From the NCBI RefSeq assembly GCF_013307435.2, contig NZ_CP102845.1:4441001-4505000 (forward strand): DNA of 64,000 bases. The letters run 5' to 3'. Of this stretch, positions 1 through 64,000 are shown piece by piece. A program made the position numbers and the translations under genes. The notes beneath the pieces are model-generated. The model saw only the letters and a program-made list of their open reading frames with translations. It was not told where the DNA came from and searched no databases. The DNA is from Microvirga terrae. Lineage in GTDB: Bacteria; Pseudomonadota; Alphaproteobacteria; Rhizobiales; Beijerinckiaceae. Within the stretch, counting starts at the first letter, position 1. Each line of letters opens with the position of its first letter.

Positions 1-478
1 CGTGCTTGAGCAGGACCGCATTGCCGGCCATGAGCGCCGGCACGATTGTGTTGATGGCGGTGAGATACGGATAGTTCCAGGGCGCGACGACCATGACGAG
101 CCCCACCGGCTCCCGTTTGATCATGCGGCGGAAGCCCGGTCTCTCGTCATCCGCCGGGATAGGCTGGAGGCTCTTCTCCGCGATCCCGATCATGTGGCGC
201 GCCCGCTCCTCGACGCCGCGGAACTCGCCCCCGTACCGCACAGGGCGGCCCATCTGCTGGGCAAGCTCAGGCACCACCTCCTGGTTCATGGCGAGCAGCG
301 CGTCGAGAAAAGCGGGGACCTTCTGCGCGCGCTCGGCGATGGGTGTGTTGCGCCACGCCTTTTGCGCCTCGCGCGCCGAGACAAGGGCGGCCTCGATGGC
401 AGCCTCGGACAGGATGGGGCGGCGGACGAGCTCGCGTCCGTCGATGGGGGAAATGCAGACGATATCGGTATCGGCCAT
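1..478 (-). CDS. Aldehyde dehydrogenase, N-terminal part (runs off window)
   Basis: The minus-strand frame opens with ATG at 478 (MADTDIVCISPIDGREL) and stays open to the window edge, giving about 159 residues. It matches the N-terminal NAD-binding half of the aldehyde dehydrogenase superfamily: an early swapped strand, then VVAPWNYPYLTAINTI and LMAGNAVLLKH near the cut. The catalytic Cys and Glu lie outside the window, so activity cannot be judged. It follows the glutamine-synthetase-like gene by about 70 bases on the same strand, which suggests oxidation of the aldehyde formed from a gamma-glutamylated amine (inference). Confidence 0.85.
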   Translation of the reverse strand, partial: MADTDIVCISPIDGRELVRRPILSEAAIEAALVSAREAQKAWRNTPIAERAQKVPAFLDALLAMNQEVVPELAQQMGRPVRYGGEFRGVEERARHMIGIAEKSLQPIPADDERPGFRRMIKREPVGLVMVVAPWNYPYLTAINTIVPALMAGNAVLLKH

Positions 479-551
479 GATGGTATGCCTGAATGACCAT
501 GATCCCCGAGAATCATGGTCGCCTCCTGTGCGTTGATTATGGGACGGTCTT

Positions 552-1922
552 TTAGATGATCTCGAAGTAACGGGCGAGCTGCCAGTCGGTGATGGCCTTG
601 CGGGCCTCGCGCTCCTCCCATTCGCGGGTGGCCGCATAATGGTCGACGAAGGTGTCGCCGAAAAGCTCTCGGGCCGCCTTGGACCCCTTCAGACGCTCGG
701 CCGCCTCGCCGAGGGAACGCGGCAAGGCCCGCTCCTTCGGATGCTCGACCGCATAGGCGTTGCCTTCGATGGGGTCTCCGGGATCGATCCGGTTCTGGAT
801 GCCCCACAGGCCGGACCCGATGGCCGCCGCCAGGGCAATGTACGGGTTGATGTCGGCGGCGGCGACCCGGTATTCCACGCGCTGCGATTTCTCCGATCCG
901 GGGATGACCCGCAGCGCCGTGGTGCGGTTCTCGACGCCCCAGGCCGAATCGGTCGGTGCCCAGAAGCCCGGGATGAGCCGCGTGTAGCTGTTGACCGTGC
1001 AGGCCACCATGGCGAGGAGCTCGGGCATCAGCGCCTGCTGGCCGCCGACGAACCAGCGCATCGTCTCGGACATGGTGTGCTTGCCGGACGGATCGTAGAA
1101 TGCGCCTTTGCCGGACCGCAGGTCGCGCAGGGACGTGTGCAGATGGCCGGATTGACCGGGCCAGTCGCGCGACCATTTCGCCATGAAGGTCGCCATCCAG
1201 CCACGGCGTTGCGCCAGAATCTTGGTGTAGGTCTTGAACAGCGCCGCCTTGTCGGCGGCCTTCAGGGCATCGTCGACGCGGATCGCTGCTTCCAGAACAC
1301 CAGGCCCCGTTTCGGTATGCAGTCCCTCGATCTCGAAATCCATCCTGTTCGCGAGGTCGAGGAGCTCATGGTAGAAATCCGCATGGACTCCTGACCGAAG
1401 CACGGAGTATCCGAAAAATCCCGGCGTAATGTTCTTGAGGTTCTTGTAATCCTTCTCCCTTACGGAGTGCGGCGTTTCCTCGAACAGGAAGAACTCGAAC
1501 TCGGCCGCGGCCGACACGGCAAAACCCATTGCCTCCGCCCGATTCAGGACGCGCCGAAGCACCCCACGTGGGCAGGCTTCCTCCGCATAGCCCTCGAACT
1601 CGGCGAGAAAGAACGGCAGATCGTCCTCGAAGGGAATGAGCCGCATCGTCTCCGGCAGCACCCGAACCGGCGCATCCGGATAGGCCGTGTGCCAACCCGT
1701 AAGCTTGGTGTTGTCGTAGAGCTGATCGTTGGAGTCCCAGCCCAGGACCACGTCGCAAAAGCCGAAGCCCTTTTCGAGGGCTGATTCGAATTTGTCGCGT
1801 GCCATGTACTTGCCGCGCATGATGCCGTCGACATCGGTCACCCCGACCTTCACGAAGCGAAGATCGCGGCTGCGCACATATTCTACCGCATCCGCGGCAT
1901 TCTTGATCTTGGGAGCGTCCAT
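552..1922 (-). CDS. Glutamine synthetase family protein (probable gamma-glutamyl-amide synthetase)
   Basis: A 456-residue GlnA-type ATP-dependent ligase. The start is the ATG at 1922 (MDAPKIKN); a longer in-frame GTG at 1961 lacks a ribosome site. Metal/glutamate-site motifs are seen: EFEFFLF around residue 130, GHLHTSLRD around 260 and the NRTTALRV arginine segment around 330. Length and motifs fit the PuuA/GlnT/IpuC/GlnA4 branch that joins glutamate to amines rather than canonical GlnA. It lacks the usual adenylylation-region context and sits beside an amine permease and an aldehyde dehydrogenase, so amine glutamylation (ethanolamine or similar) is the likely role; true glutamine synthesis is the alternative. 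Confidence 0.85.
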   Translation of the reverse strand: MDAPKIKNAADAVEYVRSRDLRFVKVGVTDVDGIMRGKYMARDKFESALEKGFGFCDVVLGWDSNDQLYDNTKLTGWHTAYPDAPVRVLPETMRLIPFEDDLPFFLAEFEGYAEEACPRGVLRRVLNRAEAMGFAVSAAAEFEFFLFEETPHSVREKDYKNLKNITPGFFGYSVLRSGVHADFYHELLDLANRMDFEIEGLHTETGPGVLEAAIRVDDALKAADKAALFKTYTKILAQRRGWMATFMAKWSRDWPGQSGHLHTSLRDLRSGKGAFYDPSGKHTMSETMRWFVGGQQALMPELLAMVACTVNSYTRLIPGFWAPTDSAWGVENRTTALRVIPGSEKSQRVEYRVAAADINPYIALAAAIGSGLWGIQNRIDPGDPIEGNAYAVEHPKERALPRSLGEAAERLKGSKAARELFGDTFVDHYAATREWEEREARKAITDWQLARYFEII

Positions 1923-1982
1923 ACGAAGAACCTTGACCTGGCGGAGGAGAGGAGCGCGCACGACGCGCGCTCCCTTGTGGCG

Positions 1983-3518
1983 TCAGTGCGTCTTGTATCC
2001 GCTTTCACCCTTGGTGAGCGCGAATTCCTCCTCCGGCGAGAGGATGAGCTTGTGGCGCCCGATCAGGAGGAAATAGGCCATCATCACCACATAGTAGATG
2101 GCCACGCCGGTCACGCCGGCCCGGAACACGGGGTCGGTCAGCTGGAAGACGAGCGTCACGGCCGCTATCGCCATGCAGATCACCGCGCCCGCGATGCCGA
2201 AGGGGCTCGTATAGGGCCGATGCAAGTCCGGGAACTTCCTCTTGAGCACGATATAGGACATGCCCTGCATGAAATAGGCCAGCATTGCTCCCGCGACCGC
2301 CATGTTGAGCAGCGTCCCGCCGATGACCGTGGCTCCGGCTTCGGCACCGACCGAAAACCAGATGACCAGCATGACGAGAAGGCCGATCACCGCTCCCGCC
2401 ACCAGGGCCACATGCGGCGTCTTGCGCGCTCCGTGCGTGACTGACAGGAAGCTCGGAAAGTAGCCTGCCCGCGACAGCGAGTAGATCTGCCGTCCGAAGG
2501 CGAAGATGATGGTGTGGAAGGATGCGATGAGCCCGATCACCGCGATGGCCGCCAGGATCTTCGCGATATCGGTGCCGAACAGGGTCCGGAACCCGTCGAG
2601 CAGCGGCTCGCCGGACTTGCCGAGCCCGACCGCGCCCGGTGCGATGCCCGTGTTCAGGAACAGCACGAGGAACGCTGAAGCGATCAGGGTCAAGATGCCG
2701 GCGATGATGCCTTTGGGCATGTCCCGCTGCGGGTCATGCGATTCCTCGGCCGCGAGCGGCAGTTGCTCGATGGCGAGGAACAGCCACACGGCGAAAGGCA
2801 GGGACGCCAGGATGCCGAGGGCGCCATTCGGCAGGAACGGGCCGTTGCCGCTGGGAAGCTCCGCACCATCGGGGCCGATGTTCAGCGCCCAGCGGGCGAA
2901 GTCGAACTGACCGGAGAGCAGCACCGACACGTAGAAGAAGGCGAGCACCGCGAGAGCGGCCAGCGTCACGGTCACCGTGACCTTGAACGACAGTTCCACC
3001 CCGATGATGTTGAGGCCGACGAACAGGGCGTAACACAGCACCCAATAGACGGGCTGGAAGGCCGGCGCCGTCTCGAAGATCGCCGACAGATACGAGCCGA
3101 TGAAGAACACGATCACGGCCGGAGTCAGAACGAACTCGATGTTCTCCGCGATGCCCGTGACATATCCCGCCCACGGTCCCATGGAGGTGCGGGCGAACGA
3201 ATAGGCGCCGCCGGTGTGTGGCAGGGCCGGCGACATCTCGGCCAGCGAGAAGGTCAGGCCGAGATACATGACGGCGATGACGATGGTGGCGAAGAACATC
3301 GACCCGAAGCCGTTGGCGAGGCCGAGATTCCAGCCTGAATAATGGCCCGAGATCACCGCCCCGACGCCGAGCGCCCAAAGCGACCAGACGCGGGCGTGGC
3401 GCTTGAGCCGCCGCGCCTCGAAATAGCTCTCATCCACGGTCGTGTAGGTAATGCCGGCGGCACCCTGCACGCCGGCCGGGGGCGCATGCACCCCGGTGCT
3501 TCCTTGTCCGACTGACAT
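1983..3518 (-). CDS. APC-superfamily permease, ethanolamine permease type
   Basis: A 511-residue inner-membrane transporter with about 12 hydrophobic segments after a 40-residue cytoplasmic N-terminus. The first membrane segment reads VGAVISGHYSGWNLGLANG, characteristic of the bacterial ethanolamine permease subfamily rather than generic amino-acid permeases. The ATG at 3518 has GGAGG about 11 bases upstream. The gene lies 60 bases upstream of the glutamine-synthetase-like gene and in the same direction, so the two are probably cotranscribed and act on the same substrate. Exact substrate is inferred; other small amines or amino acids are possible. Confidence 0.82.
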   Translation of the reverse strand: MSVGQGSTGVHAPPAGVQGAAGITYTTVDESYFEARRLKRHARVWSLWALGVGAVISGHYSGWNLGLANGFGSMFFATIVIAVMYLGLTFSLAEMSPALPHTGGAYSFARTSMGPWAGYVTGIAENIEFVLTPAVIVFFIGSYLSAIFETAPAFQPVYWVLCYALFVGLNIIGVELSFKVTVTVTLAALAVLAFFYVSVLLSGQFDFARWALNIGPDGAELPSGNGPFLPNGALGILASLPFAVWLFLAIEQLPLAAEESHDPQRDMPKGIIAGILTLIASAFLVLFLNTGIAPGAVGLGKSGEPLLDGFRTLFGTDIAKILAAIAVIGLIASFHTIIFAFGRQIYSLSRAGYFPSFLSVTHGARKTPHVALVAGAVIGLLVMLVIWFSVGAEAGATVIGGTLLNMAVAGAMLAYFMQGMSYIVLKRKFPDLHRPYTSPFGIAGAVICMAIAAVTLVFQLTDPVFRAGVTGVAIYYVVMMAYFLLIGRHKLILSPEEEFALTKGESGYKTH

Positions 3519-3581
3519 CGAGTAGATCCTCCAAGAAGTTCTGTCGTTCGGGTCACGGCACGGTCCGCGCCATGCCCGTCA

Positions 3582-4370
3582 TCAGAGCGTCCGTGCCCCC
3601 TCCCTCAAAAGCGGCGCAAGACGGCGAGCCCACGACGCCTGTCCGTCTTGTGCGCGGATCAGGTCGTTGCGGATTTCGATCATCAGCGGATGGAGGCCTC
3701 GCCTCACGGCGTGTCGCTCGAGGGTGTGGAACACCCGGTCCGCTGGAGAATAAGGTTCGTTCATGCCGACGATGAGCGTCGGGTCCTGCCGCAATCCGGC
3801 TTCGACGCTGCGCGCATAACGCTCGTCGCGATCGAAGATCAGGCCGATTTGCCAGGGGCGCGGCACGTCCCGATAGACCGGCGTGAACGAGTGAATGGAC
3901 ACGACGGCGGCCAGCTGTCCTGCGGCCGTGCGGGACTTCACGAGGGCGTCGACCACGCCGTGAAAGGCGTCATACACCTCCCGCACCCGGACTGCCCTCT
4001 CCGTCTCGTCGAGATCGAGATTGCCGGGGATCGTGGTGCGTTCGCTGAGCGTCCAGATCGAATCCGGCGCCGAGGGATCTCGGTTGAGATCGAGCACGAG
4101 GCGCGAGACGCCCGCGTGGATCAGCGGCGCGTCGAGGAGCCGCGAGAGATCCTTCGCCACGCCGAGCGCGCCCGGATCCCAGGCGATATGGCTTTCGAGA
4201 TCCGAGGGCTGGAGGCCCAGCGTGCCGTAGCGGGCCGGGAGGTGATTGGAGGCATGTTCGCAGATGAGCAGGATGGGCGAACGCCCGTTCGGGTTCTCGA
4301 TGGTGGCAACCGGTTGTTCTGCCGTTACGGCAGGGGGCAGATCGTCCGTCTTCCGACTCGCCTGCGTCAT
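3582..4370 (-). CDS. N-formylglutamate amidohydrolase family protein
   Basis: A 262-residue protein of the FGase family (HutG-like, Zn hydrolase). Diagnostic segments are LLICEHASNHLPARY near residue 33, HIAWDPGALGVA near 63, and SRLVLDLNRD near 90. No histidine-utilisation genes are nearby. It is the first gene of the leftward operon with the ethanolamine-type permease, the GS-like ligase and the aldehyde dehydrogenase. Family members cleave an amide bond next to glutamate, so releasing glutamate from a gamma-glutamyl intermediate is an attractive but unproven role. Confidence 0.8.
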   Translation of the reverse strand: MTQASRKTDDLPPAVTAEQPVATIENPNGRSPILLICEHASNHLPARYGTLGLQPSDLESHIAWDPGALGVAKDLSRLLDAPLIHAGVSRLVLDLNRDPSAPDSIWTLSERTTIPGNLDLDETERAVRVREVYDAFHGVVDALVKSRTAAGQLAAVVSIHSFTPVYRDVPRPWQIGLIFDRDERYARSVEAGLRQDPTLIVGMNEPYSPADRVFHTLERHAVRRGLHPLMIEIRNDLIRAQDGQASWARRLAPLLREGARTL

Positions 4371-4450
4371 GCGGTTCTCCGTCGACCCGCCCGAAGGCCG
4401 GCCAATCCCCGTTTGAACGCTTGATACGTTTCTTGTACTTTTCTCTCGTG

Positions 4451-4462
4451 ATGAAATTTCTG
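4451..4462. promoter_or_regulatory. Candidate RpiR operator (GAAATTTC palindrome)
   Basis: The 124-base divergent intergenic region is AT-richer than its surroundings and contains the perfect 8-base palindrome GAAATTTC at 4453-4460. RpiR-type regulators commonly bind AT-rich dyads between divergent genes. This site lies between the amidohydrolase and the regulator start, so it could control both directions. No second copy was found. Confidence 0.35.
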
Positions 4463-4494
4463 ATACAGGTTTTCAGAACCGTCAAGGAGGGGGT

Positions 4495-5382
4495 GTGAAT
4501 CAATCCGGTATGCGCGACGACCACCGCCCTCCCCTGACCGCACCGCCGAGCCTCGCCGAGCGCATCCGTCTCGAGATGGATTCGTTCACACCCAGCGAGA
4601 AGCGCGCTGCGCATCTTCTCCTGAGCCATTATCCGTTCGCGGGCCTCGACACGGTAGCCGAATTCGCCTCCCGGGCCGGGATTTCCGCTCCGTCAGTCCT
4701 ACGCTTCGTCACCCGCCTCGGATTCGGTGGCTTTCCGGACTTCCAGAAGCACCTGCGCGAGGAGTTGGAAGCTCAGCTCCTCTCCCCCTTGGCCAAGGCG
4801 AGCCCCTCCGACAAGAGCCAGAGTGCGCCGGCGCTCGCGGCCTTTGCGGAGGCGGTGATCGGGAACCTGCAGGCGACGGTGGAGAACATCGCACCGGCCG
4901 AGTTCGAAGCCGTGGTCGCGCTGCTGTCGGATCCGCGCCGGCACATTCATTTCACCGGCGGGCGCTTCACCGGCGCTCTGGCCCGCTATGCGGAGAGCCA
5001 CTTCCGCATCGTGCGCAGCCACATCGATTTCATCGAGGGGCAGCCGGTGCTCTGGCGCGATCGGATGATCGAGATCGGACGCAAGGACGTGGTCGTCGCC
5101 TTCGACATCCGGCGCTACCAGGAGGACGTCACGGCCCTGTGCGAGACGGCCGCCAGGCAGGGCGCGACGGTGGTTCTGCTCACCGATCCCTGGCTCTCGC
5201 CGATCGCCCGTGTGGCCCGGCACGTGCTGCCGGCCCATATCGTGGCGCCTTCCAACTGGGACTCGTCGGCGGGCCTCCTGCTCCTCACCGAAGCTCTCGT
5301 GGCGGCCGTCACGAAACGCCTGTGGGAAAGTGCCAAACCGCGCATGGAGGCGGTTGAGCGTCTAAGGAACCGGAGAACCTAG
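4495..5382 (+). CDS. MurR/RpiR family transcriptional regulator
   Basis: A 295-residue regulator with an N-terminal HTH_6 domain (about residues 15-90, including SAPSVLRFVTRLGFGGFPDFQ) and a C-terminal SIS sugar-isomerase-like domain (about 125-275). A GTG start at 4495 follows AAGGAGG by 4 bases; the ATG at 4510 is an alternative. It is divergent from the amine-catabolism operon and probably regulates it. SIS domains usually sense phosphosugars, but several RpiR members control amine or amino-acid catabolism. Confidence 0.88.
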   Translation: MNQSGMRDDHRPPLTAPPSLAERIRLEMDSFTPSEKRAAHLLLSHYPFAGLDTVAEFASRAGISAPSVLRFVTRLGFGGFPDFQKHLREELEAQLLSPLAKASPSDKSQSAPALAAFAEAVIGNLQATVENIAPAEFEAVVALLSDPRRHIHFTGGRFTGALARYAESHFRIVRSHIDFIEGQPVLWRDRMIEIGRKDVVVAFDIRRYQEDVTALCETAARQGATVVLLTDPWLSPIARVARHVLPAHIVAPSNWDSSAGLLLLTEALVAAVTKRLWESAKPRMEAVERLRNRRT

Positions 5383-5432
5383 AGGAGGCCAGCCTCATAT
5401 TTAGGGTATTAATGTTATGTTATAGAAGATAT

Positions 5433-5468
5433 AAGGAGATGGAATAACATTTAAAGAAGCTTCTCCTT
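5433..5468 (+). promoter_or_regulatory. Leader stem-loop just before the asparagine-synthase-like start codon
   Basis: AAGGAGA at 5433-5439 and TCTCCTT at 5462-5468 are perfectly complementary and the ATG follows immediately at 5469. The only strong Shine-Dalgarno-like sequence upstream of the gene is the left arm, 30 bases from the start. The region 5395-5465 is markedly AT-rich and includes TATAGA-like sequence. Confidence 0.3.
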
Positions 5469-7022
5469 ATGGAACCTCAAGCTTACCCACGGGGCTTTCT
5501 CCTCTCCAGGTACGGCACTATGCCCCCGCCAGGTTTCAAGGCGGGTCCGATCTTCGACAATTTCTTCATCGAAGCTGCGAATTGCGTTGATTCCGCATCA
5601 AGCGGCGAACTTGCCGTGGTGATCCTGGGGACGTGCGTCAGCACCGAGACGGATCGAGGGCAAACGTCCTCGACAAGCCTGGACACTGATCATAATCCGC
5701 TCGGCGAAGGGCCCGCCGAGGAAACTCCCGCTCAGCACCTGCTCCGTGCGCTTCTTGCGAGCACGGCGCTGTTCTATGATGCCCTCGACCAATATTGCGG
5801 CAGGCACGTCATCATTTTCGGCCCCAAGGACGTCCCATCCGTTCTTGGCGATGCCACGGGGATGCGCACGATCTTTTATGCGGCAGAAGGCGGCGTCGTC
5901 GCATCCCACGCCCGGCTCGTCGAAGAGACCCTTGGTGGTGAGATCAAGCGTGTCACTCTTCCCTATCGCTACGGCTTTCCGGGAAATCACACGCCTTATG
6001 TCAGAACGCGCCTGCTGACAGCCAACACGCTGTACGATTTCGCGAAAGGCAAGGTCGTCCGCTTTTGGCCGCGCGGTCGCATCAGGGAGGTCGCGCCTCA
6101 GAGGGCAGCGGATATCGTTTGCGAGCGCGTGACAACGGCTCTCAAGAGAATTGCAGCAGGAAGACGCGTTTCCCTGAGCATCACCGCAGACCTCGATTCC
6201 CGAACGATGCTGGCCCTTGCACTCCAGGCCGGGATCCCGTTCGACGGGTACACGTATGATCGTGGAGACAGAACATCCGTCGATTGCGAGCTTGCCAGCG
6301 AACTGGCCCGGATCGCAGGAATTGCACACGTCGTCGTGCCGACACCGAGTGTTGCTCCTCCCGATCTGAAACGTGTCATCAATAGGACGACTTACTACAA
6401 TCATCATCATTCGGTGGTACAGCCGATGCAGGACCATTTTGCTGACACCGACGCCCTCACCGTGACGGCCAATCTCCTGGAGATCGGCCGATTCTTCTAC
6501 AAGGGGCAATGGTATGCAGATAATCTGCCGGACAATCCTCGATCCATGACAGACATGGCCCTTGCCGCGATCCCCAACTCGGCCCGCAAAGCCTCCATAT
6601 TACAGGAGTTGCGTAGCGACCGATTGATGCATGAATATTTTGCCGATTTCATTCGCGATTCCGATTTCAACGCAGCGCGCGGCATCCTGGACCCGCGGGA
6701 TCAGTTCTACTGGGAGCACAGGATGAGCGCGTGGCATGGGATGATCCTCTTAGAGCGCGATTTCTATGCCGACTGCTTCATCCCCTTCAACAGCCGCTCG
6801 ATCTTCGAGGCGCTTCTTGGGGTGTCGGAACCCGATCGCAAGAGCGCGACGGCCTTCCGGATCATCATCGGCCGATGCGCCCCTCAGCTTCTCTCGACCA
6901 TTCCCATCAACCCGGCTCGACAATCCCGCGAGCAACGTCGACCTAAGCACGTTTCCGATGTCCTGAACTGGCTGAAGGTGCAGGCTCAGCGAGCCGGGAA
7001 CGCACTGAGGGCATCGAATTGA
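5469..7022 (+). CDS. Asparagine-synthase-like protein (ATP pyrophosphatase fold), orphan
   Basis: A 517-residue protein. The N-terminal part resembles a class II amidotransferase-like domain (YDALDQYCGRHVIIFG, VVASHARLVEE) but lacks the N-terminal catalytic Cys, so it probably cannot use glutamine by the usual mechanism. The central part has a PP-loop-like SITADLDSRTMLAL near residue 238 and VDCELASELARIAG, matching asparagine synthase C-terminal domains; the C-terminus has FNSRSIFEALL. The reading frame is less GC-biased than the neighbours and the gene has its own AT-rich leader, which suggests lateral acquisition. Substrate unknown; such proteins modify polysaccharides or peptides in other loci. 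Confidence 0.65.
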   Translation: MEPQAYPRGFLLSRYGTMPPPGFKAGPIFDNFFIEAANCVDSASSGELAVVILGTCVSTETDRGQTSSTSLDTDHNPLGEGPAEETPAQHLLRALLASTALFYDALDQYCGRHVIIFGPKDVPSVLGDATGMRTIFYAAEGGVVASHARLVEETLGGEIKRVTLPYRYGFPGNHTPYVRTRLLTANTLYDFAKGKVVRFWPRGRIREVAPQRAADIVCERVTTALKRIAAGRRVSLSITADLDSRTMLALALQAGIPFDGYTYDRGDRTSVDCELASELARIAGIAHVVVPTPSVAPPDLKRVINRTTYYNHHHSVVQPMQDHFADTDALTVTANLLEIGRFFYKGQWYADNLPDNPRSMTDMALAAIPNSARKASILQELRSDRLMHEYFADFIRDSDFNAARGILDPRDQFYWEHRMSAWHGMILLERDFYADCFIPFNSRSIFEALLGVSEPDRKSATAFRIIIGRCAPQLLSTIPINPARQSREQRRPKHVSDVLNWLKVQAQRAGNALRASN

Positions 7023-7134
7023 CGATCCGTCCTGTGGCTATCTGGACTCCTTTGAGAAGCCCCGGAACCCGAGATGCCATGCTCGCCCGTCGCAATACAC
7101 CGACGACGCGCACAGGAGGCCGGAACCCGTTGCC

Positions 7135-8199
7135 CTATTCCGCCGCTTCCGGCCGGGCTCTCTGCAGCCAGCCGATGAGGAATGGGAGGACCAGGCCGAT
7201 CCCAAGGAACCGGACGAGGTGGTGGATGCCCACATAGAGCGGATCGAGGCCGAGGATCAGGGCCAGCACGGTCATGGCTTCAAGCCCGCCCGGCGCGAAG
7301 GCGACGAGTCCGTTGGCGAAGCTGACCCCGGCAAGCCAGGCGGCGGCACCTGCGAACAGGGCGGCCACCACCATGCCGACCGTAAAGGAGCCTAGCGCGG
7401 ACACGAGAGCCCTTCTCAGGGTCGAGCGCTGGAGGTTGCGGAACCGCTCGGCGATGAACAGCCCGATCAGCACGAGGCCGCCCGTGGCGATCACCGGAGG
7501 GATCACGCCCGTCACCCATTCCGTTCCGTGGCTGACCGAGCTGACGACGGTGGCCCCGAGCAGGATCGGAGCGGCCACCTTCAGCCGGGCGAATACCGTC
7601 CCCAGCAGGAGGCCGCCGAGCAGGATGAAGGCCATGCCGCCGGGGCTCTCGACCGGGAGCCCCTCGCCGACCAGCATGCCGGCATTGCCCCCGCCCCCGG
7701 TCACCACCACGAGGCTCGGCAGCAGGGCGATCAGCACGAAGAGACGGAAGTTCTGCACGATGGCGATGGACGCCACCTCGGCCTTCCGGTCGGCCGCCAC
7801 GGCGAGGACCGTCGAGAGGGCCCCCGGAACGGAGGCCAGCACCGCATCGGCCTTGCGCCAGCCCGACATGCGCACGAGCCACGCGCTCGAGGCGGCCGAG
7901 ATCGCCACGACCCCGATGACCAGCAGGATGAGACTGCCCGGATAGCGCCCCATGGCGGCGATCGCGGCCGGCGTCACCGCCGCCCCCATGGCGGCCCCCG
8001 AGGTCAGCATGGCGGCATCGGACAGCGCCTTCGGCAGGGGCACGGACCAGCCGGTCAACCCCCACAGGGTGGCGGCGATCGCCGAGCCGGACAGCCAGGC
8101 GGCCGGGACCCCGAGCCAGTAGAAGACAAGCCCGCCAAGTGCGGCAACGAGGATCTGGGCGAGATGGGCAAGGACAAGACGCATCACGGTTTGGCTCAA
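7135..8199 (-). CDS. AbrB family membrane protein (PF05145)
   Basis: A 354-residue integral membrane protein with about 10 hydrophobic segments arranged as two duplicated halves; the repeated pattern GxP-WLSGS-A near residue 33 and GGLEAM near 305 fits the Gneg_AbrB_dup family, often annotated as ammonia monooxygenase or AbrB regulator although neither function is established. It is divergent from the FucU/RbsD gene. Confidence 0.75.
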   Translation of the reverse strand: MSQTVMRLVLAHLAQILVAALGGLVFYWLGVPAAWLSGSAIAATLWGLTGWSVPLPKALSDAAMLTSGAAMGAAVTPAAIAAMGRYPGSLILLVIGVVAISAASSAWLVRMSGWRKADAVLASVPGALSTVLAVAADRKAEVASIAIVQNFRLFVLIALLPSLVVVTGGGGNAGMLVGEGLPVESPGGMAFILLGGLLLGTVFARLKVAAPILLGATVVSSVSHGTEWVTGVIPPVIATGGLVLIGLFIAERFRNLQRSTLRRALVSALGSFTVGMVVAALFAGAAAWLAGVSFANGLVAFAPGGLEAMTVLALILGLDPLYVGIHHLVRFLGIGLVLPFLIGWLQRARPEAAE

Positions 8200-8341
8200 T
8201 GGACGGCCCGGCCCCTTAGGTCAAATGCCGATGGTGCGCAGTGGCCATGCGGTCACGGTCTGGCCATGGAACGACGGAAGCGTTGCGGAGATCCCGAAAG
8301 CCTGATGAGATTGCACCATCAATCATGACACGGAGGAAACG

Positions 8342-8806
8342 GTGCTTCATGGACTCGACCCGGCGCTCAACGCCGACCTGCTGTATGTGCTCCGGTCCAT
8401 GGGCCACGGGGACGATCTGGTGATCTGTGACGCCAATTTCCCCGCCGATTCCATTGCGCGCCAGACGGCCTATGGCCGGGTGGTCCGGTTGGACAATATC
8501 GGCTCGCCGCGGGCCATCCGGGCCGTCCTGTCGCTGATGCCGCTCGACAGCTTCGTCGACACTCCCGCGGAACGCATGGAAGTCGTCGGCAATCCCGACG
8601 ACCTTCCGGCCATCCAGCAGGAAGCCCAGAGCGAAATCGACGCGGTGGCCCAGCGCGATGCCGGACGTGACACCTGGCCGATGGGATCGGTCGAGCGCTT
8701 CGCGTTCTACGAGCGCGCCAAGCGGGCCTATGCGATCGTGGCGACCGGCGAGCGTCGCTTCTACGGCTGCTTCATCCTGAAGAAGGGCGTGATTCCGCCG
8801 CCCTAG
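8342..8806 (+). CDS. RbsD/FucU family sugar mutarotase
   Basis: A 154-residue protein. The GTG start at 8342 follows ACGGAGGAAAC, a strong ribosome site, by about 6 bases. Family motifs are MGHGDDLVICDANFPA near residue 20 (His and Asp of the active site) and the C-terminal ERFAFYERAKRAYAIVATGERRFYG, with the Tyr-Gly-Cys-Phe end. Homologues interconvert anomers of fucose or ribose. No sugar operon is adjacent. Confidence 0.88.
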   Translation: MLHGLDPALNADLLYVLRSMGHGDDLVICDANFPADSIARQTAYGRVVRLDNIGSPRAIRAVLSLMPLDSFVDTPAERMEVVGNPDDLPAIQQEAQSEIDAVAQRDAGRDTWPMGSVERFAFYERAKRAYAIVATGERRFYGCFILKKGVIPPP

Positions 8807-8819
8807 GTCAGGTTCCGCC

Positions 8820-10022
8820 TCAGGCGACGAGCCTCGGGAGGGCTTCGCTGATCCGGCGGACCGCCTCTTCCACGTCCTCGGGCTTGCGCAGATAGCAAAG
8901 ACGCAGGTAGCCCTCCCCGGCCTCGCCGAAGGCGGAGCCCGGCGCGAGGCCCACATTGGCCTCATCGATGAGACGGAACGCGACATCCTTCGAGCTCGTG
9001 GCACCCTTGATCTTCAGGAAGGCATAGAAGGCGCCGCTCGGCGGGGCCAGCTCCACGAGGCCGGTCTCGGCCAGCTGCCCTACGATCTCCCGGCCGCGGC
9101 GGGCCTTGCCGATCTGATCGGCCAGGAAGCTCTCACCCTGCTCGATGGCCGCGACACCGGCGCGCTGGATGAAGACCGGCGTTCCGGAGGTCTGGTACTG
9201 CACCAGGTTCTCGATCACCTGGCCCATGGCCGGCGAGGCTTCGAGCCAGCCGAGGCGCCATCCGGTCATGGCCCAGTTCTTGGAAAAGGTCTGGATGAAG
9301 AGGATCTTGTCGTCCGCCTCCATGACATCGCGGAAGGAAGGCGCCCGTCCGTCGACGGTCAGCGCCGGATCGTGGATGAAGCGGCCATAGATCTCGTCCG
9401 CCACGATCCAGAGGCCGTGCCTCCTGGCGAGATCGAGCGCGGCGCGAAGATCCGCATGGCTTGCGACCCATCCGGTCGGGTTCGACGGCGAGTTGATGAC
9501 GATGGCGCGGGTCCGCGAGGTGATGGCCTTCTCGAGACGCTCGAAATCGAGATGCCAGCCGCGCGCGTCGATGGTCATCGGCACGGCCACGGGACGCGCG
9601 CCGGCAACGGTGATCGCACCGGTGAAATTCGGCCAGGCGGGGGTCGGGACCAGCACCTCGTCGCCGTTGCCTGCCAGCATGCGGAAGGCGAGCTGCATCG
9701 CCGGCATGCCGCCCGACGTCACGAAGAAGCGTTCCGGATCGAAGGGTTTGGCGTAAACATGTTCGTGGTAGGTGGCGATGGCCTGGCGCAGTTCGGGAAT
9801 GCCGCGCTGGTAGGTGTAGAAGGTTTCGCCTTTGGCAAGCGACTGGGCAGCCGCATCGCAGATGAAGGACGGGGTCGGCAGGTCACCCTCGCCCACCCAG
9901 AGCGGGATGATGCCGGGCTTCTGGCGACCGTAGGTGAACACGTCCACGATGCCGCTCGTCGGCGCCTTTTCCGCCTCGGGGCGCAGGTTGAGAACGGACG
10001 GAATCGAGACGGACGCGTTCAT
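8820..10022 (-). CDS. PLP-dependent aminotransferase, class I/II
   Basis: A 400-residue fold-type I aminotransferase. The ATG at 10022 (MNASVSIP) has GAGGAA about 8 bases upstream and is preferred over an upstream in-frame ATG at 10055. The PLP lysine lies in TFSKNWAMTGWRLGW, with NSPSNPTG and VADEIYGRF upstream and the substrate-binding Arg near the C-terminus (LRLCYL). Similar to aspartate/aromatic aminotransferases; the substrate is not predictable. Confidence 0.9.
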   Translation of the reverse strand: MNASVSIPSVLNLRPEAEKAPTSGIVDVFTYGRQKPGIIPLWVGEGDLPTPSFICDAAAQSLAKGETFYTYQRGIPELRQAIATYHEHVYAKPFDPERFFVTSGGMPAMQLAFRMLAGNGDEVLVPTPAWPNFTGAITVAGARPVAVPMTIDARGWHLDFERLEKAITSRTRAIVINSPSNPTGWVASHADLRAALDLARRHGLWIVADEIYGRFIHDPALTVDGRAPSFRDVMEADDKILFIQTFSKNWAMTGWRLGWLEASPAMGQVIENLVQYQTSGTPVFIQRAGVAAIEQGESFLADQIGKARRGREIVGQLAETGLVELAPPSGAFYAFLKIKGATSSKDVAFRLIDEANVGLAPGSAFGEAGEGYLRLCYLRKPEDVEEAVRRISEALPRLVA

Positions 10023-10137
10023 GGGGAAGTTCCTCGGAGACGGGCGATCAGGCATGGCCCGTTCGCCCGCTCAAGGCAAGTCCGGAATGGGTCTCATCAC
10101 GAAAGACGAAGGGTCCGATCGAAACCTGTGATCGATC

Positions 10138-10572
10138 TCAGCTCGTCCGCCCGGTCTTCAGGAGGTCGCGGATTTCCGTCAGCAGCTTCACGTCGGCCGG
10201 GATTTCCGGAGGCTTCTCGGCCGTGCCCGTCTTGGCATCTTCCGCACGGCGGAGGCGGTTCATGCCCTTGACCAGGAGGAAGAGGATCCAGGCGATGATG
10301 ACGAAGTTGATGGCGACCGTGATGAAGTTGCCCCAGCCGAGCACCGCCCCCTGCTTCTTGGCTTCCTCGAGCGAGCCCGCCGTGACGTTGCCCGACAGGG
10401 CCGTGAAGTAGTTCGAGAAATCGAGGCCGCCGGTGATGGCCCCGATGATCGGCATGAACACATCGCCCACGAGGGAATCCACGATCCTGCCGAACGCGGC
10501 ACCGATGATGATGCCGATGGCGAGATCGACCACGTTCCCCCGCAGGGCGAACTGCTTGAATTCATTCCACAT
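10138..10572 (-). CDS. mscL: Large-conductance mechanosensitive channel MscL
   Basis: A 144-residue inner-membrane channel. The ATG at 10572 ([20 protein letters not shown]) follows AGAGAGG by 6 bases; the extension to 10629 is not coding. TM1 ([21 protein letters not shown]) and TM2 ([19 protein letters not shown]) flank a periplasmic loop, followed by the charged C-terminal helix [14 protein letters not shown]. It forms a pentamer that opens on hypo-osmotic shock. Single-gene unit. Confidence 0.97.
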
Positions 10573-10625
10573 GACCGGACCTCTCTGCTGCCCCCTGGCT
10601 AAAGCTGCCCGATCTGGGAATTTCG

Positions 10626-11153
10626 TCAAGCTTCACGGGCGGCCAGGAGATCCTTCAGATCGAGCCGCTGGGTGACCATCGCAAGTTCGCCCTCGGCCGT
10701 TCGCGGCCATTGCTCCTGCGGCCGGTCGACATAGAGTTCGATGCCGTTGCCGTCGGGATCGCTCAGGTAGAGCGCCTCGCTGACCCCGTGATCGCTCGCG
10801 CCCTGCAGCGGAATGCCGGTCTCGACCAACCGATAGAGCGCGTCGGCGAGGGCGGCCCGCGTCGGGTAGAGGATGGCCACATGGTAGAGACCGGTGGTGC
10901 CGGGAGGCGGCGGGGAACCGCCCTTGCTCTCCCAGGTGTTGAGACCGATGTGGTGATGGTAGCCCCCGGCGGACACGAAGGCCGCCTGGGTGCCGTAGCG
11001 CTGGATCAGCTCGAAGCCGAGCACGCCGCAATAGAAGGCAAGCGCTCGGTCCAGATCGGCCACCTTCAGGTGGACATGGCCGATCCTGACGCCGGGATCG
11101 ATGGGCCGGGCCACCGGCTGCCCGGTGGCATCATGGGGAATGGGCTTGATCAT
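10626..11153 (-). CDS. VOC family (glyoxalase/extradiol dioxygenase-like) protein
   Basis: A 175-residue protein beginning at ATG 11153 (MIKPIPHD). One vicinal-oxygen-chelate domain: metal ligands probably include His in [17 protein letters not shown], His in [12 protein letters not shown] and Glu in [10 protein letters not shown]. It lies 10 bases downstream of a DoxX gene and they form an operon divergent from a LysR gene. The same VOC plus DoxX pairing is known from quinone-resistance loci (MhqO/MhqP of Bacillus), so protection from quinones or electrophiles is plausible. Confidence 0.85.
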
Positions 11154-11163
11154 GGAGCGAGCC

Positions 11164-11598
11164 TCAGGCCGAACGGGTGGACAATGCGGGAGCAGTCTTC
11201 GCCGAACCAGCCCGCACCGCAAGGGCGCCGTCTCCGAGAAGGGCCTGGGCCACGAGAGCAACGATCCAGAATGCCAGGTACTCCCAGCCGCCCTTCGGGT
11301 TGTTGAAGAAGAACCCGGCCGGGCCGTGCACGAACGCGATGGCGCCGAGAAGCACCGGGATCAGAGCCAGAGCGACCCAGCGGGTGAAGAACCCGAGGAT
11401 GAGGGCGATCCCGCCGGCCGTTTCGGCCGCGATGGTCAGGTAGGCCAGGGCCGGAGGGAGCCCGAGGCTGCCGAAGAACTGCGCCGCGCCGGCCGGCGTG
11501 AACACGAAGACCTTGAGGCCGGCATGGGCCAGGAACAGGACGCCGAGCGTGATGCGCAGAATGAGGGCGGCGTAGGGAGCGGTGCGGGTATCGATCAT
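11164..11598 (-). CDS. DoxX family membrane protein
   Basis: A 144-residue protein with four hydrophobic helices (ALILRITLGVLFLAHAGLK; LAYLTIAAETAGGIALILGFF; WVALALIPVLLGAIAFV; C-terminal YLAFWIVALVAQALLG), matching the DoxX/quinone oxidoreductase-like family. Start ATG at 11598 with AGGAGATCTCA upstream. First gene of the DoxX-VOC operon. Confidence 0.88.
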   Translation of the reverse strand: MIDTRTAPYAALILRITLGVLFLAHAGLKVFVFTPAGAAQFFGSLGLPPALAYLTIAAETAGGIALILGFFTRWVALALIPVLLGAIAFVHGPAGFFFNNPKGGWEYLAFWIVALVAQALLGDGALAVRAGSAKTAPALSTRSA

Positions 11599-11648
11599 TG
11601 AGATCTCCTGAAATCGGTCTTCCCATATGATCTCAAACCACTGATGTG

Positions 11649-11670
11649 ATAATCCAAGTATCGGAATTAT
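11649..11670. promoter_or_regulatory. Candidate LysR-type operator
   Basis: Between the divergent doxX and lysR genes there is an imperfect dyad, ATAATCC at 11649-11655 and GGAATTAT at 11663-11670. Its position about 50 bases from each start suits a LysR activation site overlapping the divergent promoters. Confidence 0.4.
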
Positions 11671-11699
11671 ACTTCACACCCGCAGAGTGAGATCGATCC

Positions 11700-12614
11700 A
11701 TGCTCGACCGTGTGACCGGCATGCAGGTCTTCGTCCGTGTCGCGACGCTCGGCAGCTTCTCGGCGGCGGCACGGTCGCTCCACCTGTCCCAGACCATGGT
11801 GACCAAGCATGTGGCCGCGCTGGAGGACCGGCTCGGCGTGAAGCTGCTGCACCGGTCCACGCGCAAGCTGGCGCTGACCGAAGCGGGACGGAGCTATCTC
11901 GCCGCCTGCGAGCGCATCCTGGCCGAGATTGAGGAAGCGGAAGCCTCGGCCAGTCTCGATCGCGTCGAGCCCCGGGGGACGCTGCGGCTCAACGTCCCCC
12001 TCACCTTCGGTTTCCGCCAGGTCGTTCCGGCTCTCGCCGAGTTCAGCCGGCTTTACCCTGCGGTCTCGTTCGACCTCGGACTGGCCGACCGCTATGTCGA
12101 CCTCATGGAGGAAGGCTGGGATCTGGCGGTCCGGATCGGCCGATTGAAGGATTCGAGCCTCGTTGCCCGGCGGCTCGCCCCCTGCCGGACCATCGTGTGC
12201 GCATCCCCGGCTTATCTGGAGGCGCACGGAACCCCGCGGACCCTGGATGATCTCGCCCGGCACAATTGCCTCGGCTACACCCTGCCGAGCGCCATCGGGG
12301 CGAACCGATGGACCTTCGGCACAGAAGGCGCCATGGTCGTGCCCATCCAGGGCAACCTCCGGGCCAACAACGGCGATGCCCTCCTGGCCGCCGCGGTTGC
12401 CGGACAGGGGCTGATCTATCAGCCCACCTTCATCGTCGGCGACAGCCTGCGGGCTGGCGATCTCGTCCCGGTCCTGCGCGACTACCCGACCTACGAGCCC
12501 GCCATCCATGCCGTCCTGCCTTCGGGCCGGCAAGCTCCGGCCAAGGTCCGCGCCTTCGTGGCGTTCCTGGCCGCGCGTTTCGGGCCGGAACCGGAATGGG
12601 ATCGCGGCCTGTGA
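11700..12614 (+). CDS. LysR family transcriptional regulator
   Basis: A 304-residue regulator: winged-helix DNA-binding domain at residues 5-65 (VATLGSFSAAARSLHLSQTMVTKHVAALE) and periplasmic-binding-like effector domain at about 92-295. Close in pattern to the CrgA/AaeR-type LysR group. Divergent from doxX-VOC, which it most likely regulates. Confidence 0.93.
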   Translation: MLDRVTGMQVFVRVATLGSFSAAARSLHLSQTMVTKHVAALEDRLGVKLLHRSTRKLALTEAGRSYLAACERILAEIEEAEASASLDRVEPRGTLRLNVPLTFGFRQVVPALAEFSRLYPAVSFDLGLADRYVDLMEEGWDLAVRIGRLKDSSLVARRLAPCRTIVCASPAYLEAHGTPRTLDDLARHNCLGYTLPSAIGANRWTFGTEGAMVVPIQGNLRANNGDALLAAAVAGQGLIYQPTFIVGDSLRAGDLVPVLRDYPTYEPAIHAVLPSGRQAPAKVRAFVAFLAARFGPEPEWDRGL

Positions 12615-12685
12615 CGGCCCTGCGATGGCTTTCGTGCGCCTGAACGGCTAAACCTGTTGGACGTTTGCTTTTGAGGGTTGAGCCT

Positions 12686-15600
12686 ATGGTTGCCACCTGG
12701 GCCGTCGTGCTGTCGGCGCTGGTTTATCTCTGCTTCCTGTTCACCGTGGCCCACTGGGGCGATTATGGCGGGCGGCGCTTCATTCAGGGTCCGGCTCGCT
12801 CCACCATCGCGTCCCTCGCCCTTGCCGTCTATTGCACGTCCTGGACCTTCTTCGGATCCGTCGGGCTCGCCAGCCATTCCGGCTTCGACTTCCTGGCCAT
12901 CTATATCGGGCCGATCCTCGTCATCGGCTTGGGCTATCCCCTCGTCGCCCGGATCGTCAGGGTGGCCAAGACGCAGAACATCTCCTCCATCGCCGACTTC
13001 GTCGCGGCCCGCTACGGCAAGAGTGAACGGGTGGCCGCCCTCGTGAGCCTGATCGCCCTTGTCGGCTCCGTGCCTTACATCGCCTTGCAGCTGAAGGCGG
13101 TCTCGTCATCGCTCGACGTCTTTCTCGGAGCGGCCAACGAGACGTTCCCGTCGCAGCTTCCCTTCATCGGTGATCTCGCCTTCGTGGTGGCGCTCGTATT
13201 GGCGGGGTTTGCGGTCGCGTTCGGCACCCGCCACACGGATGCGACGGAGCACCAGAACGGGCTCCTTCTGGCGATCTCCCTGGAATCCCTGGTCAAGCTC
13301 ATCGCCTTCCTGATCGTCGGCGGATACATCACCTTCGTGATGTTCGACGGCTACGATGCCATCGTGCAGCGCCTCCACGCGCAGGGGACCACGGCGGATC
13401 TGATGAGCCGGACCTCGGGCTTCGGCAGCTACATCACCCTCATCCTGCTCTCCACCTGCGCGGCTCTCCTCCTGCCGCGCCAGTTTCACGTGACGGTGGT
13501 CGAGAACCATGACATCGCGGATCTGAAGCGGACCGCTTGGCTGTTCCCGCTCTATCTGCTCCTCATCAATCTCTTCGTAATCCCGATCGCGCTCGCAGGC
13601 CTTGCGTCGTTTCCGGAGGGCGCGGTCGACCGGGACATGACCCTGCTGGCGTTGCCGCTCGCCGACGGGGCGGGTACCGTCGCGGTCATTGCCTTCCTGG
13701 GCGGATTCTCGGCCGCCACAGCAATGGTGATCGTAGACTCCGTCGCCGTGGCGGTGATGATCTCCAACCACCTCGTCATGCCCATCGTCCTGCGGCGGCG
13801 CGCCTTTGCGGGAATCGATCCCGGCAATTTCGTGATCGGCGTGCGGCGCATCTCGATCGTCGTCGTCATTCTCCTGGGCTATGCCTATTACCGCGCCTCC
13901 GGCGAAGCGGCGCTTGCCGCCATCGGGCTTCTTTCCTTCGCGGCTATCGCGCAGGTCGCGCCTGCCTTTCTCGGCGGTCTCATCTGGTCGCGCGGCACGG
14001 CGTTCGGGGCCAGCATCGGGCTCGTGGTCGGCTTTCTCACCTGGGCCTACACGCTTCTCCTGCCGAGCCTCGTCTGGGACGGGGTGTTCTGGTCCGACGT
14101 GGTCGTCACCGGTCCATTCGGCATCACGGCCCTCAAACCGACCGCCCTGTTCGGCGTCGACCTGCCCCAGCTGACCCATGGCGTGGTCTGGAGCCTGACG
14201 CTCAACATCCTGTGCTATATCGGCTTCTCCCTGTGGCGGCCGGTGACCGCCATGGAGCAGATCCAGGCCGATCTGTTCATAGGCGAAGCCGCCGCCTCGG
14301 CGGCCCCGAGCTTCCGCCTGTTCCGCGCCAGCGTCACGGTCGGCGAACTGCGCGCCACCGTCGCCCGCTACCTCGGCGAGGAGCGGACGAACCGATCTTT
14401 CGAAGGATTCACCCATAGCCGCGGACAGAACCTCGACCCGCGGGCCGAAGCCGATGTCCATCTCCTGCGCTACGCGGAGCACCTCCTGGCATCGGCCATC
14501 GGCACGGCGTCCTCGCGCCTCGCGCTGTCGCTGCTCCTGCGCCGCCGCACCGTTTCCACGGAAGCCGCTCTCAAGCTGCTCGACGATGCGTCCGCGGCCA
14601 TCCAGCACAGCCGCGACCTGCTCCAGCATGCGCTCAACTACGCCAAGCAGGGCATCACCGTGCTCGACAGCGATCTGCGCCTGCTCGCCTGGAACCAAGC
14701 CTTCATCGATCTCTACGACATGCCCCCCAACTTCGTGCATGTGGGGATCAGCATGGAGCGCATCGTGCACTACAACGCCTCGCGCGGATCCTATGGACCG
14801 GGCAAGATCGACGAGCTGGTGGCCGCGCGCCTGCACTCGTTCCGGCACGATGTGGAGCCCGTGCGCCTCAGGCTCTATCCGTCCGGCAAGGTGATCGAGA
14901 TCCGGTCGAACCTGCTTCCCGACGGCGGCCACGTGACCACCTACACGGACGTGACCGAAACGGTTCTGGCCGAGGAGGCGAGCCGCCGGGCGAACGAGAC
15001 CCTGGAACAGCGCGTGCGCGAGCGAACCGAAGAGCTGACGCGCCTCAACGAAGCCCTGCGCAGCGCCAAGGCCGAAGCCGACGAGGCGAACATCTCGAAG
15101 ACGCGCTTTCTCGCCGCCGCCTCGCACGACATCCTGCAGCCGCTCAATGCGGCGCGCCTCTATGCGGTCTCCCTGGTGGAGCGGGACCGCGAAGCAGGCG
15201 ACGGGACGCTCGCCGAGAACATCGACGCCTCCCTCGACGCGGTCGAGGAAATCCTGACCGCCATCCTCGACATCTCGCGCCTCGACACCGGCGCGATGAA
15301 GCCGCAATGGTCGAGCTTCCGCATCGACGAGCTGTTCCGCCAGCTCCAGCGCGAGTTCGAGCCCGTGGCGCGCAACAAGGACCTCAAGCTCACCTTCGTG
15401 CCGTCCTCCCTGACCGTACGCTCCGACCGGCGCCTGATGCGCCGCCTGCTGCAGAACCTGATCTCCAACGCGATCAAGTACACGCCGTCGGGCCGCGTGA
15501 TCGTCGGTGGGCGCCGTCGCGGCAGCCATATCGTGCTCGAGGTGTGGGACACGGGTCTCGGCATTCCGCCCTCGAAGCAGCGCATCGTCTTCCGCGAGTT

Positions 15601-16195
15601 CCAGCGCCTCGATCAGGGCATGAAGGCCGCGCGGGGCTTGGGCCTCGGCCTGTCCATCGTCGAGCGCATCGGACGCGTGCTCAAACATCCGATCACGCTG
15701 AATTCGGAGGTCGGACGCGGATCCGTGTTCCGGGTCGAGGTGCCTGTGGTGGCGGCTCTTCCGGCGACGGCCGCCACGCCCGAGCCGCCGAAGCCGGCTG
15801 CGACGATGCTGTCAGGCCTGCGCGTCCTCGTGATCGACAACGAGCCGGCGATCCTCGAGGGCATGCGCCTGCTCCTCTCGGGCTGGGGCTGCGATACCTG
15901 GACGGCGTCGGACCTGGAGAGCGCCCATCAGGCGCTCAGAACGCATAAGGCCCTGCCGGAGGTGATCATCGCCGATTATCACCTCGACGAGACGGACGGC
16001 CTCGAGCTGATCAAGGCCCTGCGCTGGAAGACCCAGGTCGACACGCCGGCCGTGCTCGTGACCGCGGACCGCACGCCGGTCGTTCGCGACGCCGCGGCGG
16101 CCATGAACATCCATGTGCTCAACAAGCCCCTGAAGCCGGCGGCCTTGCGGGCCCTGCTGACCCAGTGGCGGGCCACGAAGGTGGCGGCGGAGTAG
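12686..16195 (+). CDS. Hybrid sensor histidine kinase with sodium/solute symporter domain (CrbS/CbrA-like)
   Basis: A 1169-residue membrane sensor. The ATG at 12686 follows GAGGG; an upstream TTG at 12665 is unlikely. Residues 1 to about 525 form a 13-helix SSSF (sodium:solute symporter) domain. A STAC-like linker (VGELRATVARYLGEE) follows, then PAS (about 650-760), a coiled coil, HisKA (phospho-accepting His in AASHDILQPLN near 813), HATPase_c (N-box NLISNAIKY near 925, GLGLGLS) and a C-terminal receiver domain (about 1045-1160; acidic DNEP, phospho-acceptor Asp in ADYHLD, Lys in NKPLKP). In gammaproteobacteria this architecture controls acetate or amino-acid use. A matching LuxR-type regulator occurs at 41596-42267. 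Confidence 0.92.
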   Translation: MVATWAVVLSALVYLCFLFTVAHWGDYGGRRFIQGPARSTIASLALAVYCTSWTFFGSVGLASHSGFDFLAIYIGPILVIGLGYPLVARIVRVAKTQNISSIADFVAARYGKSERVAALVSLIALVGSVPYIALQLKAVSSSLDVFLGAANETFPSQLPFIGDLAFVVALVLAGFAVAFGTRHTDATEHQNGLLLAISLESLVKLIAFLIVGGYITFVMFDGYDAIVQRLHAQGTTADLMSRTSGFGSYITLILLSTCAALLLPRQFHVTVVENHDIADLKRTAWLFPLYLLLINLFVIPIALAGLASFPEGAVDRDMTLLALPLADGAGTVAVIAFLGGFSAATAMVIVDSVAVAVMISNHLVMPIVLRRRAFAGIDPGNFVIGVRRISIVVVILLGYAYYRASGEAALAAIGLLSFAAIAQVAPAFLGGLIWSRGTAFGASIGLVVGFLTWAYTLLLPSLVWDGVFWSDVVVTGPFGITALKPTALFGVDLPQLTHGVVWSLTLNILCYIGFSLWRPVTAMEQIQADLFIGEAAASAAPSFRLFRASVTVGELRATVARYLGEERTNRSFEGFTHSRGQNLDPRAEADVHLLRYAEHLLASAIGTASSRLALSLLLRRRTVSTEAALKLLDDASAAIQHSRDLLQHALNYAKQGITVLDSDLRLLAWNQAFIDLYDMPPNFVHVGISMERIVHYNASRGSYGPGKIDELVAARLHSFRHDVEPVRLRLYPSGKVIEIRSNLLPDGGHVTTYTDVTETVLAEEASRRANETLEQRVRERTEELTRLNEALRSAKAEADEANISKTRFLAAASHDILQPLNAARLYAVSLVERDREAGDGTLAENIDASLDAVEEILTAILDISRLDTGAMKPQWSSFRIDELFRQLQREFEPVARNKDLKLTFVPSSLTVRSDRRLMRRLLQNLISNAIKYTPSGRVIVGGRRRGSHIVLEVWDTGLGIPPSKQRIVFREFQRLDQGMKAARGLGLGLSIVERIGRVLKHPITLNSEVGRGSVFRVEVPVVAALPATAATPEPPKPAATMLSGLRVLVIDNEPAILEGMRLLLSGWGCDTWTASDLESAHQALRTHKALPEVIIADYHLDETDGLELIKALRWKTQVDTPAVLVTADRTPVVRDAAAAMNIHVLNKPLKPAALRALLTQWRATKVAAE

Positions 16196-16207
16196 GAACC
16201 GGCACTC

Positions 16208-16316
16208 CGTCATCACCGGCCTTGTGTCGGTGATCCCGATTCCAAGAGCGCTGAGCTTCAGAAAGTCGGGATGGCCGGGACTGATCCCCGGATCAAGTCC
16301 GGGGACGGCCATGACG
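16208..16316. repeat. Double-hairpin intergenic repeat, copy 1 (inverted orientation)
   Basis: CGTCATCACCGGC at 16208 pairs with the nearby TCGGTGAT, and ATGGCCGGGAC pairs with a downstream copy ending in GGCCATGACG. The same two hairpins, in the opposite order, form the copies at 18884, 37538 and 38031. It fills the gap between the kinase and the convergent racemase gene. Confidence 0.75.
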
Positions 16317-16339
16317 TGGGAGAGGTCACGAGAAAGGCG

Positions 16340-17044
16340 TCATTCCGCCTGCAATGCCCGATCCACAGCCGCGAGCGCATGGAGTGTCGTCGTGTCGAAC
16401 AACGGAACGGCGCTGTCCGCATCCGAGACCAGCAGCATGATCTCGGTGCATCCGAGGATGATCCCCTGTGCGCCGTGTTCGATCAGGCGCGCGATGATCT
16501 CTCGGTAGGCCTGCCGCGACTCCGGCCTGACCGTCCCGAGCACGAGCTCCTTGTAGATGATCTCGTGCACGATCCGCCGGTCGTCCTCTTCCGGGACGAT
16601 CACGTCGAGCCCATGATGCTGCTGCAGGCGGCCCTTGTAGAAGTCCTGCTCCATCGTAAAGGCCGTGCCCAGGAGGCCGATGCGTTCCAAGCCCGCCGCC
16701 TTGATCTTCGCGGCCGTGGGATCGGCGATGTGAAGCAGCGGAAGGCCCACGGCCGACGAGACCGCATCGGCGAGGCGGTGCATCGTGTTGGTGCAGATGA
16801 CGATGAAGTCCGCTCCGCCGCGCTCCAGGCGCAGGGCGGCCTCCTCCATCGCCTCGGCGAGCCTGTCCCATTCGCCGTCATGCTGCAGCCGCTTGATGTC
16901 CTCGAAATCGAAGGAATACATCAGGCATTGGGCCGAGTGGACTCCGCCGAGGCGCCGGTTCGTCTCCTGGTTGATGATGCGGTAATACTCGGCCGAGCTT
17001 TCCCAGCTCATGCCGCCGATGAGCCCGATCGTCCTTGGTTGCAT
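16340..17044 (-). CDS. Aspartate/glutamate racemase family protein
   Basis: A 234-residue cofactor-independent racemase. N-terminal TIGLIGGMSWESSAEYY, catalytic Cys pair in IVICTNTMH near residue 84 and ILGCTEIMLL near 197. Both cysteines are present, so racemase activity is plausible; aspartate is the most likely substrate by resemblance. It is downstream, by 9 bases, of the DsbA-family isomerase gene. Confidence 0.9.
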   Translation of the reverse strand: MQPRTIGLIGGMSWESSAEYYRIINQETNRRLGGVHSAQCLMYSFDFEDIKRLQHDGEWDRLAEAMEEAALRLERGGADFIVICTNTMHRLADAVSSAVGLPLLHIADPTAAKIKAAGLERIGLLGTAFTMEQDFYKGRLQQHHGLDVIVPEEDDRRIVHEIIYKELVLGTVRPESRQAYREIIARLIEHGAQGIILGCTEIMLLVSDADSAVPLFDTTTLHALAAVDRALQAE

Positions 17045-17053
17045 GGCTGGGCC

Positions 17054-17677
17054 TCACGAACTCGGTGTGTAGGGCTCGCGGCCGCTTGTCAGCGCATCGT
17101 CCAGCAGTTCGAGCCGATCCTGGCCCCAGAACACTTCCCCGTCGAGCACATAGGCGGGCGAGCCGAAGACGTCGCCCGCCACCGCGTTTTCCAGGTTGAG
17201 GGCATAGATCGCCTCGGTGGTACTGCCGGTCACCACGTCCATGAGGGAGGACGAGTCGAGCCCCGCCTGCTCGGCCAGTTCCGCGAGAACGAGCGGATCG
17301 GACAGGTCACGCTCCTCCTCCCATACGGCGGCGAAAGCCCGGCGCAGGAAGACGTCGGGGCTCTTGCCGGATGCCGTGATCGCGATGACGAAACGGTCGG
17401 CGAGGTTCACGTCGAACGGCCAGTGCTTCGGGCTGATGTTGAAGGACAGGCCGCGTTTCTCACGCCAGCGCTGCAATTCGAGGATCCGGTAGCGCTGCCG
17501 CGCCGGGTGGCGCTGAGCCAGGGGCAGGCCGCCGGTCTCCGAGAAGACGCGGCCCAGGAAGACGGGCTTGTAGTTGACCTCGACGCCGTGCTTCTGCACG
17601 ATCTCCATGAAAGGCGCATGGCCGATATAGGCCCAGGGGCTCACGAGGGAGAAGTAATAGTCGATGATGCGGGGCAT
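17054..17677 (-). CDS. 2-hydroxychromene-2-carboxylate isomerase / DsbA-family protein
   Basis: A 207-residue kappa-class GST/HCCA isomerase-like thioredoxin fold. Start ATG 17677 (MPRIIDYYFSLVSPWAYIG); the active-site Ser is in SLVSPWAY instead of a DsbA CxxC. The C-terminal VFGSPAYVLDGEVFWGQDRL is diagnostic. Related enzymes isomerise chromene carboxylates in naphthalene breakdown; here no aromatic pathway surrounds it, so a glutathione-linked role is equally possible. Confidence 0.88.
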   Translation of the reverse strand: MPRIIDYYFSLVSPWAYIGHAPFMEIVQKHGVEVNYKPVFLGRVFSETGGLPLAQRHPARQRYRILELQRWREKRGLSFNISPKHWPFDVNLADRFVIAITASGKSPDVFLRRAFAAVWEEERDLSDPLVLAELAEQAGLDSSSLMDVVTGSTTEAIYALNLENAVAGDVFGSPAYVLDGEVFWGQDRLELLDDALTSGREPYTPSS

Positions 17678-17731
17678 GGATCCGATTCGGGGTTGCGCTG
17701 GCCGGAACGGCGTCGGCCCCACCTTGAACCA

Positions 17732-18280
17732 TCAGGCGGCGCTCTTCAACGTCTCTTCGGCTGCCAGGAAAGCCTCGACTTCGGGGGCGGCTGCCGGCGC
17801 CTGCGCATCGACCCCGATCTCGCCGAGCAGGCGCTCCATGGGAACGAAGCGACGCTCCCTGCGGTCATAGAGCCCCGCCCGCACGAGCGCGATGGCGTTG
17901 AGCACGGGACGGCCGTCCCTGGCTTTCGAGATCAGCCGGTGCTCCATCACCACATGGTTGGCCGACCAGGTCAGGATGCGGGTCTCCAGCGCGAAGGCGC
18001 GAAAGGGCCTCAGCTCCCGCCGGAAGCGGATCTGTCCCGCTCCCACGACGGGCACCCAGCCGTGCCTGAGGATGGGGCGCCACAGGCCGGACCGGATCAT
18101 GATGTCGGTTCGCCCGAGATCCATGAGCGTCCAGTAGCGCCCGTTGTTCATGTGCAGAGACGTATCCAGATCATGCGGCCACACCCGGAATCCCAGGCGC
18201 GACACGTCCCGCGCCGGATCGAGCTTCCTTCGGAAGAGCGACATGACGATGAGGTGAAGGACGCGCAGCCACAGATTCAT
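17732..18280 (-). CDS. Thioesterase family protein (hot-dog fold)
   Basis: A 182-residue protein of the 4HBT_2/THEM6-like group, with the hot-dog motif RVWPHDLDTSLHMNNGRYW near residue 33 and VVMEHRLISKA near 110. An N-terminal hydrophobic stretch (LWLRVLHLIVMSLF) could anchor it to the membrane. Ten bases downstream of the DinB gene, hence cotranscribed. Confidence 0.82.
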   Translation of the reverse strand: MNLWLRVLHLIVMSLFRRKLDPARDVSRLGFRVWPHDLDTSLHMNNGRYWTLMDLGRTDIMIRSGLWRPILRHGWVPVVGAGQIRFRRELRPFRAFALETRILTWSANHVVMEHRLISKARDGRPVLNAIALVRAGLYDRRERRFVPMERLLGEIGVDAQAPAAAPEVEAFLAAEETLKSAA

Positions 18281-18290
18281 GCCAGGCCCA

Positions 18291-18800
18291 TCATGCCAAG
18301 CCCATGCCCGTCTGGCGTTGAAACAGGATCAGGTCGAGGGAGGGAGCCTCGAGGCCGAAGCCCGTGAGCAGGCCATGGACCTGTCCGCGGTGATGGGTCT
18401 GATGATTGAAGAAGTGAGCGAGCGCCGGCGCCAGCGGCTGCTCGACCTCGACCGGGTTCGTGATCGTCCGATAGCGGATGCGTCCGGCAAGATCGGCGTC
18501 GCACAGGCCGTCAACATAAGCGACGATCCGCGCATCCTCCCTCTGGCGCGCCTCGCGAAGCGCTGAGAAATCCTCGAACAGGATCGCGTCGAGCCGGTTC
18601 GGCGCCTCCCCCTGGCCGGAAAAGCGCTTCAGCCAGATGCGGTCGGTGGCGAGGAGATGGTTCAGCGTGCCGTGCACCGACTTGAAGAACGCCCCGCGGT
18701 CGGCGCGGTAATCCGCATCGGACAAGTGCGCGGCACCATCGTAGATGCGCTCGTTGCACCACGCATTGTAGCCCGCCATCATGGCATAGTGCGGCTTCAT
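18291..18800 (-). CDS. DinB family protein
   Basis: A 169-residue four-helix protein with the DinB/YfiT triad: His in TLNHLLATDRIW near residue 48 and HxxxH in HFFNHQTHHRGQVH near 130. The ATG at 18800 has GGAGG 9 bases upstream; a GTG at 18824 is an alternative start. Family members are metal-dependent, often thiol transferases; despite the name it has no proven repair role. First gene of a leftward run with thioesterase, isomerase and racemase. Confidence 0.88.
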   Translation of the reverse strand: MKPHYAMMAGYNAWCNERIYDGAAHLSDADYRADRGAFFKSVHGTLNHLLATDRIWLKRFSGQGEAPNRLDAILFEDFSALREARQREDARIVAYVDGLCDADLAGRIRYRTITNPVEVEQPLAPALAHFFNHQTHHRGQVHGLLTGFGLEAPSLDLILFQRQTGMGLA

Positions 18801-18883
18801 GGGGAGGCCCCTCCGTGTCTTCACACCCTCCGAGTCATGGGACGCAGTGGGGCATCGGTCAAGATTTCGCCGGGGCCCCTCCC

Positions 18884-18972
18884 CGTCATGGCCGGGCGTG
18901 TCCCGGCCATCCCGCTGAGTCGAGGCGCGGTGCTTCTCGGATCGGGATCACCGGCACAGGGCCGGTGATGAC
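18884..18972. repeat. Double-hairpin intergenic repeat, copy 2
   Basis: Hairpin A: ATGGCCGGG (18888-18896) pairs with CCCGGCCAT (18902-18910). Hairpin B: ATCACCGGC (18947-18955) pairs with GCCGGTGAT (18961-18969). A roughly 36-base spacer lies between them. The element is flanked by CGTCATGG and GATGAC ends, as in the other copies. It fills the gap downstream of the beta-oxidation operon. Confidence 0.8.
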
Positions 18973-18988
18973 AAGACGCGGGAGACGA

Positions 18989-21199
18989 TCAAGCCGCCTT
19001 CTTCGTTCCTGCGGCGCGGCCGTAGAACGTGTCGCCCGAGGCGGCCATGTCGAGGAGGATCTTCGGCGGCGCGAAGCGGTCGCCGTGCTTGGACTGCAGG
19101 CTCTGGCACAAGGCCACGAAGGCCTTTGCGCCCATGAAGTCGATGTAGGAGAGCGCGCCGCCCGTATAGGGGGCGAAGCCGAAGCCGAGGATCGACCCCA
19201 CATCCGCCTCGCGCGGATCGGTGACCACGCCCTCCTCGAAGGTGCGGGCCGCTTCCAGAGCCTGGGTGACGAGCAGGCGCTGCTTCAATTCCTGCATGTC
19301 GACGAACTCGGGCTCGACGTGCTTGGTCTGCAGATCCTTCAGGCCGGGCCACAGGCGCTTCTGCCCGCCTTCCGGATAATCGTAGAAGCCCTTGCGGTTC
19401 TTGCGGCCGAGCCGCCCCTCTTTCTCCACGAGCGTGGTGAGCAGGTCCTCCTGCTCCGGCACGATGGCGGCTTCGCCCAGCTGGGCCTTGGTGGCGCGCA
19501 GGATCTTGAGGCCGAGATCGACCCCGACCTCGTCGTTGAGCGAGAGCGGCCCGACCGGCATTCCGGCCTGCCTGCCCGCCTGCTCGATCATCGCGGCCGG
19601 CAGGCCCTCGGTGAACATGAGGTGTCCCTCGAGGATGTAGGCGAGCACGCATCGGTTGGCGAAGAAGCCGCGCGAGTCGTTGACGACGATCGGCGTCTTC
19701 TTGATCAGCCGCACGTAGTCGAGCGCCGTGGCGAGCGCCGTATCGCCGGTCTCCTTGCCCATGATGATCTCGACCAGCATCATCTTCTCGACCGGCGAGA
19801 AGAAGTGGATGCCGATGAACTGGCCGGGCTTCTTCGACTGCTGGGCCAGACCCGTGATCGGCAGGGTCGAGGTGTTTGACGCGAAGACGCAGTCCGGGCG
19901 GATCGCGGCCTCGACCTTCTGGATCACCTCGGCCTTGACCTTGGGATCCTCGAACACGGCCTCGATGACGAGATCGCAATCGTTGAGATCACCATAATCG
20001 GCGGACGGCGTGATGCGGGAGAGCAGCGCATCGCGGTCCGCCGTCTTGGCGCGGCCCTTCATGATCTGGTCGCTCATGAGCTTGTGCGAATGGGCCTTGC
20101 CCTTCTCGGCCGATTCCATGTCGCGGTCGACGAGCACCACGTCGAGGCCCGCATTGGCCGTGACGTAGGCGACGCTCGCGCCCATGAAGCCTGCTCCGAC
20201 GACGCCGACCTTCTTCAGATTCGTCGGCGGCACGTCCTTCGGACGGCGCGCGCCCTTGTTGAGATCCTGCATGGAGATGAAGAGCGTGCGGATCATCGCG
20301 GCCGCCTCCTTCGAACGCAGGATCTTGGCGAACCAGCGCGACTCCACCTTCAGGGCGAGGTCCATCGGAAGCTGCAGCCCCTGATAGACCGATTCCAGGA
20401 TCGCGCGGATCGCCGGGTAATTGTCCTGGGTCTCGCGCCGGTAGATGGCGTTCGCCGGAGGCCAGATCTGCATGCCGGCGGCGGAAAAGACCTTGTTCGA
20501 CGGCAGCTTGTAGCCCTTCTGGTCCCAGGGTGCGACGGCGGAACCGCCGTTCCTGATCCAGTCCTTGGCGGTCTCGACGATGGCGTCGCGGGGCGCGACC
20601 GCATGGACGAGGCCCATGTTGCGGGCCATCAGCGGGCGGATCTGCTCACCCTTGAACAGCATCTGCAGGGCATCGCCCGTCTGCATCAGGCGCGCCACGC
20701 GCTGCGTGCCGCCGGCGCCGGGGAAGAGTCCGACCTTCACCTCGGGCAGGCCGACGCGGGTCGAATCCACATCCGAGAGCACGCGGAAATGGCAGGCGAG
20801 CGCCAGCTCGAAGGCGCCGCCGAGGCAGACGCCGTGCACGGCCGCGGCAAACGGCTTGCCGCTGGTCTCGAGGCGGCGGTAGAGCAGCGAGAGCCGGCGC
20901 GATTCCTCGAAGAAGAACTGCATCGCAGCCTCTTCGCCCTTTTCCTTCGCAAGCCGCGCATATTCGGCGCCGAGCCCCTGGAGCATGGTGAGATCGGCCC
21001 CGCCGGAGAAAGCCTCCTTGCCGGAGGTGATGACGCAGCCCTTGATCGCCTCGTCGCCGGCGACCGCGTCGATGATCTGCTCCAGTTCGCCCATCACCTC
21101 GGGGGTGATCACGTTCATGGAGCGGCCGGGCATGTCCCAGGTGGCGACCGCAATCCCGTCGGCATCGACCTCGAAGCGGAAATTGGTGAAGTTCGTCAT
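18989..21199 (-). CDS. Fused enoyl-CoA hydratase / 3-hydroxyacyl-CoA dehydrogenase (FadB/FadJ-type)
   Basis: A 736-residue bifunctional beta-oxidation enzyme. Residues 1 to about 195 form the crotonase domain ([37 protein letters not shown]), about 335-515 the NAD-binding dehydrogenase domain ([18 protein letters not shown]), and 520-710 the C-terminal dehydrogenase domains. It hydrates trans-2-enoyl-CoA and oxidises the 3-hydroxyacyl-CoA. Last gene of the acyl-CoA dehydrogenase, thiolase, hydratase/dehydrogenase operon; 24 bases after the thiolase gene. Confidence 0.95.
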
Positions 21200-21223
21200 G
21201 GTGGTTCTCCCGTTTCCGCCGTC

Positions 21224-22432
<1,209 letters not shown>

Positions 22433-22517
22433 GAGGGTCTCCCGGTCATGTGGTCGTCCCGGACGCGAGGCGCGCCGGGATCGTTGTCGGATAAGGAACG
22501 CTTTACTTGCTGCGCGG

Positions 22518-24311
22518 TCAGAACGCTTCCGCCGGCAGCGCCATGGTCGTGTCCGCCCCGGTGGAGATGCGGGCGAGACGCATGCCGGTCTCGGGCATCA
22601 TCCGCTCCATGAAGAAGCGGCCGGTCAGGAGCTTGGCATCCATCTTGTCGGCAACGCCGTTGCCTTCGGCCTTCTTCGCCTGGGCGGCCTTCGCCATCTG
22701 GGCCCACATGTACCCCAGGACCACAAGTCCGAAGAGATGCATGTAGTCGGTGGCGCCCGCGCCGGCATTGTCGGGCTTCGCCATGGCGTTCTGCATGAAC
22801 CACATGGTGGCCTGCTGCAGATGGCCGAGACCCTGCTGCAGGGGCGCCACATAGGCCTTCAGGCTTTCGTCGTCGGCATTCTCCTGGCAGAAGGCGCCGA
22901 CCTCGTTGAAGAACGCCATGATGGCGCGCCCGCCGTCCTTGCCGAGCTTGCGGCCCACAAGGTCCATGGCCTGGATGCCGTTGGCGCCCTCGTAGATCAT
23001 GGCGATGCGGGCATCGCGCACGAACTGCGACATGCCCCATTCCTCGATGTAGCCGTGGCCGCCGAACATCTGCTGCGCCTTGACGGCATTGTCGAAGCCG
23101 AGATCGGTGAGCACGCCTTTCACCACGGGGGTCATGAGACCCATGTAGTCTTCGGCGGTCTGGCGCTGCGCCTCGTCGGACGAGCGGTGCGCGATGTCGT
23201 TGTTCAGCCCCGTCCAGACGATGAGCGCCCGCGCCGCCTCGTTGAATGCCTTGATGGAGAGCAGCGTGCGGCGCACGTCCGGATGCACGATGATCGGATC
23301 GGCCGGCCTGTCGGGGAACTTGGCCCCGGTGAGCGCACGGCCCTGCAGGCGGTCCTTCGCGTAGGCCACCGCGTTCTGATAGGCGACCTCCGACTGGGAC
23401 AGTCCCTGGACGCCGACCGCCAGCCGCGCCTCGTTCATCATCACGAACATGGCGTTGAGGCCGCGGTTCGCCTCGCCGATCAGCCAACCCCTGGCGCCGT
23501 CGTAGTTCATCACGCAGGTGGCGTTGCCGTGGATGCCCATCTTGTGCTCGAGCGACCCGCAGGAGACGCCGTTGCGGTCCCCGAGGGAGCCGTCGGCATT
23601 GACGAGGATCTTCGGCACCACGAAGAGCGAGATGCCCTTGGTTCCGGCGGGCGCTCCTTCGATGCGGGCAAGCACCAGGTGAACGATGTTCTCCGCCATG
23701 TCGTGCTCGCCGGCCGAGATGAAGATCTTGGTGCCGGAAATGGCGTAGGATCCGTCCCCGTTCGGAACGGCCTTCGTCTTGAGGAGGCCGAGATCCGTGC
23801 CGCAATGGGGTTCGGTGAGGTTCATGGTGCCGGTCCAGGCGCCCTCGATCATCTTCGGCAGATAGGTCTTCTTCTGCTCGTCGGTTCCGTGCACCACGAG
23901 GGCCGCGATGGCCCCCTGCGTCAGGCCCGGATACATGCCGAGCGCCAGGTTGGCCGAGGAGACGAATTCCTGCATCACCGTGTTGAGGACGGACGGTAGA
24001 CCCTGGCCGCCGTACTCCCCGGGCGCGGCCAGTCCCATCCAGCCGCCGGCGGCATAAGCGTCGTAGGCTTGCCTGAAGCCCTTCGGGGTCGTCACCGAGC
24101 CGTCGGGGTGGCGGGTGCAGCCCTCCTGGTCGCCGGGGAGGTTCAGGGGCGCGAACACCTCCTCGCAGAGCTTGGCGCCCTCGGCGAGGATCGCCTCCAC
24201 CGTGTCGGAGGTCGCATCGGCGAAACCGGGCAGGTTGTTGTGACGCTCAATCGGAAACACGTCGTTCAGGAGGAACATGACGTCTTCGACGGGGGCCTTG
24301 TAGACCGGCAT
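22518..24311 (-). CDS. Acyl-CoA dehydrogenase (large, 597 residues)
   Basis: The ATG at 24311 (MPVYKAPVEDVMFLLND) follows GGGAGAG; longer frames upstream are not coding. The protein has the three acyl-CoA dehydrogenase domains plus a C-terminal extension typical of the DmdC/FadE-like 600-residue group. FAD and substrate motifs: MNLTEPHCGTDLGLLKTKA near residue 160, KIFISAGEHD near 193, MFGGHGYIEEWG near 425. First gene of the beta-oxidation operon, preceded by a palindromic operator. Confidence 0.95.
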   Translation of the reverse strand: MPVYKAPVEDVMFLLNDVFPIERHNNLPGFADATSDTVEAILAEGAKLCEEVFAPLNLPGDQEGCTRHPDGSVTTPKGFRQAYDAYAAGGWMGLAAPGEYGGQGLPSVLNTVMQEFVSSANLALGMYPGLTQGAIAALVVHGTDEQKKTYLPKMIEGAWTGTMNLTEPHCGTDLGLLKTKAVPNGDGSYAISGTKIFISAGEHDMAENIVHLVLARIEGAPAGTKGISLFVVPKILVNADGSLGDRNGVSCGSLEHKMGIHGNATCVMNYDGARGWLIGEANRGLNAMFVMMNEARLAVGVQGLSQSEVAYQNAVAYAKDRLQGRALTGAKFPDRPADPIIVHPDVRRTLLSIKAFNEAARALIVWTGLNNDIAHRSSDEAQRQTAEDYMGLMTPVVKGVLTDLGFDNAVKAQQMFGGHGYIEEWGMSQFVRDARIAMIYEGANGIQAMDLVGRKLGKDGGRAIMAFFNEVGAFCQENADDESLKAYVAPLQQGLGHLQQATMWFMQNAMAKPDNAGAGATDYMHLFGLVVLGYMWAQMAKAAQAKKAEGNGVADKMDAKLLTGRFFMERMMPETGMRLARISTGADTTMALPAEAF

Positions 24312-24374
24312 TCGAACTCTCCCAGATCCCATTCCGGCATGAACGTTCCCATGAGGAAGATGCCGGCCAAGTAG

Positions 24375-24394
24375 ATAGTTCACATATAAACTAT
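24375..24394. promoter_or_regulatory. MerR-type operator/promoter of the beta-oxidation operon
   Basis: ATAGTTCACATATAAACTAT is a near-perfect 20-base dyad (ATAGTT and AACTAT arms) 64 bases upstream of the acyl-CoA dehydrogenase start, inside the only AT-rich patch of the gap. MerR proteins bind such dyads within a stretched promoter spacer. The MerR gene at 24693-25094 is the obvious regulator. The remainder of 24395-24620 shows no gene. Confidence 0.6.
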
Positions 24395-24620
24395 TCTGCC
24401 GTCTTGGGAAGAGGTAGGGTGGGAAATCTTTGGTGGAAGCCGTGACGATCAGGGCCGGCCCGGCCTGGCCCCGTCCCGACGGAACTTCCCCTCCTCCAGC
24501 AGCATCGGATCCTGAAGCGGCTGCCGATCTTGCGGCCCGGACCGAGGGTCGGTGGCGTCTCAGTGCGGCGGGGAGATCGCTCCAGCAGGAAGCCTGCCCG
24601 GCCCGTTCGCGCTCACAAGC

Positions 24621-24667
24621 GAAAACGCCCATCCGTTCGCAGAGCCGCGGCTCTGCGAACGGATGGG
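24621..24667 (-). terminator. Rho-independent terminator after merR (40-base perfect palindrome)
   Basis: Positions 24628-24667 form a perfect 40-base palindrome (arms start CCCATCCGTTCGCAGAGCC). On the minus strand the hairpin is followed by CGTTTTCG. It lies 25 bases after the merR stop codon, in the right place and orientation to end that transcript before the beta-oxidation promoter. Confidence 0.75.
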
Positions 24668-24692
24668 CTGTCTCGGACGATCGCGTTGCGGC

Positions 24693-25094
24693 TCAGGCGG
24701 CGACGGCGAGGCCGGCGCGCCGGGCATGGAGCTCGGCCAGGGCCTCCTCGATCTCGCCTCTCTGCTGCTCGAGATGGCGGATCTGATCTTCGATCTGGTC
24801 GAGGGACAGCTTGAGATTCATCGCCGCTCCGTTGCCAGACCGCTCCTCGGCCACCATGGCGCGGATCTCGGTCAGGGTGAAACCGAGCTGCTTGCCCTTG
24901 AGGATGACGGAGAGTCGCTCACGGTCGCGGGCATCATAGATGCGTGCCGTCCCGTCCCGTCGAGGGGAGAGAAGGCCGCGATCCTCGTAGAACCGCAGGG
25001 TGCGGAGCGTGACCCCGAACTCGCGGGCCAGATCGCCGATCGTATAAAGTTTTGCACTCTCGCCGGCAGGAGTGCTGCCCGTAAACTGGTCCAT
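24693..25094 (-). CDS. MerR family transcriptional regulator
   Basis: A 133-residue regulator with N-terminal winged helix (YTIGDLAREFGVTLRTLRFYEDRGLL, residues 17-42) and a C-terminal dimerising coiled coil (MNLKLSLDQIEDQIRHLEQQ). No metal-binding Cys cluster at the C-terminus, so it is not a metal sensor; it resembles the regulators of fatty-acid and branched-chain amino-acid breakdown. Upstream of and codirectional with the acyl-CoA dehydrogenase operon. Confidence 0.92.
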   Translation of the reverse strand: MDQFTGSTPAGESAKLYTIGDLAREFGVTLRTLRFYEDRGLLSPRRDGTARIYDARDRERLSVILKGKQLGFTLTEIRAMVAEERSGNGAAMNLKLSLDQIEDQIRHLEQQRGEIEEALAELHARRAGLAVAA

Positions 25095-25456
25095 GGAACC
25101 CCCCGTGATTTCTTCATGACAGGGTAAGTATGAGCACTTCCCCTTCAGTAATGAAATGATAGAACATTATTTAGCCTCTTTGCAATAGTGTTACGTTTCG
25201 GATCTGCCGCTGGGGTAAAGGAAGAGCGCTTCGGAAGGTTACCGTTGCGGAAGTCATGAGATCTCCATGCCCGGTTCGCCGCTAAATCCCCTCCGTTTAA
25301 CGGGTTTTTTACTATGCCGGACGGAAGTTGCAGCGCTGGGCAGGGGGTCTTGACGCGGGGTGATTCGCCTCGTTCAGGCTCCGGCCCATCAGGCGCGCAC
25401 CGGCTCGGGGCCGTGCGGGCCTTCTCGAGTTCACGCGTATCCCGGCGAGCCCAACC
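25095..25456. promoter_or_regulatory. Divergent regulatory region, merR / PodJ-like gene
   Basis: No gene is visible in these 362 bases. An AT-rich patch at 25140-25195 probably carries the merR promoter. At 25297-25311 the sequence TTAACGGGTTTTTTA resembles the CtrA consensus TTAA-N7-TTAA with one mismatch, notable because podJ is cell-cycle controlled in Caulobacter; this is suggestive only. Confidence 0.3.
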
Positions 25457-28400
25457 ATGAGACGACCCGTCTTCTCAAGATCTGACGACCTGGATCTCGA
25501 TGCCCGCGCGCTGATCTCAGCCGCGGCTCGGCAGGCCGGCATGAGCCTCGAGGAATGGGTCGCGGCCGTCCTCGAAGAGACGCAGGACAGGCACGAATCC
25601 TCGCCATGGCGGGCGGGCAGCGATCTCGACGGCCTCATCGCCCGGATGTCCCCCCGTTCGCGGCCCAAGCGCGACTACGACACCCTGATGGCCGCCGTGG
25701 CGGCGCAGAGCGGGCGTCCGACCCAGGATCAGGCATCCCGGACCGCGGTGGCGCTCGAATCCATGGCGAGTTGGATCGAGCAGGCGGAGATCCGCCTGAA
25801 CGATGCCTCCCGCAGCTCAGCGGATCAGCAGGACCGGATCGCCGCCGTGCTCTCGGAGGCCCTGTCGTCCCTCAAGGAGCGGCTCGAGACGGTGGAGCGG
25901 CAGGTCACGGCGGAACGGACTGCCCCGCCCCGCATCGAATTTCCGGTCGAGGAGGCGCTCAAGGCGCTCGCTCCCGTGTCCGAAACCCTTGTCGGTCTGC
26001 GGGCCGACATGTCCCGTCTCGCCTCCCATCTCGAACAGCCCAATCCGACCCTTATCCCTGCCGTCGACGGGATCCGCGCCGAGATCGACGGCCTGCGCTC
26101 AGGCATCGAAAGCCTGGCGACCCGTGAGGAGATCGCGGCTCTCGACGCGGCCCTCGGGTCGATCGCCAAGGATCTCGGACAGGGGCCGACGGTCAAGGAT
26201 ATGCGCACCCTCGCCGGCTCGATCACCGTGCTCTACGAGCAGATCCGGTCGCTTGCGGGAGAGGTGAGCGACGAGCTGCACGGGCGCATCGGCCAAGACA
26301 TCGACCACATCAAAGCCAAGATCGACGCGATGGCCGCGTCCGGGGTGGACCGCTCGATCGTGGATTTCCTCAGCGGCCAGATCGTCGACATGCGCCAGGA
26401 TCTGGCGCACCGGGCCGAGCCGCAGCAGATCGCCCGGCTGTCCGGCGAGATCGAGACCCTCGCCCGCCAGTTGTCGGAACTGCGCCTCCATCAGGTGAGC
26501 AAGAGCGATTTCACCGCTCTGAAGACCTCCCTCGACGATGTCTGCTCGGCTCTCTACGTCACCGCCACGGCGCAGGAGACGAGCCGCGTTCCCGAGCAGC
26601 TCGAGACCTTGAGCCGCAGCGTGGACCTCCTCGCCCGCCGTCCTCAACCGGCACCGGCGGACCTGACCCCGATCAGCGAGCAGCTCGCGCTGCTGACCGA
26701 GCGGATGGCCGGCCTGTCGGAAGGCCGCGCCGTTGGCGGCGAGACGCTGATCGACAGGATCGAGCACCTATCCTCGCGGATCGAGGCCGTTGCCGAAAGG
26801 GAGGCGCAGCCCCGCGAGCCCTTGATCGAGCGGTTCGACCGCATCGAGCAGGAGCTGCGCGAACTCGTCCGGCAGGCCGATACCTCCGGCATGGCCCAGA
26901 TGCTGCGATCCATCGACCAGAAGCTTGAGCGGACGCCGTCTCAGCCCACGGGCCTCGATACTCTCGAGCGCCAGGTGGCGGCTCTGGCCGAACGGTTCGA
27001 TCAGATTCCGGGGGAAGCCCTGCAGACGGCCCTGACCGAGGCGGGCGGACACCTCAAGAGGCTTCAGGACGAGGCGGTCGGCATCGCGGAGCGTGCGGCC
27101 AGGACCGTGCTGAACGACATTCGCCCTGCCCTGCCGGATTCCGGCGATCTCGATGCCCTCAGGCATGGGGTCGTCGAGCTGAAGGCCCTTCACAATAGGT
27201 CCGACAAGAAGACGCAGGAGACCCTCCGGGCCGTCCGCGACGCGCTGGAAGCCCTCACGTCCCGGCTGCCGAACGGGGACGCTCCCGTGACGGCCGGCCC
27301 GGGCCCGTCCATGCCGGCAGCGCCCGCGGGGCCGCGGCTGCCCGCGGATCGTCTCGAAGCCGCCGTGCGCAGGCTCCATGCCGCCACCCTGTCGCAGATG
27401 AATGAGGCCGCCCCGCCTCCTCCGGACGCCGCCTCCCCGTCAGCCCCGACGGTTGCGCCGCCCGAACCGACTCCGGAACCCGATCTCGGCCATCTGCGCG
27501 CCAGCTTCATCGCGGCCGCGCGACGGGCCGCGCAGAGCGCGATCCCGGAGCCTGCCCCCGTTTCCACCCCGTCGCCCCTGAAGCAGGAGGCCGGGTCCGC
27601 AATCGAGGCCGAACAGCCCGAGGCCGATGAATCCGCAGCCGGCGTCGCGTCCCTGTTCGAGCGCCTGCGCCGCAGCCTCGACAGCCGCCGGCGCCCTCTC
27701 CTGTTCGGGTTGGCGTTTCTGATCCTGGCGACCGGCACCTACCCGATCCTGTCCGTCGGGCGGGTCTCGCCCGACCCGGTGCCGGCGAGCGTGCGGCAGG
27801 AAGCGGCGCCTGCCGCCGATGCGAAGCCGGTCGGCACCGCCGCCGATGCTTCTCAAGCCGGCGATCTGAGCGTCTTCCAGTCGTCCAGCCTCGCCACCGG
27901 GGCCGTGTCCGCCGATCCGCTCGTGTCCGGGCAGTTTCTCGTCGATCCTGCGACCATCAAGGGTATCCCGGCGGATGCCCCGGCGGGCCTGCAGCAGGCG
28001 GCCCTTTCGGGCGACGCGGCAGCGCTCTATGAGATCGCCTCCCGGGCCGCCGAGGGACGCGGGATGGCAAAGGACATGACCGCCGCCGCCCGCCTCTTCG
28101 AGTGGGCCTCTCAGGCTGGCCTTCCTCCGGCGCAGGAGCGGCTCGCCATGATGCACGAGAAGGGCGACGGTATTCCCCTCGACCTCAAGCAGGCCGCTTT
28201 CTGGTACGAGCGGGCGGCCCTGGGCGGCAACATCCGCGCCATGCACAATCTCGCCACCCTTCTCGCCTCGGGCAGGAACGGGAAGCCGGATTACGTCGCC
28301 GCGATGCGTTGGTACGGCGAGGCTGCCGAGTCCGGCTTGCGGGACAGCCAATACAATCTGGGCGTCCTGCTCGCCCTCGGCATCGGGGCCAAGGCGGATC

Positions 28401-28630
28401 CGGCAAAGGCATTCCGGTGGTTCTCCCTCGCGGCCGACCAGGGAGACGCGGAGGCGGGCCAGAAGCGGGACGAGATCGCCGGGCGCCTGAGCGCGGCCGA
28501 ACTGAAGGCCGCCAAGGCCGCTCTCGAAGCCTGGCGCCCTCGGCCGGTCGATCCTCTCGCCAACAGACCGCCCGTCGCCGTCCCGGGCCGAACGGCCGCT
28601 CTGGATCGAACTCAGGGCGACCGGAGTTGA
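25457..28630 (+). CDS. PodJ-like polar organising protein (coiled coil, one TM, SEL1 repeats)
   Basis: A 1057-residue protein. The short N-terminal helix region (ALISAAARQAGMSLEEWVAAVL) is followed by a long coiled coil (about 90-640), a Pro/Ala-rich linker (about 620-730), one transmembrane helix near residue 750 (LLFGLAFLILATGTYPIL) and a C-terminal periplasmic part with SEL1-like repeats (about 850-1000; YEIASRAAEGRGMAKDMTAA, WYERAALGGNIRAMHNLA). This order matches PodJ of alphaproteobacteria, which positions polar organelles and pilus or division factors. The peptidoglycan-binding end of Caulobacter PodJ is not evident. Confidence 0.78.
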   Translation: MRRPVFSRSDDLDLDARALISAAARQAGMSLEEWVAAVLEETQDRHESSPWRAGSDLDGLIARMSPRSRPKRDYDTLMAAVAAQSGRPTQDQASRTAVALESMASWIEQAEIRLNDASRSSADQQDRIAAVLSEALSSLKERLETVERQVTAERTAPPRIEFPVEEALKALAPVSETLVGLRADMSRLASHLEQPNPTLIPAVDGIRAEIDGLRSGIESLATREEIAALDAALGSIAKDLGQGPTVKDMRTLAGSITVLYEQIRSLAGEVSDELHGRIGQDIDHIKAKIDAMAASGVDRSIVDFLSGQIVDMRQDLAHRAEPQQIARLSGEIETLARQLSELRLHQVSKSDFTALKTSLDDVCSALYVTATAQETSRVPEQLETLSRSVDLLARRPQPAPADLTPISEQLALLTERMAGLSEGRAVGGETLIDRIEHLSSRIEAVAEREAQPREPLIERFDRIEQELRELVRQADTSGMAQMLRSIDQKLERTPSQPTGLDTLERQVAALAERFDQIPGEALQTALTEAGGHLKRLQDEAVGIAERAARTVLNDIRPALPDSGDLDALRHGVVELKALHNRSDKKTQETLRAVRDALEALTSRLPNGDAPVTAGPGPSMPAAPAGPRLPADRLEAAVRRLHAATLSQMNEAAPPPPDAASPSAPTVAPPEPTPEPDLGHLRASFIAAARRAAQSAIPEPAPVSTPSPLKQEAGSAIEAEQPEADESAAGVASLFERLRRSLDSRRRPLLFGLAFLILATGTYPILSVGRVSPDPVPASVRQEAAPAADAKPVGTAADASQAGDLSVFQSSSLATGAVSADPLVSGQFLVDPATIKGIPADAPAGLQQAALSGDAAALYEIASRAAEGRGMAKDMTAAARLFEWASQAGLPPAQERLAMMHEKGDGIPLDLKQAAFWYERAALGGNIRAMHNLATLLASGRNGKPDYVAAMRWYGEAAESGLRDSQYNLGVLLALGIGAKADPAKAFRWFSLAADQGDAEAGQKRDEIAGRLSAAELKAAKAALEAWRPRPVDPLANRPPVAVPGRTAALDRTQGDRS

Positions 28631-28733
28631 GCGCACGCAGGCTTTGTCATCTTCCGTTCAGAACATGACCGTTACACCGCCTGCATGATGCTGTAACAAC
28701 GACGTGGCTGCACCGGCCAATGGGGGAACCGGG

Positions 28734-29663
28734 TTGCAAATCTACTTGCCGATCGCTGAGATGCCCGTGAGCGTTCTTCTCATCCTCGGGATGGGTGCGG
28801 CGGTGGGCTTCATATCCGGGCTTTTCGGGATCGGCGGCGGATTTCTCATGACGCCGCTCCTCATCTTCCTGGGGATCCCCCCGGCCGTCGCCGTGGCGAC
28901 TCAATCGGCGCAGATCGTCGCCTCCTCCACCACCAGCGTGCTCGGCGCGCTGCGCCGCAACGCCCTCGACCACAAGCTCGGCGCCATCCTGGTCGCAGGA
29001 GGATTCGTCGGCTCGGCGCTGGGCGTGTGGTTCTTCGCGGCGGCGCGACGGGCCGGACAGCTCGATCTCGTGATCGTCATTTCCTACGTGACGCTCTTCA
29101 CCATCGTGGGCAGCCTGATGCTGAAGGAGAGCATCCGGGAATTCTGGAGCCGGCGGAAGGGCGGCGCTGTGCGCCTGCGGCGGCAGGCGGGCGAGCACGC
29201 GCCCTATCTCGGCTGGCCGCTGCGCATGCGCTTCTACCGATCCAAGCTCTATGTGAGCATCATCCCGATCATCGGGCTGTCCCTGTTCATCGGCTTCGCC
29301 GGCGCCCTGCTGGGCATCGGCGGCGGCTTCATCGTGGTGCCGGCCCTTCTCTACGTCTTCCGGGTGCCGACCAACGTGGTTGTGGGAACCTCCCAGTTCC
29401 AGATCGTCTGCACCACCCTCGTGGCCCTCATTCTCCATGCCGTGACGAATCAGGCCGTCGACATGGTCCTGGCGATCCTGCTCATCGTCGGGGGCGTGTT
29501 CGGGGCGCAGTTCGGCGCCCGCATGGGGAGGCACCTGAGAGCGGAGCTGTTCCGCTTCCTGCTCGCCATCCTGCTCCTGGCGGTGGGCCTGCGCTTCGGC
29601 CTCGAACTCGTGCTGGAGCCGGACGAGCCCTTCTCCATCACCACGCAGGAGACGCGCACGTGA
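28734..29663 (+). CDS. TSUP family sulfite/sulfonate exporter (TauE/SafE)
   Basis: About 309 residues, eight or so membrane helices in two halves, each with the TSUP glycine motif: GFISGLFGIGGGFLMTPLL and GFAGALLGIGGGFIVVPALL. I choose the TTG at 28734 because GGGGGA lies 8 bases upstream and homologues begin with QIYLPIAE; the GTG at 28704 has no ribosome site. The stop overlaps the next gene by 4 bases (GTGA), so both are translated together. Likely exports small sulfur or organic anions. Confidence 0.88.
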   Translation: MQIYLPIAEMPVSVLLILGMGAAVGFISGLFGIGGGFLMTPLLIFLGIPPAVAVATQSAQIVASSTTSVLGALRRNALDHKLGAILVAGGFVGSALGVWFFAAARRAGQLDLVIVISYVTLFTIVGSLMLKESIREFWSRRKGGAVRLRRQAGEHAPYLGWPLRMRFYRSKLYVSIIPIIGLSLFIGFAGALLGIGGGFIVVPALLYVFRVPTNVVVGTSQFQIVCTTLVALILHAVTNQAVDMVLAILLIVGGVFGAQFGARMGRHLRAELFRFLLAILLLAVGLRFGLELVLEPDEPFSITTQETRT

Positions 29664-30421
29664 GGATCGTCGGCGCCCTCCTGATCCTCGTCGGCACGAT
29701 GGTCAGCGCGCGGGCGGAAACCCTGATCACATCCCTGTCGAACCACCGGGTGCTGATCAATTCCAACTACACGGGCACGCAGATCGCCGTGTTCGGCGCC
29801 ATCGAGCGTGATGCCCAGACGGTCGCCCGCGCCACAAGTTACGATATCGTCGTCACCGTCCGCGGCCCGCGCCAGTTCCTCACGGTGCGCGAGAAGGAGC
29901 GGCTCGGTCCGGTCTGGATCAACCAGGAACAGCAGAAGTTTCCGACAGCGCCGGCCTACCTGAACGTCCTCAGCTCCCGGCCGATCGAGGAGATCACGAG
30001 CGACCAGCTGCGGCAGCGCCAGAAGGTCGGCCTGAGCGCCATCATCAATTCCGCCGATTTCACGAGCCGTCGCGACGGTGCGGACCAGCCTTTCCGGGAT
30101 GCCCTGTACCGGCTGAAGGCCCAGGAGGGCCTCTATCTCGAGGACGAACGCGGCGTGACCTTCCTGACGCCCGAGATCTTCCGCGCCGGCATCGACCTGC
30201 CGGCCACGGCGCCGCCGGGCAACTACGACGTCGACGTGACCCTCTTCGCCGACACGGTGATCCTCGCCCGCACGCAGACCCATTTCGAGCTGGTCAAGAC
30301 CGGGTTCGAGGAACAGGTCGGCGTCATCGCCCGGGACTGGTCCCTGGCCTACGGCCTGTCGACCGCCGCCATCGCCCTCCTGTTCGGCTGGCTCGCCAGC
30401 ACGATCTTCCGGCGGGACTGA
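29660..30421 (+). CDS. TIGR02186 family protein, TSUP partner
   Basis: A 253-residue protein starting at GTG 29660 within the TSUP stop codon. It has a signal peptide (LLILVGTMVSARAE), a beta-rich periplasmic body (HRVLINSNYTGTQIAVFGAIE) and a C-terminal transmembrane helix (LSTAAIALLFGWLASTIF). This family is nearly always next to a TauE-type exporter, as here; the molecular role is unknown. Confidence 0.82.
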   Translation: MRIVGALLILVGTMVSARAETLITSLSNHRVLINSNYTGTQIAVFGAIERDAQTVARATSYDIVVTVRGPRQFLTVREKERLGPVWINQEQQKFPTAPAYLNVLSSRPIEEITSDQLRQRQKVGLSAIINSADFTSRRDGADQPFRDALYRLKAQEGLYLEDERGVTFLTPEIFRAGIDLPATAPPGNYDVDVTLFADTVILARTQTHFELVKTGFEEQVGVIARDWSLAYGLSTAAIALLFGWLASTIFRRD

Positions 30422-30498
30422 CCAGGACGCGCTCAGGTCTTTACGTCTCAGGGTCGTCACGCAATCGTGTCGACGGCGAATGCAGGGAGAACGGCATC

Positions 30499-31476
30499 AT
30501 GATGCTCCGGTGCGGAACGGTTCAGTTCCATCACAAGGCCGACGACAAGACCTCCAACATGGCGGTGGTGGAGCGCTTCTCCCGCGAGGCTGCGGATCAG
30601 GGCGTCAAGATCCTGGCTTTTCCGGAGATGTGCCTCACCGGGTACTGGCACGTGCGCAATCTCGGACGTGAACGGTTGGAGGCGCTGGCCGAACCGGTGC
30701 CGGCGGGCCCCTCCACGCAGGCCGTCCTCGCGCTCTCGGCCCGCCACGACATGGCCATCGGGGTCGGTCTGATCGAGCGCGCCGACGACGGGCGCCTGTT
30801 CAACACCTATGTGGTCTGCCTGCCCGACGGACGTGTCCACCGCCACCGCAAGCTCCATGCCTTCGAAAGCGACCACATCGCGAGCGGCGACAGCTACACG
30901 GTCTTCGACACGCCCTGGGGCGTGAGGATCGGGGTTCTGATCTGCTGGGACAACAACCTCGTGGAGAACGCCCGCGCTACCGCGCTGCTCGGCGCCGACA
31001 TCGTCATGGCGCCGCACCAGACCGGCGGCTGCCTGTCCCGCAGCCCGCAGGCCATGGGGCTCATCGACCCCGCCCTCTGGGAGAACCGCCATCGTGATCC
31101 CGAGACCATCGAGGCCGAGTTCCGGGGCCCGAAGGGACGCGAATGGCTGCTGCGCTGGCTGCCGGCCCGCGCCCACGACAACGGCTATTTCCTTCTCTTC
31201 TCCAACGGGGTCGGGGAAGACGACGGCGAGGTGCGCACCGGCAACGCCATGATCATCGACTGCTACGGCCGCATCGTGGACGAGACCTGGAAGGCGCAGG
31301 ACGCCCTGGTGGTGGCCGATCTCGACCTCGGCCTCCTGCCGCTCGCCACCGGCCGCCGCTGGATCCGGGGACGCCGGCCGGAGCTTTACGGGATCCTCAC
31401 CCAGCCGCAGGGCCATGAGCTCGCGCCCCGGCAGGCGCGGTTCTCGGAGGATCCGGTCGTCAAGACGGCCGGGTAA
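30499..31476 (+). CDS. Nitrilase-superfamily carbon-nitrogen hydrolase
   Basis: A 325-residue amidase. Catalytic triad visible: Glu in LAFPEMCLTGYW near residue 43, Lys in HRHRKLHAFE near 115, Cys in IGVLICWDNN near 151. The following GADIVMAPHQTGG is typical. Several branches (aliphatic amidase, N-carbamoyl hydrolase, omega-amidase) are possible and the sequence alone does not decide. ATG 30499; ATG at 30502 is also usable. Confidence 0.88.
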   Translation: MMLRCGTVQFHHKADDKTSNMAVVERFSREAADQGVKILAFPEMCLTGYWHVRNLGRERLEALAEPVPAGPSTQAVLALSARHDMAIGVGLIERADDGRLFNTYVVCLPDGRVHRHRKLHAFESDHIASGDSYTVFDTPWGVRIGVLICWDNNLVENARATALLGADIVMAPHQTGGCLSRSPQAMGLIDPALWENRHRDPETIEAEFRGPKGREWLLRWLPARAHDNGYFLLFSNGVGEDDGEVRTGNAMIIDCYGRIVDETWKAQDALVVADLDLGLLPLATGRRWIRGRRPELYGILTQPQGHELAPRQARFSEDPVVKTAG

Positions 31477-31603
31477 CTCGCGTCGGTCCCGGAAGCGCCC
31501 GCGATAGGAAGCGACGGCTTGATCCGCGCCAGGTCTGCGGGCGGGTTCCCCGCTCCCCCGGACCCGTGCCGGCCATGACAGCACAAGGGGGCGACGGCTC
31601 TCC

Positions 31604-32305
31604 TCAGTCCCGGCAGAGCATCGACCGGGCGATGGCGAAGATGCGCTCGGTGCCGATGAGATGCGCCGTGAAGCCGTTCGGGAAGAGCGGCTTGAAGGCG
31701 GCGTCGCAGGCGTTGAGCCCACCCGCATAGGCGCCGAGCGCCGGCATGACGCAGCGCCGACCGTCGGTGAGGAAGCAGCGCCGCCGTGTGGCGCGCCCGC
31801 GCATGACCACCTTGCCGACCGGGTGCAGGTGGCCGGCGATCTCGGCCTGCTCGCCTGCCGCCGGCTCGTGGCGGAGCGTGAGGGAGCCGAGCGCCATCTC
31901 GTCCACCACCTGCCCGCCGATGCTGTCGGGCAGGATGCGGTCGTGGTTGCCCGTGACCCAGATCCAGTCGCGGCCCTGCTGCGCTTGCGCAAGGGTGGCG
32001 CGCTCCTCGTCGCCGAGGCGGTCCGGCCCGCCGATGTCGTGGAAGCTGTCGCCGAGCGCCACGACGGTCTTCGGGTCGAAGCGGAGTACCGCGTCGGAGA
32101 GCGCCAGAAGCGTCTCGCGGGTGTCGTAGGGCGGCAGCATCATGCCGCGCCGGGCGAAGGACGAGCCCTTCTCGAAATGGAGATCGGCCACGAGCAGGGC
32201 GTCGTGGGCGGGCAGATACATCGCCCCCGTCAGGTCGAGGAGGGCCAGCTGACCGGCCAGCTCGATCTCATGTGTTGTCTGTTTGTTCTTCCGCAATGCC
32301 GTCAC
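31604..32305 (-). CDS. pdeM: Ligase-associated DNA damage response phosphatase/endonuclease PdeM
   Basis: A 233-residue calcineurin-like metallophosphoesterase. Metal motifs: VADLHFEKG (residue 40), ALGDSFHD (84), VTGNHDR (117), EIAGHLHPVGKV (155). The combination with an adjacent Lhr-like helicase identifies the ligase-associated DNA damage response set (TIGR04120-04123). Its ATG overlaps the helicase stop codon by 4 bases, so the two are translationally coupled. Confidence 0.93.
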   Translation of the reverse strand: MTALRKNKQTTHEIELAGQLALLDLTGAMYLPAHDALLVADLHFEKGSSFARRGMMLPPYDTRETLLALSDAVLRFDPKTVVALGDSFHDIGGPDRLGDEERATLAQAQQGRDWIWVTGNHDRILPDSIGGQVVDEMALGSLTLRHEPAAGEQAEIAGHLHPVGKVVMRGRATRRRCFLTDGRRCVMPALGAYAGGLNACDAAFKPLFPNGFTAHLIGTERIFAIARSMLCRD

Positions 32306-34839
32306 GCCAAAGCCTCGTCGAGAAGCGCCGCTTCCGCCTCGGCCAGAATCTCGTCCGCGTTGTCGCTATAGACGCGCTCGCGGCCGATCTCCAGCATGAC
32401 GGACACGCTCAAAGGAGAAACCCGGTCGAGCGGCTTGTGGATGATTCGCCCCCGGATGCGCTCTAGCATCATGCCGAGACGCCTCACGTCGAGGAGTCCC
32501 GTTGCCGCATCCGCCCGCGAGGCGCGCAGGAGCACGTGGTCGGGCTCGTGCTTGCGCAGCACGTCGTAGACGAGGTCTGTCGAGATCGTGACCTGACGGC
32601 CGGTCTTCTTCTCCCCCGGGAAGCGGCGCTCGATGAGGCCGGCGATCACCGCGCATTGGCGGAAGGTGCGCTTCATGAGGGAGGATTCGGCGAGCCAGTC
32701 CTCGAGATCGTCGCCGAGCATGTCCTCGGAGAACAGGTCGTCCATGAAGGCGGGATCGCGCGCGGCGCGGCCGGCGACGTCGCCCGAGGCATAGACCGCG
32801 ATGCCGTAATCGTTGGCCACGAAGCCCAGCGGCTTGAGCTTCGCCCGCTCGAGCCGGCGGGTGAGCAGCATGCCCAGCGTCTGGTGGGCGAGCCGTCCCT
32901 CGAAGGGAAAGCAGGTCATGTAGAAGCGGTTGCCGCGGGGAAAGGTCTCGACCAGGAGGTCGCGCGGCCCGGGCAGGAGCGATCGCCGGCGCTGCTGCAG
33001 GAGCCAGTCGGTCATCTGCTGCGGCAGGCGGTCCCACTCGAAGGGATCGGCGAGGATCTGCCGCACCCGCGCGGCCAGGAAGGTGGAGAGCGGGAACTTG
33101 CCGCCCTCGTAGGACGGGATCATCGGGTCGGTGCCGGCGCCCGCGCGGGTCACCAGCGCCTCGTCCTCGGAGATGCCCTCGAAGCGCAGCACCTCGCCGG
33201 CGAAGAGAAAGGTATCGCCCGGCGTCAGCGTCTCGGCGAAGTACTCCTCGATCTCGCCGAGGATGCGCCCCCGCGGCAGCACGGTGCCGGGCCGCGAGCG
33301 CGCCGACTTGCCGAGCCGCACCTTGATCATGCTGGACTCGACGATGGTGCCCACGTTCAGCCGGTATTGCTGCGCCACCTTCGCGTCGCGCACGCGCCAC
33401 AGATCGTCCTTGCCCTTCACGATCTTGGCGAAGCGCTCATAGGCCCGCAGCGCATAGCCGCCCGTCGCCACGAAGGCGACGCAGGCCTCGAAATCCTCCC
33501 AGGTCAGGCCCGCATAGGGCGCGGCGGAGCGCACCTCCTCGTACAATCCGTCGAGCCTGAACGGCTCGGCGCAGGCCATGCCGAGGATGTGCTGGCAGAG
33601 CACGTCGAGGGCGCCGGTGCGCGCATCCGGCGTGTCCTGCGCGGCCTCGTGGACCGCGTCGAGTGCCGCGCGGCATTCCAGGATCTCGAAGCGGTTCGCC
33701 GGCACGAGATAGGCTTCCGACGGCTCGTCCATGCGGTGGTTCGAGCGACCGATGCGCTGCATGATCCGGGATGCGCCTTTGGGCGCGCCCACGTTCACCA
33801 CGAGATCCACGTCGCCCCAGTCGATGCCGAGATCGAGCGTCGCGGTGCACACCACCGCCTTCAGCCTTCCGGCCGCCATCGCCTCCTCGACGCGACGGCG
33901 CTGCGACACGTCGAGGGAGCCGTGATGAAGCGCGATAGCGAGGTTGTCGTCGTTGAGCTTCCAGAGTTCCTGGAACGTGTATTCCGCCTGCAGCCGCGTG
34001 TTGACGAAGACGAGGGTGGTTTTGTGATCCCGGATGAGATCGTAGATCGCCGGCATGGAGAGAGAGGCGGTGTGGCCGGCGAGCGGCAGGCGCTCGTCGA
34101 TTTCGAGCATGCGGATGTCGGGCTGCGCGCCGCCCTGCACGACGACGAGGTCGGCAAGCTGACCGCGCTCCACTTCGTCCTCGGACGGAGACGGCGAGCG
34201 CTGCGGCACCAGATAGCGCCTGAGATCGTCCGGCTCGCGCACCGTAGCGGACAGCCCCACGGCGGTCGCCTGCGGGGCGATGGCGACAAGCCGCGCGAGC
34301 CCGAGCGACAGAAGGTCGCCCCGCTTCGAGGTGACGAGGGAATGCAGCTCGTCGAGCACCACCCGGCGCAGATCCTTGAAGAACTCCCGCGCCTCCGCAT
34401 GGGCCAAGAGAAGCGCCAGCTGCTCCGGCGTGGTGAGCAGGATATCCGGCGGACGCTCGATCTGCCGGGCGCGCTTGTGGGAGGGCGTGTCGCCGGTGCG
34501 CGTCTCGATGCGGATGGGCAATCCCATCTCCTGCACGGGCGCCTCGAGGTTGCGGGCGATGTCGGTGGCCAGCGCCTTGAGGGGAGAGATGTAGAGGGTG
34601 TGGAGGCCGCGCCTGTCCTTGGCCGTGCCGCGACCCGGTCCCCGCTCGGCCAGTTCCACCAGGCTCGGCAGGAAGCCCGCGAGGGTCTTGCCCGCCCCCG
34701 TCGGCGCCACGAGCAGCACGGAGCGGTCCTCCCGGGCCTTGGCGAGAAGGTCGAGCTGATGCTCCCGGGGCTTCCAGCCTCGGTGCCTGAACCAGTCGCG
34801 GAAGATCTTTGGGAGGAGGGAGGCCGGCGCGTGGGACAT
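32302..34839 (-). CDS. Ligase-associated DEXH-box DNA helicase (Lhr-like)
   Basis: An 845-residue superfamily 2 helicase: Walker A VAPTGAGKTLAGFLP near residue 47, DEXH motif VVLDELHSL near 165, motif III GLSATV, motif VI QRIGRSNHRM near 365, then a C-terminal Lhr-type winged-helix and DEAD_assoc region. Such Lhr-core helicases are 3'-5' and act on RNA:DNA or damaged duplexes. Operon: helicase then pdeM. The exonuclease and ligase partners lie 3.4 kb away on the other strand. Confidence 0.93.
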   Translation of the reverse strand: MSHAPASLLPKIFRDWFRHRGWKPREHQLDLLAKAREDRSVLLVAPTGAGKTLAGFLPSLVELAERGPGRGTAKDRRGLHTLYISPLKALATDIARNLEAPVQEMGLPIRIETRTGDTPSHKRARQIERPPDILLTTPEQLALLLAHAEAREFFKDLRRVVLDELHSLVTSKRGDLLSLGLARLVAIAPQATAVGLSATVREPDDLRRYLVPQRSPSPSEDEVERGQLADLVVVQGGAQPDIRMLEIDERLPLAGHTASLSMPAIYDLIRDHKTTLVFVNTRLQAEYTFQELWKLNDDNLAIALHHGSLDVSQRRRVEEAMAAGRLKAVVCTATLDLGIDWGDVDLVVNVGAPKGASRIMQRIGRSNHRMDEPSEAYLVPANRFEILECRAALDAVHEAAQDTPDARTGALDVLCQHILGMACAEPFRLDGLYEEVRSAAPYAGLTWEDFEACVAFVATGGYALRAYERFAKIVKGKDDLWRVRDAKVAQQYRLNVGTIVESSMIKVRLGKSARSRPGTVLPRGRILGEIEEYFAETLTPGDTFLFAGEVLRFEGISEDEALVTRAGAGTDPMIPSYEGGKFPLSTFLAARVRQILADPFEWDRLPQQMTDWLLQQRRRSLLPGPRDLLVETFPRGNRFYMTCFPFEGRLAHQTLGMLLTRRLERAKLKPLGFVANDYGIAVYASGDVAGRAARDPAFMDDLFSEDMLGDDLEDWLAESSLMKRTFRQCAVIAGLIERRFPGEKKTGRQVTISTDLVYDVLRKHEPDHVLLRASRADAATGLLDVRRLGMMLERIRGRIIHKPLDRVSPLSVSVMLEIGRERVYSDNADEILAEAEAALLDEALA

Positions 34840-34932
34840 CTGTCCTCAAGATAAGGTACGGTGTGCCATTCGCCAGACCGCGTCTTGACGAACGAAACAA
34901 AATTACCATGATGGCGGCACGAGGGGAGGACG

Positions 34933-35415
34933 ATGAGCGAGGAGCTTCGCGCAGCCGAAGACGATGAGCTGGAAGCCATCGGCCGGCTCTACCACGCGGT
35001 CTGGCTGGAGACGCAGGCCCCGCTGCAGCCCTCGAGCGTGGCCGAGCATCGCGACGAGGGCTTCTTCATCGAGCGGGTGAAGCGTTTTCCCGTGCCGCCG
35101 CTCGCCGTCTATGGGCAGGGCCGGCTGCTCGGCTTCGCGGCCTGGGCGGACAACCTGCTCGGCCAGCTCTACGTGGCCCGCGAGGGGCGACGCCTCGGGA
35201 TCGGGCGCGCCCTGCTGCAGGCGAGCGAACATGCGATCTGGGCCAGCGGTTTCGACAAGGCCCATCTGCGCTGCCTCGTCGGCAATCACGGCGCCCGCTC
35301 GTTCTACGAGCGCTGCGGCTGGCGCTGCACGGAAACCGTCACCGAGGACGCCGAGACCCGTGCGGGCCCCGTCCCGGTTCCCTGCTGGGAAATGGTCAAG
35401 GAGCTGACCGTGTAG
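34933..35415 (+). CDS. GNAT family N-acetyltransferase
   Basis: A 160-residue acetyltransferase with the acetyl-CoA pyrophosphate loop in VAREGRRLGIGRALLQASE (Q/RxxGxG/A form) near residue 85 and the C-terminal GNHGARSFYERCGWR. Divergent from the helicase gene with a 93-base gap. Substrate unknown. Confidence 0.88.
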   Translation: MSEELRAAEDDELEAIGRLYHAVWLETQAPLQPSSVAEHRDEGFFIERVKRFPVPPLAVYGQGRLLGFAAWADNLLGQLYVAREGRRLGIGRALLQASEHAIWASGFDKAHLRCLVGNHGARSFYERCGWRCTETVTEDAETRAGPVPVPCWEMVKELTV

Positions 35416-35510
35416 ACACCCGTCGAAACTCAGGGCCGGACCCTTGCCATCCGGCCCGCGATACCGTCAGCTTGGGCAAAGCCAGCAACGAGAATGAAAA
35501 GGCACACGTC

Positions 35511-36329
35511 ATGCCGCACGACTTCCAGTTCCAGAACGCCATCGCGGTCGTCACCGGGGGGACCCAAGGCCTGGGCGAAGCCATCGCCCGCACCTTCGCC
35601 GAGCGCGGTGCCAAGGGCATCGTGATCTGCGGCCGCAACGCGGAGCGCGGGCACGCGGTGGCCCGCGAGATCTCGGGACAGGGATGCCATACCGAATTCG
35701 TGCAGGCCGATCTCGAGAGCGTCGACGAGGCCCGTCAGGTGACCGCGCGGGCGGACACCGTGTTCGGGCGCGTCGACGTGCTGGTGAACGCGGCCGGCAT
35801 CACCGATCGCGGCACGATCTTCGACACGAGCCCGGAACTCTTCGACCGCATGTTCGCGGTCAACGTGCGTGCGCCCTTCTTCCTCATGCAGGAAGCCGCC
35901 AAGATCATGCGGCGCGAGAAGATCGAAGGCGCGATGGTCAACATCCTGTCCATGTCGGCCCATGGCGGCCAGCCCTTCATCACCGCGTATAGCGGCTCGA
36001 AGGGCGCGCTCGCCACGCTGACCAAGAACGCCGCCTTCAGCCTCATGCCGTGGCGCATCCGGGTGAACGCCCTGAACATCGGCTGGATGAACACGCCGGG
36101 CGAGGACCGGATCATGAAGACCTACCACGATGCCCAGGACGGCTGGCTGGAGAGGGCCATGAAGGAGCAGCCCTTCGGCCGCCTGCTGGAGCCGGCGGAG
36201 GTGGCGCGCGCCGTGGCGTTCCTGTGCAGTTCGGAATCCGGCATGATGACCGGCTCGGTGATCGATTTCGACCAGTCGGTGGCCGGCTGCTACGAGAGCG
36301 CCCCGCATCCTTCGGCGCGGGCCGAGTAG
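35511..36329 (+). CDS. Short-chain dehydrogenase/reductase (SDR)
   Basis: A 272-residue NAD(P)-dependent oxidoreductase starting at ATG 35511 (MPHDFQFQN); the TTG at 35472 is less likely. Rossmann motif [13 protein letters not shown] near residue 13, VNAAGITD near 93, catalytic Ser in ILSMSAHGG, Tyr and Lys in AYSGSKGAL near 163. Resembles glucose/sorbitol-type classical SDRs; substrate unassigned. Confidence 0.92.
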
Positions 36330-36381
36330 GCAGCCTTGCGCGAAGCCGCGTCGTTCGGAGAATCCGAACGTCCGTCTGCTT

Positions 36382-36412
36382 CGTCATCACCGGCCTTGTG
36401 CCGGTGATGACG
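36382..36412. repeat. Single hairpin B of the intergenic repeat family
   Basis: CGTCATCACCGGC (36382-36394) pairs perfectly with GCCGGTGATGACG (36400-36412) around a 5-base loop. It is hairpin B of the double-hairpin family without its A partner. It lies between convergent genes and may act as a bidirectional terminator, though no T-run follows. Confidence 0.75.
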
Positions 36413-36429
36413 TCGAGGGAAGCGGTCAC

Positions 36430-37359
36430 CTAGCGTTGCATCACCACCAGAAGCCCGGGAACCGGCACGCCGCGATCCTCCCGGGTCGAGACGCGCTCGA
36501 TGATCACGACATCGAAGCCCGTGCTGTCCGCGACGTCGCGCAGATAGGATCCACTGTGGGCGTAGCGGGCATCCGCCCCGAGGATGAAGCCCTCGCCCTC
36601 GTGCGCCTGCACGGTGAAGGCGAAGAGCCCTTCGCGGCCCAGCACCCGATGCGCCTCGCGGAACACGGCATCGAGCGCCGCCATGTAGACGAACACGTCG
36701 GCCGCCACCACGAGATCGGCCTCGCCCGTCCGGCGGCCGGCGAGGAACGCCAGGAGCTCGCCCTCGTGCAGGGCGTCGTAGAGCCTCGTCTTCTGCGCCT
36801 TCTCGAGCATGCGCGGCGAGAGATCGACGCCCTCGATGGACGCGCAGCATCCTGCGAGCTCCTGCGCCATCAGCCCCGTGCCGCAACCGAGATCGAGACT
36901 GGCGCCGAAGCGGTACTCCCGCATCCGTTTGGAGCAGGCCCGGCGCAGCGCGTCGGCGATCAGCGCCGGTCCCCGATAGGCGAGGCTTCTCGTCAAGTGC
37001 CGGTCGAATTTCGGCGCGTAGTCGTCGAAGAGCGCGCGCACGTAGCCATCGGTGATCGCCGCCTCGGGCGCAAGCGCACCGAGCCGCGCGAGGTCGATCC
37101 GCACGCCCAGCGCATCCTCGGGCTCGAGCGCGAGGGCGCGACGCAGGGCGTTCACCGCCTCATCCGCTAGGCCCAGTTCGGCGGCCGAGCGACCGAGCAT
37201 CGCCTGGGCCGGAGCGAAGTCCGGGGCAAGCTCGAGCACCTGACGGGCCAGGTCGGCGGCAGCCTCGAAGTCGCCCTCGTCGAAGGCGGAGCGGGCATAC
37301 TCATAGCGGCGGTCGGCGTGGAAATCGCCGGTGGATCGGACGGTGGCGGTCTGCGGCAT
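36430..37359 (-). CDS. TPR-containing class I SAM-dependent methyltransferase
   Basis: A 309-residue protein. TPR-like helices at about residues 15-90 (SAFDEGDFEAAADLARQVLE, AVNALRRALALEPED) precede a Rossmann methyltransferase domain: motif I ASLDLGCGTGLMAQEL near 155, IEGVDLSPRMLEKA near 176, VVAADVFVYM near 217. Similar to the NRPS/TPR-fused methyltransferases of Rhizobiales; substrate unknown. Confidence 0.88.
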   Translation of the reverse strand: MPQTATVRSTGDFHADRRYEYARSAFDEGDFEAAADLARQVLELAPDFAPAQAMLGRSAAELGLADEAVNALRRALALEPEDALGVRIDLARLGALAPEAAITDGYVRALFDDYAPKFDRHLTRSLAYRGPALIADALRRACSKRMREYRFGASLDLGCGTGLMAQELAGCCASIEGVDLSPRMLEKAQKTRLYDALHEGELLAFLAGRRTGEADLVVAADVFVYMAALDAVFREAHRVLGREGLFAFTVQAHEGEGFILGADARYAHSGSYLRDVADSTGFDVVIIERVSTREDRGVPVPGLLVVMQR

Positions 37360-37537
37360 GACGTTTGGATGCGGGAGAGCAAGGGGGCTGTCAATGGCGT
37401 CGTGTCCCGGTCGTTCCGGAACGGCCCCGGCAGTCTCGTGGAGCGGCTCCCGTCATCCTGCGGCCGTTCCGCCACCCTCCGCCCGTCCTGACACCCACCA
37501 CGTCATGGCTACCCACCGCCCGTCATTCCACGCACCC

Positions 37538-37627
37538 CGTCATGGCCGGGCCTGTCCCGGCCATCCCGCTGCGGTGAGGCGCGGCGCTTCCCGGATCGGG
37601 ATCACCGGCACAGGGCCGGTGATGACG
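37538..37627. repeat. Double-hairpin intergenic repeat, copy 3
   Basis: Hairpin A ATGGCCGGG/CCCGGCCAT and hairpin B ATCACCGGC/GCCGGTGAT, flanked by CGTCATGG and GATGACG. Nearly identical to copy 2 over its whole 90 bases, including the spacer GCGCGG-TTCTCGGATCGGG region. The preceding 37360-37537 contains no gene that I can support. Confidence 0.8.
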
Positions 37628-37650
37628 TGGCAGGGTCTGCGCAACGATGT

Positions 37651-37694
37651 GTTCTCACTTTGTTCTTGACAGAAGTGCCAAGCTAAGCTATATC
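37651..37694 (+). promoter_or_regulatory. Strong sigma70-type promoter with LexA box
   Basis: LexA box GTTCTCACTTTGTTC (37651-37665) abuts a consensus -35 TTGACA (37666-37671); after exactly 17 bases comes -10 TATATC (37689-37694), predicting a start near 37700. No convincing coding sequence follows before 38234, so the promoter probably drives a non-coding transcript. The LexA box may be functional or a chance match; the promoter itself is convincing. Confidence 0.6.
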
Positions 37695-37699
37695 GTTGG

Positions 37700-37890
37700 A
37701 CAGATCGGTTCCTTCGAGGGGCGCGCTCGCGAGGCGTCGCAAGTGTGGGAGCCGGCACGGTCCTGCGACAGGCTTCGCACCCCTGGGCGCGCAGGAGGCC
37801 GACCTTGGGCTCTGCCCAGCTGGTCCGCCTGAAAAGAACCGTGCGCGACGAGCAGCTTGGCTCTCGCTTATCACCTCAGACATCGAGCCG
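37700..37890 (+). ncRNA. Putative structured ncRNA, 6S-RNA-like
   Basis: The GC-rich segment after the promoter folds on paper into a long interrupted hairpin: GAGG (37716-37719) and GCGTCGC near 37734 can pair with GCGACG near 37845 and CCTC near 37874; an inner CCTGCG/CGCAGG stem and TGGGC-tct-GCCCA hairpin (37806-37818) lie inside. Segments GTCGCAAGTGTGGG and GGTCCGCCTGAAAAG echo the 5' and 3' sides of the 6S RNA central bubble. Identity as 6S RNA is inferred; ends are approximate. A leader of the exonuclease gene is the alternative. Confidence 0.4.
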
Positions 37891-38030
37891 GGCTGCCACT
37901 CGCGCCACCCTCGATCATCCTGAAGGCTCGCAGCGCAAGCTGCGGGCCCACAGGTGCTGGCTCTTTGACATCAGCACAGATCACGAACCCGCACCGCAGC
38001 GCGACGCTCCCCCGTCCCGCCACCCTGCCA

Positions 38031-38120
38031 CGTCATGGCCGGCCCTGTGCCGGCCATCCCGATCAGAAAAGCGCCGCACCTCAAGCAAGCGAGATCACCG
38101 GCACAAGGCCGGTGATGACG
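38031..38120. repeat. Double-hairpin intergenic repeat, copy 4
   Basis: Hairpin A ATGGCCGGCCCTGTGCCGGCCAT (shown as arms ATGGCCGGC/GCCGGCCAT) and hairpin B ATCACCGGC/GCCGGTGAT with the same flanking CGTCATGG and GATGACG ends. The spacer between hairpins is diverged from copies 2 and 3. It lies between the ncRNA candidate and the exonuclease promoter. Confidence 0.8.
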
Positions 38121-38198
38121 GGAGAGTGTCGGAATCCGCCCGAGGCCGATCCGGCACCGCGATGGAGCCCATCCTCAAGGACGGCATTATCCCTCCGC

Positions 38199-38233
38199 CT
38201 GACATCGACCGGCCGAACCCTATATTCTCACCC
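38199..38233 (+). promoter_or_regulatory. Promoter of exonuclease-ligase operon, probably leaderless
   Basis: CTGACA (38199-38204), a 16-base spacer and TATATT (38221-38226) form a good promoter. The predicted transcription start, 7 bases past the -10, falls on or next to the ATG at 38234, and no ribosome site precedes that ATG. The mRNA is therefore likely to be leaderless. Confidence 0.5.
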
Positions 38234-39289
38234 ATGGCGCTGCGTTCCACCGACATCCTCACCCAGACCCCGCAAGGGCTCTACTGCCCCCTCGGCGAGT
38301 TCCACATCGACCCGGTCCGGCCCGTGAAGCGGGCACTGATCACCCACGGCCATTCCGACCATGCCCGCTCGGGGCACCGATCCGTCCTGGCGACCCGGGA
38401 AACCCTGCTCATCATGGCCGTGCGCTACGGGGCGGATTTCGCCGACGCCACGCAGGAGGCCCCCCTGGGCGAGAACCTGCGCGTCGGCGACGTGACCGTC
38501 CGCTTCACCCCGGCCGGCCACGTGCTGGGCTCGGCCCAGATCGCCATCGAGGCGGGCGGGACCCGGGTCGTCGTGTCGGGCGACTACAAGCGGGCGGAGG
38601 ATCCGACCTGCCTGCCCTACGAGGTCGTGCCCTGCGACGTCTTCATCACCGAGGCGACCTTCGGCCTGCCGGTCTTCCGCCATCCGGACACCCGCGCCGA
38701 GGTCCGCAAGCTCCTCGATTCGGCGGCCCTCTTTCCCGAGCGCGCCCACATCGTCGGCGCCTATGCGCTCGGCAAGGCGCAGCGCGTCATGGCGCTGCTG
38801 CGGGAGGAGGGCTACGACCGGCCGATCTACCTGCACGGCGCCATGGAGCGCCTGACCGAGTTCTACAAGTCCGAGGGCATTCCCCTGGGCGAGACCCCGA
38901 AGGTGGTGGCGGCGGAGCGGTCGAAGCTCGCCGGCGCCATCGTGATCTGCCCGCCCTCGGCCATCCAGGACCTGTGGTCCCGCCGCTTTCCCGACCCCGT
39001 CACCTGCTTCGCGTCCGGCTGGATGCGCGTGCGGGCACGGGCGCGGCAGAAGGGCGTGGAACTGCCCCTGGTGATCTCCGACCATTCCGACTGGGACGAT
39101 CTGTGCCGCACGATCCGGGAGACCGGCGCCGGCGAGGTCTGGGTGACCCACGGCCAGGAGGACGCGCTGGTCCATTGGTGCACCACCCACGGCATTCGGG
39201 CCCGTCCCCTCCACATGCTGGGCTACGGCGACGAGGGCGAGGCCGAGGAGGCTCCCGCGGCGGATGCGGGGACGGGAGACGCCGCATGA
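38234..39289 (+). CDS. Ligase-associated DNA exonuclease (metallo-beta-lactamase/beta-CASP fold)
   Basis: A 351-residue nuclease starting at ATG 38234 (MALRSTDIL). Metal-binding ITHGHSDHARSGH at residue 37 (HxHxDH), PAGHVLGSAQ near 97, VVSGDYKRAEDPT near 115, and beta-CASP-type motifs later (ISDHSDWDDL). It belongs to the TIGR04122 family related to SNM1/Artemis nucleases. The stop overlaps the ligase ATG by 4 bases. Longer upstream extensions of this frame run through a repeat and are not coding. Confidence 0.93.
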   Translation: MALRSTDILTQTPQGLYCPLGEFHIDPVRPVKRALITHGHSDHARSGHRSVLATRETLLIMAVRYGADFADATQEAPLGENLRVGDVTVRFTPAGHVLGSAQIAIEAGGTRVVVSGDYKRAEDPTCLPYEVVPCDVFITEATFGLPVFRHPDTRAEVRKLLDSAALFPERAHIVGAYALGKAQRVMALLREEGYDRPIYLHGAMERLTEFYKSEGIPLGETPKVVAAERSKLAGAIVICPPSAIQDLWSRRFPDPVTCFASGWMRVRARARQKGVELPLVISDHSDWDDLCRTIRETGAGEVWVTHGQEDALVHWCTTHGIRARPLHMLGYGDEGEAEEAPAADAGTGDAA

Positions 39290-41022
39290 ACCGCTTCGCC
39301 GCCCTCCTCGACCGCCTCGGCTACGAGCCGCGCCGCAACGCCAAGCTGAGGCTCCTGACCGACTATTTCCGCCACACTCCGGACCCCGACCGCGGCTATG
39401 CGCTCGCGGCCATGACCGGGGCGCTCATGTTCAAGGAGGCCAAGCCTGCCCTGATCCGCGGCCTCGTGGAGGAGCGCACCGATCCGGAGCTCTTCCGCAT
39501 GTCCTACCACTACGTGGGCGATCTGGCCGAGACAGTCGCGCTGATCTGGCCCTCGCCGGGCCACGAGAGCGTGGCCCCGGCCTCGGACGGCACGCCCGCC
39601 ATCGGCCACAACAACCCGCCGCCCCACGTCCCGACCCTGACCGAGGTCATCGAGACGCTCGCGACCACGAGCAAGAGCGACCTGCCGGCCCGCGTGGCCG
39701 AATGGATGGACGCGCTCGACGAGACCGGGCGCTGGGCGCTGATCAAGCTGATCACCCGGGAGCTGCGCGTCGGCGTCTCGGCGCGGCTCGCCAAGACGGC
39801 AGTCGCCCAGCTCGGGGAGATCGAGCCCGACGAGGTCGAGCTGGTCTGGCACGGGCTCGAGGCGCCCTACGAGGATCTGTTCGCCTGGGTCGAGGGGCGC
39901 GGGCCCAAGCCCGAATCCGGCAATCCCGCACCGTTCCGCCCGTCGATGCTCTCGCACCCCCTTGAGGACGAGGATTTCGGGAAGCTGGATGCGTCCGAGT
40001 TCCTGGCCGAGTGGAAATGGGACGGCATCCGCCTGCAGGCCGCCGCCGGCCACGGCAGCGATGGGCGCCCTGTGAAGCGGATCTATTCCCGCACCGGCGA
40101 GGACGTATCCCGCGCCTTCCCGGACCTGGTGGAGGCCCTGAATTTCGACGGCGCCATCGACGGCGAGCTGCTGATCGTGCGCGAGGGGCGCGTCCAGAGC
40201 TTCAACGTGCTGCAGCAGCGCCTGAACCGGAAGGCCGTGACGCCGAAGCTGATCGCCGAGTTTCCGGCTCATCTGCGGGTCTACGACATCCTGTTCGAGG
40301 GCGAGGAAGACCTGCGCGGCCTCCCCTTCGCCGAGCGGCGCAGGCGCCTGGAGGCGCTCGTCGCCCGCCTCGACGATCCGCGCATCGACCTCTCACCCAT
40401 GGTGCCGTTCACGACCTGGGAGGATCTCGCCGCCGCCCGGGCCGATCCGGCCTCCGTCGGGGCCGGGCCCGACGCGGATGCCATCGAGGGCTGCATGGTG
40501 AAGCGGGCGAACAGCCCCTATCTCCCCGGCCGCCCCAGGGGCTACTGGTACAAGTGGAAGCGCGATCCCTATCTGGTCGACGCGGTCATGATGTACGGCC
40601 AGCGCGGCCACGGGAAGCGCTCGTCGTTCTATTCCGACTACACTTTCGGCGTCTGGCGCGAGGGCCCGGACGGCGAGGAGCTGGTGCCTGTCGGCAAGGC
40701 CTATCACGGCTTCACCGACGAGGAGCTGGTGAAGCTCGACCGCTATGTCCGCAACCACACGGTCAACCGCTTCGGGCCCGTGCGGGAGGTAGAATACGGC
40801 AAGGACCGGGGGCTCGTGCTGGAAGTGGCCTTCGAGGGACTCCAGCGCTCAACCAGGCACAAGTCTGGGGTGGCCATGCGGTTTCCCCGCATCAACCGCA
40901 TCCGCTGGGACAAGCCCGCCGCGGAGGCCGACCGGATCGAGACCCTGGAGAAGATCCTCGAACGGGGCGAGGAGGAGGTCTATCCCCTCCAGGACAAGGC
41001 AGCGAAGAGGCAGAAGGGATGA
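39286..41022 (+). CDS. ATP-dependent DNA ligase (ligase-associated damage response type)
   Basis: A 578-residue ligase, start ATG 39286 (MNRFAALLDRLGYEPRR). An N-terminal DNA-binding domain (1-210), adenylation domain with the nucleophilic Lys in EWKWDGIRLQ near residue 244, EGCMVKR near 405, WYKWKRD near 425, and a C-terminal OB fold (VLEVAFEGLQRSTRHKSG). This is the PP_1105-type ligase family (TIGR04120), which acts with the exonuclease, helicase and PdeM. Translationally coupled both upstream and downstream. Confidence 0.95.
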   Translation: MNRFAALLDRLGYEPRRNAKLRLLTDYFRHTPDPDRGYALAAMTGALMFKEAKPALIRGLVEERTDPELFRMSYHYVGDLAETVALIWPSPGHESVAPASDGTPAIGHNNPPPHVPTLTEVIETLATTSKSDLPARVAEWMDALDETGRWALIKLITRELRVGVSARLAKTAVAQLGEIEPDEVELVWHGLEAPYEDLFAWVEGRGPKPESGNPAPFRPSMLSHPLEDEDFGKLDASEFLAEWKWDGIRLQAAAGHGSDGRPVKRIYSRTGEDVSRAFPDLVEALNFDGAIDGELLIVREGRVQSFNVLQQRLNRKAVTPKLIAEFPAHLRVYDILFEGEEDLRGLPFAERRRRLEALVARLDDPRIDLSPMVPFTTWEDLAAARADPASVGAGPDADAIEGCMVKRANSPYLPGRPRGYWYKWKRDPYLVDAVMMYGQRGHGKRSSFYSDYTFGVWREGPDGEELVPVGKAYHGFTDEELVKLDRYVRNHTVNRFGPVREVEYGKDRGLVLEVAFEGLQRSTRHKSGVAMRFPRINRIRWDKPAAEADRIETLEKILERGEEEVYPLQDKAAKRQKG

Positions 41023-41468
41023 GGATCGAGACCCTGTCGGAAGGCGAGATCACGCGCCAGGCCAGCGGACGGCTCGGCGTCGACACCCGGGGCCAGGGCT
41101 TCACCGAGGTCACGGACGCGGTGGCGCGCTGGGTGGCCGGAACGGGGATCCGGCACGGCCTTCTGACCGTCTTCTGCCGGCACACCTCGGCCTCGCTCCT
41201 GATCCAGGAGAACGCCGACCCGGACGTCCGCCGGGATCTGCTGACCGCCTTCGATCGCCTGGCCCCACGGAACGCCGGCTATGTCCACGCGGCCGAGGGC
41301 CCGGACGACATGCCGGCCCATATCCGGACCCTGCTGTCCGGAATCTCCTTGAGCATTCCCGTGGCGGAGGGCCGGCCGGCCCTGGGAACCTGGCAGGGAA
41401 TTTACCTTGCGGAGCATCGGGACCGGCCGCATCGCCGCGACCTGATCTTCCATCTCATCGGGGCATAA
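41019..41468 (+). CDS. YjbQ family protein (UPF0047)
   Basis: A 149-residue protein whose ATG (41019) overlaps the ligase stop by 4 bases. Family signature: FCRHTSASLLIQENADPDVRRDL near residue 50, PVAEGRPALGTWQGIYLAEHRD near 110. YjbQ homologues have weak thiamin-phosphate synthase activity; the true role is unknown. Coupling to the ligase suggests expression with the repair operon. Confidence 0.9.
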   Translation: MRIETLSEGEITRQASGRLGVDTRGQGFTEVTDAVARWVAGTGIRHGLLTVFCRHTSASLLIQENADPDVRRDLLTAFDRLAPRNAGYVHAAEGPDDMPAHIRTLLSGISLSIPVAEGRPALGTWQGIYLAEHRDRPHRRDLIFHLIGA

Positions 41469-41595
41469 TCCACATGATGACATGGGAAGCCTCCGTACTT
41501 TCCCTTAGATTAGCAAAGGTCGTCGATTGCCAGCTTGCCATTTCATCGGGGATGCGGCTAAGGCTCAAGCAAGCGTCTCGTGGGAGAAGGCACAC

Positions 41596-42267
41596 GTGCA
41601 AAATCAAACCACCACGATCATCATTGCCGATGACCATCCCTTGTTCCGCGGGGCATTGAGGCAGGCGGTCGCGTCCAGCATGCCGCAGGCCCGGGTGGTC
41701 GAGGCGAGCGGCATGGACGACCTGAACGCCACCCTGACCCAGGAGCGGGACGTCGACCTGATCCTGCTCGACCTGACGATGCCGGGCGTGCAGGGCTTCT
41801 CCGGGCTGATGTCGCTGCGCGCGCAATATCCGGAACTGCCCGTCGTGATCGTGTCCGCGACGGAGGAGCCCACCGTGATCCGCCGTGCCATGGATTTCGG
41901 CGCCTCCGGGTTCATCCCGAAGTCGATCGACACCGACCTCATCGGCGGCGCCATCCAGGCGGTGCTGGCCGGCGACACCTGGACCCCGCCGGACGTGGAC
42001 CTCTCGGCCTCCGAGGATGCGGAGACGGCGGATCTCGTCCGCCGCCTCGGCACCTTGACCCCGCAGCAGGTCCGTGTCCTGACCATGTTGTCGGAGGGAC
42101 TGCTGAACAAGCAGATCGCCTACGAGCTCGGCGTCTCGGAAGCGACCGTGAAGGCGCATGTCTCGGCGATCCTCGACAAGCTCGGCGTCGACAGCCGCAC
42201 CCAGGCGGTCATCGCCGCGTCGAAGATCGGCGTGACCCAGCGGCCCTCCCCGGCCGGGGCGGATTAA
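41596..42267 (+). CDS. LuxR-family response regulator (CrbR-like)
   Basis: A 223-residue NarL/FixJ regulator. I choose GTG 41596 (protein V/M-QNQTTTIIIADDHPLF), 5 bases after GAGAAGG; the extension to 41527 is probably untranslated. Receiver domain residues 7-125: acidic ADDHP, phospho-acceptor in LILLDLTMPG near 59, SATEEPT, Lys in GFIPKS near 108. HTH_LuxR at about 155-215 (LTPQQVRVLTMLSEGLLNKQIAYELGVSEATVKAHV). It strongly resembles CrbR/AgmR-type regulators that pair with symporter-type kinases. Confidence 0.92.
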   Translation: MQNQTTTIIIADDHPLFRGALRQAVASSMPQARVVEASGMDDLNATLTQERDVDLILLDLTMPGVQGFSGLMSLRAQYPELPVVIVSATEEPTVIRRAMDFGASGFIPKSIDTDLIGGAIQAVLAGDTWTPPDVDLSASEDAETADLVRRLGTLTPQQVRVLTMLSEGLLNKQIAYELGVSEATVKAHVSAILDKLGVDSRTQAVIAASKIGVTQRPSPAGAD

Positions 42268-43232
42268 AGCCCCTCGATGAACCCGTCGATCCGCGACAGC
42301 GCCTGTTCCGACAGGCCGCTGTCGAAGCGGATAAAGACGTGGCAGCCGCCCGACCAGAGGGCGAGGTCCGTCCGGTTGCCGGCGGCCGCCCAGCGGGACG
42401 CCATGAACAGGCTGTCGTCGAGGAGCATGTCCTGGGTGCCGACCGAGAACAGGGCCGGCGGCAATCCGCTCAGATCGGCATAAAGCGGCGAGATGTCGGG
42501 ATCCCGCCGGTCGGGCGCCTGTCCGCAGAAATTGTCCGCGAAGACCCTCACGTCGTTGGTGTTGAGGATCAGCCGCTCAGCTCCCCACTGGCGAACGCTG
42601 GGCGTGAGAGAGAGATCGTAGCACCCGGCGAACAGGTTGGCGCCCCGGAAGGGCGTCAGGCCGTGCCGGTCCCGCAAGCGCAGGATCGTCACGGCGGAAA
42701 GATGCGCGCCGGCCGACTCGCCGCCGATGAACAGGCGCGTGGTGCCGAACCGGCCCTCCATCCCCCGGAGAAGCCAAAGGGCGGCCGCCTCGCAATCGTC
42801 GGGTGCCGCCGGATACGGATCCTCGGGGGCAAGTCGGTACTCCACCGAGACGACGGTCAGCCCGCAGCGTTCCGCCAGACGGTCGAGCCAGGGGTCCTGC
42901 TCGTCGGCCGTGCCCCAGGTCCAGCCGCCGCCGTGGATGTGCAGATAGACGCCGCGGGGGTTGTCCGGGGCGATGATGCGCAAAGGGATGGGGCCCGCCG
43001 GGCCATCGATGGCAATGGTCCGGGCCCGGCTGCTCGACGGCATCTGGGGGAACGGTCCCAGGCCCTGGCGGCGCCGCTCCCGGACCAGAGCGGGAGGCAC
43101 CGACATCGGATCGGGCAGAGCCGCGAGCTTCGCCACGATCTCGGCGTTCTGGCCGCGGATCTCGTCGCTGATGGCGGAGGGGTCGAAAACGGCAGGATCG
43201 ATCATGCGAAGCTCGGATTGGGTTGCGTTCAT
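42264..43232 (-). CDS. Alpha/beta hydrolase of the hormone-sensitive lipase family
   Basis: A 322-residue esterase. Oxyanion motif YLHIHGGGWTWG near residue 95, nucleophile elbow GGESAGAHLS near 168, acid Asp around SVGTQDMLLDD near 262 and His near SGGCHVFIRF at 302. ATG 43232 follows AAGGG. Convergent with, and overlapping by 4 bases, the response regulator stop. Confidence 0.92.
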   Translation of the reverse strand: MNATQSELRMIDPAVFDPSAISDEIRGQNAEIVAKLAALPDPMSVPPALVRERRRQGLGPFPQMPSSSRARTIAIDGPAGPIPLRIIAPDNPRGVYLHIHGGGWTWGTADEQDPWLDRLAERCGLTVVSVEYRLAPEDPYPAAPDDCEAAALWLLRGMEGRFGTTRLFIGGESAGAHLSAVTILRLRDRHGLTPFRGANLFAGCYDLSLTPSVRQWGAERLILNTNDVRVFADNFCGQAPDRRDPDISPLYADLSGLPPALFSVGTQDMLLDDSLFMASRWAAAGNRTDLALWSGGCHVFIRFDSGLSEQALSRIDGFIEGL

Positions 43233-43300
43233 CGCCGGCCCTTGCGATGAAGCACACGCAACGCACCAGGTCCAGTTACGCTTTCTGACGAGATGAGGAC

Positions 43301-43564
43301 ATGTCCAACCTGAACCGCTTTCTCGGCGGCTCCCCCGGCTCCGTGCTGGTGAAGCTGATCTTCCTGTCTCTTCTGGTCGGCGCCTTCCTGGCGTTCCTCG
43401 ACATCACGCCCTTCGGGCTGATCGAGGGCCTGTTCAACTGGATCAGCTCCGTCCTCGACCTGAGCCTCGGGACGGTGGAAGAGGTGGGCCTCTGGGTCCT
43501 CTACGGGGCGATCATCGTCGTGCCGCTCTGGCTCATTTCGCGCCTGTTCAGCAGCCGGCGCTGA
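43301..43564 (+). CDS. Small integral membrane protein (DUF6460-like)
   Basis: An 87-residue protein with two hydrophobic helices (VLVKLIFLSLLVGAFLAFLDI and VGLWVLYGAIIVVPLWLISRL). The arrangement and the N-terminal MSNLNRFLGGSPGSVL match a conserved Rhizobiales small membrane protein family (DUF6460). Function unknown. It is 17 bases upstream of the MATE gene. Confidence 0.82.
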   Translation: MSNLNRFLGGSPGSVLVKLIFLSLLVGAFLAFLDITPFGLIEGLFNWISSVLDLSLGTVEEVGLWVLYGAIIVVPLWLISRLFSSRR

Positions 43565-43581
43565 GGTTTCCGAGGCCCATC

Positions 43582-44925
43582 ATGGACGGATCAGCGCCCG
43601 CCCGGCGCCTGGACATCTCCCATCGCCGCATCCTGGCGCTCGCGCTGCCGATGACCCTGTCGCACGTGACGACGCCTCTGCTGGGGCTCGTCGACGCGAC
43701 GGTGATCGGGCGCCTCGGCGAGGCGCATCTGCTCGGAGCGGTGGCGCTCGGCGCCGTGATCTTCGACTTCGTGTTCTGGAGCTTCGGTTCGCTGCGCATG
43801 GCGACGGCGGGTCTGACCGCCCAGGCGACCGGCGCCGGCAACCGGCACGAGGTCGACCTGACGCTCGCCCGGGCCTTCCTGGTCGCCGGGGTGACGGGCC
43901 TCCTGCTGATCCTGCTGCAATGGCCGATCGCGTCCGTCGCCTTTTCCATGGCGGGCGCGAGCCAGGCCGTGACCGAGGCCCTCTCGACCTACTTCTTCAT
44001 CCGGATCTGGTCCGCACCATTCACCCTGGCGAACTACGTGATCCTCGGATCGACCCTGGGGCGCGGCCGGACGGATCTCGGCCTGCTGCTGCAGGTCGCG
44101 ATCAATGTCGCCAACATCGTGTTCACCATGACCCTGGTCCTCGGCTTCGGTCTCGGCATCGCGGGCGCGGCCGTCGGCACCGCGCTGGCCGAGGTGCTGG
44201 GTGCGGGCCTCGGCGTCGTGGTCCTGCGCCGTCTCGGCTCCAACCCGCTCGCCGTCACATGGCACGAGGTCCTGAACCGTGCGGCGATGCTGCAGACGCT
44301 CGCCATGAACCGGGACATCATGATCCGCAACGTGGCTCTGATCCTCGCATTCTCGATCTTCAGCGCGCTCGGAGCGCGCTCGGGCGACGTCACGCTCGCG
44401 GCGAATGCGGTGCTCTACAACATGTTCCTGATCGGCGGCTATTTCCTCGACGGGTTCGCCACCGCGGCCGAGACCCTGTGCGGCCAGAGCATCGGTGCCC
44501 GCGACGAGGTCAGCTTCCGGCGCGCCATCCGGTTGAGCCTCGGATGGAGCCTCGGCTTCGGCCTTGCCGTCTCGGGGATCTTCCTGGCCGGCGGCGGGTT
44601 CTTCATCGACTTCGTGTCGACGAATCCGGACGTGCGCTCCTACGCGCGGGATTATCTGGTTTTTGCCGCCCTGACCCCGCTCTTCGGCGCCGCCGCCTTC
44701 GCGTTCGACGGCATCTACACGGGCGCGACCTGGACCCGGTCCATGCGCGACCTGATGGTGATCGCGTTCGCGATCTACGGGGTCATTCTTCTGGCTGCGG
44801 GCAGCCTCGGGAACACGGCGCTCTGGATCGCTCTCCTGGCGTTCCTGAGCGCGCGAGGGCTCGGTCAGTTCGTTCTCTATCCGCGGCTGGCGAAGAAGAC
44901 CTTCGCCAGCCTGTCTCGAACATAG
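43582..44925 (+). CDS. MATE family efflux transporter (DinF-like)
   Basis: A 447-residue inner-membrane transporter with about 12 helices in two MatE domains. N-terminal ILALALPMTLSHVTTPLLGLVDATVIGRLG is typical of the DinF branch; second-half counterpart around MNRDIMIRNVALILAFSIFS near residue 237. Exports cationic compounds by Na+ or H+ exchange. No LexA box was seen upstream, although dinF is SOS-controlled in E. coli. Confidence 0.93.
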   Translation: MDGSAPARRLDISHRRILALALPMTLSHVTTPLLGLVDATVIGRLGEAHLLGAVALGAVIFDFVFWSFGSLRMATAGLTAQATGAGNRHEVDLTLARAFLVAGVTGLLLILLQWPIASVAFSMAGASQAVTEALSTYFFIRIWSAPFTLANYVILGSTLGRGRTDLGLLLQVAINVANIVFTMTLVLGFGLGIAGAAVGTALAEVLGAGLGVVVLRRLGSNPLAVTWHEVLNRAAMLQTLAMNRDIMIRNVALILAFSIFSALGARSGDVTLAANAVLYNMFLIGGYFLDGFATAAETLCGQSIGARDEVSFRRAIRLSLGWSLGFGLAVSGIFLAGGGFFIDFVSTNPDVRSYARDYLVFAALTPLFGAAAFAFDGIYTGATWTRSMRDLMVIAFAIYGVILLAAGSLGNTALWIALLAFLSARGLGQFVLYPRLAKKTFASLSRT

Positions 44926-44931
44926 GACGTC

Positions 44932-46017
44932 CTAGATGCGGCCTTGTGCGATCGCCGATGCATCCCGTCCGAGAGCCAGAGCCAGCGACGTCTTCTCACG
45001 TTCAAGGGTCTGCAGCAGCCCCCGCTTGATGTCGCCGATGAGACCGGGCCCCTTGTACACCATGGCCGAGTAGAGCTGCATCAGGCTCGCTCCCGCGCGG
45101 ATCTTGGCCCAGGCTGCATCGGCGGAGTCGACCCCGCCGACGCCGATGAGCGGAAGCCTGCGCTCCACGCGCAGATACGTCTCGGCGAGGATCTTCGTGG
45201 ACGGCACGAACAAGGGCTTGCCCGACAGGCCGCCCGTCTCCGAGGCGAGCGCCTTGTCCTGCAGGCTGTCGGGCCGGGCAACCGTGGTGTTGGAGACGGT
45301 CAGTCCGTCGATGCCGCGCTTGAGCGCGGTGGCGACGATCGCGTCGAGCGTGTCGAGAGAAATATCGGGGGCGATTTTCAGCAGAATGGTCGTCTTGCGG
45401 CGGCCCTGATCCGCCCTGTCGCGGGCGTCCATGCTGCGGGCCAGAAGATCGTCCAGGAACGCCTCGCCCTGCAGATCTCGCAGGCCCGGGGTGTTCGGCG
45501 AGGAGACGTTGATCGTCAGAAAATCGGCCAGCCCGCAGAGACGCTCGATGCACAGGACATAATCGGCGATCCGGTCGGCGGAATCCTTGTTGGCCCCGAT
45601 ATTGACGCCGACGATCCCCGGGCGCCCACGCCGGCTGGCGAGCCGCCCGCGGGCCGCATCGAGCCCATCGCTGTTGAGGCCGAACCGGTTGATGACGGCT
45701 TCGTCGCGGGTCAGTCGGAAAACCCGCGGCCGCGGGTTGCCCTCCTGCGGCTTCGGCACCACACCGCCGAGTTCGACGAACCCGAAGCCGAGGCCGAGGA
45801 GCTGGTCGGGCACTTCGCATTGCTTGTCGAAGCCGGCCGCAAGCCCGACCGGATTGGGAAAATGCCGGCCGAACACATCGACGGCGAGACGTGAATCGTC
45901 GGCAGGAGCCGGTGAGGCAGGCAACAGCGACAGTCCCCGGATCGTCAGCTGATGCGCCGTCTCGGCGTCCAGGGCGTGGAGAGCGGGTCTGGCCAGGGAA
46001 AAGAGCGTGCCGATCAT
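44932..46017 (-). CDS. pyrD: Dihydroorotate dehydrogenase (quinone), class 2
   Basis: A 361-residue membrane-associated flavoenzyme of pyrimidine biosynthesis. Start ATG 46017 ([23 protein letters not shown]), overlapping the DUF952 stop. N-terminal amphipathic helix for membrane and quinone binding, [10 protein letters not shown] near 63, NRFGLNSDG near 110, catalytic Ser in [13 protein letters not shown] near 172, FMN motif [18 protein letters not shown] near 305. Confidence 0.97.
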
Positions 46018-46358
46018 TGCGAAAGATCCGGAAAGACATGCCGGCCATCCTGGCCGAGGGGTAACGGCTTCACCCATCGGACGGCGGAGAGGGGCAGCGC
46101 GGCATAGAGGTGCGGAAACAGGTCCCCTCCCCGGGAAGGCTCATAACGGAGAGCCTCGCCCAGCGAATCGGCCTCGACGGCGATCAGCAGTAGATCGTTC
46201 TGCCCGGCAAAGTGCCTTTTCGCAGTTTCATAGGCCTGATTTGCTGTTGAAAAATGGATGTACCCATCTTGGATATCGACAGGCGCCCCTTCGAAGGATC
46301 CGGCCTTTTCGGCCTCCCGCCAAAGCAAAGCAGGGCAAATTTTAAAAATAATGGTCAT
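46014..46358 (-). CDS. DUF952 domain-containing protein
   Basis: A 114-residue cytosolic protein of the DUF952 family ([55 protein letters not shown]). Usually a single small domain of unknown, possibly ADP-ribosyl-related, function. Its stop overlaps pyrD's start by 4 bases, a common arrangement in this order. Confidence 0.9.
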
Positions 46359-46400
46359 GAAGTCTTGAGTATCCGCACGTCACATCAGGAGCAACCCAAA

Positions 46401-46440
46401 TTAGACATATTGTCTCAATAGACTGCTGGCAGTTGTCTAA
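46401..46440. promoter_or_regulatory. Operator cluster upstream of the S24-like repressor
   Basis: AT-rich region with repeated AGACA/TGTCT half-sites: AGACATATTGTCT (46403-46415, perfect dyad with 3-base spacer), AGAC at 46420 and TGTCTAA at 46434-46440, the outer pair TTAGACA/TGTCTAA forming a larger dyad. It lies about 75-110 bases upstream of the repressor ATG and 45-80 upstream of the DUF952 gene, suiting autoregulation and control of the DUF952-pyrD pair. Confidence 0.5.
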
Positions 46441-46512
46441 GTTTTCGGTCACATTTAATTCCTAGTTATAGGTTCGCTTTCACTGATTTCGCTCCTTGCG
46501 AAGGTTAGTACA

Positions 46513-47145
46513 ATGTTATCTCACGAGCGCGTCTGGGCTGCTATCGATGCATTGGCATCACGTCATGGCATGACCGCTTCAGGACTGGCTCGCAAGGCCG
46601 GTCTCGACGCGACCAGCTTCAACAAGTCGAAGCGCGTGAGTCCCGAGGGCCGGGAACGATGGCCTTCCACGGAGTCGATCTCGAAAATCCTGAAAGCCAC
46701 AGGCGCGACCCTGGAGGATTTCCTCCGCCTCGTCGAGCCTTCGGGCTCGCTGCGCCGTTCCATGATCCCGCTGATCGGCATGGAAGAAGCGGTCACCGGC
46801 AAGGTGTTCAACGACGAGGGCATGCCCAACGAAGGCCCGGGCTGGGACGAGATCGAGTTTCCCGATTTCGGGCAGGAAAAGGTCTTCGCGCTCGAGGTCA
46901 CGGGTGACGCCCTGGCTCCGCTCTATCGCGACGGGGACGTTCTCATCGTGTCGCCGACGGCCAGCACCCGCAAGGGCGACCGGGTCGTCGTGTGCACGAC
47001 CTCCGGGGCGATCCTGGCCAAGGAGCTCAAGCGCCGCTCGGCCAAGACCCTGGAGATGACGTCTCTTGCGAAGGACCAGGAAGACCAGGTGATCCCCGCC
47101 GAAGAGGTCTCCTGGTCGGCCCGGATCATGTGGGCCCGGCAATAG
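46513..47145 (+). CDS. XRE-type regulator with S24 (LexA-like) peptidase fold, nucleophile replaced
   Basis: A 210-residue protein: helix-turn-helix at residues 5-75 (MTASGLARKAGLDATSFNKSKR) and S24 domain at about 90-205. The usual nucleophile motif GDSM reads GDALAP here near residue 136, so the catalytic Ser is an Ala; the Lys of the dyad seems present in AILAKELKRR. Autocleavage is therefore unlikely and the protein is probably a stable repressor or relies on another signal. Confidence 0.85.
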   Translation: MLSHERVWAAIDALASRHGMTASGLARKAGLDATSFNKSKRVSPEGRERWPSTESISKILKATGATLEDFLRLVEPSGSLRRSMIPLIGMEEAVTGKVFNDEGMPNEGPGWDEIEFPDFGQEKVFALEVTGDALAPLYRDGDVLIVSPTASTRKGDRVVVCTTSGAILAKELKRRSAKTLEMTSLAKDQEDQVIPAEEVSWSARIMWARQ

Positions 47146-47152
47146 CAGGCGC

Positions 47153-48886
47153 TCAGGCGGCGCGGCCGGCCTCGCGCTCCTTCAGGAAGGCTTCGTGCTC
47201 GCGCACGAGGTTGCCGTCGAGCGCCTTCTGGATCAGCGCCCGCGTCTCCTTCACGCCGTAGAGAGCCACGAAGGAGCCGAAGCGCGGGCCGCGGGGCTCG
47301 CCCAGCAGCACCTGGTAGATCGTGTTGAACCATTCGATGGACACGCCCGGACGCTCGGGCGTCGCGCCCTTGGCCTTGAGGTCCTGATAGCGCGGCTCGG
47401 CCCGGCCCACGTTGTAGATCTCCTCCTGGATCGCTTCGGCGGTCGCCGGACGCTCTCCGGACTCGAAGGAGCCGAGCACCTCCTCCAGACGCCGCAGGGA
47501 GGCTGCCTCTACGTCGTCCGCGAGGCGATAAGCCTTCTGGGGCTTCACGAAGTCCTCGAAATAGCGAACCGCACGCTTGACCAGGCTGTCGAGGCGCGGA
47601 TGGGTCTCCGGCGAGACGCCCGGCGCATAGCGTCGGATGAAGCCCCACAGGACGGCGGGATCCTCGGAATTCGCCACCGCCACCAGGTTGAGCAGCATGG
47701 AGAACGAGATCGTCGTGCCGGGCTGGCTGCCCCCGCCGGACGACACCAGTTCGGGAGCCGGCGGCGAGCCCGCATGAAGATGCCAGACCGGGTTCATCAG
47801 GCGCGCCTTGGCGTCCTGCGCCGGATACTTCTCCAGGAAGGTCAGGTAGTCGTCCACCTGCCGCGGGATCACGTCGAAATAGAGCTTCTTCGCTTCGCGG
47901 GGCTTGTTGAACATGAACAGCCGCAGGCTGTCCGGCGTGCCGTAGGTGAGCCACTCGTCGATGGTGAGCCCGTTGCCCTTCGACTTGGAGATCTTCTGGC
48001 CCTTGTCGTCCAGGAAGAGCTCGTAGTTGAACCCGTCCGGCGGCAGGCCGCCGAGGGCCTTGGCGATCTCGCCGGAGAGCTTCACGCTGTCGATCAGGTC
48101 CTTGCCGGCCATCTCGTAATCGACGCCGAGCGCCACCCAGCGCATGGCCCAATCGGGCTTCCATTGCAGCTTGGCATGGCCGCCCGTCACCGGGGTCTCG
48201 AAGCGCTCGCCCGTGTCGGGATCGCGCCACACGATGGTGCCGGCATCGAGCCTGCGCTCGTCGATCGGCACCTGCATGACGATGCCGGTTTTCGGATGAA
48301 CCGGCAGGAACGGTGAATACGATTGCTGCCGCTCCTCGCGCAGCGAGGGCAGCATGATCGCCATCACGGCGTCATAGCGCTCGAGCACGGTCAGCAGGGT
48401 CTTGTCGAAGCGGCCGGCCTTGTAGCACTCGGTCGCCGACATGAACTCGTAGTCAAAGCCGAACGCATCGAGGAATTCACGCAGGCGCGCATTGTTGTGA
48501 TGCGCGAAGCTCTCATGGGTGCCGAAGGGGTCCGGCACCTGCGTCAGCGGCTTGCCGAGCGCCGAGGCCACGAGGTCCTTGTTGGGGATGTTGTCCGGCA
48601 CCTTGCGCAGGCCGTCCATGTCGTCCGAGAAGGCGACGAGGCGCGTCGGGATGGTGTCCCCGGTCAGCACCCGGAAGGCGTGGCGCACCATGCTGGTGCG
48701 GGCGACCTCGCCGAAGGTTCCAATGTGCGGCAGGCCCGAGGGGCCGTAGCCCGTCTCGAACAGAGCCTCCTTCTTGCCCGTCCGTTTGAGCCGCTCGACG
48801 AGCTTGCGCGCCTCCTCGAAAGGCCAAGCGGTGGCGGTCTGAGCGGCTTCGGTCAGGGCAGGATCGAGGGTCAGGGGGTGAGACAT
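47153..48886 (-). CDS. lysK: Lysyl-tRNA synthetase, class I
   Basis: A 577-residue class I LysRS, the archaeal-type enzyme also found in alphaproteobacteria. HIGH-type motif LPHIGTFGE at residues 52-60, KMSKS-type [11 protein letters not shown] near 300, [11 protein letters not shown] before it. Charges tRNA-Lys. Convergent with the S24 gene (7-base gap). Confidence 0.96.
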
Positions 48887-48990
48887 GGGCCTAGTGCTTG
48901 CGGAAAATGCGTCCAGAAGCGCGGCACACTAGGGAGGAGACCCGCAGGGGTCAATGCGGTAAACCCGCCTTCGGCTGAACCCACAAGGCT

Positions 48991-49902
48991 TTAGAACGGG
49001 CTGATCGGGAAGAAGCGCAGATAAAGCTCCGCATATTTCCCTTCCTTCCACAATTGCTGCAGGGCGAAATCCAGGGCCCGGCGCAGATTGTCGTCCTCGG
49101 TCCGGGTGATGAAGCCGATCCCTTCGCCGAAGAAACGGCTCTCCAGGTAGGGACCTCCGGAGAAGTCACAGCACCCGCCCGCTTCCTCGCCTCCGATCCA
49201 GAGAGCAAGGCCGAGACCATCGGCAAAAAGATAGTCGATCTCGCCTGCCTTAAGGGCAGTGTGGGCAGCCGCCAACTCCGGATAGGGTTTGAGCGAGCCG
49301 CCCTTCATGAAAGCCTTGGCGAAGGCCTCATGAGCCGTTCCGCCGACGACCCCGATGGTTTTGCCCTGAAGGGTCTTCGCCTCGGGTACCGGCTGGCTGC
49401 GATCCTTGCGCACGGCAAAGCGCGCCGGGATCTTGAAGTACGGCGCCGTGACGGCGAAGCGACCGCGGAGATCCGCCGTGACGGGAATGGCGGCGGCGAC
49501 CACATCGCCTTGCCGCTCGTTCAGAGCCCCGAGCAGCATGTCGAACCGGCGGACCTGGATCGTGCAGGTGAGGCTCAGGCGTTCGCAGGCCGCGCGCGCG
49601 AGCTCCACGGACAATCCGGTCGGGTTGCCGTCCGGTCCCGGAAAATGCAGCGGCGGAAAATCATCGTCCACCAGAAAACGGATCGTGCGGGTCGCCGGCA
49701 GGTCGGGTCGCTCGAGCTGAGTCTTGGGATCCCAGAAGTTCGGAATGTTCACGCCCTGGGCCTGCGCGAGGCACGGCATCGCCGTCAGGGCCGCCATTGG
49801 GAAAAGCAAACTCGGCAGCTTGATCTTGCCTAGGAGGCACGCAACGAATGTAATGATATTCCGAACCATGTGGACGATGTTCTCTTGCACGCTGCCCCGC
49901 AT
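48991..49902 (-). CDS. Extracellular solute-binding protein, family 3 (orphan)
   Basis: A 303-residue secreted periplasmic protein. An N-terminal signal region (LLFPMAALTAMPCLAQAQG) ends near residue 49, then SBP_bac_3 fold: FLVDDDFPPLHFPGPDGNPTGLSVELARA, GDVVAAAIPVTADLRGRFAVTAPYF, LQGKTIGVVGGTAHEAF. No permease or ATPase gene is adjacent; it may serve a signalling or scavenging role. ATG at 49869 is an alternative start. Confidence 0.85.
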   Translation of the reverse strand: MRGSVQENIVHMVRNIITFVACLLGKIKLPSLLFPMAALTAMPCLAQAQGVNIPNFWDPKTQLERPDLPATRTIRFLVDDDFPPLHFPGPDGNPTGLSVELARAACERLSLTCTIQVRRFDMLLGALNERQGDVVAAAIPVTADLRGRFAVTAPYFKIPARFAVRKDRSQPVPEAKTLQGKTIGVVGGTAHEAFAKAFMKGGSLKPYPELAAAHTALKAGEIDYLFADGLGLALWIGGEEAGGCCDFSGGPYLESRFFGEGIGFITRTEDDNLRRALDFALQQLWKEGKYAELYLRFFPISPF

Positions 49903-49937
49903 CCGATCCGAACGCCTTCCGGAAGCGTCCTTTGCTC

Positions 49938-51803
49938 ATGAGGCAGGGTCTAGCGGAGAGAGGCCCACAGTCAACAGCGCTGCCCATCGAGATCGGCTTC
50001 CTGGCTCATCACGGGCAGCCGCCGGAAACGTTGCGTCAGGCAGCCGTCCTGGCCCGTCTCACAGGAGTTCCGGCGGACGAGTTTCTGCTGAGGCACGGGC
50101 TGGTCGAAGAGACGGAGTTCTACCGGGCGCTCGCGGCAGAACTCGGCCTGCCGTTTCTGTCATCCCCCCGTCTGTCGCGAGCCGCCGGGTACCCGGAGAG
50201 CATTCTGGCGGGCCTCGCTCCCCTGAACGAGAGCCAAGCCGGGTTCGTCATGGCGCCCCGTGGCCCCTCACTGGCCTGGCTCCTCAAGACGCGCCCCCGT
50301 GATCGCGCCTTGGCCGTCACGACGCCGTCGCGGCTGCGGGAGGCCGTCTTTCGCGTTCAGGCCCGCGGGATCGCTCAGCGGGCCGCCAGCGACCTCGCCG
50401 AGGAGTCTCCCGATCTCGCGACCGGTCTCGGTTATGGGCAGATCACCGTCCTGTTCACTATCGTTGCGGCACTCGTGTTCGGCGGCACGCTGGCGCCGGG
50501 GTCCGCCGCAGCGGTGCTCGGCACCATCCTGAGCCCCCTGTTCCTCGGCATGATCGTCCTCCGGCTCTCGGCGGCCATTCTGAGGAGCCCCGTCGAGTCG
50601 GAGGAGCAGCCATCCCGTGCCCGAGATGCCGACCTGCCGGTCTATACGATCATCGCGCCCCTCTACCGGGAGAAGCGGGTGGTCGCCGGACTCCTCCACG
50701 CCCTGTCCCGGCTCGATTACCCTGCGACGAAGCTCGACATCAAGCTCGTGCTCGAAACCGACGACAGGGACACGTGGAATGCTCTGCAGGCCATCGACCT
50801 GCCGGGCAACGTGGAGATCATCGTGGCACCCGGAGGCGAGCCGCGCACCAAGCCGCGGGCGCTCAACGTCGGCCTGCCCCTGGCGCGGGGCCGCTTCACG
50901 GTCATCTACGATGCCGAGGACGTGCCGGATCCCGGCCAGTTGCGCCTGGCCGTCGCCCGGTTTGCGGATCTGCCGCCGCACGTCGCCTGCCTCCAGGCCC
51001 GGCTGACCATCGACAACACGGACGATTCCTGGCTCACGCGGCTGTTCACCATCGAGTACGCGGTCCTGTTCGACGTGTTCAATCCGGGCTTGGCAGAGAT
51101 CGGAAATCCCATTCCCCTGGGTGGCACCTCGAATCATTTCCGCACCGAAATCCTGCAGACGATCCATGGTTGGGACGCCTGGAACGTCACCGAGGATGCC
51201 GATCTCGGCATCCGCCTGGCGCGGCTGGGCTACGAGGTCATGGATCTCCCCTCCTCGACCCTCGAGGAGGCGCCCAGCACCCTCGGAACCTGGATGCGGC
51301 AGCGAACCCGGTGGATGAAAGGCTTCGTTCAAACCGCAGCCGGTCATTCGCGCAAACCGTGGAGCTTACTACGGCAGCTCGGCCTCTGGCGCATGTTCGG
51401 CACCTTGGTCGTGACCTGGGGCATCGTGCTCAGCGCCTTAGTCTATCCCATCTTCACCGGACTTTTCCTGACCTTGTGGCTTTCGCCCCCTGCCGAGCCC
51501 CTCGCCTCGCGCTGGGAGGCTGCCGAGCATGCCTATGGTCTGACGCTCTTCGTCTCCGGGGCCGCAGCCACCTTCATCCCGGCCTGCGTCGCCCTCCATA
51601 GGCGAAAACTCTGGCGGCTTCTGCCATGGGTACCGCTGCTCCCGCTCTATTACGGGCTTGTCAGCCTCGCCGCCTGGAGGAGCTTATGGGAACTCGCAAC
51701 CGCGACCTTCCGCTGGAACAAGACGAGCCACGGGCTCGCCCGGACATCACGAACGGGTGGCTCTAAAGGCACCAGGCGAGGGTCGTCGACACGAGATCGT
51801 TGA
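49938..51803 (+). CDS. Family 2 glycosyltransferase, membrane-bound
   Basis: A 621-residue protein. N-terminal MshEN-like helical domain (FLLRHGLVEETEFYRALAAELGLPFL), two membrane helices (about 165-215), then a GT2 catalytic domain with Asp motifs VLETDDRD near 275, IYDAEDVPDPGQ near 325, TEDADLGIRLARLGYE near 420 and QRTRWMKG (QxxRW) near 455, then four or so C-terminal helices. This plan matches processive polysaccharide synthases such as cellulose-synthase-like enzymes; product unknown. Divergent from the solute-binding protein with 35 bases between starts. Confidence 0.88.
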   Translation: MRQGLAERGPQSTALPIEIGFLAHHGQPPETLRQAAVLARLTGVPADEFLLRHGLVEETEFYRALAAELGLPFLSSPRLSRAAGYPESILAGLAPLNESQAGFVMAPRGPSLAWLLKTRPRDRALAVTTPSRLREAVFRVQARGIAQRAASDLAEESPDLATGLGYGQITVLFTIVAALVFGGTLAPGSAAAVLGTILSPLFLGMIVLRLSAAILRSPVESEEQPSRARDADLPVYTIIAPLYREKRVVAGLLHALSRLDYPATKLDIKLVLETDDRDTWNALQAIDLPGNVEIIVAPGGEPRTKPRALNVGLPLARGRFTVIYDAEDVPDPGQLRLAVARFADLPPHVACLQARLTIDNTDDSWLTRLFTIEYAVLFDVFNPGLAEIGNPIPLGGTSNHFRTEILQTIHGWDAWNVTEDADLGIRLARLGYEVMDLPSSTLEEAPSTLGTWMRQRTRWMKGFVQTAAGHSRKPWSLLRQLGLWRMFGTLVVTWGIVLSALVYPIFTGLFLTLWLSPPAEPLASRWEAAEHAYGLTLFVSGAAATFIPACVALHRRKLWRLLPWVPLLPLYYGLVSLAAWRSLWELATATFRWNKTSHGLARTSRTGGSKGTRRGSSTRDR

Positions 51804-51939
51804 AGATGGCGCCGCCATAGCGCCACCACAGGAGGCCGCCCGACGCGACCAGGCACAGGACCGCTCCGGCCAGAAGCCCGGTCCGGACCCTCCTCTCCTG
51901 ATGTTCGACTTGTCCAGGACCCACGCTCACATCCCTCAT
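51763..51939 (-). CDS. Small single-pass membrane protein (58 residues)
   Basis: Minus-strand ATG at 51939 gives MRDVSVGPGQVEHQERR followed by a hydrophobic helix (TGLLAGAVLCLVASGGLLWW) and a short conserved-looking tail (RYGGAIFNDLVSTTLAWCL) ending in TAG at 51763. Small proteins with this RYG-helix tail are common in Hyphomicrobiales. It overlaps the 3' end of the glycosyltransferase gene by 41 bases on the opposite strand and lies 52 bases downstream of recD2. Function unknown. Confidence 0.55.
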   Translation of the reverse strand: MRDVSVGPGQVEHQERRVRTGLLAGAVLCLVASGGLLWWRYGGAIFNDLVSTTLAWCL

Positions 51940-51991
51940 CGGCGGCTGCTGGGGAGCGAGTATAGAGCGCTCTACGCCCTGGTAAAAGAGA

Positions 51992-54181
51992 TCAGGCCTC
52001 CAACCAGTTCCGCAATCTGGACAGCCGCGGCTCGTCCTCGTGGGTGACGGCCTGCGCCAGGGCGGCCCGACTTCCCACCATGACGACGAGGCGGCTGGCG
52101 CGTGTCACTCCGGTATAAAGCAGCTTGCGTCGCAGCATGGAGGCCTGCTGCGACGCCACGGGAATGATCACCGCCGGATACTCGGACCCCTGCGCCTTGT
52201 GGATCGTCACCGCATAGGCAAGCGCCAGTTCGTCGAGCTCCCGGAGCGTATAGACCACGAGCCTGTCGTCGAAGGCGACGGTGAGTTCGCCGTGGTCCCG
52301 ATCGACCTCGCGCACGATGCCGACCTCCCCGTTGTAAACGTCCCGCTCGTAGTCGTTCCTCACCTGCATGACCTTGTCGCCGGGACCATAGACCCAGCCG
52401 GCCCGGTGCAGGCTCTCTGTTCCCGGCGGATTGAAGATCTGCTGCAATTCGCCGTTCAGCATGTGGGTGCCGAGCCGCCCACGATTCATGGGGCAGAGGA
52501 CCTGCACGTCGCGCACGGGATCGAGGCCGAATTTCCTCGGGATGCGATCGCGCATGAGGATCGTCATCTTGGCGATGGCATCGGCAGGCGTGTCGGCTTC
52601 GACGAAATAGAGATCCGAGTCCGGCTGATGCGAAAGGTCCGGCACGATTCCGCGATTGATGGCGTGCGCAACCGTGATGATGCGGCTTTCGCGCTCCTGG
52701 CGGAACACTTCCCGCAGGTGAACGACCGGAACGGTCCCGGAGTCGATGATGTCGGAGAGGATCTGTCCGGGCCCGATGGAGGGGAGCTGATCCACGTCAC
52801 CCACGAGGAGCAGGCAGGCCTCGTCCGGCAGGGCGCGCAACAGAGCCGCCATGAGCCGGATATCGAGCATGGACGCCTCGTCGACGACGAGGAGATTGCA
52901 GTCGAGCGGCGCCTTGGCGTTGCGTCGGAACCCGCCCTCGGAGGCTTCGAGAAGCCGGTGCACGGTCTTGGCGGAAAAGCCCGTGCTCTCGGCGAGCCGC
53001 TTGGCCGCCCGGCCGGTCGGAGCGCAAAGAGCGACCTGCAGCTGATGCTTCGCGCACAGATGCGTGAGGCTCCGGATGAGCGTGGTCTTGCCCACGCCCG
53101 GGCCGCCGGTGACGACGAGCACCTTGGCCTCGCAGGAGGCAATCAGCGCCTCGCGCTGACTGGCCGAGTAGGAGACGCCCGTGGCAGCCTCGGTCTCGGC
53201 GATCACCTGCGCGGGATCGAGTCCGCGCCAGGGATGGAACCCTTGAGCGACCTCCTTCAGGCGCTGGGCGATGAAGAGCTCGGCCCCGTACAGGCTCTTG
53301 AGAAAGATGCTACGGGGTCCGTCGAGTTCGTCGGCGACGAGCTGGCCGGCCGCGCATTGCGCATCGAGCACGGGCAACAGCCGGTCCGTCGGAACGGTGA
53401 GCAGAGCGCTCGCCTGCCGCAGGATTTCGTCGACCGACAATCCGGAATGTCCCTCTTTCACGGCGTCCGACAGAACGGTGGCGAGTCCCGCCTGCAGGCG
53501 GATATCGGCAGTGGGCTCGAAGGCGAGCCGCATGGCGACCTGATCGGCCAGGGAGAACTCGAAACCCGGGAGATCGAGGGCGAGCCGGTACGGGTTGGCC
53601 TTGATGATGTCGATGGCCCCGACTCCATAGGCGCGATAGATGCGCGCGAGCAGAAAGCCCCCGATGCCGTGGGCGTTCAGGAAGGCCGCGATGTCCTTTA
53701 ACGCGCGATGCTCGGCCCAGGCCTCGCCGATGCCGAGCGCCTTCGCCATGCCGATGCCATGCACGCGCGTCAGCTCGTGGGGCTTCTTTTCGATCACGTC
53801 GAGGATGCGCGATCCAAAGGAAGCGATGAGCCGCTGCGCCACGGCTGGGCCGACCCCTTTCAGGAGGCCGGATCCGAGAAAGCGCTGCAGGTCTTCCGCC
53901 GTGGTCGGCGCTGTGGTCCTCAATTCGGCGGCGCGAAACTGAACCCCATGGTTGCGATCGTGCAGCCACTCCCCGCTCGCCTCGACCACTTCGCCGATGG
54001 CGACCGACGGCGCGTGGCCGACCACGGCGACCGGCTTGCGGTGCCCTCGCGCCTTGACGCGCAGCACGCAGAAGCCGCTCTCGTCGTTGTGGAACGTCAC
54101 CCGCTCGATGGAGCCGACGAGATGTTCGGTGAGGGTGAGAGCGTCCTGACTGGCCGCAGGGAGGGCGGAGGATTTCGGCAT
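51992..54181 (-). CDS. recD2: RecD2-type ATP-dependent DNA helicase
   Basis: A 729-residue superfamily 1B helicase. The N-terminal OB/helix-hairpin-helix part (FLGSGLLKGVGPAVAQRLIASFG, VHGIGMAKALGIGEAW) is the RecD2 hallmark, absent from RecBCD RecD. Walker A VVTGGPGVGKTTLIRS near residue 360, Walker B LLVVDEASMLD near 430, GDVDQLPSIGPG, and C-terminal TIHKAQGSEYPAV plus LLYTGVTRASRLVVMVG. Acts 5'-3' in recombination and repair independently of RecBC. Own transcription unit, separated from the upstream gene by a terminator. Confidence 0.95.
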   Translation of the reverse strand: MPKSSALPAASQDALTLTEHLVGSIERVTFHNDESGFCVLRVKARGHRKPVAVVGHAPSVAIGEVVEASGEWLHDRNHGVQFRAAELRTTAPTTAEDLQRFLGSGLLKGVGPAVAQRLIASFGSRILDVIEKKPHELTRVHGIGMAKALGIGEAWAEHRALKDIAAFLNAHGIGGFLLARIYRAYGVGAIDIIKANPYRLALDLPGFEFSLADQVAMRLAFEPTADIRLQAGLATVLSDAVKEGHSGLSVDEILRQASALLTVPTDRLLPVLDAQCAAGQLVADELDGPRSIFLKSLYGAELFIAQRLKEVAQGFHPWRGLDPAQVIAETEAATGVSYSASQREALIASCEAKVLVVTGGPGVGKTTLIRSLTHLCAKHQLQVALCAPTGRAAKRLAESTGFSAKTVHRLLEASEGGFRRNAKAPLDCNLLVVDEASMLDIRLMAALLRALPDEACLLLVGDVDQLPSIGPGQILSDIIDSGTVPVVHLREVFRQERESRIITVAHAINRGIVPDLSHQPDSDLYFVEADTPADAIAKMTILMRDRIPRKFGLDPVRDVQVLCPMNRGRLGTHMLNGELQQIFNPPGTESLHRAGWVYGPGDKVMQVRNDYERDVYNGEVGIVREVDRDHGELTVAFDDRLVVYTLRELDELALAYAVTIHKAQGSEYPAVIIPVASQQASMLRRKLLYTGVTRASRLVVMVGSRAALAQAVTHEDEPRLSRLRNWLEA

Positions 54182-54221
54182 CGATCAGAAAGACCAGAAG
54201 CGCCGGGACGCGAGCGCGAAA

Positions 54222-54262
54222 AGAAAAAATGGACGAGATGATCGTCAAACCATCTCGTCCAT
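54222..54262 (-). terminator. Rho-independent terminator after the annealing-protein gene
   Basis: ATGGACGAGATG (54229-54240) and CATCTCGTCCAT (54251-54262) form a perfect 12-base stem with a 10-base loop. On the minus strand it is followed by TTTTTTCTTTT. It lies just past the stop codon at 54277, separating that gene from recD2. Confidence 0.92.
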
Positions 54263-54276
54263 GATCGCAGCGAAAG

Positions 54277-54942
54277 TTAGGCTGCCTTCTTGGTCGGCCA
54301 TCCGAGCTCCACGAGACGCGCCTTGGCGAAGTCGCGGATCTCGTCGCGGATGCCTTCCGGCAGATCCGCGAGGGTCTTCTGCGTGTCGGCGTGGAGCATC
54401 AGGTCCGTGACCGCATTGATGGTCTTGGCCTTCTTGATCTTCGCCTTCAGATCGTCCTCGACCTTGCCGTCGGCGACCGCTGCTTCGGCCTTGCCCTTCT
54501 GCGGCTCGGACTTCTCGACTTCCACATGGGGATCGGCATAGCCGGGGCGGCCCTGCTTGAACTCGTCCGCCTCCTCCTCGGAGTAGACGTAGCCGTGCAG
54601 CTCGATGAGCTTGAGGATCACCCGGTCCTTCGCACGCTTCTCGGCCATGGCATAGACGTAAGCCGCCTGCTTGCCGGAGACGCGATAGTTGACGCCGATC
54701 AGCGCCTCGCCGATCGACCATTCCACGCGATCGCCCATGCGGCCGGTCACCTGGATCACGGCCTCGTCGCGCTCGGCACGGATGATCTTGGGCTCGTCGA
54801 AGACGACCTTGGCCTGGGCGGCGATCCGCTCGAGGGTCTTGTGATAGACCACAGCCGTCCCCTGGACGCGCCAGACGTTTCCGGCCATCGGTTCGCCGAA
54901 TTTCGCCAGCACCTCGGAAATTTTCTTGTCTGTCGTATTCAT
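54277..54942 (-). CDS. Rad52-like single-strand annealing protein candidate
   Basis: A 221-residue protein starting at ATG 54942 (MNTTDKKISEVLAKFG). The first 115 residues show the layout of the Rad52/Sak3-like annealing proteins: AVVYHKTLERIAAQAKVVF, a beta-hairpin with GRMGDRVEWSIGEAL, then YVYAMAEKRAKDRVILKLIELHGYVYSEEEADEF. A Lys/Ala-rich linker follows, and a C-terminal helical end (ADTQKTLADLPEGIRDEIRDFAKARL). Assignment rests on motif layout only. Its promoter carries a LexA box, consistent with recombination work during SOS. Confidence 0.55.
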   Translation of the reverse strand: MNTTDKKISEVLAKFGEPMAGNVWRVQGTAVVYHKTLERIAAQAKVVFDEPKIIRAERDEAVIQVTGRMGDRVEWSIGEALIGVNYRVSGKQAAYVYAMAEKRAKDRVILKLIELHGYVYSEEEADEFKQGRPGYADPHVEVEKSEPQKGKAEAAVADGKVEDDLKAKIKKAKTINAVTDLMLHADTQKTLADLPEGIRDEIRDFAKARLVELGWPTKKAA

Positions 54943-55015
54943 CCTCGATCCTAACTCTCTCAGAGGCCCGCACATCGGAGACGCGCTCTTGTCGCAGCCT
55001 TGTCACGGCAGGCGC

Positions 55016-55057
55016 GTTCGTTCTTTGTTCTATACCAAATTTGGGCCGTCCGGTCCA
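55016..55057 (-). promoter_or_regulatory. LexA-controlled promoter of the annealing-protein gene
   Basis: LexA box GTTCGTTCTTTGTTC at 55016-55030. On the minus strand a -35 TGGACC (55057-55052), 17-base spacer and -10 TATAGA (55034-55029) overlap the box, the standard repression geometry. Start codon is 74 bases further on. Confidence 0.7.
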
Positions 55058-55192
55058 CCTCCGGGCCTCCCGAACGGGCCAATTACGCTGGTCAAATCAA
55101 TAACTTAGTCCCTGTGCTATTTTGTCCCAATCCGGCCGAGCGCGGCCATTGTCCTGCGATCGGCACGAGCCTTCTCGAACACGGCCGCGCGT

Positions 55193-55224
55193 TTGACCGA
55201 AACGACATTGTTCTATATATGTTC
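55193..55224 (+). promoter_or_regulatory. LexA-controlled promoter of the TnsA-like gene
   Basis: LexA box GTTCTATATATGTTC at 55210-55224 overlaps a -10 TATATG (55216-55221) 17 bases after -35 TTGACC (55193-55198). The gap 55058-55300 otherwise contains no gene. The divergent arrangement gives both genes separate LexA boxes. Confidence 0.75.
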
Positions 55225-55300
55225 TCTTTTCCGGAGCAGGCTGGACGGTGAGCGCTGGCCGGTCCGCCCCACCCTTCGACCCACCAAGCTGGAGGCCCTG

Positions 55301-55951
55301 ATGTCCGCGCAAGCGCTCCTCGACCTTTCGGACCGACGCCCCGCCCGGCGCCCGGGAACCCGCCGAGCCGCCAAGCGCCCGTCCGCCCCGCTCACGCGCA
55401 ATGCCCTGATCGCCGATTACCTGGCGCTGTGCGAGCTCGATGCCGAGGTGGAATCCTTGCGCGCACCGGCCGATCCGGCCACGTTCGCCGTCGGGGATGA
55501 AACCATCGAGCACGTGGCGGATTTCGAGATCGTGAAGGATGGCGCCGCCTATCTGGTCGATGTGGTGACCGACGACGACCTCCTCAGGCATCCGCTGCGC
55601 GCCGCGGCGATCCACGGCATCACCTCGGTGGACGGCCGGGCCTTCGTGATCGAGACCGCGGCCAGCATCCGGGCCGAGCCGCGCTTCACGACCATGCGCC
55701 TGATCCTGGCCTGCAAGCGCACCCCCGTGACCGCCGGCGACCGGGTTCGCGTCCTGCATCAGCTCGACGAAATGGGCACGATGCGGCTGGTGGATTGCGC
55801 CAGCGCCGTGATGAACACGCAGGACGGCGTGGCGGCCGTTCTGGCGCTCGCCTGTGAGGGATTGGTGGCCGTCGACATCAGCCGGCCGATCCTGCCGGAA
55901 ACCCAGGTGCGCCGGCGCCGCCTGCCCTATACCGATCCGTTTGCGTTCTAG
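55301..55951 (+). CDS. TnsA-like protein with winged-helix tail, SOS-controlled
   Basis: A 216-residue protein starting at ATG 55301, 5 bases after GGAGG. Basic N-terminus, then a restriction-endonuclease-like core with VGDETIEHVADFEIVKDG followed by AAYLVDVVTDDDL: the position of the usual E/D-x-K is D-V-V, so catalytic residues may be altered. The last 70 residues look like a winged helix (VLHQLDEMGTMRLVDCASAVM, ALACEGLVAVDISRPIL). This resembles TnsA N- and C-terminal domains but no TnsB/C is present. Function unknown; SOS context suggests DNA processing. Confidence 0.45.
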   Translation: MSAQALLDLSDRRPARRPGTRRAAKRPSAPLTRNALIADYLALCELDAEVESLRAPADPATFAVGDETIEHVADFEIVKDGAAYLVDVVTDDDLLRHPLRAAAIHGITSVDGRAFVIETAASIRAEPRFTTMRLILACKRTPVTAGDRVRVLHQLDEMGTMRLVDCASAVMNTQDGVAAVLALACEGLVAVDISRPILPETQVRRRRLPYTDPFAF

Positions 55952-56016
55952 CGCCTCGCGCGGACCCGGAGGGCCGCGCTCAACGACGCGCCGCGGCAAG
56001 GATCTGATCCGATGCT

Positions 56017-57018
56017 CTAAGACTGCGCCGCGTGGCGCTCGACCGCTTCGCCCAGAAGCGAGCGCACGATGGCGCGCACCGCGTCCGACGTGTCGTCGGA
56101 TGCGAACTTCGCCTCGATCTCATCGCGGATGATCGATCCGTCGCCGCTGCGCTTCAGCTCCGTGGCGGATTCAGCCTGGAGCAGCGTGACAAAGGCACTC
56201 TCGACCTCCCTGGCCACGGCGTCGCTGTCAGCCGCATCGACCACGCGTCCGGTGAGATCGAACACATGGCTTTCGAACGGCAGAGCCTGCGGCTCCAGGG
56301 CTCCGTTGCCGTCCAGGATCCAGGCACGGGGAACGTGATCGACGAGATCGACGGATTGGCGCGTGATGGTGCCGGGATTCATCCAGCGGGTGCGTCCGGC
56401 GAGAATGGATTTCTGCGTCTTGTGGATGTGCCCGTTGATCAGCACGTCGCAGCCCTCGACCGCGAAGGGCGGCACCGCTCCCGGATAGCCGCCGTCAAAC
56501 GCGATGTCGTGGTGCGTGAACCAGGCATGGAGATCGACGCCCGCGAATGAGCCGCGCGCATCGGTGGGAATCGCCTGACCATACGGGGTCATGCCGATGC
56601 CGATCCGCCGCGCGCCGATCTGGACCTCGGTCACCGGAGACGACGACGCCACCACGTCGATCACGTCGCACAGCCCCAGGAGCGCCAGCGAGTCGCTGTC
56701 GGTCAGCGTCGTGTGCTGGATATCGTGGTTGCCCACATTGACGATGGGTCGATGTTGAAAGCCTTTGAGAACGCGGATGAGCTGGTTCTTGAGCGCCTCG
56801 TCGGTCTCGACGGGACGATCGAACAGGTCGCCCAGGATGACGACCGCAAGCCCGCGCTCGTTGGCGATGGCAACGCAACGCTCGAGCTTGCCGAGAACGG
56901 CCTGCGGCCAGACGGCATCCTTGCGCCGCCCCGGCCGCCGCGAGCCCACGTGCGGATCTCCGATGACAAGGACGCCGTTGCACGTCATAGCGGGAAGTCG
57001 ATCTCCGGACAGGATCAT
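56017..57018 (-). CDS. SbcD/Mre11-like metallophosphoesterase nuclease
   Basis: A 333-residue protein whose ATG (57018) overlaps the stop of the Rad50-like gene by 4 bases. Five metallophosphoesterase motifs: VIGDPHVGS (residue 19), ILGDLFDRP (63), NVGNHDIQ (94), WFTHHDIAFDG (165), LINGHIHKTQ (190). Such a pair with a Rad50-like ATPase makes the Mre11-Rad50 nuclease that opens hairpins and trims broken ends. The C-terminal 80 residues (SDAVAREVESAFVTLLQAES) may bind the coiled-coil base. Confidence 0.85.
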   Translation of the reverse strand: MILSGDRLPAMTCNGVLVIGDPHVGSRRPGRRKDAVWPQAVLGKLERCVAIANERGLAVVILGDLFDRPVETDEALKNQLIRVLKGFQHRPIVNVGNHDIQHTTLTDSDSLALLGLCDVIDVVASSSPVTEVQIGARRIGIGMTPYGQAIPTDARGSFAGVDLHAWFTHHDIAFDGGYPGAVPPFAVEGCDVLINGHIHKTQKSILAGRTRWMNPGTITRQSVDLVDHVPRAWILDGNGALEPQALPFESHVFDLTGRVVDAADSDAVAREVESAFVTLLQAESATELKRSGDGSIIRDEIEAKFASDDTSDAVRAIVRSLLGEAVERHAAQS

Positions 57019-58850
57019 GCGGTCAGCCGCTCCGACGGCGAGGCTAAATGAGAAGGATGGGCGTGATGGTCCAAAAGGGTCTCCGGCTTCACCGGTGCGC
57101 CGCAGGTGGGGCACAGGCCGCCGGTCTCCTCGATGAGCTTCGCCATGTCGGCCTGGACGGATACGAGCCCTTCATCGACCTTCGCGAGCCGGTCCTGCGC
57201 GATCCGGGCGGCGCTGCGAAGATCGTTGACACGTTTCAGGATGTTTTGCGCCGGCGCGGTGTTTTCAAGGGCTGGAATGCCGTCGGGAAGGTCGTGCAAC
57301 GCGGCCAGCCGCTTCCTGCTCCGAGCGAGGCGGTGACCGAGCTGCAGGACCCGTTCTCCCAGCCGCTCCCGCTCGCGCGAGCGCTCCACCATGCGCGTCA
57401 AGCGCGTCAGTTCCTCGGCGTCCGGAAGCATTGCCGTGATGGTCGCTCGAGCCTTCGCCTTGCCCAGTCGGCGATCGAGATCCGCAATCTGCGACGTGCG
57501 CTGCTGCAATCGCTGCAGGTGTGCTGCAGCGTCCGTGAGGGCGCCTCCCTGCTGTCGGATGGCCGACAGCCGGTTCTTGAGACTATCGATCTCCTCCATC
57601 CCTTCAAGCGTTTCCTCGACGCCGATCAGCTCCCGCTCGCCGCTGCGCACGAGATCGTTGTCTCGCCGGCAGCGCTCGCGATGGATGACGAGCATGTCGC
57701 GGATATAGCCAGCCTCCTGGCCGATCGAGAGAACGGCCGAGCGGCGGGAGGGCGTCTCGCCGAGAAGGAACACGGGAAACTTCTGGTGCGCGATGTGGAC
57801 GTCGAGGTCCTCCACCTTGCGGATGCGGATGAGATCGGCGACCCAGTCGGGAACATTGCGCCCGCCGGTCTCGTAGCGCATGCCCCGCTCCTCGACGACG
57901 GAACCGTCGGCCTCATGCAGCGACCAGATGTTGACCGGCGAGCGGCGGGGCTGGCGCGTGAAGCGCAAGACCCGGTTGCCGGCGACACCGATCTCGATGC
58001 CTGCCGCCTTCGCACCCGCCCGAACGAGGCTGTCGCGGGCCTCACCGTAGAACACGGCGCGCAAGGCACGGATGAAGGTGGACTTGCCGCGATTGTTTGG
58101 ACCGATAAGCGCGTTCACACCGGGGCTCAAATGAAGCGTCGTGTCCTTGTAGGCCTGCACGTTGACGAGCCGGATGAACCGCAGGCCCGGCTGCGCATCG
58201 TCCCACAACCCTGTGGTGTCAACCGACTGCACGTCGACGCCCAAGGCGGGCTCGCCGACGATGCGGGCGATGTGGAACTTGCCCGAGAACTGCGACAGGT
58301 CGTGGTGGGACACGGCGAGGCACTGCACGCCGAGCCGGGCAGCGCCGTCCTCCAGCACCTTGTAGAAGGAGGAGACTCGTTCCGGCGCGATCCAGCAATC
58401 GGCCTCATCGAGGGCGAGGAAACGGGCGACATCCGCCTTGACCACTGCGATCAGACGCAGCGCCATGCCGATCACGTTGGTAAGCGCGCCGCCGTTGTCC
58501 TCCAGCACGTCCTCGAGCGTGCCGTCGGGACGGCGTACGCAGATGTCGAGCGCGGCGAGGCCGCGTTCCGTCGAGAGATCCAGGGCCACTGGCTTCTCGC
58601 CCGGCAGCACCTCCTGAACGAGGGCCGTCAGCAAGGTCTCGAACGCCGAGAGGCTGCGGCGGTTGGCGCTGCCGTGCACGGCCTCGATGAACGCCTCCAC
58701 GTCGTCCTTGACGGCAAGCCGCCCCTTGGCGAGCTCGATCGCACGCGTCAGCTCCTCGCGCCGCGTCCGCAAGGCATCGCGCCGCCCCTCCAGACGCGCG
58801 AGGGCCGCCGCCGCCCGCGCGAGATCATGATCGGTGGACGGTGGAATCAA
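57015..58850 (-). CDS. Rad50/SbcC-like ATPase with circularly permuted lobes
   Basis: A 611-residue protein, TTG start at 58850 overlapping the previous stop (TTGA). Order of parts: short coiled coil (8-45); then elements that normally end Rad50: signature-like LEDNGGALTN (116-125), Walker B FLALDEAD (144-151) and H-loop VSHHD (180-184); then elements that normally begin it: Walker A IGPNNRGKST (249-258) and Q-loop HQKFPVFLLG (355-364); then a long coiled coil (about 395-575) and a zinc hook CPTCG (580-584) near the C-terminus. The coiled-coil break falls at the hook. All core ATPase motifs are present, so it should be active. Partnered with the Mre11-like gene. Confidence 0.82.
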   Translation of the reverse strand: MIPPSTDHDLARAAAALARLEGRRDALRTRREELTRAIELAKGRLAVKDDVEAFIEAVHGSANRRSLSAFETLLTALVQEVLPGEKPVALDLSTERGLAALDICVRRPDGTLEDVLEDNGGALTNVIGMALRLIAVVKADVARFLALDEADCWIAPERVSSFYKVLEDGAARLGVQCLAVSHHDLSQFSGKFHIARIVGEPALGVDVQSVDTTGLWDDAQPGLRFIRLVNVQAYKDTTLHLSPGVNALIGPNNRGKSTFIRALRAVFYGEARDSLVRAGAKAAGIEIGVAGNRVLRFTRQPRRSPVNIWSLHEADGSVVEERGMRYETGGRNVPDWVADLIRIRKVEDLDVHIAHQKFPVFLLGETPSRRSAVLSIGQEAGYIRDMLVIHRERCRRDNDLVRSGERELIGVEETLEGMEEIDSLKNRLSAIRQQGGALTDAAAHLQRLQQRTSQIADLDRRLGKAKARATITAMLPDAEELTRLTRMVERSRERERLGERVLQLGHRLARSRKRLAALHDLPDGIPALENTAPAQNILKRVNDLRSAARIAQDRLAKVDEGLVSVQADMAKLIEETGGLCPTCGAPVKPETLLDHHAHPSHLASPSERLTA

Positions 58851-59143
58851 CGCTCGTCTCCAAGCTGTTTGAGACGGGTTTCGACCTCGCGCAGGGCAGC
58901 GCCGAACTCCTCGGTGAGCTTGGCATTGCGGGCCTGGGCATCCTCGATCAGGCCCTGAAGTTGCCCCTCGTCGTCCGTTCCGAACTCCGACAGAGCGAGA
59001 GCCCGCGCTTCTTCCAGCTCCAGCGTCAGACGCTCGACCTCGCCCTCCGCCCGGATGCGCTCCGCTCGCAATCTGTCGAAGGTCTTGCGCATCTCCTCCA
59101 GGCGCCGGAGCTGGTCCGTTTCGAGGCGTGAGAGAGTGGTCAT
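58847..59143 (-). CDS. Small coiled-coil protein coupled to the Rad50-like gene
   Basis: A 98-residue, highly charged, wholly helical protein (LSRLETDQLRRLEEMRKTFDRLRAERI...). No transmembrane or enzymatic motif. Its TGA overlaps the TTG start of the ATPase gene, so translation is coupled. It could supply a missing coiled-coil arm or act as a cofactor of the Mre11-Rad50-like complex (inference). First gene of the three-gene leftward operon. Confidence 0.75.
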   Translation of the reverse strand: MTTLSRLETDQLRRLEEMRKTFDRLRAERIRAEGEVERLTLELEEARALALSEFGTDDEGQLQGLIEDAQARNAKLTEEFGAALREVETRLKQLGDER

Positions 59144-59321
59144 GGGGCTGCGAATCCGTCGCGTTGGAATGGTCGAGCTTCAGTTATCGTCAGCGGTATT
59201 TCGCCGCAACGACTTCGCCTCTTTTTGAACGGGATCGGGAGCAAACTCTTCAATCCTGCCATCAGGCCCTCCACATAGTATCGGTTACTCCAAGATTACA
59301 GTCCCAGAACGGCGTCATTGC

Positions 59322-59361
59322 TTGACATAGCGGATGCCGAGAGTATGTTCTTGGTTTGTTC
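59322..59361 (+). promoter_or_regulatory. LexA-controlled promoter of the three-gene unknown operon
   Basis: -35 TTGACA (59322-59327), 16-base spacer, -10 TATGTT (59344-59349), and LexA box GTTCTTGGTTTGTTC (59347-59361) overlapping the -10. About 70 bases of leader precede the first ATG. The same 287-base gap must also contain the promoter for the leftward Rad50-like operon, which I cannot locate with confidence. Confidence 0.8.
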
Positions 59362-59430
59362 GCATCCTGTGTATGCGTCGTGGATGTGACGCCATTAGGG
59401 CAGCCGCGCCTGACCGCAAAGGAACCTGCG

Positions 59431-60045
59431 ATGACCGCCATGACGGATGAACGCCCGATCTTCGAGAACGAGGAATGGCTCGTGATCGAGAGCGGCCTGG
59501 AGCACAAGCGGACCGGCTATTTCATCGACCGCGAGAGCATCGGGCAGCGTCGCGAGGACGGCTTGTGGACGTGGCCGCTGCACATGGCCGAGAAGAGCTG
59601 GTGTACCATGCAGCCCTTCTCCGAAGCCTTCTCCTGTGCGGCTTCCGTCTATGGGGTCACGACGGGTGCTGAGCTGGCGCACACCTTCAAGATGGCGCGC
59701 TGCGAGATCTCGCCTTGGCCGAAGGCTGCAAGGGCAGCCCACCGCAGCGCCAACCCGGTCCCGTTGATCCCGCAAACCTTGCATTCGCAGGGCTCGAACC
59801 CCATCTTTATCGAGCCGCGCTCTTCAGAGAAGTCCTTGAACGGTCAAGGTTTTCAGAGCCCGGATGATGTCTGGCGCATGCGTCCTCGAACGGACGCGCG
59901 CCTGTTTCTGAAGTCCCTGCGCAAGCGTTCCGAACGCCCGAGCCTGGTCCGGGAAGCCGAGCTTCCCTGGCGGGCGCAGCGCCGGATTCGCAAGACGGGA
60001 ACAAAGCTCGTTCGGCTGCTGCAGGCGGCCTGGACCACACGGTGA
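59431..60045 (+). CDS. Unknown protein, first gene of SOS-controlled operon
   Basis: A 204-residue protein starting at ATG 59431 (MTAMTDERPIFENEEW) after AAAGGAA. I do not recognise a domain. The N-terminal 90 residues are acidic to neutral with several Trp (EEWLVIESGLEHKRTGYFI, WTWPLHMAEKSWC); the C-terminal 70 are strongly basic (LFLKSLRKRSERPSLVREAELPWRAQRRIRKTG), which may bind nucleic acid. No signal peptide. Coupled by a GTGA overlap to the helix-hairpin-helix gene. Confidence 0.7.
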   Translation: MTAMTDERPIFENEEWLVIESGLEHKRTGYFIDRESIGQRREDGLWTWPLHMAEKSWCTMQPFSEAFSCAASVYGVTTGAELAHTFKMARCEISPWPKAARAAHRSANPVPLIPQTLHSQGSNPIFIEPRSSEKSLNGQGFQSPDDVWRMRPRTDARLFLKSLRKRSERPSLVREAELPWRAQRRIRKTGTKLVRLLQAAWTTR

Positions 60046-60464
60046 GAGAAATGCCGAGTTTCGGACTTGAAGAGATCATGCGTTACGGCGCGAACGCCTT
60101 CGGGGGAGATGTCTCTGGCGCGCAGATCACCTCGCCCGAGACGGCGGACGAATTTGCGCAGCACGTCATCGAGGCGATCTGTCATACCAGCGTGACGCCG
60201 AGCGTCGGGCGTCGCACGTTCGAGCGCTGCATGCGTGCCGTGAGTCTGGGATCGACGGCCCGCCTCGGCTTCAGACATCCCGCCAAGGCCGAGGCGATCG
60301 ACAAAGTCTGGCACGACCGCGAACGCCTGTTCGACGAATACAATGCGAGTTCCGACAAGCTGCGCTTTCTCACGACGCTGCCCTGGATCGGCCCCGTGAC
60401 GAAACATTCCCTGGCTCGCCGGCTCGGCATCTATGCCGAGCATGGACAGCGGGCCGTCGCCTGA
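60042..60464 (+). CDS. Helix-hairpin-helix protein related to HhH DNA glycosylase-like proteins
   Basis: A 140-residue protein starting at GTG 60042 inside the previous stop. The C-terminal part FRHPAKAEAIDKVWHDRERLFDEY then FLTTLPWIGPVTKHSLARRLG is a helix-hairpin-helix DNA-binding motif (PWIGPVTKHSLA) of the type in HhH-GPD-related proteins. It stops right after the motif, lacking the catalytic Asp segment that follows in glycosylases, so it is either a binding protein or a shortened relative. Confidence 0.6.
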   Translation: MREMPSFGLEEIMRYGANAFGGDVSGAQITSPETADEFAQHVIEAICHTSVTPSVGRRTFERCMRAVSLGSTARLGFRHPAKAEAIDKVWHDRERLFDEYNASSDKLRFLTTLPWIGPVTKHSLARRLGIYAEHGQRAVA

Positions 60465-60494
60465 AAACGAAATAACAAGAAGAGGTATCACCCC

Positions 60495-60770
60495 ATGGCC
60501 AAGGTCCGCGCAAGCGATGTCGGCTTCTGCGTCGTCGATGACAACGCCAATGTCATCGCCGACAATCTCGTTCACCGCATCCGTGAGGCTGCCGTCGACA
60601 TGGAAAGCCAGGTCAACCGGCTCTACCGGGGACGCCAGGCCTATGATCTCGAGGAAGGCACGAAGCTCGATCTCGACAAGGCGATCGAGCAGCTGGCCTA
60701 CATGGCCCGCACCCTGCGCGAGATCCGAAACGAGCAGTCGAAGGTCGTCTACCTCCAAGCCGCCGAGTAA
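60495..60770 (+). CDS. Small helical protein, third gene of the SOS operon
   Basis: A 91-residue acidic protein (MAKVRASDVGFCVVDDNANVIADNL...), predicted mostly helical after residue 25 with heptad-like spacing (LDLDKAIEQLAYMARTLREIRNEQ). No recognised family. ATG 60495 has AGAGG upstream; 30-base gap from the previous gene and a strong terminator afterwards. Confidence 0.7.
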   Translation: MAKVRASDVGFCVVDDNANVIADNLVHRIREAAVDMESQVNRLYRGRQAYDLEEGTKLDLDKAIEQLAYMARTLREIRNEQSKVVYLQAAE

Positions 60771-60797
60771 CGCGGCTGAGCACCCAACGCCCTCGAG

Positions 60798-60824
60798 AGC
60801 GGTGACCCTGTCACCGCTTTTTTC
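60798..60824 (+). terminator. Rho-independent terminator of the SOS operon
   Basis: AGCGGTGAC (60798-60806) and GTCACCGCT (60810-60818) form a perfect 9-base stem with a 3-base loop, followed by a six-T run. It immediately precedes the convergent methyltransferase stop codon. Confidence 0.93.
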
Positions 60825-61629
60825 ATGCCTTGATGGCCGAGACGAACAGGACGAGCGGCACGTGCCGATACCAGCGGTCCAGCCAATCGTGCTTGCGCGC
60901 CAGCTCCTCTCCCGGCCGCGGCTCCTCGACCCTCACGATGCGAAAGCCCGCGTCAATGACGGCATTGACGTAGTCGGACAGGGTTCGCGGAAACCGCGGT
61001 ACCGTAAAAGGCTCCCGCCCGGCCTGCCCTTCACTCCCGTCCCGCCGGCTGAACCGCCAGTGCTCGACGAAGGGCATTCTCTCGAAATAGTGCCCGACAC
61101 GAAGCCCGAGAGGAGCCCCGGTCTCGTCGGTCAGCCATTTGATCGCGGGCGTAATGAAGCAGGGATGCAGAACGCTGAAGCACAGGGTCCCGCCCGGCTT
61201 CAGCACGCGGAACGCGGCGCGCAAGGCGGCTCCAAGATCCGGCCCGTCCATGAGCGCCATGGTGGACAAGGCACAGTCGAAGTCTCCATCCCCGAATGGA
61301 GCGAGTTCGCCGAAGGATCCGATCTCGTAGGAAATCCCGAGAGGCTCCTGGGCCTCCTGCTGCCGGGCCCGTTCGATCATCGCGGTGGAGAGATCGATCC
61401 CGGTCATCATCCCGCCGAGCCGCGCGAAGCGGCGCGTGTTGGAGCCCTCGCCACAGCCCAGGTCGATCACCCGCCTCCCCGCGATTGGAGGCATGAAGGC
61501 GAGGAAGGCAGGCAGCGTATAGAGCTCGCGGTACAGATCGAGCCCGTCCCGCACCTCCCGGGTCCAGAGATCGGCATTGCGGTTCCACGCTGCGGCAACG
61601 GCCGCTTCATCCAGGATCGTATCGGTCAA
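60823..61629 (-). CDS. Class I SAM-dependent methyltransferase
   Basis: About 268 residues from the TTG at 61629, chosen because AGGAG lies 6 bases upstream; ATG at 61659 lacks a ribosome site. Methyltransf_11/25 fold: VIDLGCGEGSNTRRFAR (motif I), MTGIDLSTAMIERARQQ, CALSTMALMDGPD, LKPGGTLCFSVLHPCF. Resembles UbiE/COQ5-type small-molecule methyltransferases. Divergent from ssb. Confidence 0.85.
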   Translation of the reverse strand: MTDTILDEAAVAAAWNRNADLWTREVRDGLDLYRELYTLPAFLAFMPPIAGRRVIDLGCGEGSNTRRFARLGGMMTGIDLSTAMIERARQQEAQEPLGISYEIGSFGELAPFGDGDFDCALSTMALMDGPDLGAALRAAFRVLKPGGTLCFSVLHPCFITPAIKWLTDETGAPLGLRVGHYFERMPFVEHWRFSRRDGSEGQAGREPFTVPRFPRTLSDYVNAVIDAGFRIVRVEEPRPGEELARKHDWLDRWYRHVPLVLFVSAIKA

Positions 61630-61756
61630 GGCAGGCTCCTGAAGCTTCGATTCCCGCATTACACGTGCAGCGACGGTTCTCGGCAACCGAGCTCCGGTCG
61701 CTTCGAACGGTGCCCTGCGCCGGTCCCGTTCTCGGCACCCTCTTGTGTTTCACGTG

Positions 61757-61771
61757 GAACAAATATAGAAC
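61757..61771 (+). promoter_or_regulatory. LexA box upstream of ssb
   Basis: GAACAAATATAGAAC, the reverse complement of GTTC-N7-GTTC, 105 bases upstream of the ssb ATG. TATAGA at 61764-61769 inside the box is a likely -10. SOS control of ssb is established in related alphaproteobacteria. Confidence 0.75.
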
Positions 61772-61875
61772 AATCGGTGATGCCTCCCGTCAGGCAGGAG
61801 TGTGCAACCGACCTGAAAACGTGAGGCATTTCCGATGCCCCAGCCGTTCAGGAGAGATGAAGTGGAGAGGCCATC

Positions 61876-62376
61876 ATGGCTGGAAGCGTGAACAAGGTGA
61901 TTTTGGTAGGGAATCTGGGGCGGGACCCTGAGGTTCGGCGTCTGTCGAACGGGGAGCCTGTGGTGAACCTTCGGATCGCCACGTCGGAGACCTGGAAGGA
62001 CAAGGGCACGGGCGAGCGCAAGGAGAAGACCGAGTGGCACTCGGTGGTGATCTTCAACGAGAACTTGGCCCGGGTGGCGGAGCAGTACCTGAAGAAGGGC
62101 TCGAAGGTGTATCTTGAGGGTCAGCTGCAGACGCGCAAGTGGACCGACCAGAGCGGCCAGGAGAAGTACACCACCGAGGTGGTGCTGCAGCGCTTCCGGG
62201 GCGAGCTGACGATCCTGGACAGCCGCGGCGGCGGCGGGGCGTCGGAGTTCGGCGACGACGAGCCGGGCCAGATCAGCCGCGGCGGCGACTTCGGACGATC
62301 ATCCCCCATGGAGCGCAGGCCCGAGCCGGCCGGCGGCTCCCGGCACAGCGACTTCGACGACGACATTCCGTTCTAG
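61876..62376 (+). CDS. ssb: Single-stranded DNA-binding protein
   Basis: A 166-residue SSB: OB fold at residues 5-110 ([54 protein letters not shown]), Gly/acidic linker and the C-terminal tip DDDIPF that recruits repair partners. Forms a tetramer coating single-stranded DNA. LexA box upstream, terminator downstream. Confidence 0.98.
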
Positions 62377-62416
62377 GGCTTCGCCGTTCTAAAGAACACT
62401 GCCCACCAAACGTTCG

Positions 62417-62442
62417 AAATCCGGGCTCCAGCCCGGATTTTT
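62417..62442 (+). terminator. Rho-independent terminator of ssb
   Basis: AAATCCGGGC at 62417-62426 and GCCCGGATTT at 62431-62440 form a 10-base stem with a TCCA loop; the T-run continues to 62442. It may also work against the convergent gene at 62469. Confidence 0.9.
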
Positions 62443-62468
62443 CGTGCCGGCCTCCGCTTGGCCCCACC

Positions 62469-63383
62469 TCAGGCGTCGATTGAGGTCTTGCGGGTCTGAT
62501 GCCGCGAGCGCTGAGCCCGCTCCACCTCCCGGAGCCTCCGCGCCCTCTCCTGCAGTTCGTCGCGGCTCGACCACCACCATCCCCGCGCGGAGCGGATCTC
62601 GGATGCCTCTTCGGCCTGCACGGGGCGTGTGCGGTAGATCTCCTGAAGGGTCGGCATCCGCCAGTGACCCCAAATGTAGTGGGACGGATCTCCCTGGAGA
62701 TGAGCGTAAAGCCTGGCCGCGGCAGGATCGTCGATGGGATCGACGTCGATCGCCTCGAACACGACAACCCCCCAGCTGATCGTCGAGAGCGGGAAGCCCA
62801 AAGGGGGAGGATCGTCGACCGGCACCGGGTAGCGCCTGCGGCGGCGCTCCGCCTGCAGCGGAGCAGCCTCATCCGGGCCTTCTCGCCTCTTCTCCTCGCG
62901 GCGCCTCCGGCGGGCCTCAGGCTCGTTGCGCCGCGCCGCCTCCTCGATCTCGGGCCAGCGCAGCTTCAAATCCTCGTAGGAGCGGAACGGTACCCGCCAG
63001 ACCCTGTCCTCGGAATCCCAGTGAGCCCACGGAATCGACCGCAGTGCTTCCACGATGGTGCGCGAATAGGGCGTGCGCACCATCAGATCGTCAGCGACGG
63101 TCAGATAGGGGCTCTCCAGAGGCTCGAAGACAAAGGCGTCCCGCCCCTTGGCGTCGGCATGCCGGTCCAGGGTCTCCAGCTCCTGCGCCGTCCAGGTGGT
63201 CAGCCGCTTCGCGGCCGTCGTTCCCGGCACGAACCAGTGCTCCTCCCCGGCCCGCCACCGCGCCCGAGGGAAATGCTCCCGAAACCGGCGGACGAGATCG
63301 CGGTCATAGGGAAACCGGGCATAGGCACCCGGGCGCTCCTCGTCATCAGAGGGCAGAATCTGGAAGGCGGAGGCGATCTCCAT
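62469..63383 (-). CDS. HARP-like domain protein of unknown function
   Basis: A 304-residue basic protein. Two repeats of a HARP-like pattern seem present: FPYDRDLVRRFREHFPRARW then EEHWFVPG (residues 24-55), and YSRTIVEALRSIPWAHW then RVWRVPFRSYEDLK (about 105-140). HARP domains in SMARCAL1 anneal single-stranded DNA. A charged helical linker (about 145-180, RRRRREEKRREGP) follows, with a C-terminal Trp-rich part (GWWWSSRDEL). No helicase motor is present. Convergent with ssb. Confidence 0.5.
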   Translation of the reverse strand: MEIASAFQILPSDDEERPGAYARFPYDRDLVRRFREHFPRARWRAGEEHWFVPGTTAAKRLTTWTAQELETLDRHADAKGRDAFVFEPLESPYLTVADDLMVRTPYSRTIVEALRSIPWAHWDSEDRVWRVPFRSYEDLKLRWPEIEEAARRNEPEARRRRREEKRREGPDEAAPLQAERRRRRYPVPVDDPPPLGFPLSTISWGVVVFEAIDVDPIDDPAAARLYAHLQGDPSHYIWGHWRMPTLQEIYRTRPVQAEEASEIRSARGWWWSSRDELQERARRLREVERAQRSRHQTRKTSIDA

Positions 63384-63894
63384 CGGCCGTCAGAACCGCT
63401 CGCGATTGGTGTCTCTGAGCACAACCGCCCGTCTTGATTTTGGATCCCGCCGCTAAGCGATACCGTCACGGGAAATGCCTGTCAGGCATCTCCCGCAGTG
63501 TTGGGCGAGCCATAGACATCGTGTCCGGTCGGCCCACGCAGGCCCCCGTATGTCCGATGGAGCCTTGGTGCAGGGCCGATGTCTGCGCCGCCCTGTCACG
63601 GGCTTTCCGATTGGCGACCCCATGCCGGTTGCTGAGACATCGTGCGTGACGGGCGTTGAGCTGCCCGATCTGGTTTGCATTGGGCGGGTGCAGGTCCGGT
63701 GTCGTGGTCCATCTTGGCGCCTCTGAATGAACGCGGATCTTGACCCGGTCGGGCAGGTCGCCTGACGCGCCAAAGGCGGCCTTTCAGGTCGCTCCTCGAC
63801 GACGCTGTTCGATCCGGCCCTCCTTGCATGCAGCAGCGAGGGCTTTGTCATGCGTGAGCTTCGGCACATCTTTTTGCGGGCTCCAGACAAGCCG
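63384..63894. other. Region without convincing genes
   Basis: No coding frame here has a credible start, composition or family match. It contains a 25-base near-perfect palindrome at 63470-63494 (ATGCCTG/CAGGCAT core with GGGA/TCCC ends, one mismatch) whose role is unknown, and two similar GGTGCAGG-CCG-TGTC stretches near 63568 and 63688. Confidence 0.4.
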
Positions 63895-63925
63895 AAGCCC
63901 CCGTGTCATGTCTGACCGGGGGCTT
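63895..63925 (-). terminator. Hairpin downstream of the initiator tRNA
   Basis: AAGCCCCCG (63895-63903) pairs with CGGGGGCTT (63917-63925) around a 13-base loop, 10 bases after the tRNA 3' end on the minus strand. It has no long T-run, so termination is likely but not certain. Confidence 0.6.
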
Positions 63926-63935
63926 TGCGGTGATG

Positions 63936-64000
<65 letters not shown>

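Follow-up and report, generated by a model that had tools for sequence, protein, structure and literature searches.

Rad50 and SMC chains are usually regarded as having one fixed layout: lobe, arm, hook or hinge, second arm and second lobe. Conformational changes in the head of Rad50 and in its distant hook are presumed to be coupled through the arms (PMC5344682). Fusion proteins of Mre11 and Rad50 have been described, including one from Bacillus phage 0305phi8-36 in which one SbcC P-loop segment was reportedly not observed (PMC3175470). An earlier note on the DNA analysed here knew of no family with the layout reported below; our full-text literature search, which covered few subscription papers, likewise gave no recognised description of a permuted or split Rad50 among the matches listed.

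In the window, by which we mean the whole stretch of 64,000 nucleotides analysed, from a soil bacterium, a cassette carries, in this order, a small helical ORF, a Rad50-like ATPase with permuted lobes and an Mre11-like protein. Its features are as follows.

58847..59143, minus strand: small helix-GTDD-helix protein, 98 aa; motif and position kept upstream of the permuted gene; helicity inferred
57015..58850, minus strand: permuted Rad50-like ATPase, 611 aa, TTG start
58200..58850, minus strand: short N-terminal coil and Rad50 C-lobe, residues 1-217 (hhalign to phage C-lobe proteins; AlphaFold2 (AF2) and VIA)
58476..58493, minus strand: signature-like motif GGALTN, residues 120-125 (G121 and N125 in 209/209 aligned rows)
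58398..58421, minus strand: Walker B, residues 144-151 (D148-E149; conserved alignment columns)
58299..58313, minus strand: H-loop, residues 180-184 (H182; conserved alignment columns)
57723..58193, minus strand: Rad50 N-lobe, residues 220-376 (Pfam AAA_23; family profile to 5f3w; VIA to 1f2u_C)
58077..58106, minus strand: Walker A, residues 249-258 (G250, G255, K256; conserved alignment columns)
57759..57788, minus strand: Q-loop region, residues 355-364 (Q356; conserved alignment columns)
57126..57719, minus strand: helical arm, four predicted helices 378-417, 421-473, 478-518 and 532-575 (AF2)
57099..57113, minus strand: CPTCG, predicted half zinc hook, residues 580-584 (both Cys in 208/209 rows; 6zff match)
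56017..57018, minus strand: Mre11/SbcD-like metallophosphoesterase, 333 aa (Pfam Metallophos E 2.3e-7; PHROG SbcD E 2.1e-15)

Gene, frame and lobe order of the ATPase

The ATPase gene overlaps each neighbour by four bases (TTGA, 58847-58850, with the upstream ORF; ATGA, 57015-57018, with the downstream ORF), which fits the expectation for a translationally coupled operon. In the relative L055 the complete stop-to-stop frame is merely 612 codons, and between the window and L050 the gene has a dN of 0.043 and a dS of 0.275, so that both the start and the frame hold; dN was far below dS for all three cassette genes in close comparisons. Judged from these comparisons and from the full-length homologues, this is a conserved gene and a frameshift, a concern raised in the earlier note, is excluded. 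An antisense ORF of 636 aa lies opposite it (57048-58958, plus strand) and is probably spurious in this G+C-rich DNA.

Along the 611-residue chain the order is C-lobe, short linker, N-lobe, helical arm and, near the C-terminus, CPTCG; the CxxC thus stands at the end of the arm, where an SMC (condensin-like) protein would have its globular hinge. The order read in the earlier note, with Walker B and the H-loop ahead of Walker A and the Q-loop and CPTCG last, is the one found here. The ten motif residues tested (G121, Walker A and B, H-loop, Q-loop, Cys) are intact in 208 of 209 aligned rows, a set that includes the window protein and from which four proteins shorter than 560 aa were dropped before counting; the lone exception, P0149, has a gap at CxxC. 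The signature of the permuted C-lobe reads GGxxxN in place of the classical LSGG or SGG.

Matches to the NCBIfam Rad50 profiles begin at residue 225-226, aligned to the profiles' own first positions, and among the PHROGs residues 7-184 match a 211-residue "ATPase" family and residues 223-523 a 491-residue "exonuclease" family. We built a family profile from 19 members (the window protein included) that are 22-70% identical to the window protein, and its best matches among PDB sequences are Rad50 chains (5f3w, E 3.9e-13). In each of the five PDB alignments listed, the start of the Rad50 chain corresponds to the profile from position 228 or 230 onward and its end to positions 129-211, the C-lobe stretches being individually weak. 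A Rad50 fragment of 140 residues, 6zff, which we take to be the hook region, aligns with profile positions 569-633 (E 7e-5).

The matches to phage proteins cover almost the full length. Residues 220-587, cysteine motif included, align by hhalign with a phage N-lobe protein (probability 99.9, E 4.6e-34) and residues 7-205 with a phage C-lobe protein (probability 99.4, E 1e-21), and HMMs of these two phage families gave the order C then N in 19/19 divergent members, again counting the window protein. In the AF2 model, VIA aligned residues 60-210 onto Rad50 738-882 and the N-lobe region onto 1f2u_C. With the C-lobe as query the VIA match list was mostly Rad50 and SMC, and with the whole chain unrelated coiled-coil rows scored equal to Rad50. 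On the plasmids, both lobes fall within a single colinear tblastn piece in 21/21 proteobacterial records.

As an order control, five frames of 1157-1168 aa matched by both lobes (G139, G343, G229, G183 and G190, called SMC by length alone) have the N-lobe part first. A sixth, G385, was omitted since the frame lengths of its two matches differ; its order agrees. No control frame of at least 900 aa was found in L008-L049. When 21 ordinary SbcC proteins were compared with the permuted-family profiles, the lobe order was decided in 0/21 because the C-lobe matches all fell below threshold.

Sequence profiles, structure prediction with structure alignment, and conservation therefore agree on a circularly permuted Rad50/SbcC-like ATPase, as first suggested in the earlier note. 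That note had also moved the chain ends to the hook. The reversed lobe order this implies is borne out, while the meeting of the N- and C-termini at the hook is not, since the N-terminal coil is short. In the AF2 model the last strand of the C-lobe and the first strand of the N-lobe are 16 residues apart (208 to 225), so the ABC fold should stay undisturbed by the joining of the lobes at the head.

Distribution and cassette partners

The permuted gene was matched in 43 of the 48 Microvirga genomes, one match being a fragment, and in none of the other five. One genome has a second permuted copy (G915:C33:235669-237336), 34% identical to the window protein. We collected 51 loci with the gene, from Microvirga, Methylobacterium, Antarcticirhabdus and a few others. 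The plasmid search gave 24 records, three of them short N-lobe matches; the 21 that carry the gene are all from Pseudomonadota and range from 253 kb to 1.32 Mb. In the window genome and in L063, a complete Microvirga chromosome, the gene is chromosomal. Full-length genes occur in at least 2/398 genomes of a phylum sample, at least 1/385 of a class sample and at least 7/149 of a family sample, which are lower bounds because the top 3, 3 and 8 candidates per genome, respectively, were scored. The family spans three proteobacterial classes. A tree of 70 taxa separates the permuted proteins, as a single clade (UFBoot 99-100), from the split ones described below; it contains no ordinary Rad50 outgroup, so we only infer the direction of evolution. 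Two pattern scans of viral contigs with a few peptide patterns found no permuted homologue.

The 333-aa partner in the window has its metal-binding motifs, as judged by eye. An Mre11-like gene lies downstream in 64 of 73 loci by tblastn (the window locus is counted, and some genomes twice), and the small-ORF motif was detected in 66 of the 73; the earlier note had called for a search for homologues with the same order and neighbours, and such homologues were found. Of the nine loci lacking an Mre11-like match, three end too early and six, all gammaproteobacterial, have a different ORF at that position. By eye, the metal motifs are retained by the partner in alpha- and betaproteobacterial rows, with L106 just under the Pfam cut-off, and are mostly gone in gammaproteobacterial ones, where 6/6 partners tested gave no significant Pfam phosphoesterase match. 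On the gammaproteobacterial megaplasmids L102, L103, L104, L112, L113 and L115 the partner is degenerate and appears, from its sequence, to be catalytically dead, and the motifs of the permuted ATPase are intact. Nuclease activity is therefore not essential in every member. In L053 (Microvirga lupini) the Mre11-like tblastn match is limited to residues 119-333, which suggests a broken or mis-assembled copy.

The cassette is flanked in the window by a RecD2-like helicase (51992-54181), by an ORF without a Pfam match (54277-54975), presumably a single-strand annealing protein, and by an SSB (61876-62376). The surroundings are possibly a DNA-repair neighbourhood.

Four of the seven loci without the small-ORF motif have an annotated small ORF that aligns. 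No tblastn match to the window's small protein (P0003) was found on plasmids. Against the phage small family described below, hhalign gave a weak match (probability 22, E 0.001). The profile of the bacterial small proteins hit an ORF upstream of the C-lobe gene in 8 of 57 split loci (E 3e-5 to 1e-8), with no other match at E <1e-4 in those loci. Homology of the small proteins of permuted cassettes and phages is thus only partly supported by sequence.

Split relatives and probable origin

Among the relatives found, the closest are phage proteins, with the C-lobe and the N-lobe encoded by separate genes. Bacillus phage vB_BboS-125 has, in this order, an N-lobe gene ending in CPLC, an AP2/HNH-type gene, a gene for a 78-aa helical protein and a C-lobe gene; the split Rad50 genes are gp32, gp34 and gp35 (PHROGs 16465, 18563 and 15167). 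We examined 57 phage or viral loci, some contigs twice (the N matches of L211 and L216 are partial). The N gene was not found in four of these and the small gene in three; the order N, small, C holds in 50/50 loci having all three. An AP2/HNH-like ORF lies between the N-lobe and small genes in 8 of 28 split loci (L101, L124-L126, L140, L142, L143 and L149, of which L101 and L124 are the same phage). This suggests that a homing endonuclease was involved in the splitting of Rad50.

In split loci the Mre11-like gene has one of four placements: after C, before N, in a single frame with N, or between N and the small gene. The last arrangement, N-Mre11-small-C, is found in Microcystis phage Mvi-JY20 (L122) and, with other genes interspersed, in L210-L214 and L216; it is a cyclic rotation of the permuted cassette, small-C-N-Mre11. 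For the N protein of this Microcystis phage, one scan of viral contigs with a few peptide patterns gave no relative. In Microbacterium phage Magritte (L120), gene 2, near the left end of the record, is C-lobe-like, and no N-lobe gene was found among genes 1-4 by eye or among the annotations in the rest of the 5.9 kb covered.

A split C-lobe is also encoded on nine Bacillota plasmid records. The annotation of the Bacillota megaplasmids L217-L219 gives a metallophosphoesterase gene, then small, then C. One of the three has a separate AAA gene in between; in two the first gene encodes 841 and 937 aa, a length that makes a fusion of the metallophosphoesterase with N likely. The permuted protein matches the phage C and N proteins nearly end to end and so probably arose from a split Rad50 of the phage or Bacillota-plasmid type, whose C-lobe and N-lobe genes were fused in swapped order.

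The proposed complex, its alternatives and known systems

We consider it probable that the cassette encodes an Mre11-Rad50 complex of the SbcCD type whose Rad50 chain has been rearranged and derives from a phage-like split Rad50. Its most likely function, going by the conserved motifs, would be ATP-gated processing of DNA ends or hairpins together with tethering. No SbcC or SbcD scored above the family cut-off in a profile search of the window genome, although the TIGR00618 cut-off is strict and was exceeded in only 1/14 control genomes. Matches below the cut-offs are weak (E 3.2e-4 and 3.6e-4), and an SbcC match at E 1e-20 or better, absent from this genome, is present in 36 of 120 sampled phylum genomes. 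With no SbcC or SbcD over the cut-off, the permuted Rad50 and its Mre11-like partner are probably the Mre11-Rad50 system of this genome.

In the proposed complex two permuted chains would pair around ATP in the usual sandwich, with the Mre11-like nuclease docked at the base and one zinc ion shared by the two terminal CPTCG motifs. The short N-terminal coil would pair with the first part of the arm alone, so the chain ends would not meet at the hook. With less certainty, we would assign to the 98-aa protein the role of the missing distal return strand of the coil, supplied as a separate subunit that closes the arm non-covalently; its position and likely helicity make it the best candidate. Against the proposal, arm and coil lengths show no obvious balance across the family. 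The likeliest working unit would contain a pair each of permuted Rad50 and Mre11-like subunits and probably a pair of small ones.

Our most specific proposal is a tentative one that we would not yet call probable: an open-arm Rad50 with its lobes fused base to base, its hook at the free chain end and its return strand in a separate, possibly exchangeable, subunit, which arose when a phage-type three-piece Rad50 was fused in swapped order and which spread on megaplasmids. If it is correct, a single covalent strand runs from head to hook, and the small protein, by zipping the arm, could control the opening of the ring or the tethering of DNA.

The same permuted Rad50-Mre11 complex could also have an arm of self-contained helical hairpins that needs no partner strand, the small ORF being a regulator or forming its own hairpin. 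This is a possibility of some weight, if rather doubtful. In the AF2 model the arm is broken into four helices whose turns carry conserved prolines (P476, P522 and P526, present in 90% or more of 71 rows), arm length varies widely among homologues, and in 21 ordinary SbcC proteins the small-protein profiles match at scattered sites with no consistent place in the return coil. Against it, the C-lobe coding sequence of permuted loci is immediately preceded by the small ORF, which in split loci has its place between N and C, and no other source of a return strand is visible.

A main role in tethering DNA or in maintaining large plasmids as replicons, with nuclease activity optional, is unlikely. 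The large size of all 21 carrier plasmid records would suit such a role, as would the six gammaproteobacterial partners that look catalytically dead beside invariant ATPase and hook residues, but in Microvirga the gene is chromosomal and the nuclease motifs are retained.

A Lamassu-like anti-phage defence system of small protein, SMC-like ATPase and nuclease is more improbable still. The three-gene layout is alike, the PADLOC LmuB profile matches residues 236-588 (E 1.3e-13), and Lamassu complexes are among the C-lobe structure matches; GajA, PtuA and others match too, however, as expected from general Rad50/SMC similarity. Neither the nuclease nor the small ORF (P0002 and P0003) had a PADLOC match, so no LmuA effector or LmuC was recognised beside the ATPase, although a blank in a profile library does not prove that they are missing. 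The permuted gene, with matches in 43 of the 48 Microvirga genomes, lacks the patchy distribution typical of defence genes.

Chance motifs, a frameshift, an assembly artefact or a fusion of unrelated genes, for which one could cite the TTG start and the antisense ORF as a sign that spurious frames arise in this G+C-rich DNA, are ruled out for practical purposes by full-length homologues in many genera, purifying selection and invariant motifs.

Compared with described systems, the permuted protein resembles Lamassu LmuB as an SMC-like ATPase with sequence similarity across the N-lobe and arm, and differs from it in that the LmuB profile has the usual lobe order (the phage C protein matches profile positions 429-590 of 611). 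Its best viral structure match is A7KV18 from Bacillus phage 0305phi8-36. In L207, a contig of 218,948 bp that we take to be this phage, Mre11 and N are in one frame, followed by small and then C; in such Mre11/Rad50 fusions Mre11 is joined to the N-lobe and the lobe order is unpermuted.

The split Rad50 of phages and Bacillota plasmids is closer. Its two lobe proteins align nearly end to end with the permuted halves, the N protein ends in the hook, a small helical ORF lies between the lobes and an Mre11-like gene is nearby; there, however, the lobes are separate in the order N-small-C, whereas the permuted protein is one continuous ORF, C then N. Under labels such as "AAA family ATPase" or "hypothetical protein", an Mre11-Rad50 system goes unnoticed both on large plasmids and in phage genomes.

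With Rad50 and SbcC (Pyrococcus Rad50, E. coli SbcC) the permuted protein shares both ABC lobes, the coil, the CxxC hook motif and an Mre11/SbcD partner. E. coli SbcC is very divergent from it (hhalign probability 48.6, N-lobe alone, with a single sequence, a weaker comparison than family profiles). Ordinary members have the hook in mid-chain; here the order is permuted, the hook is at the chain end and the N-terminal coil is short. By sequence, then, this is a permuted homologue of Rad50/SbcC and not an ordinary member: a Rad50 chain broken at the hook and return coil and joined at the head, an outcome maintained across the three classes. Such a natural permutant, its coil apparently in two pieces, offers a direct test of the need for covalent continuity of the coil, and thus combines a clear evolutionary route with a direct structural question.
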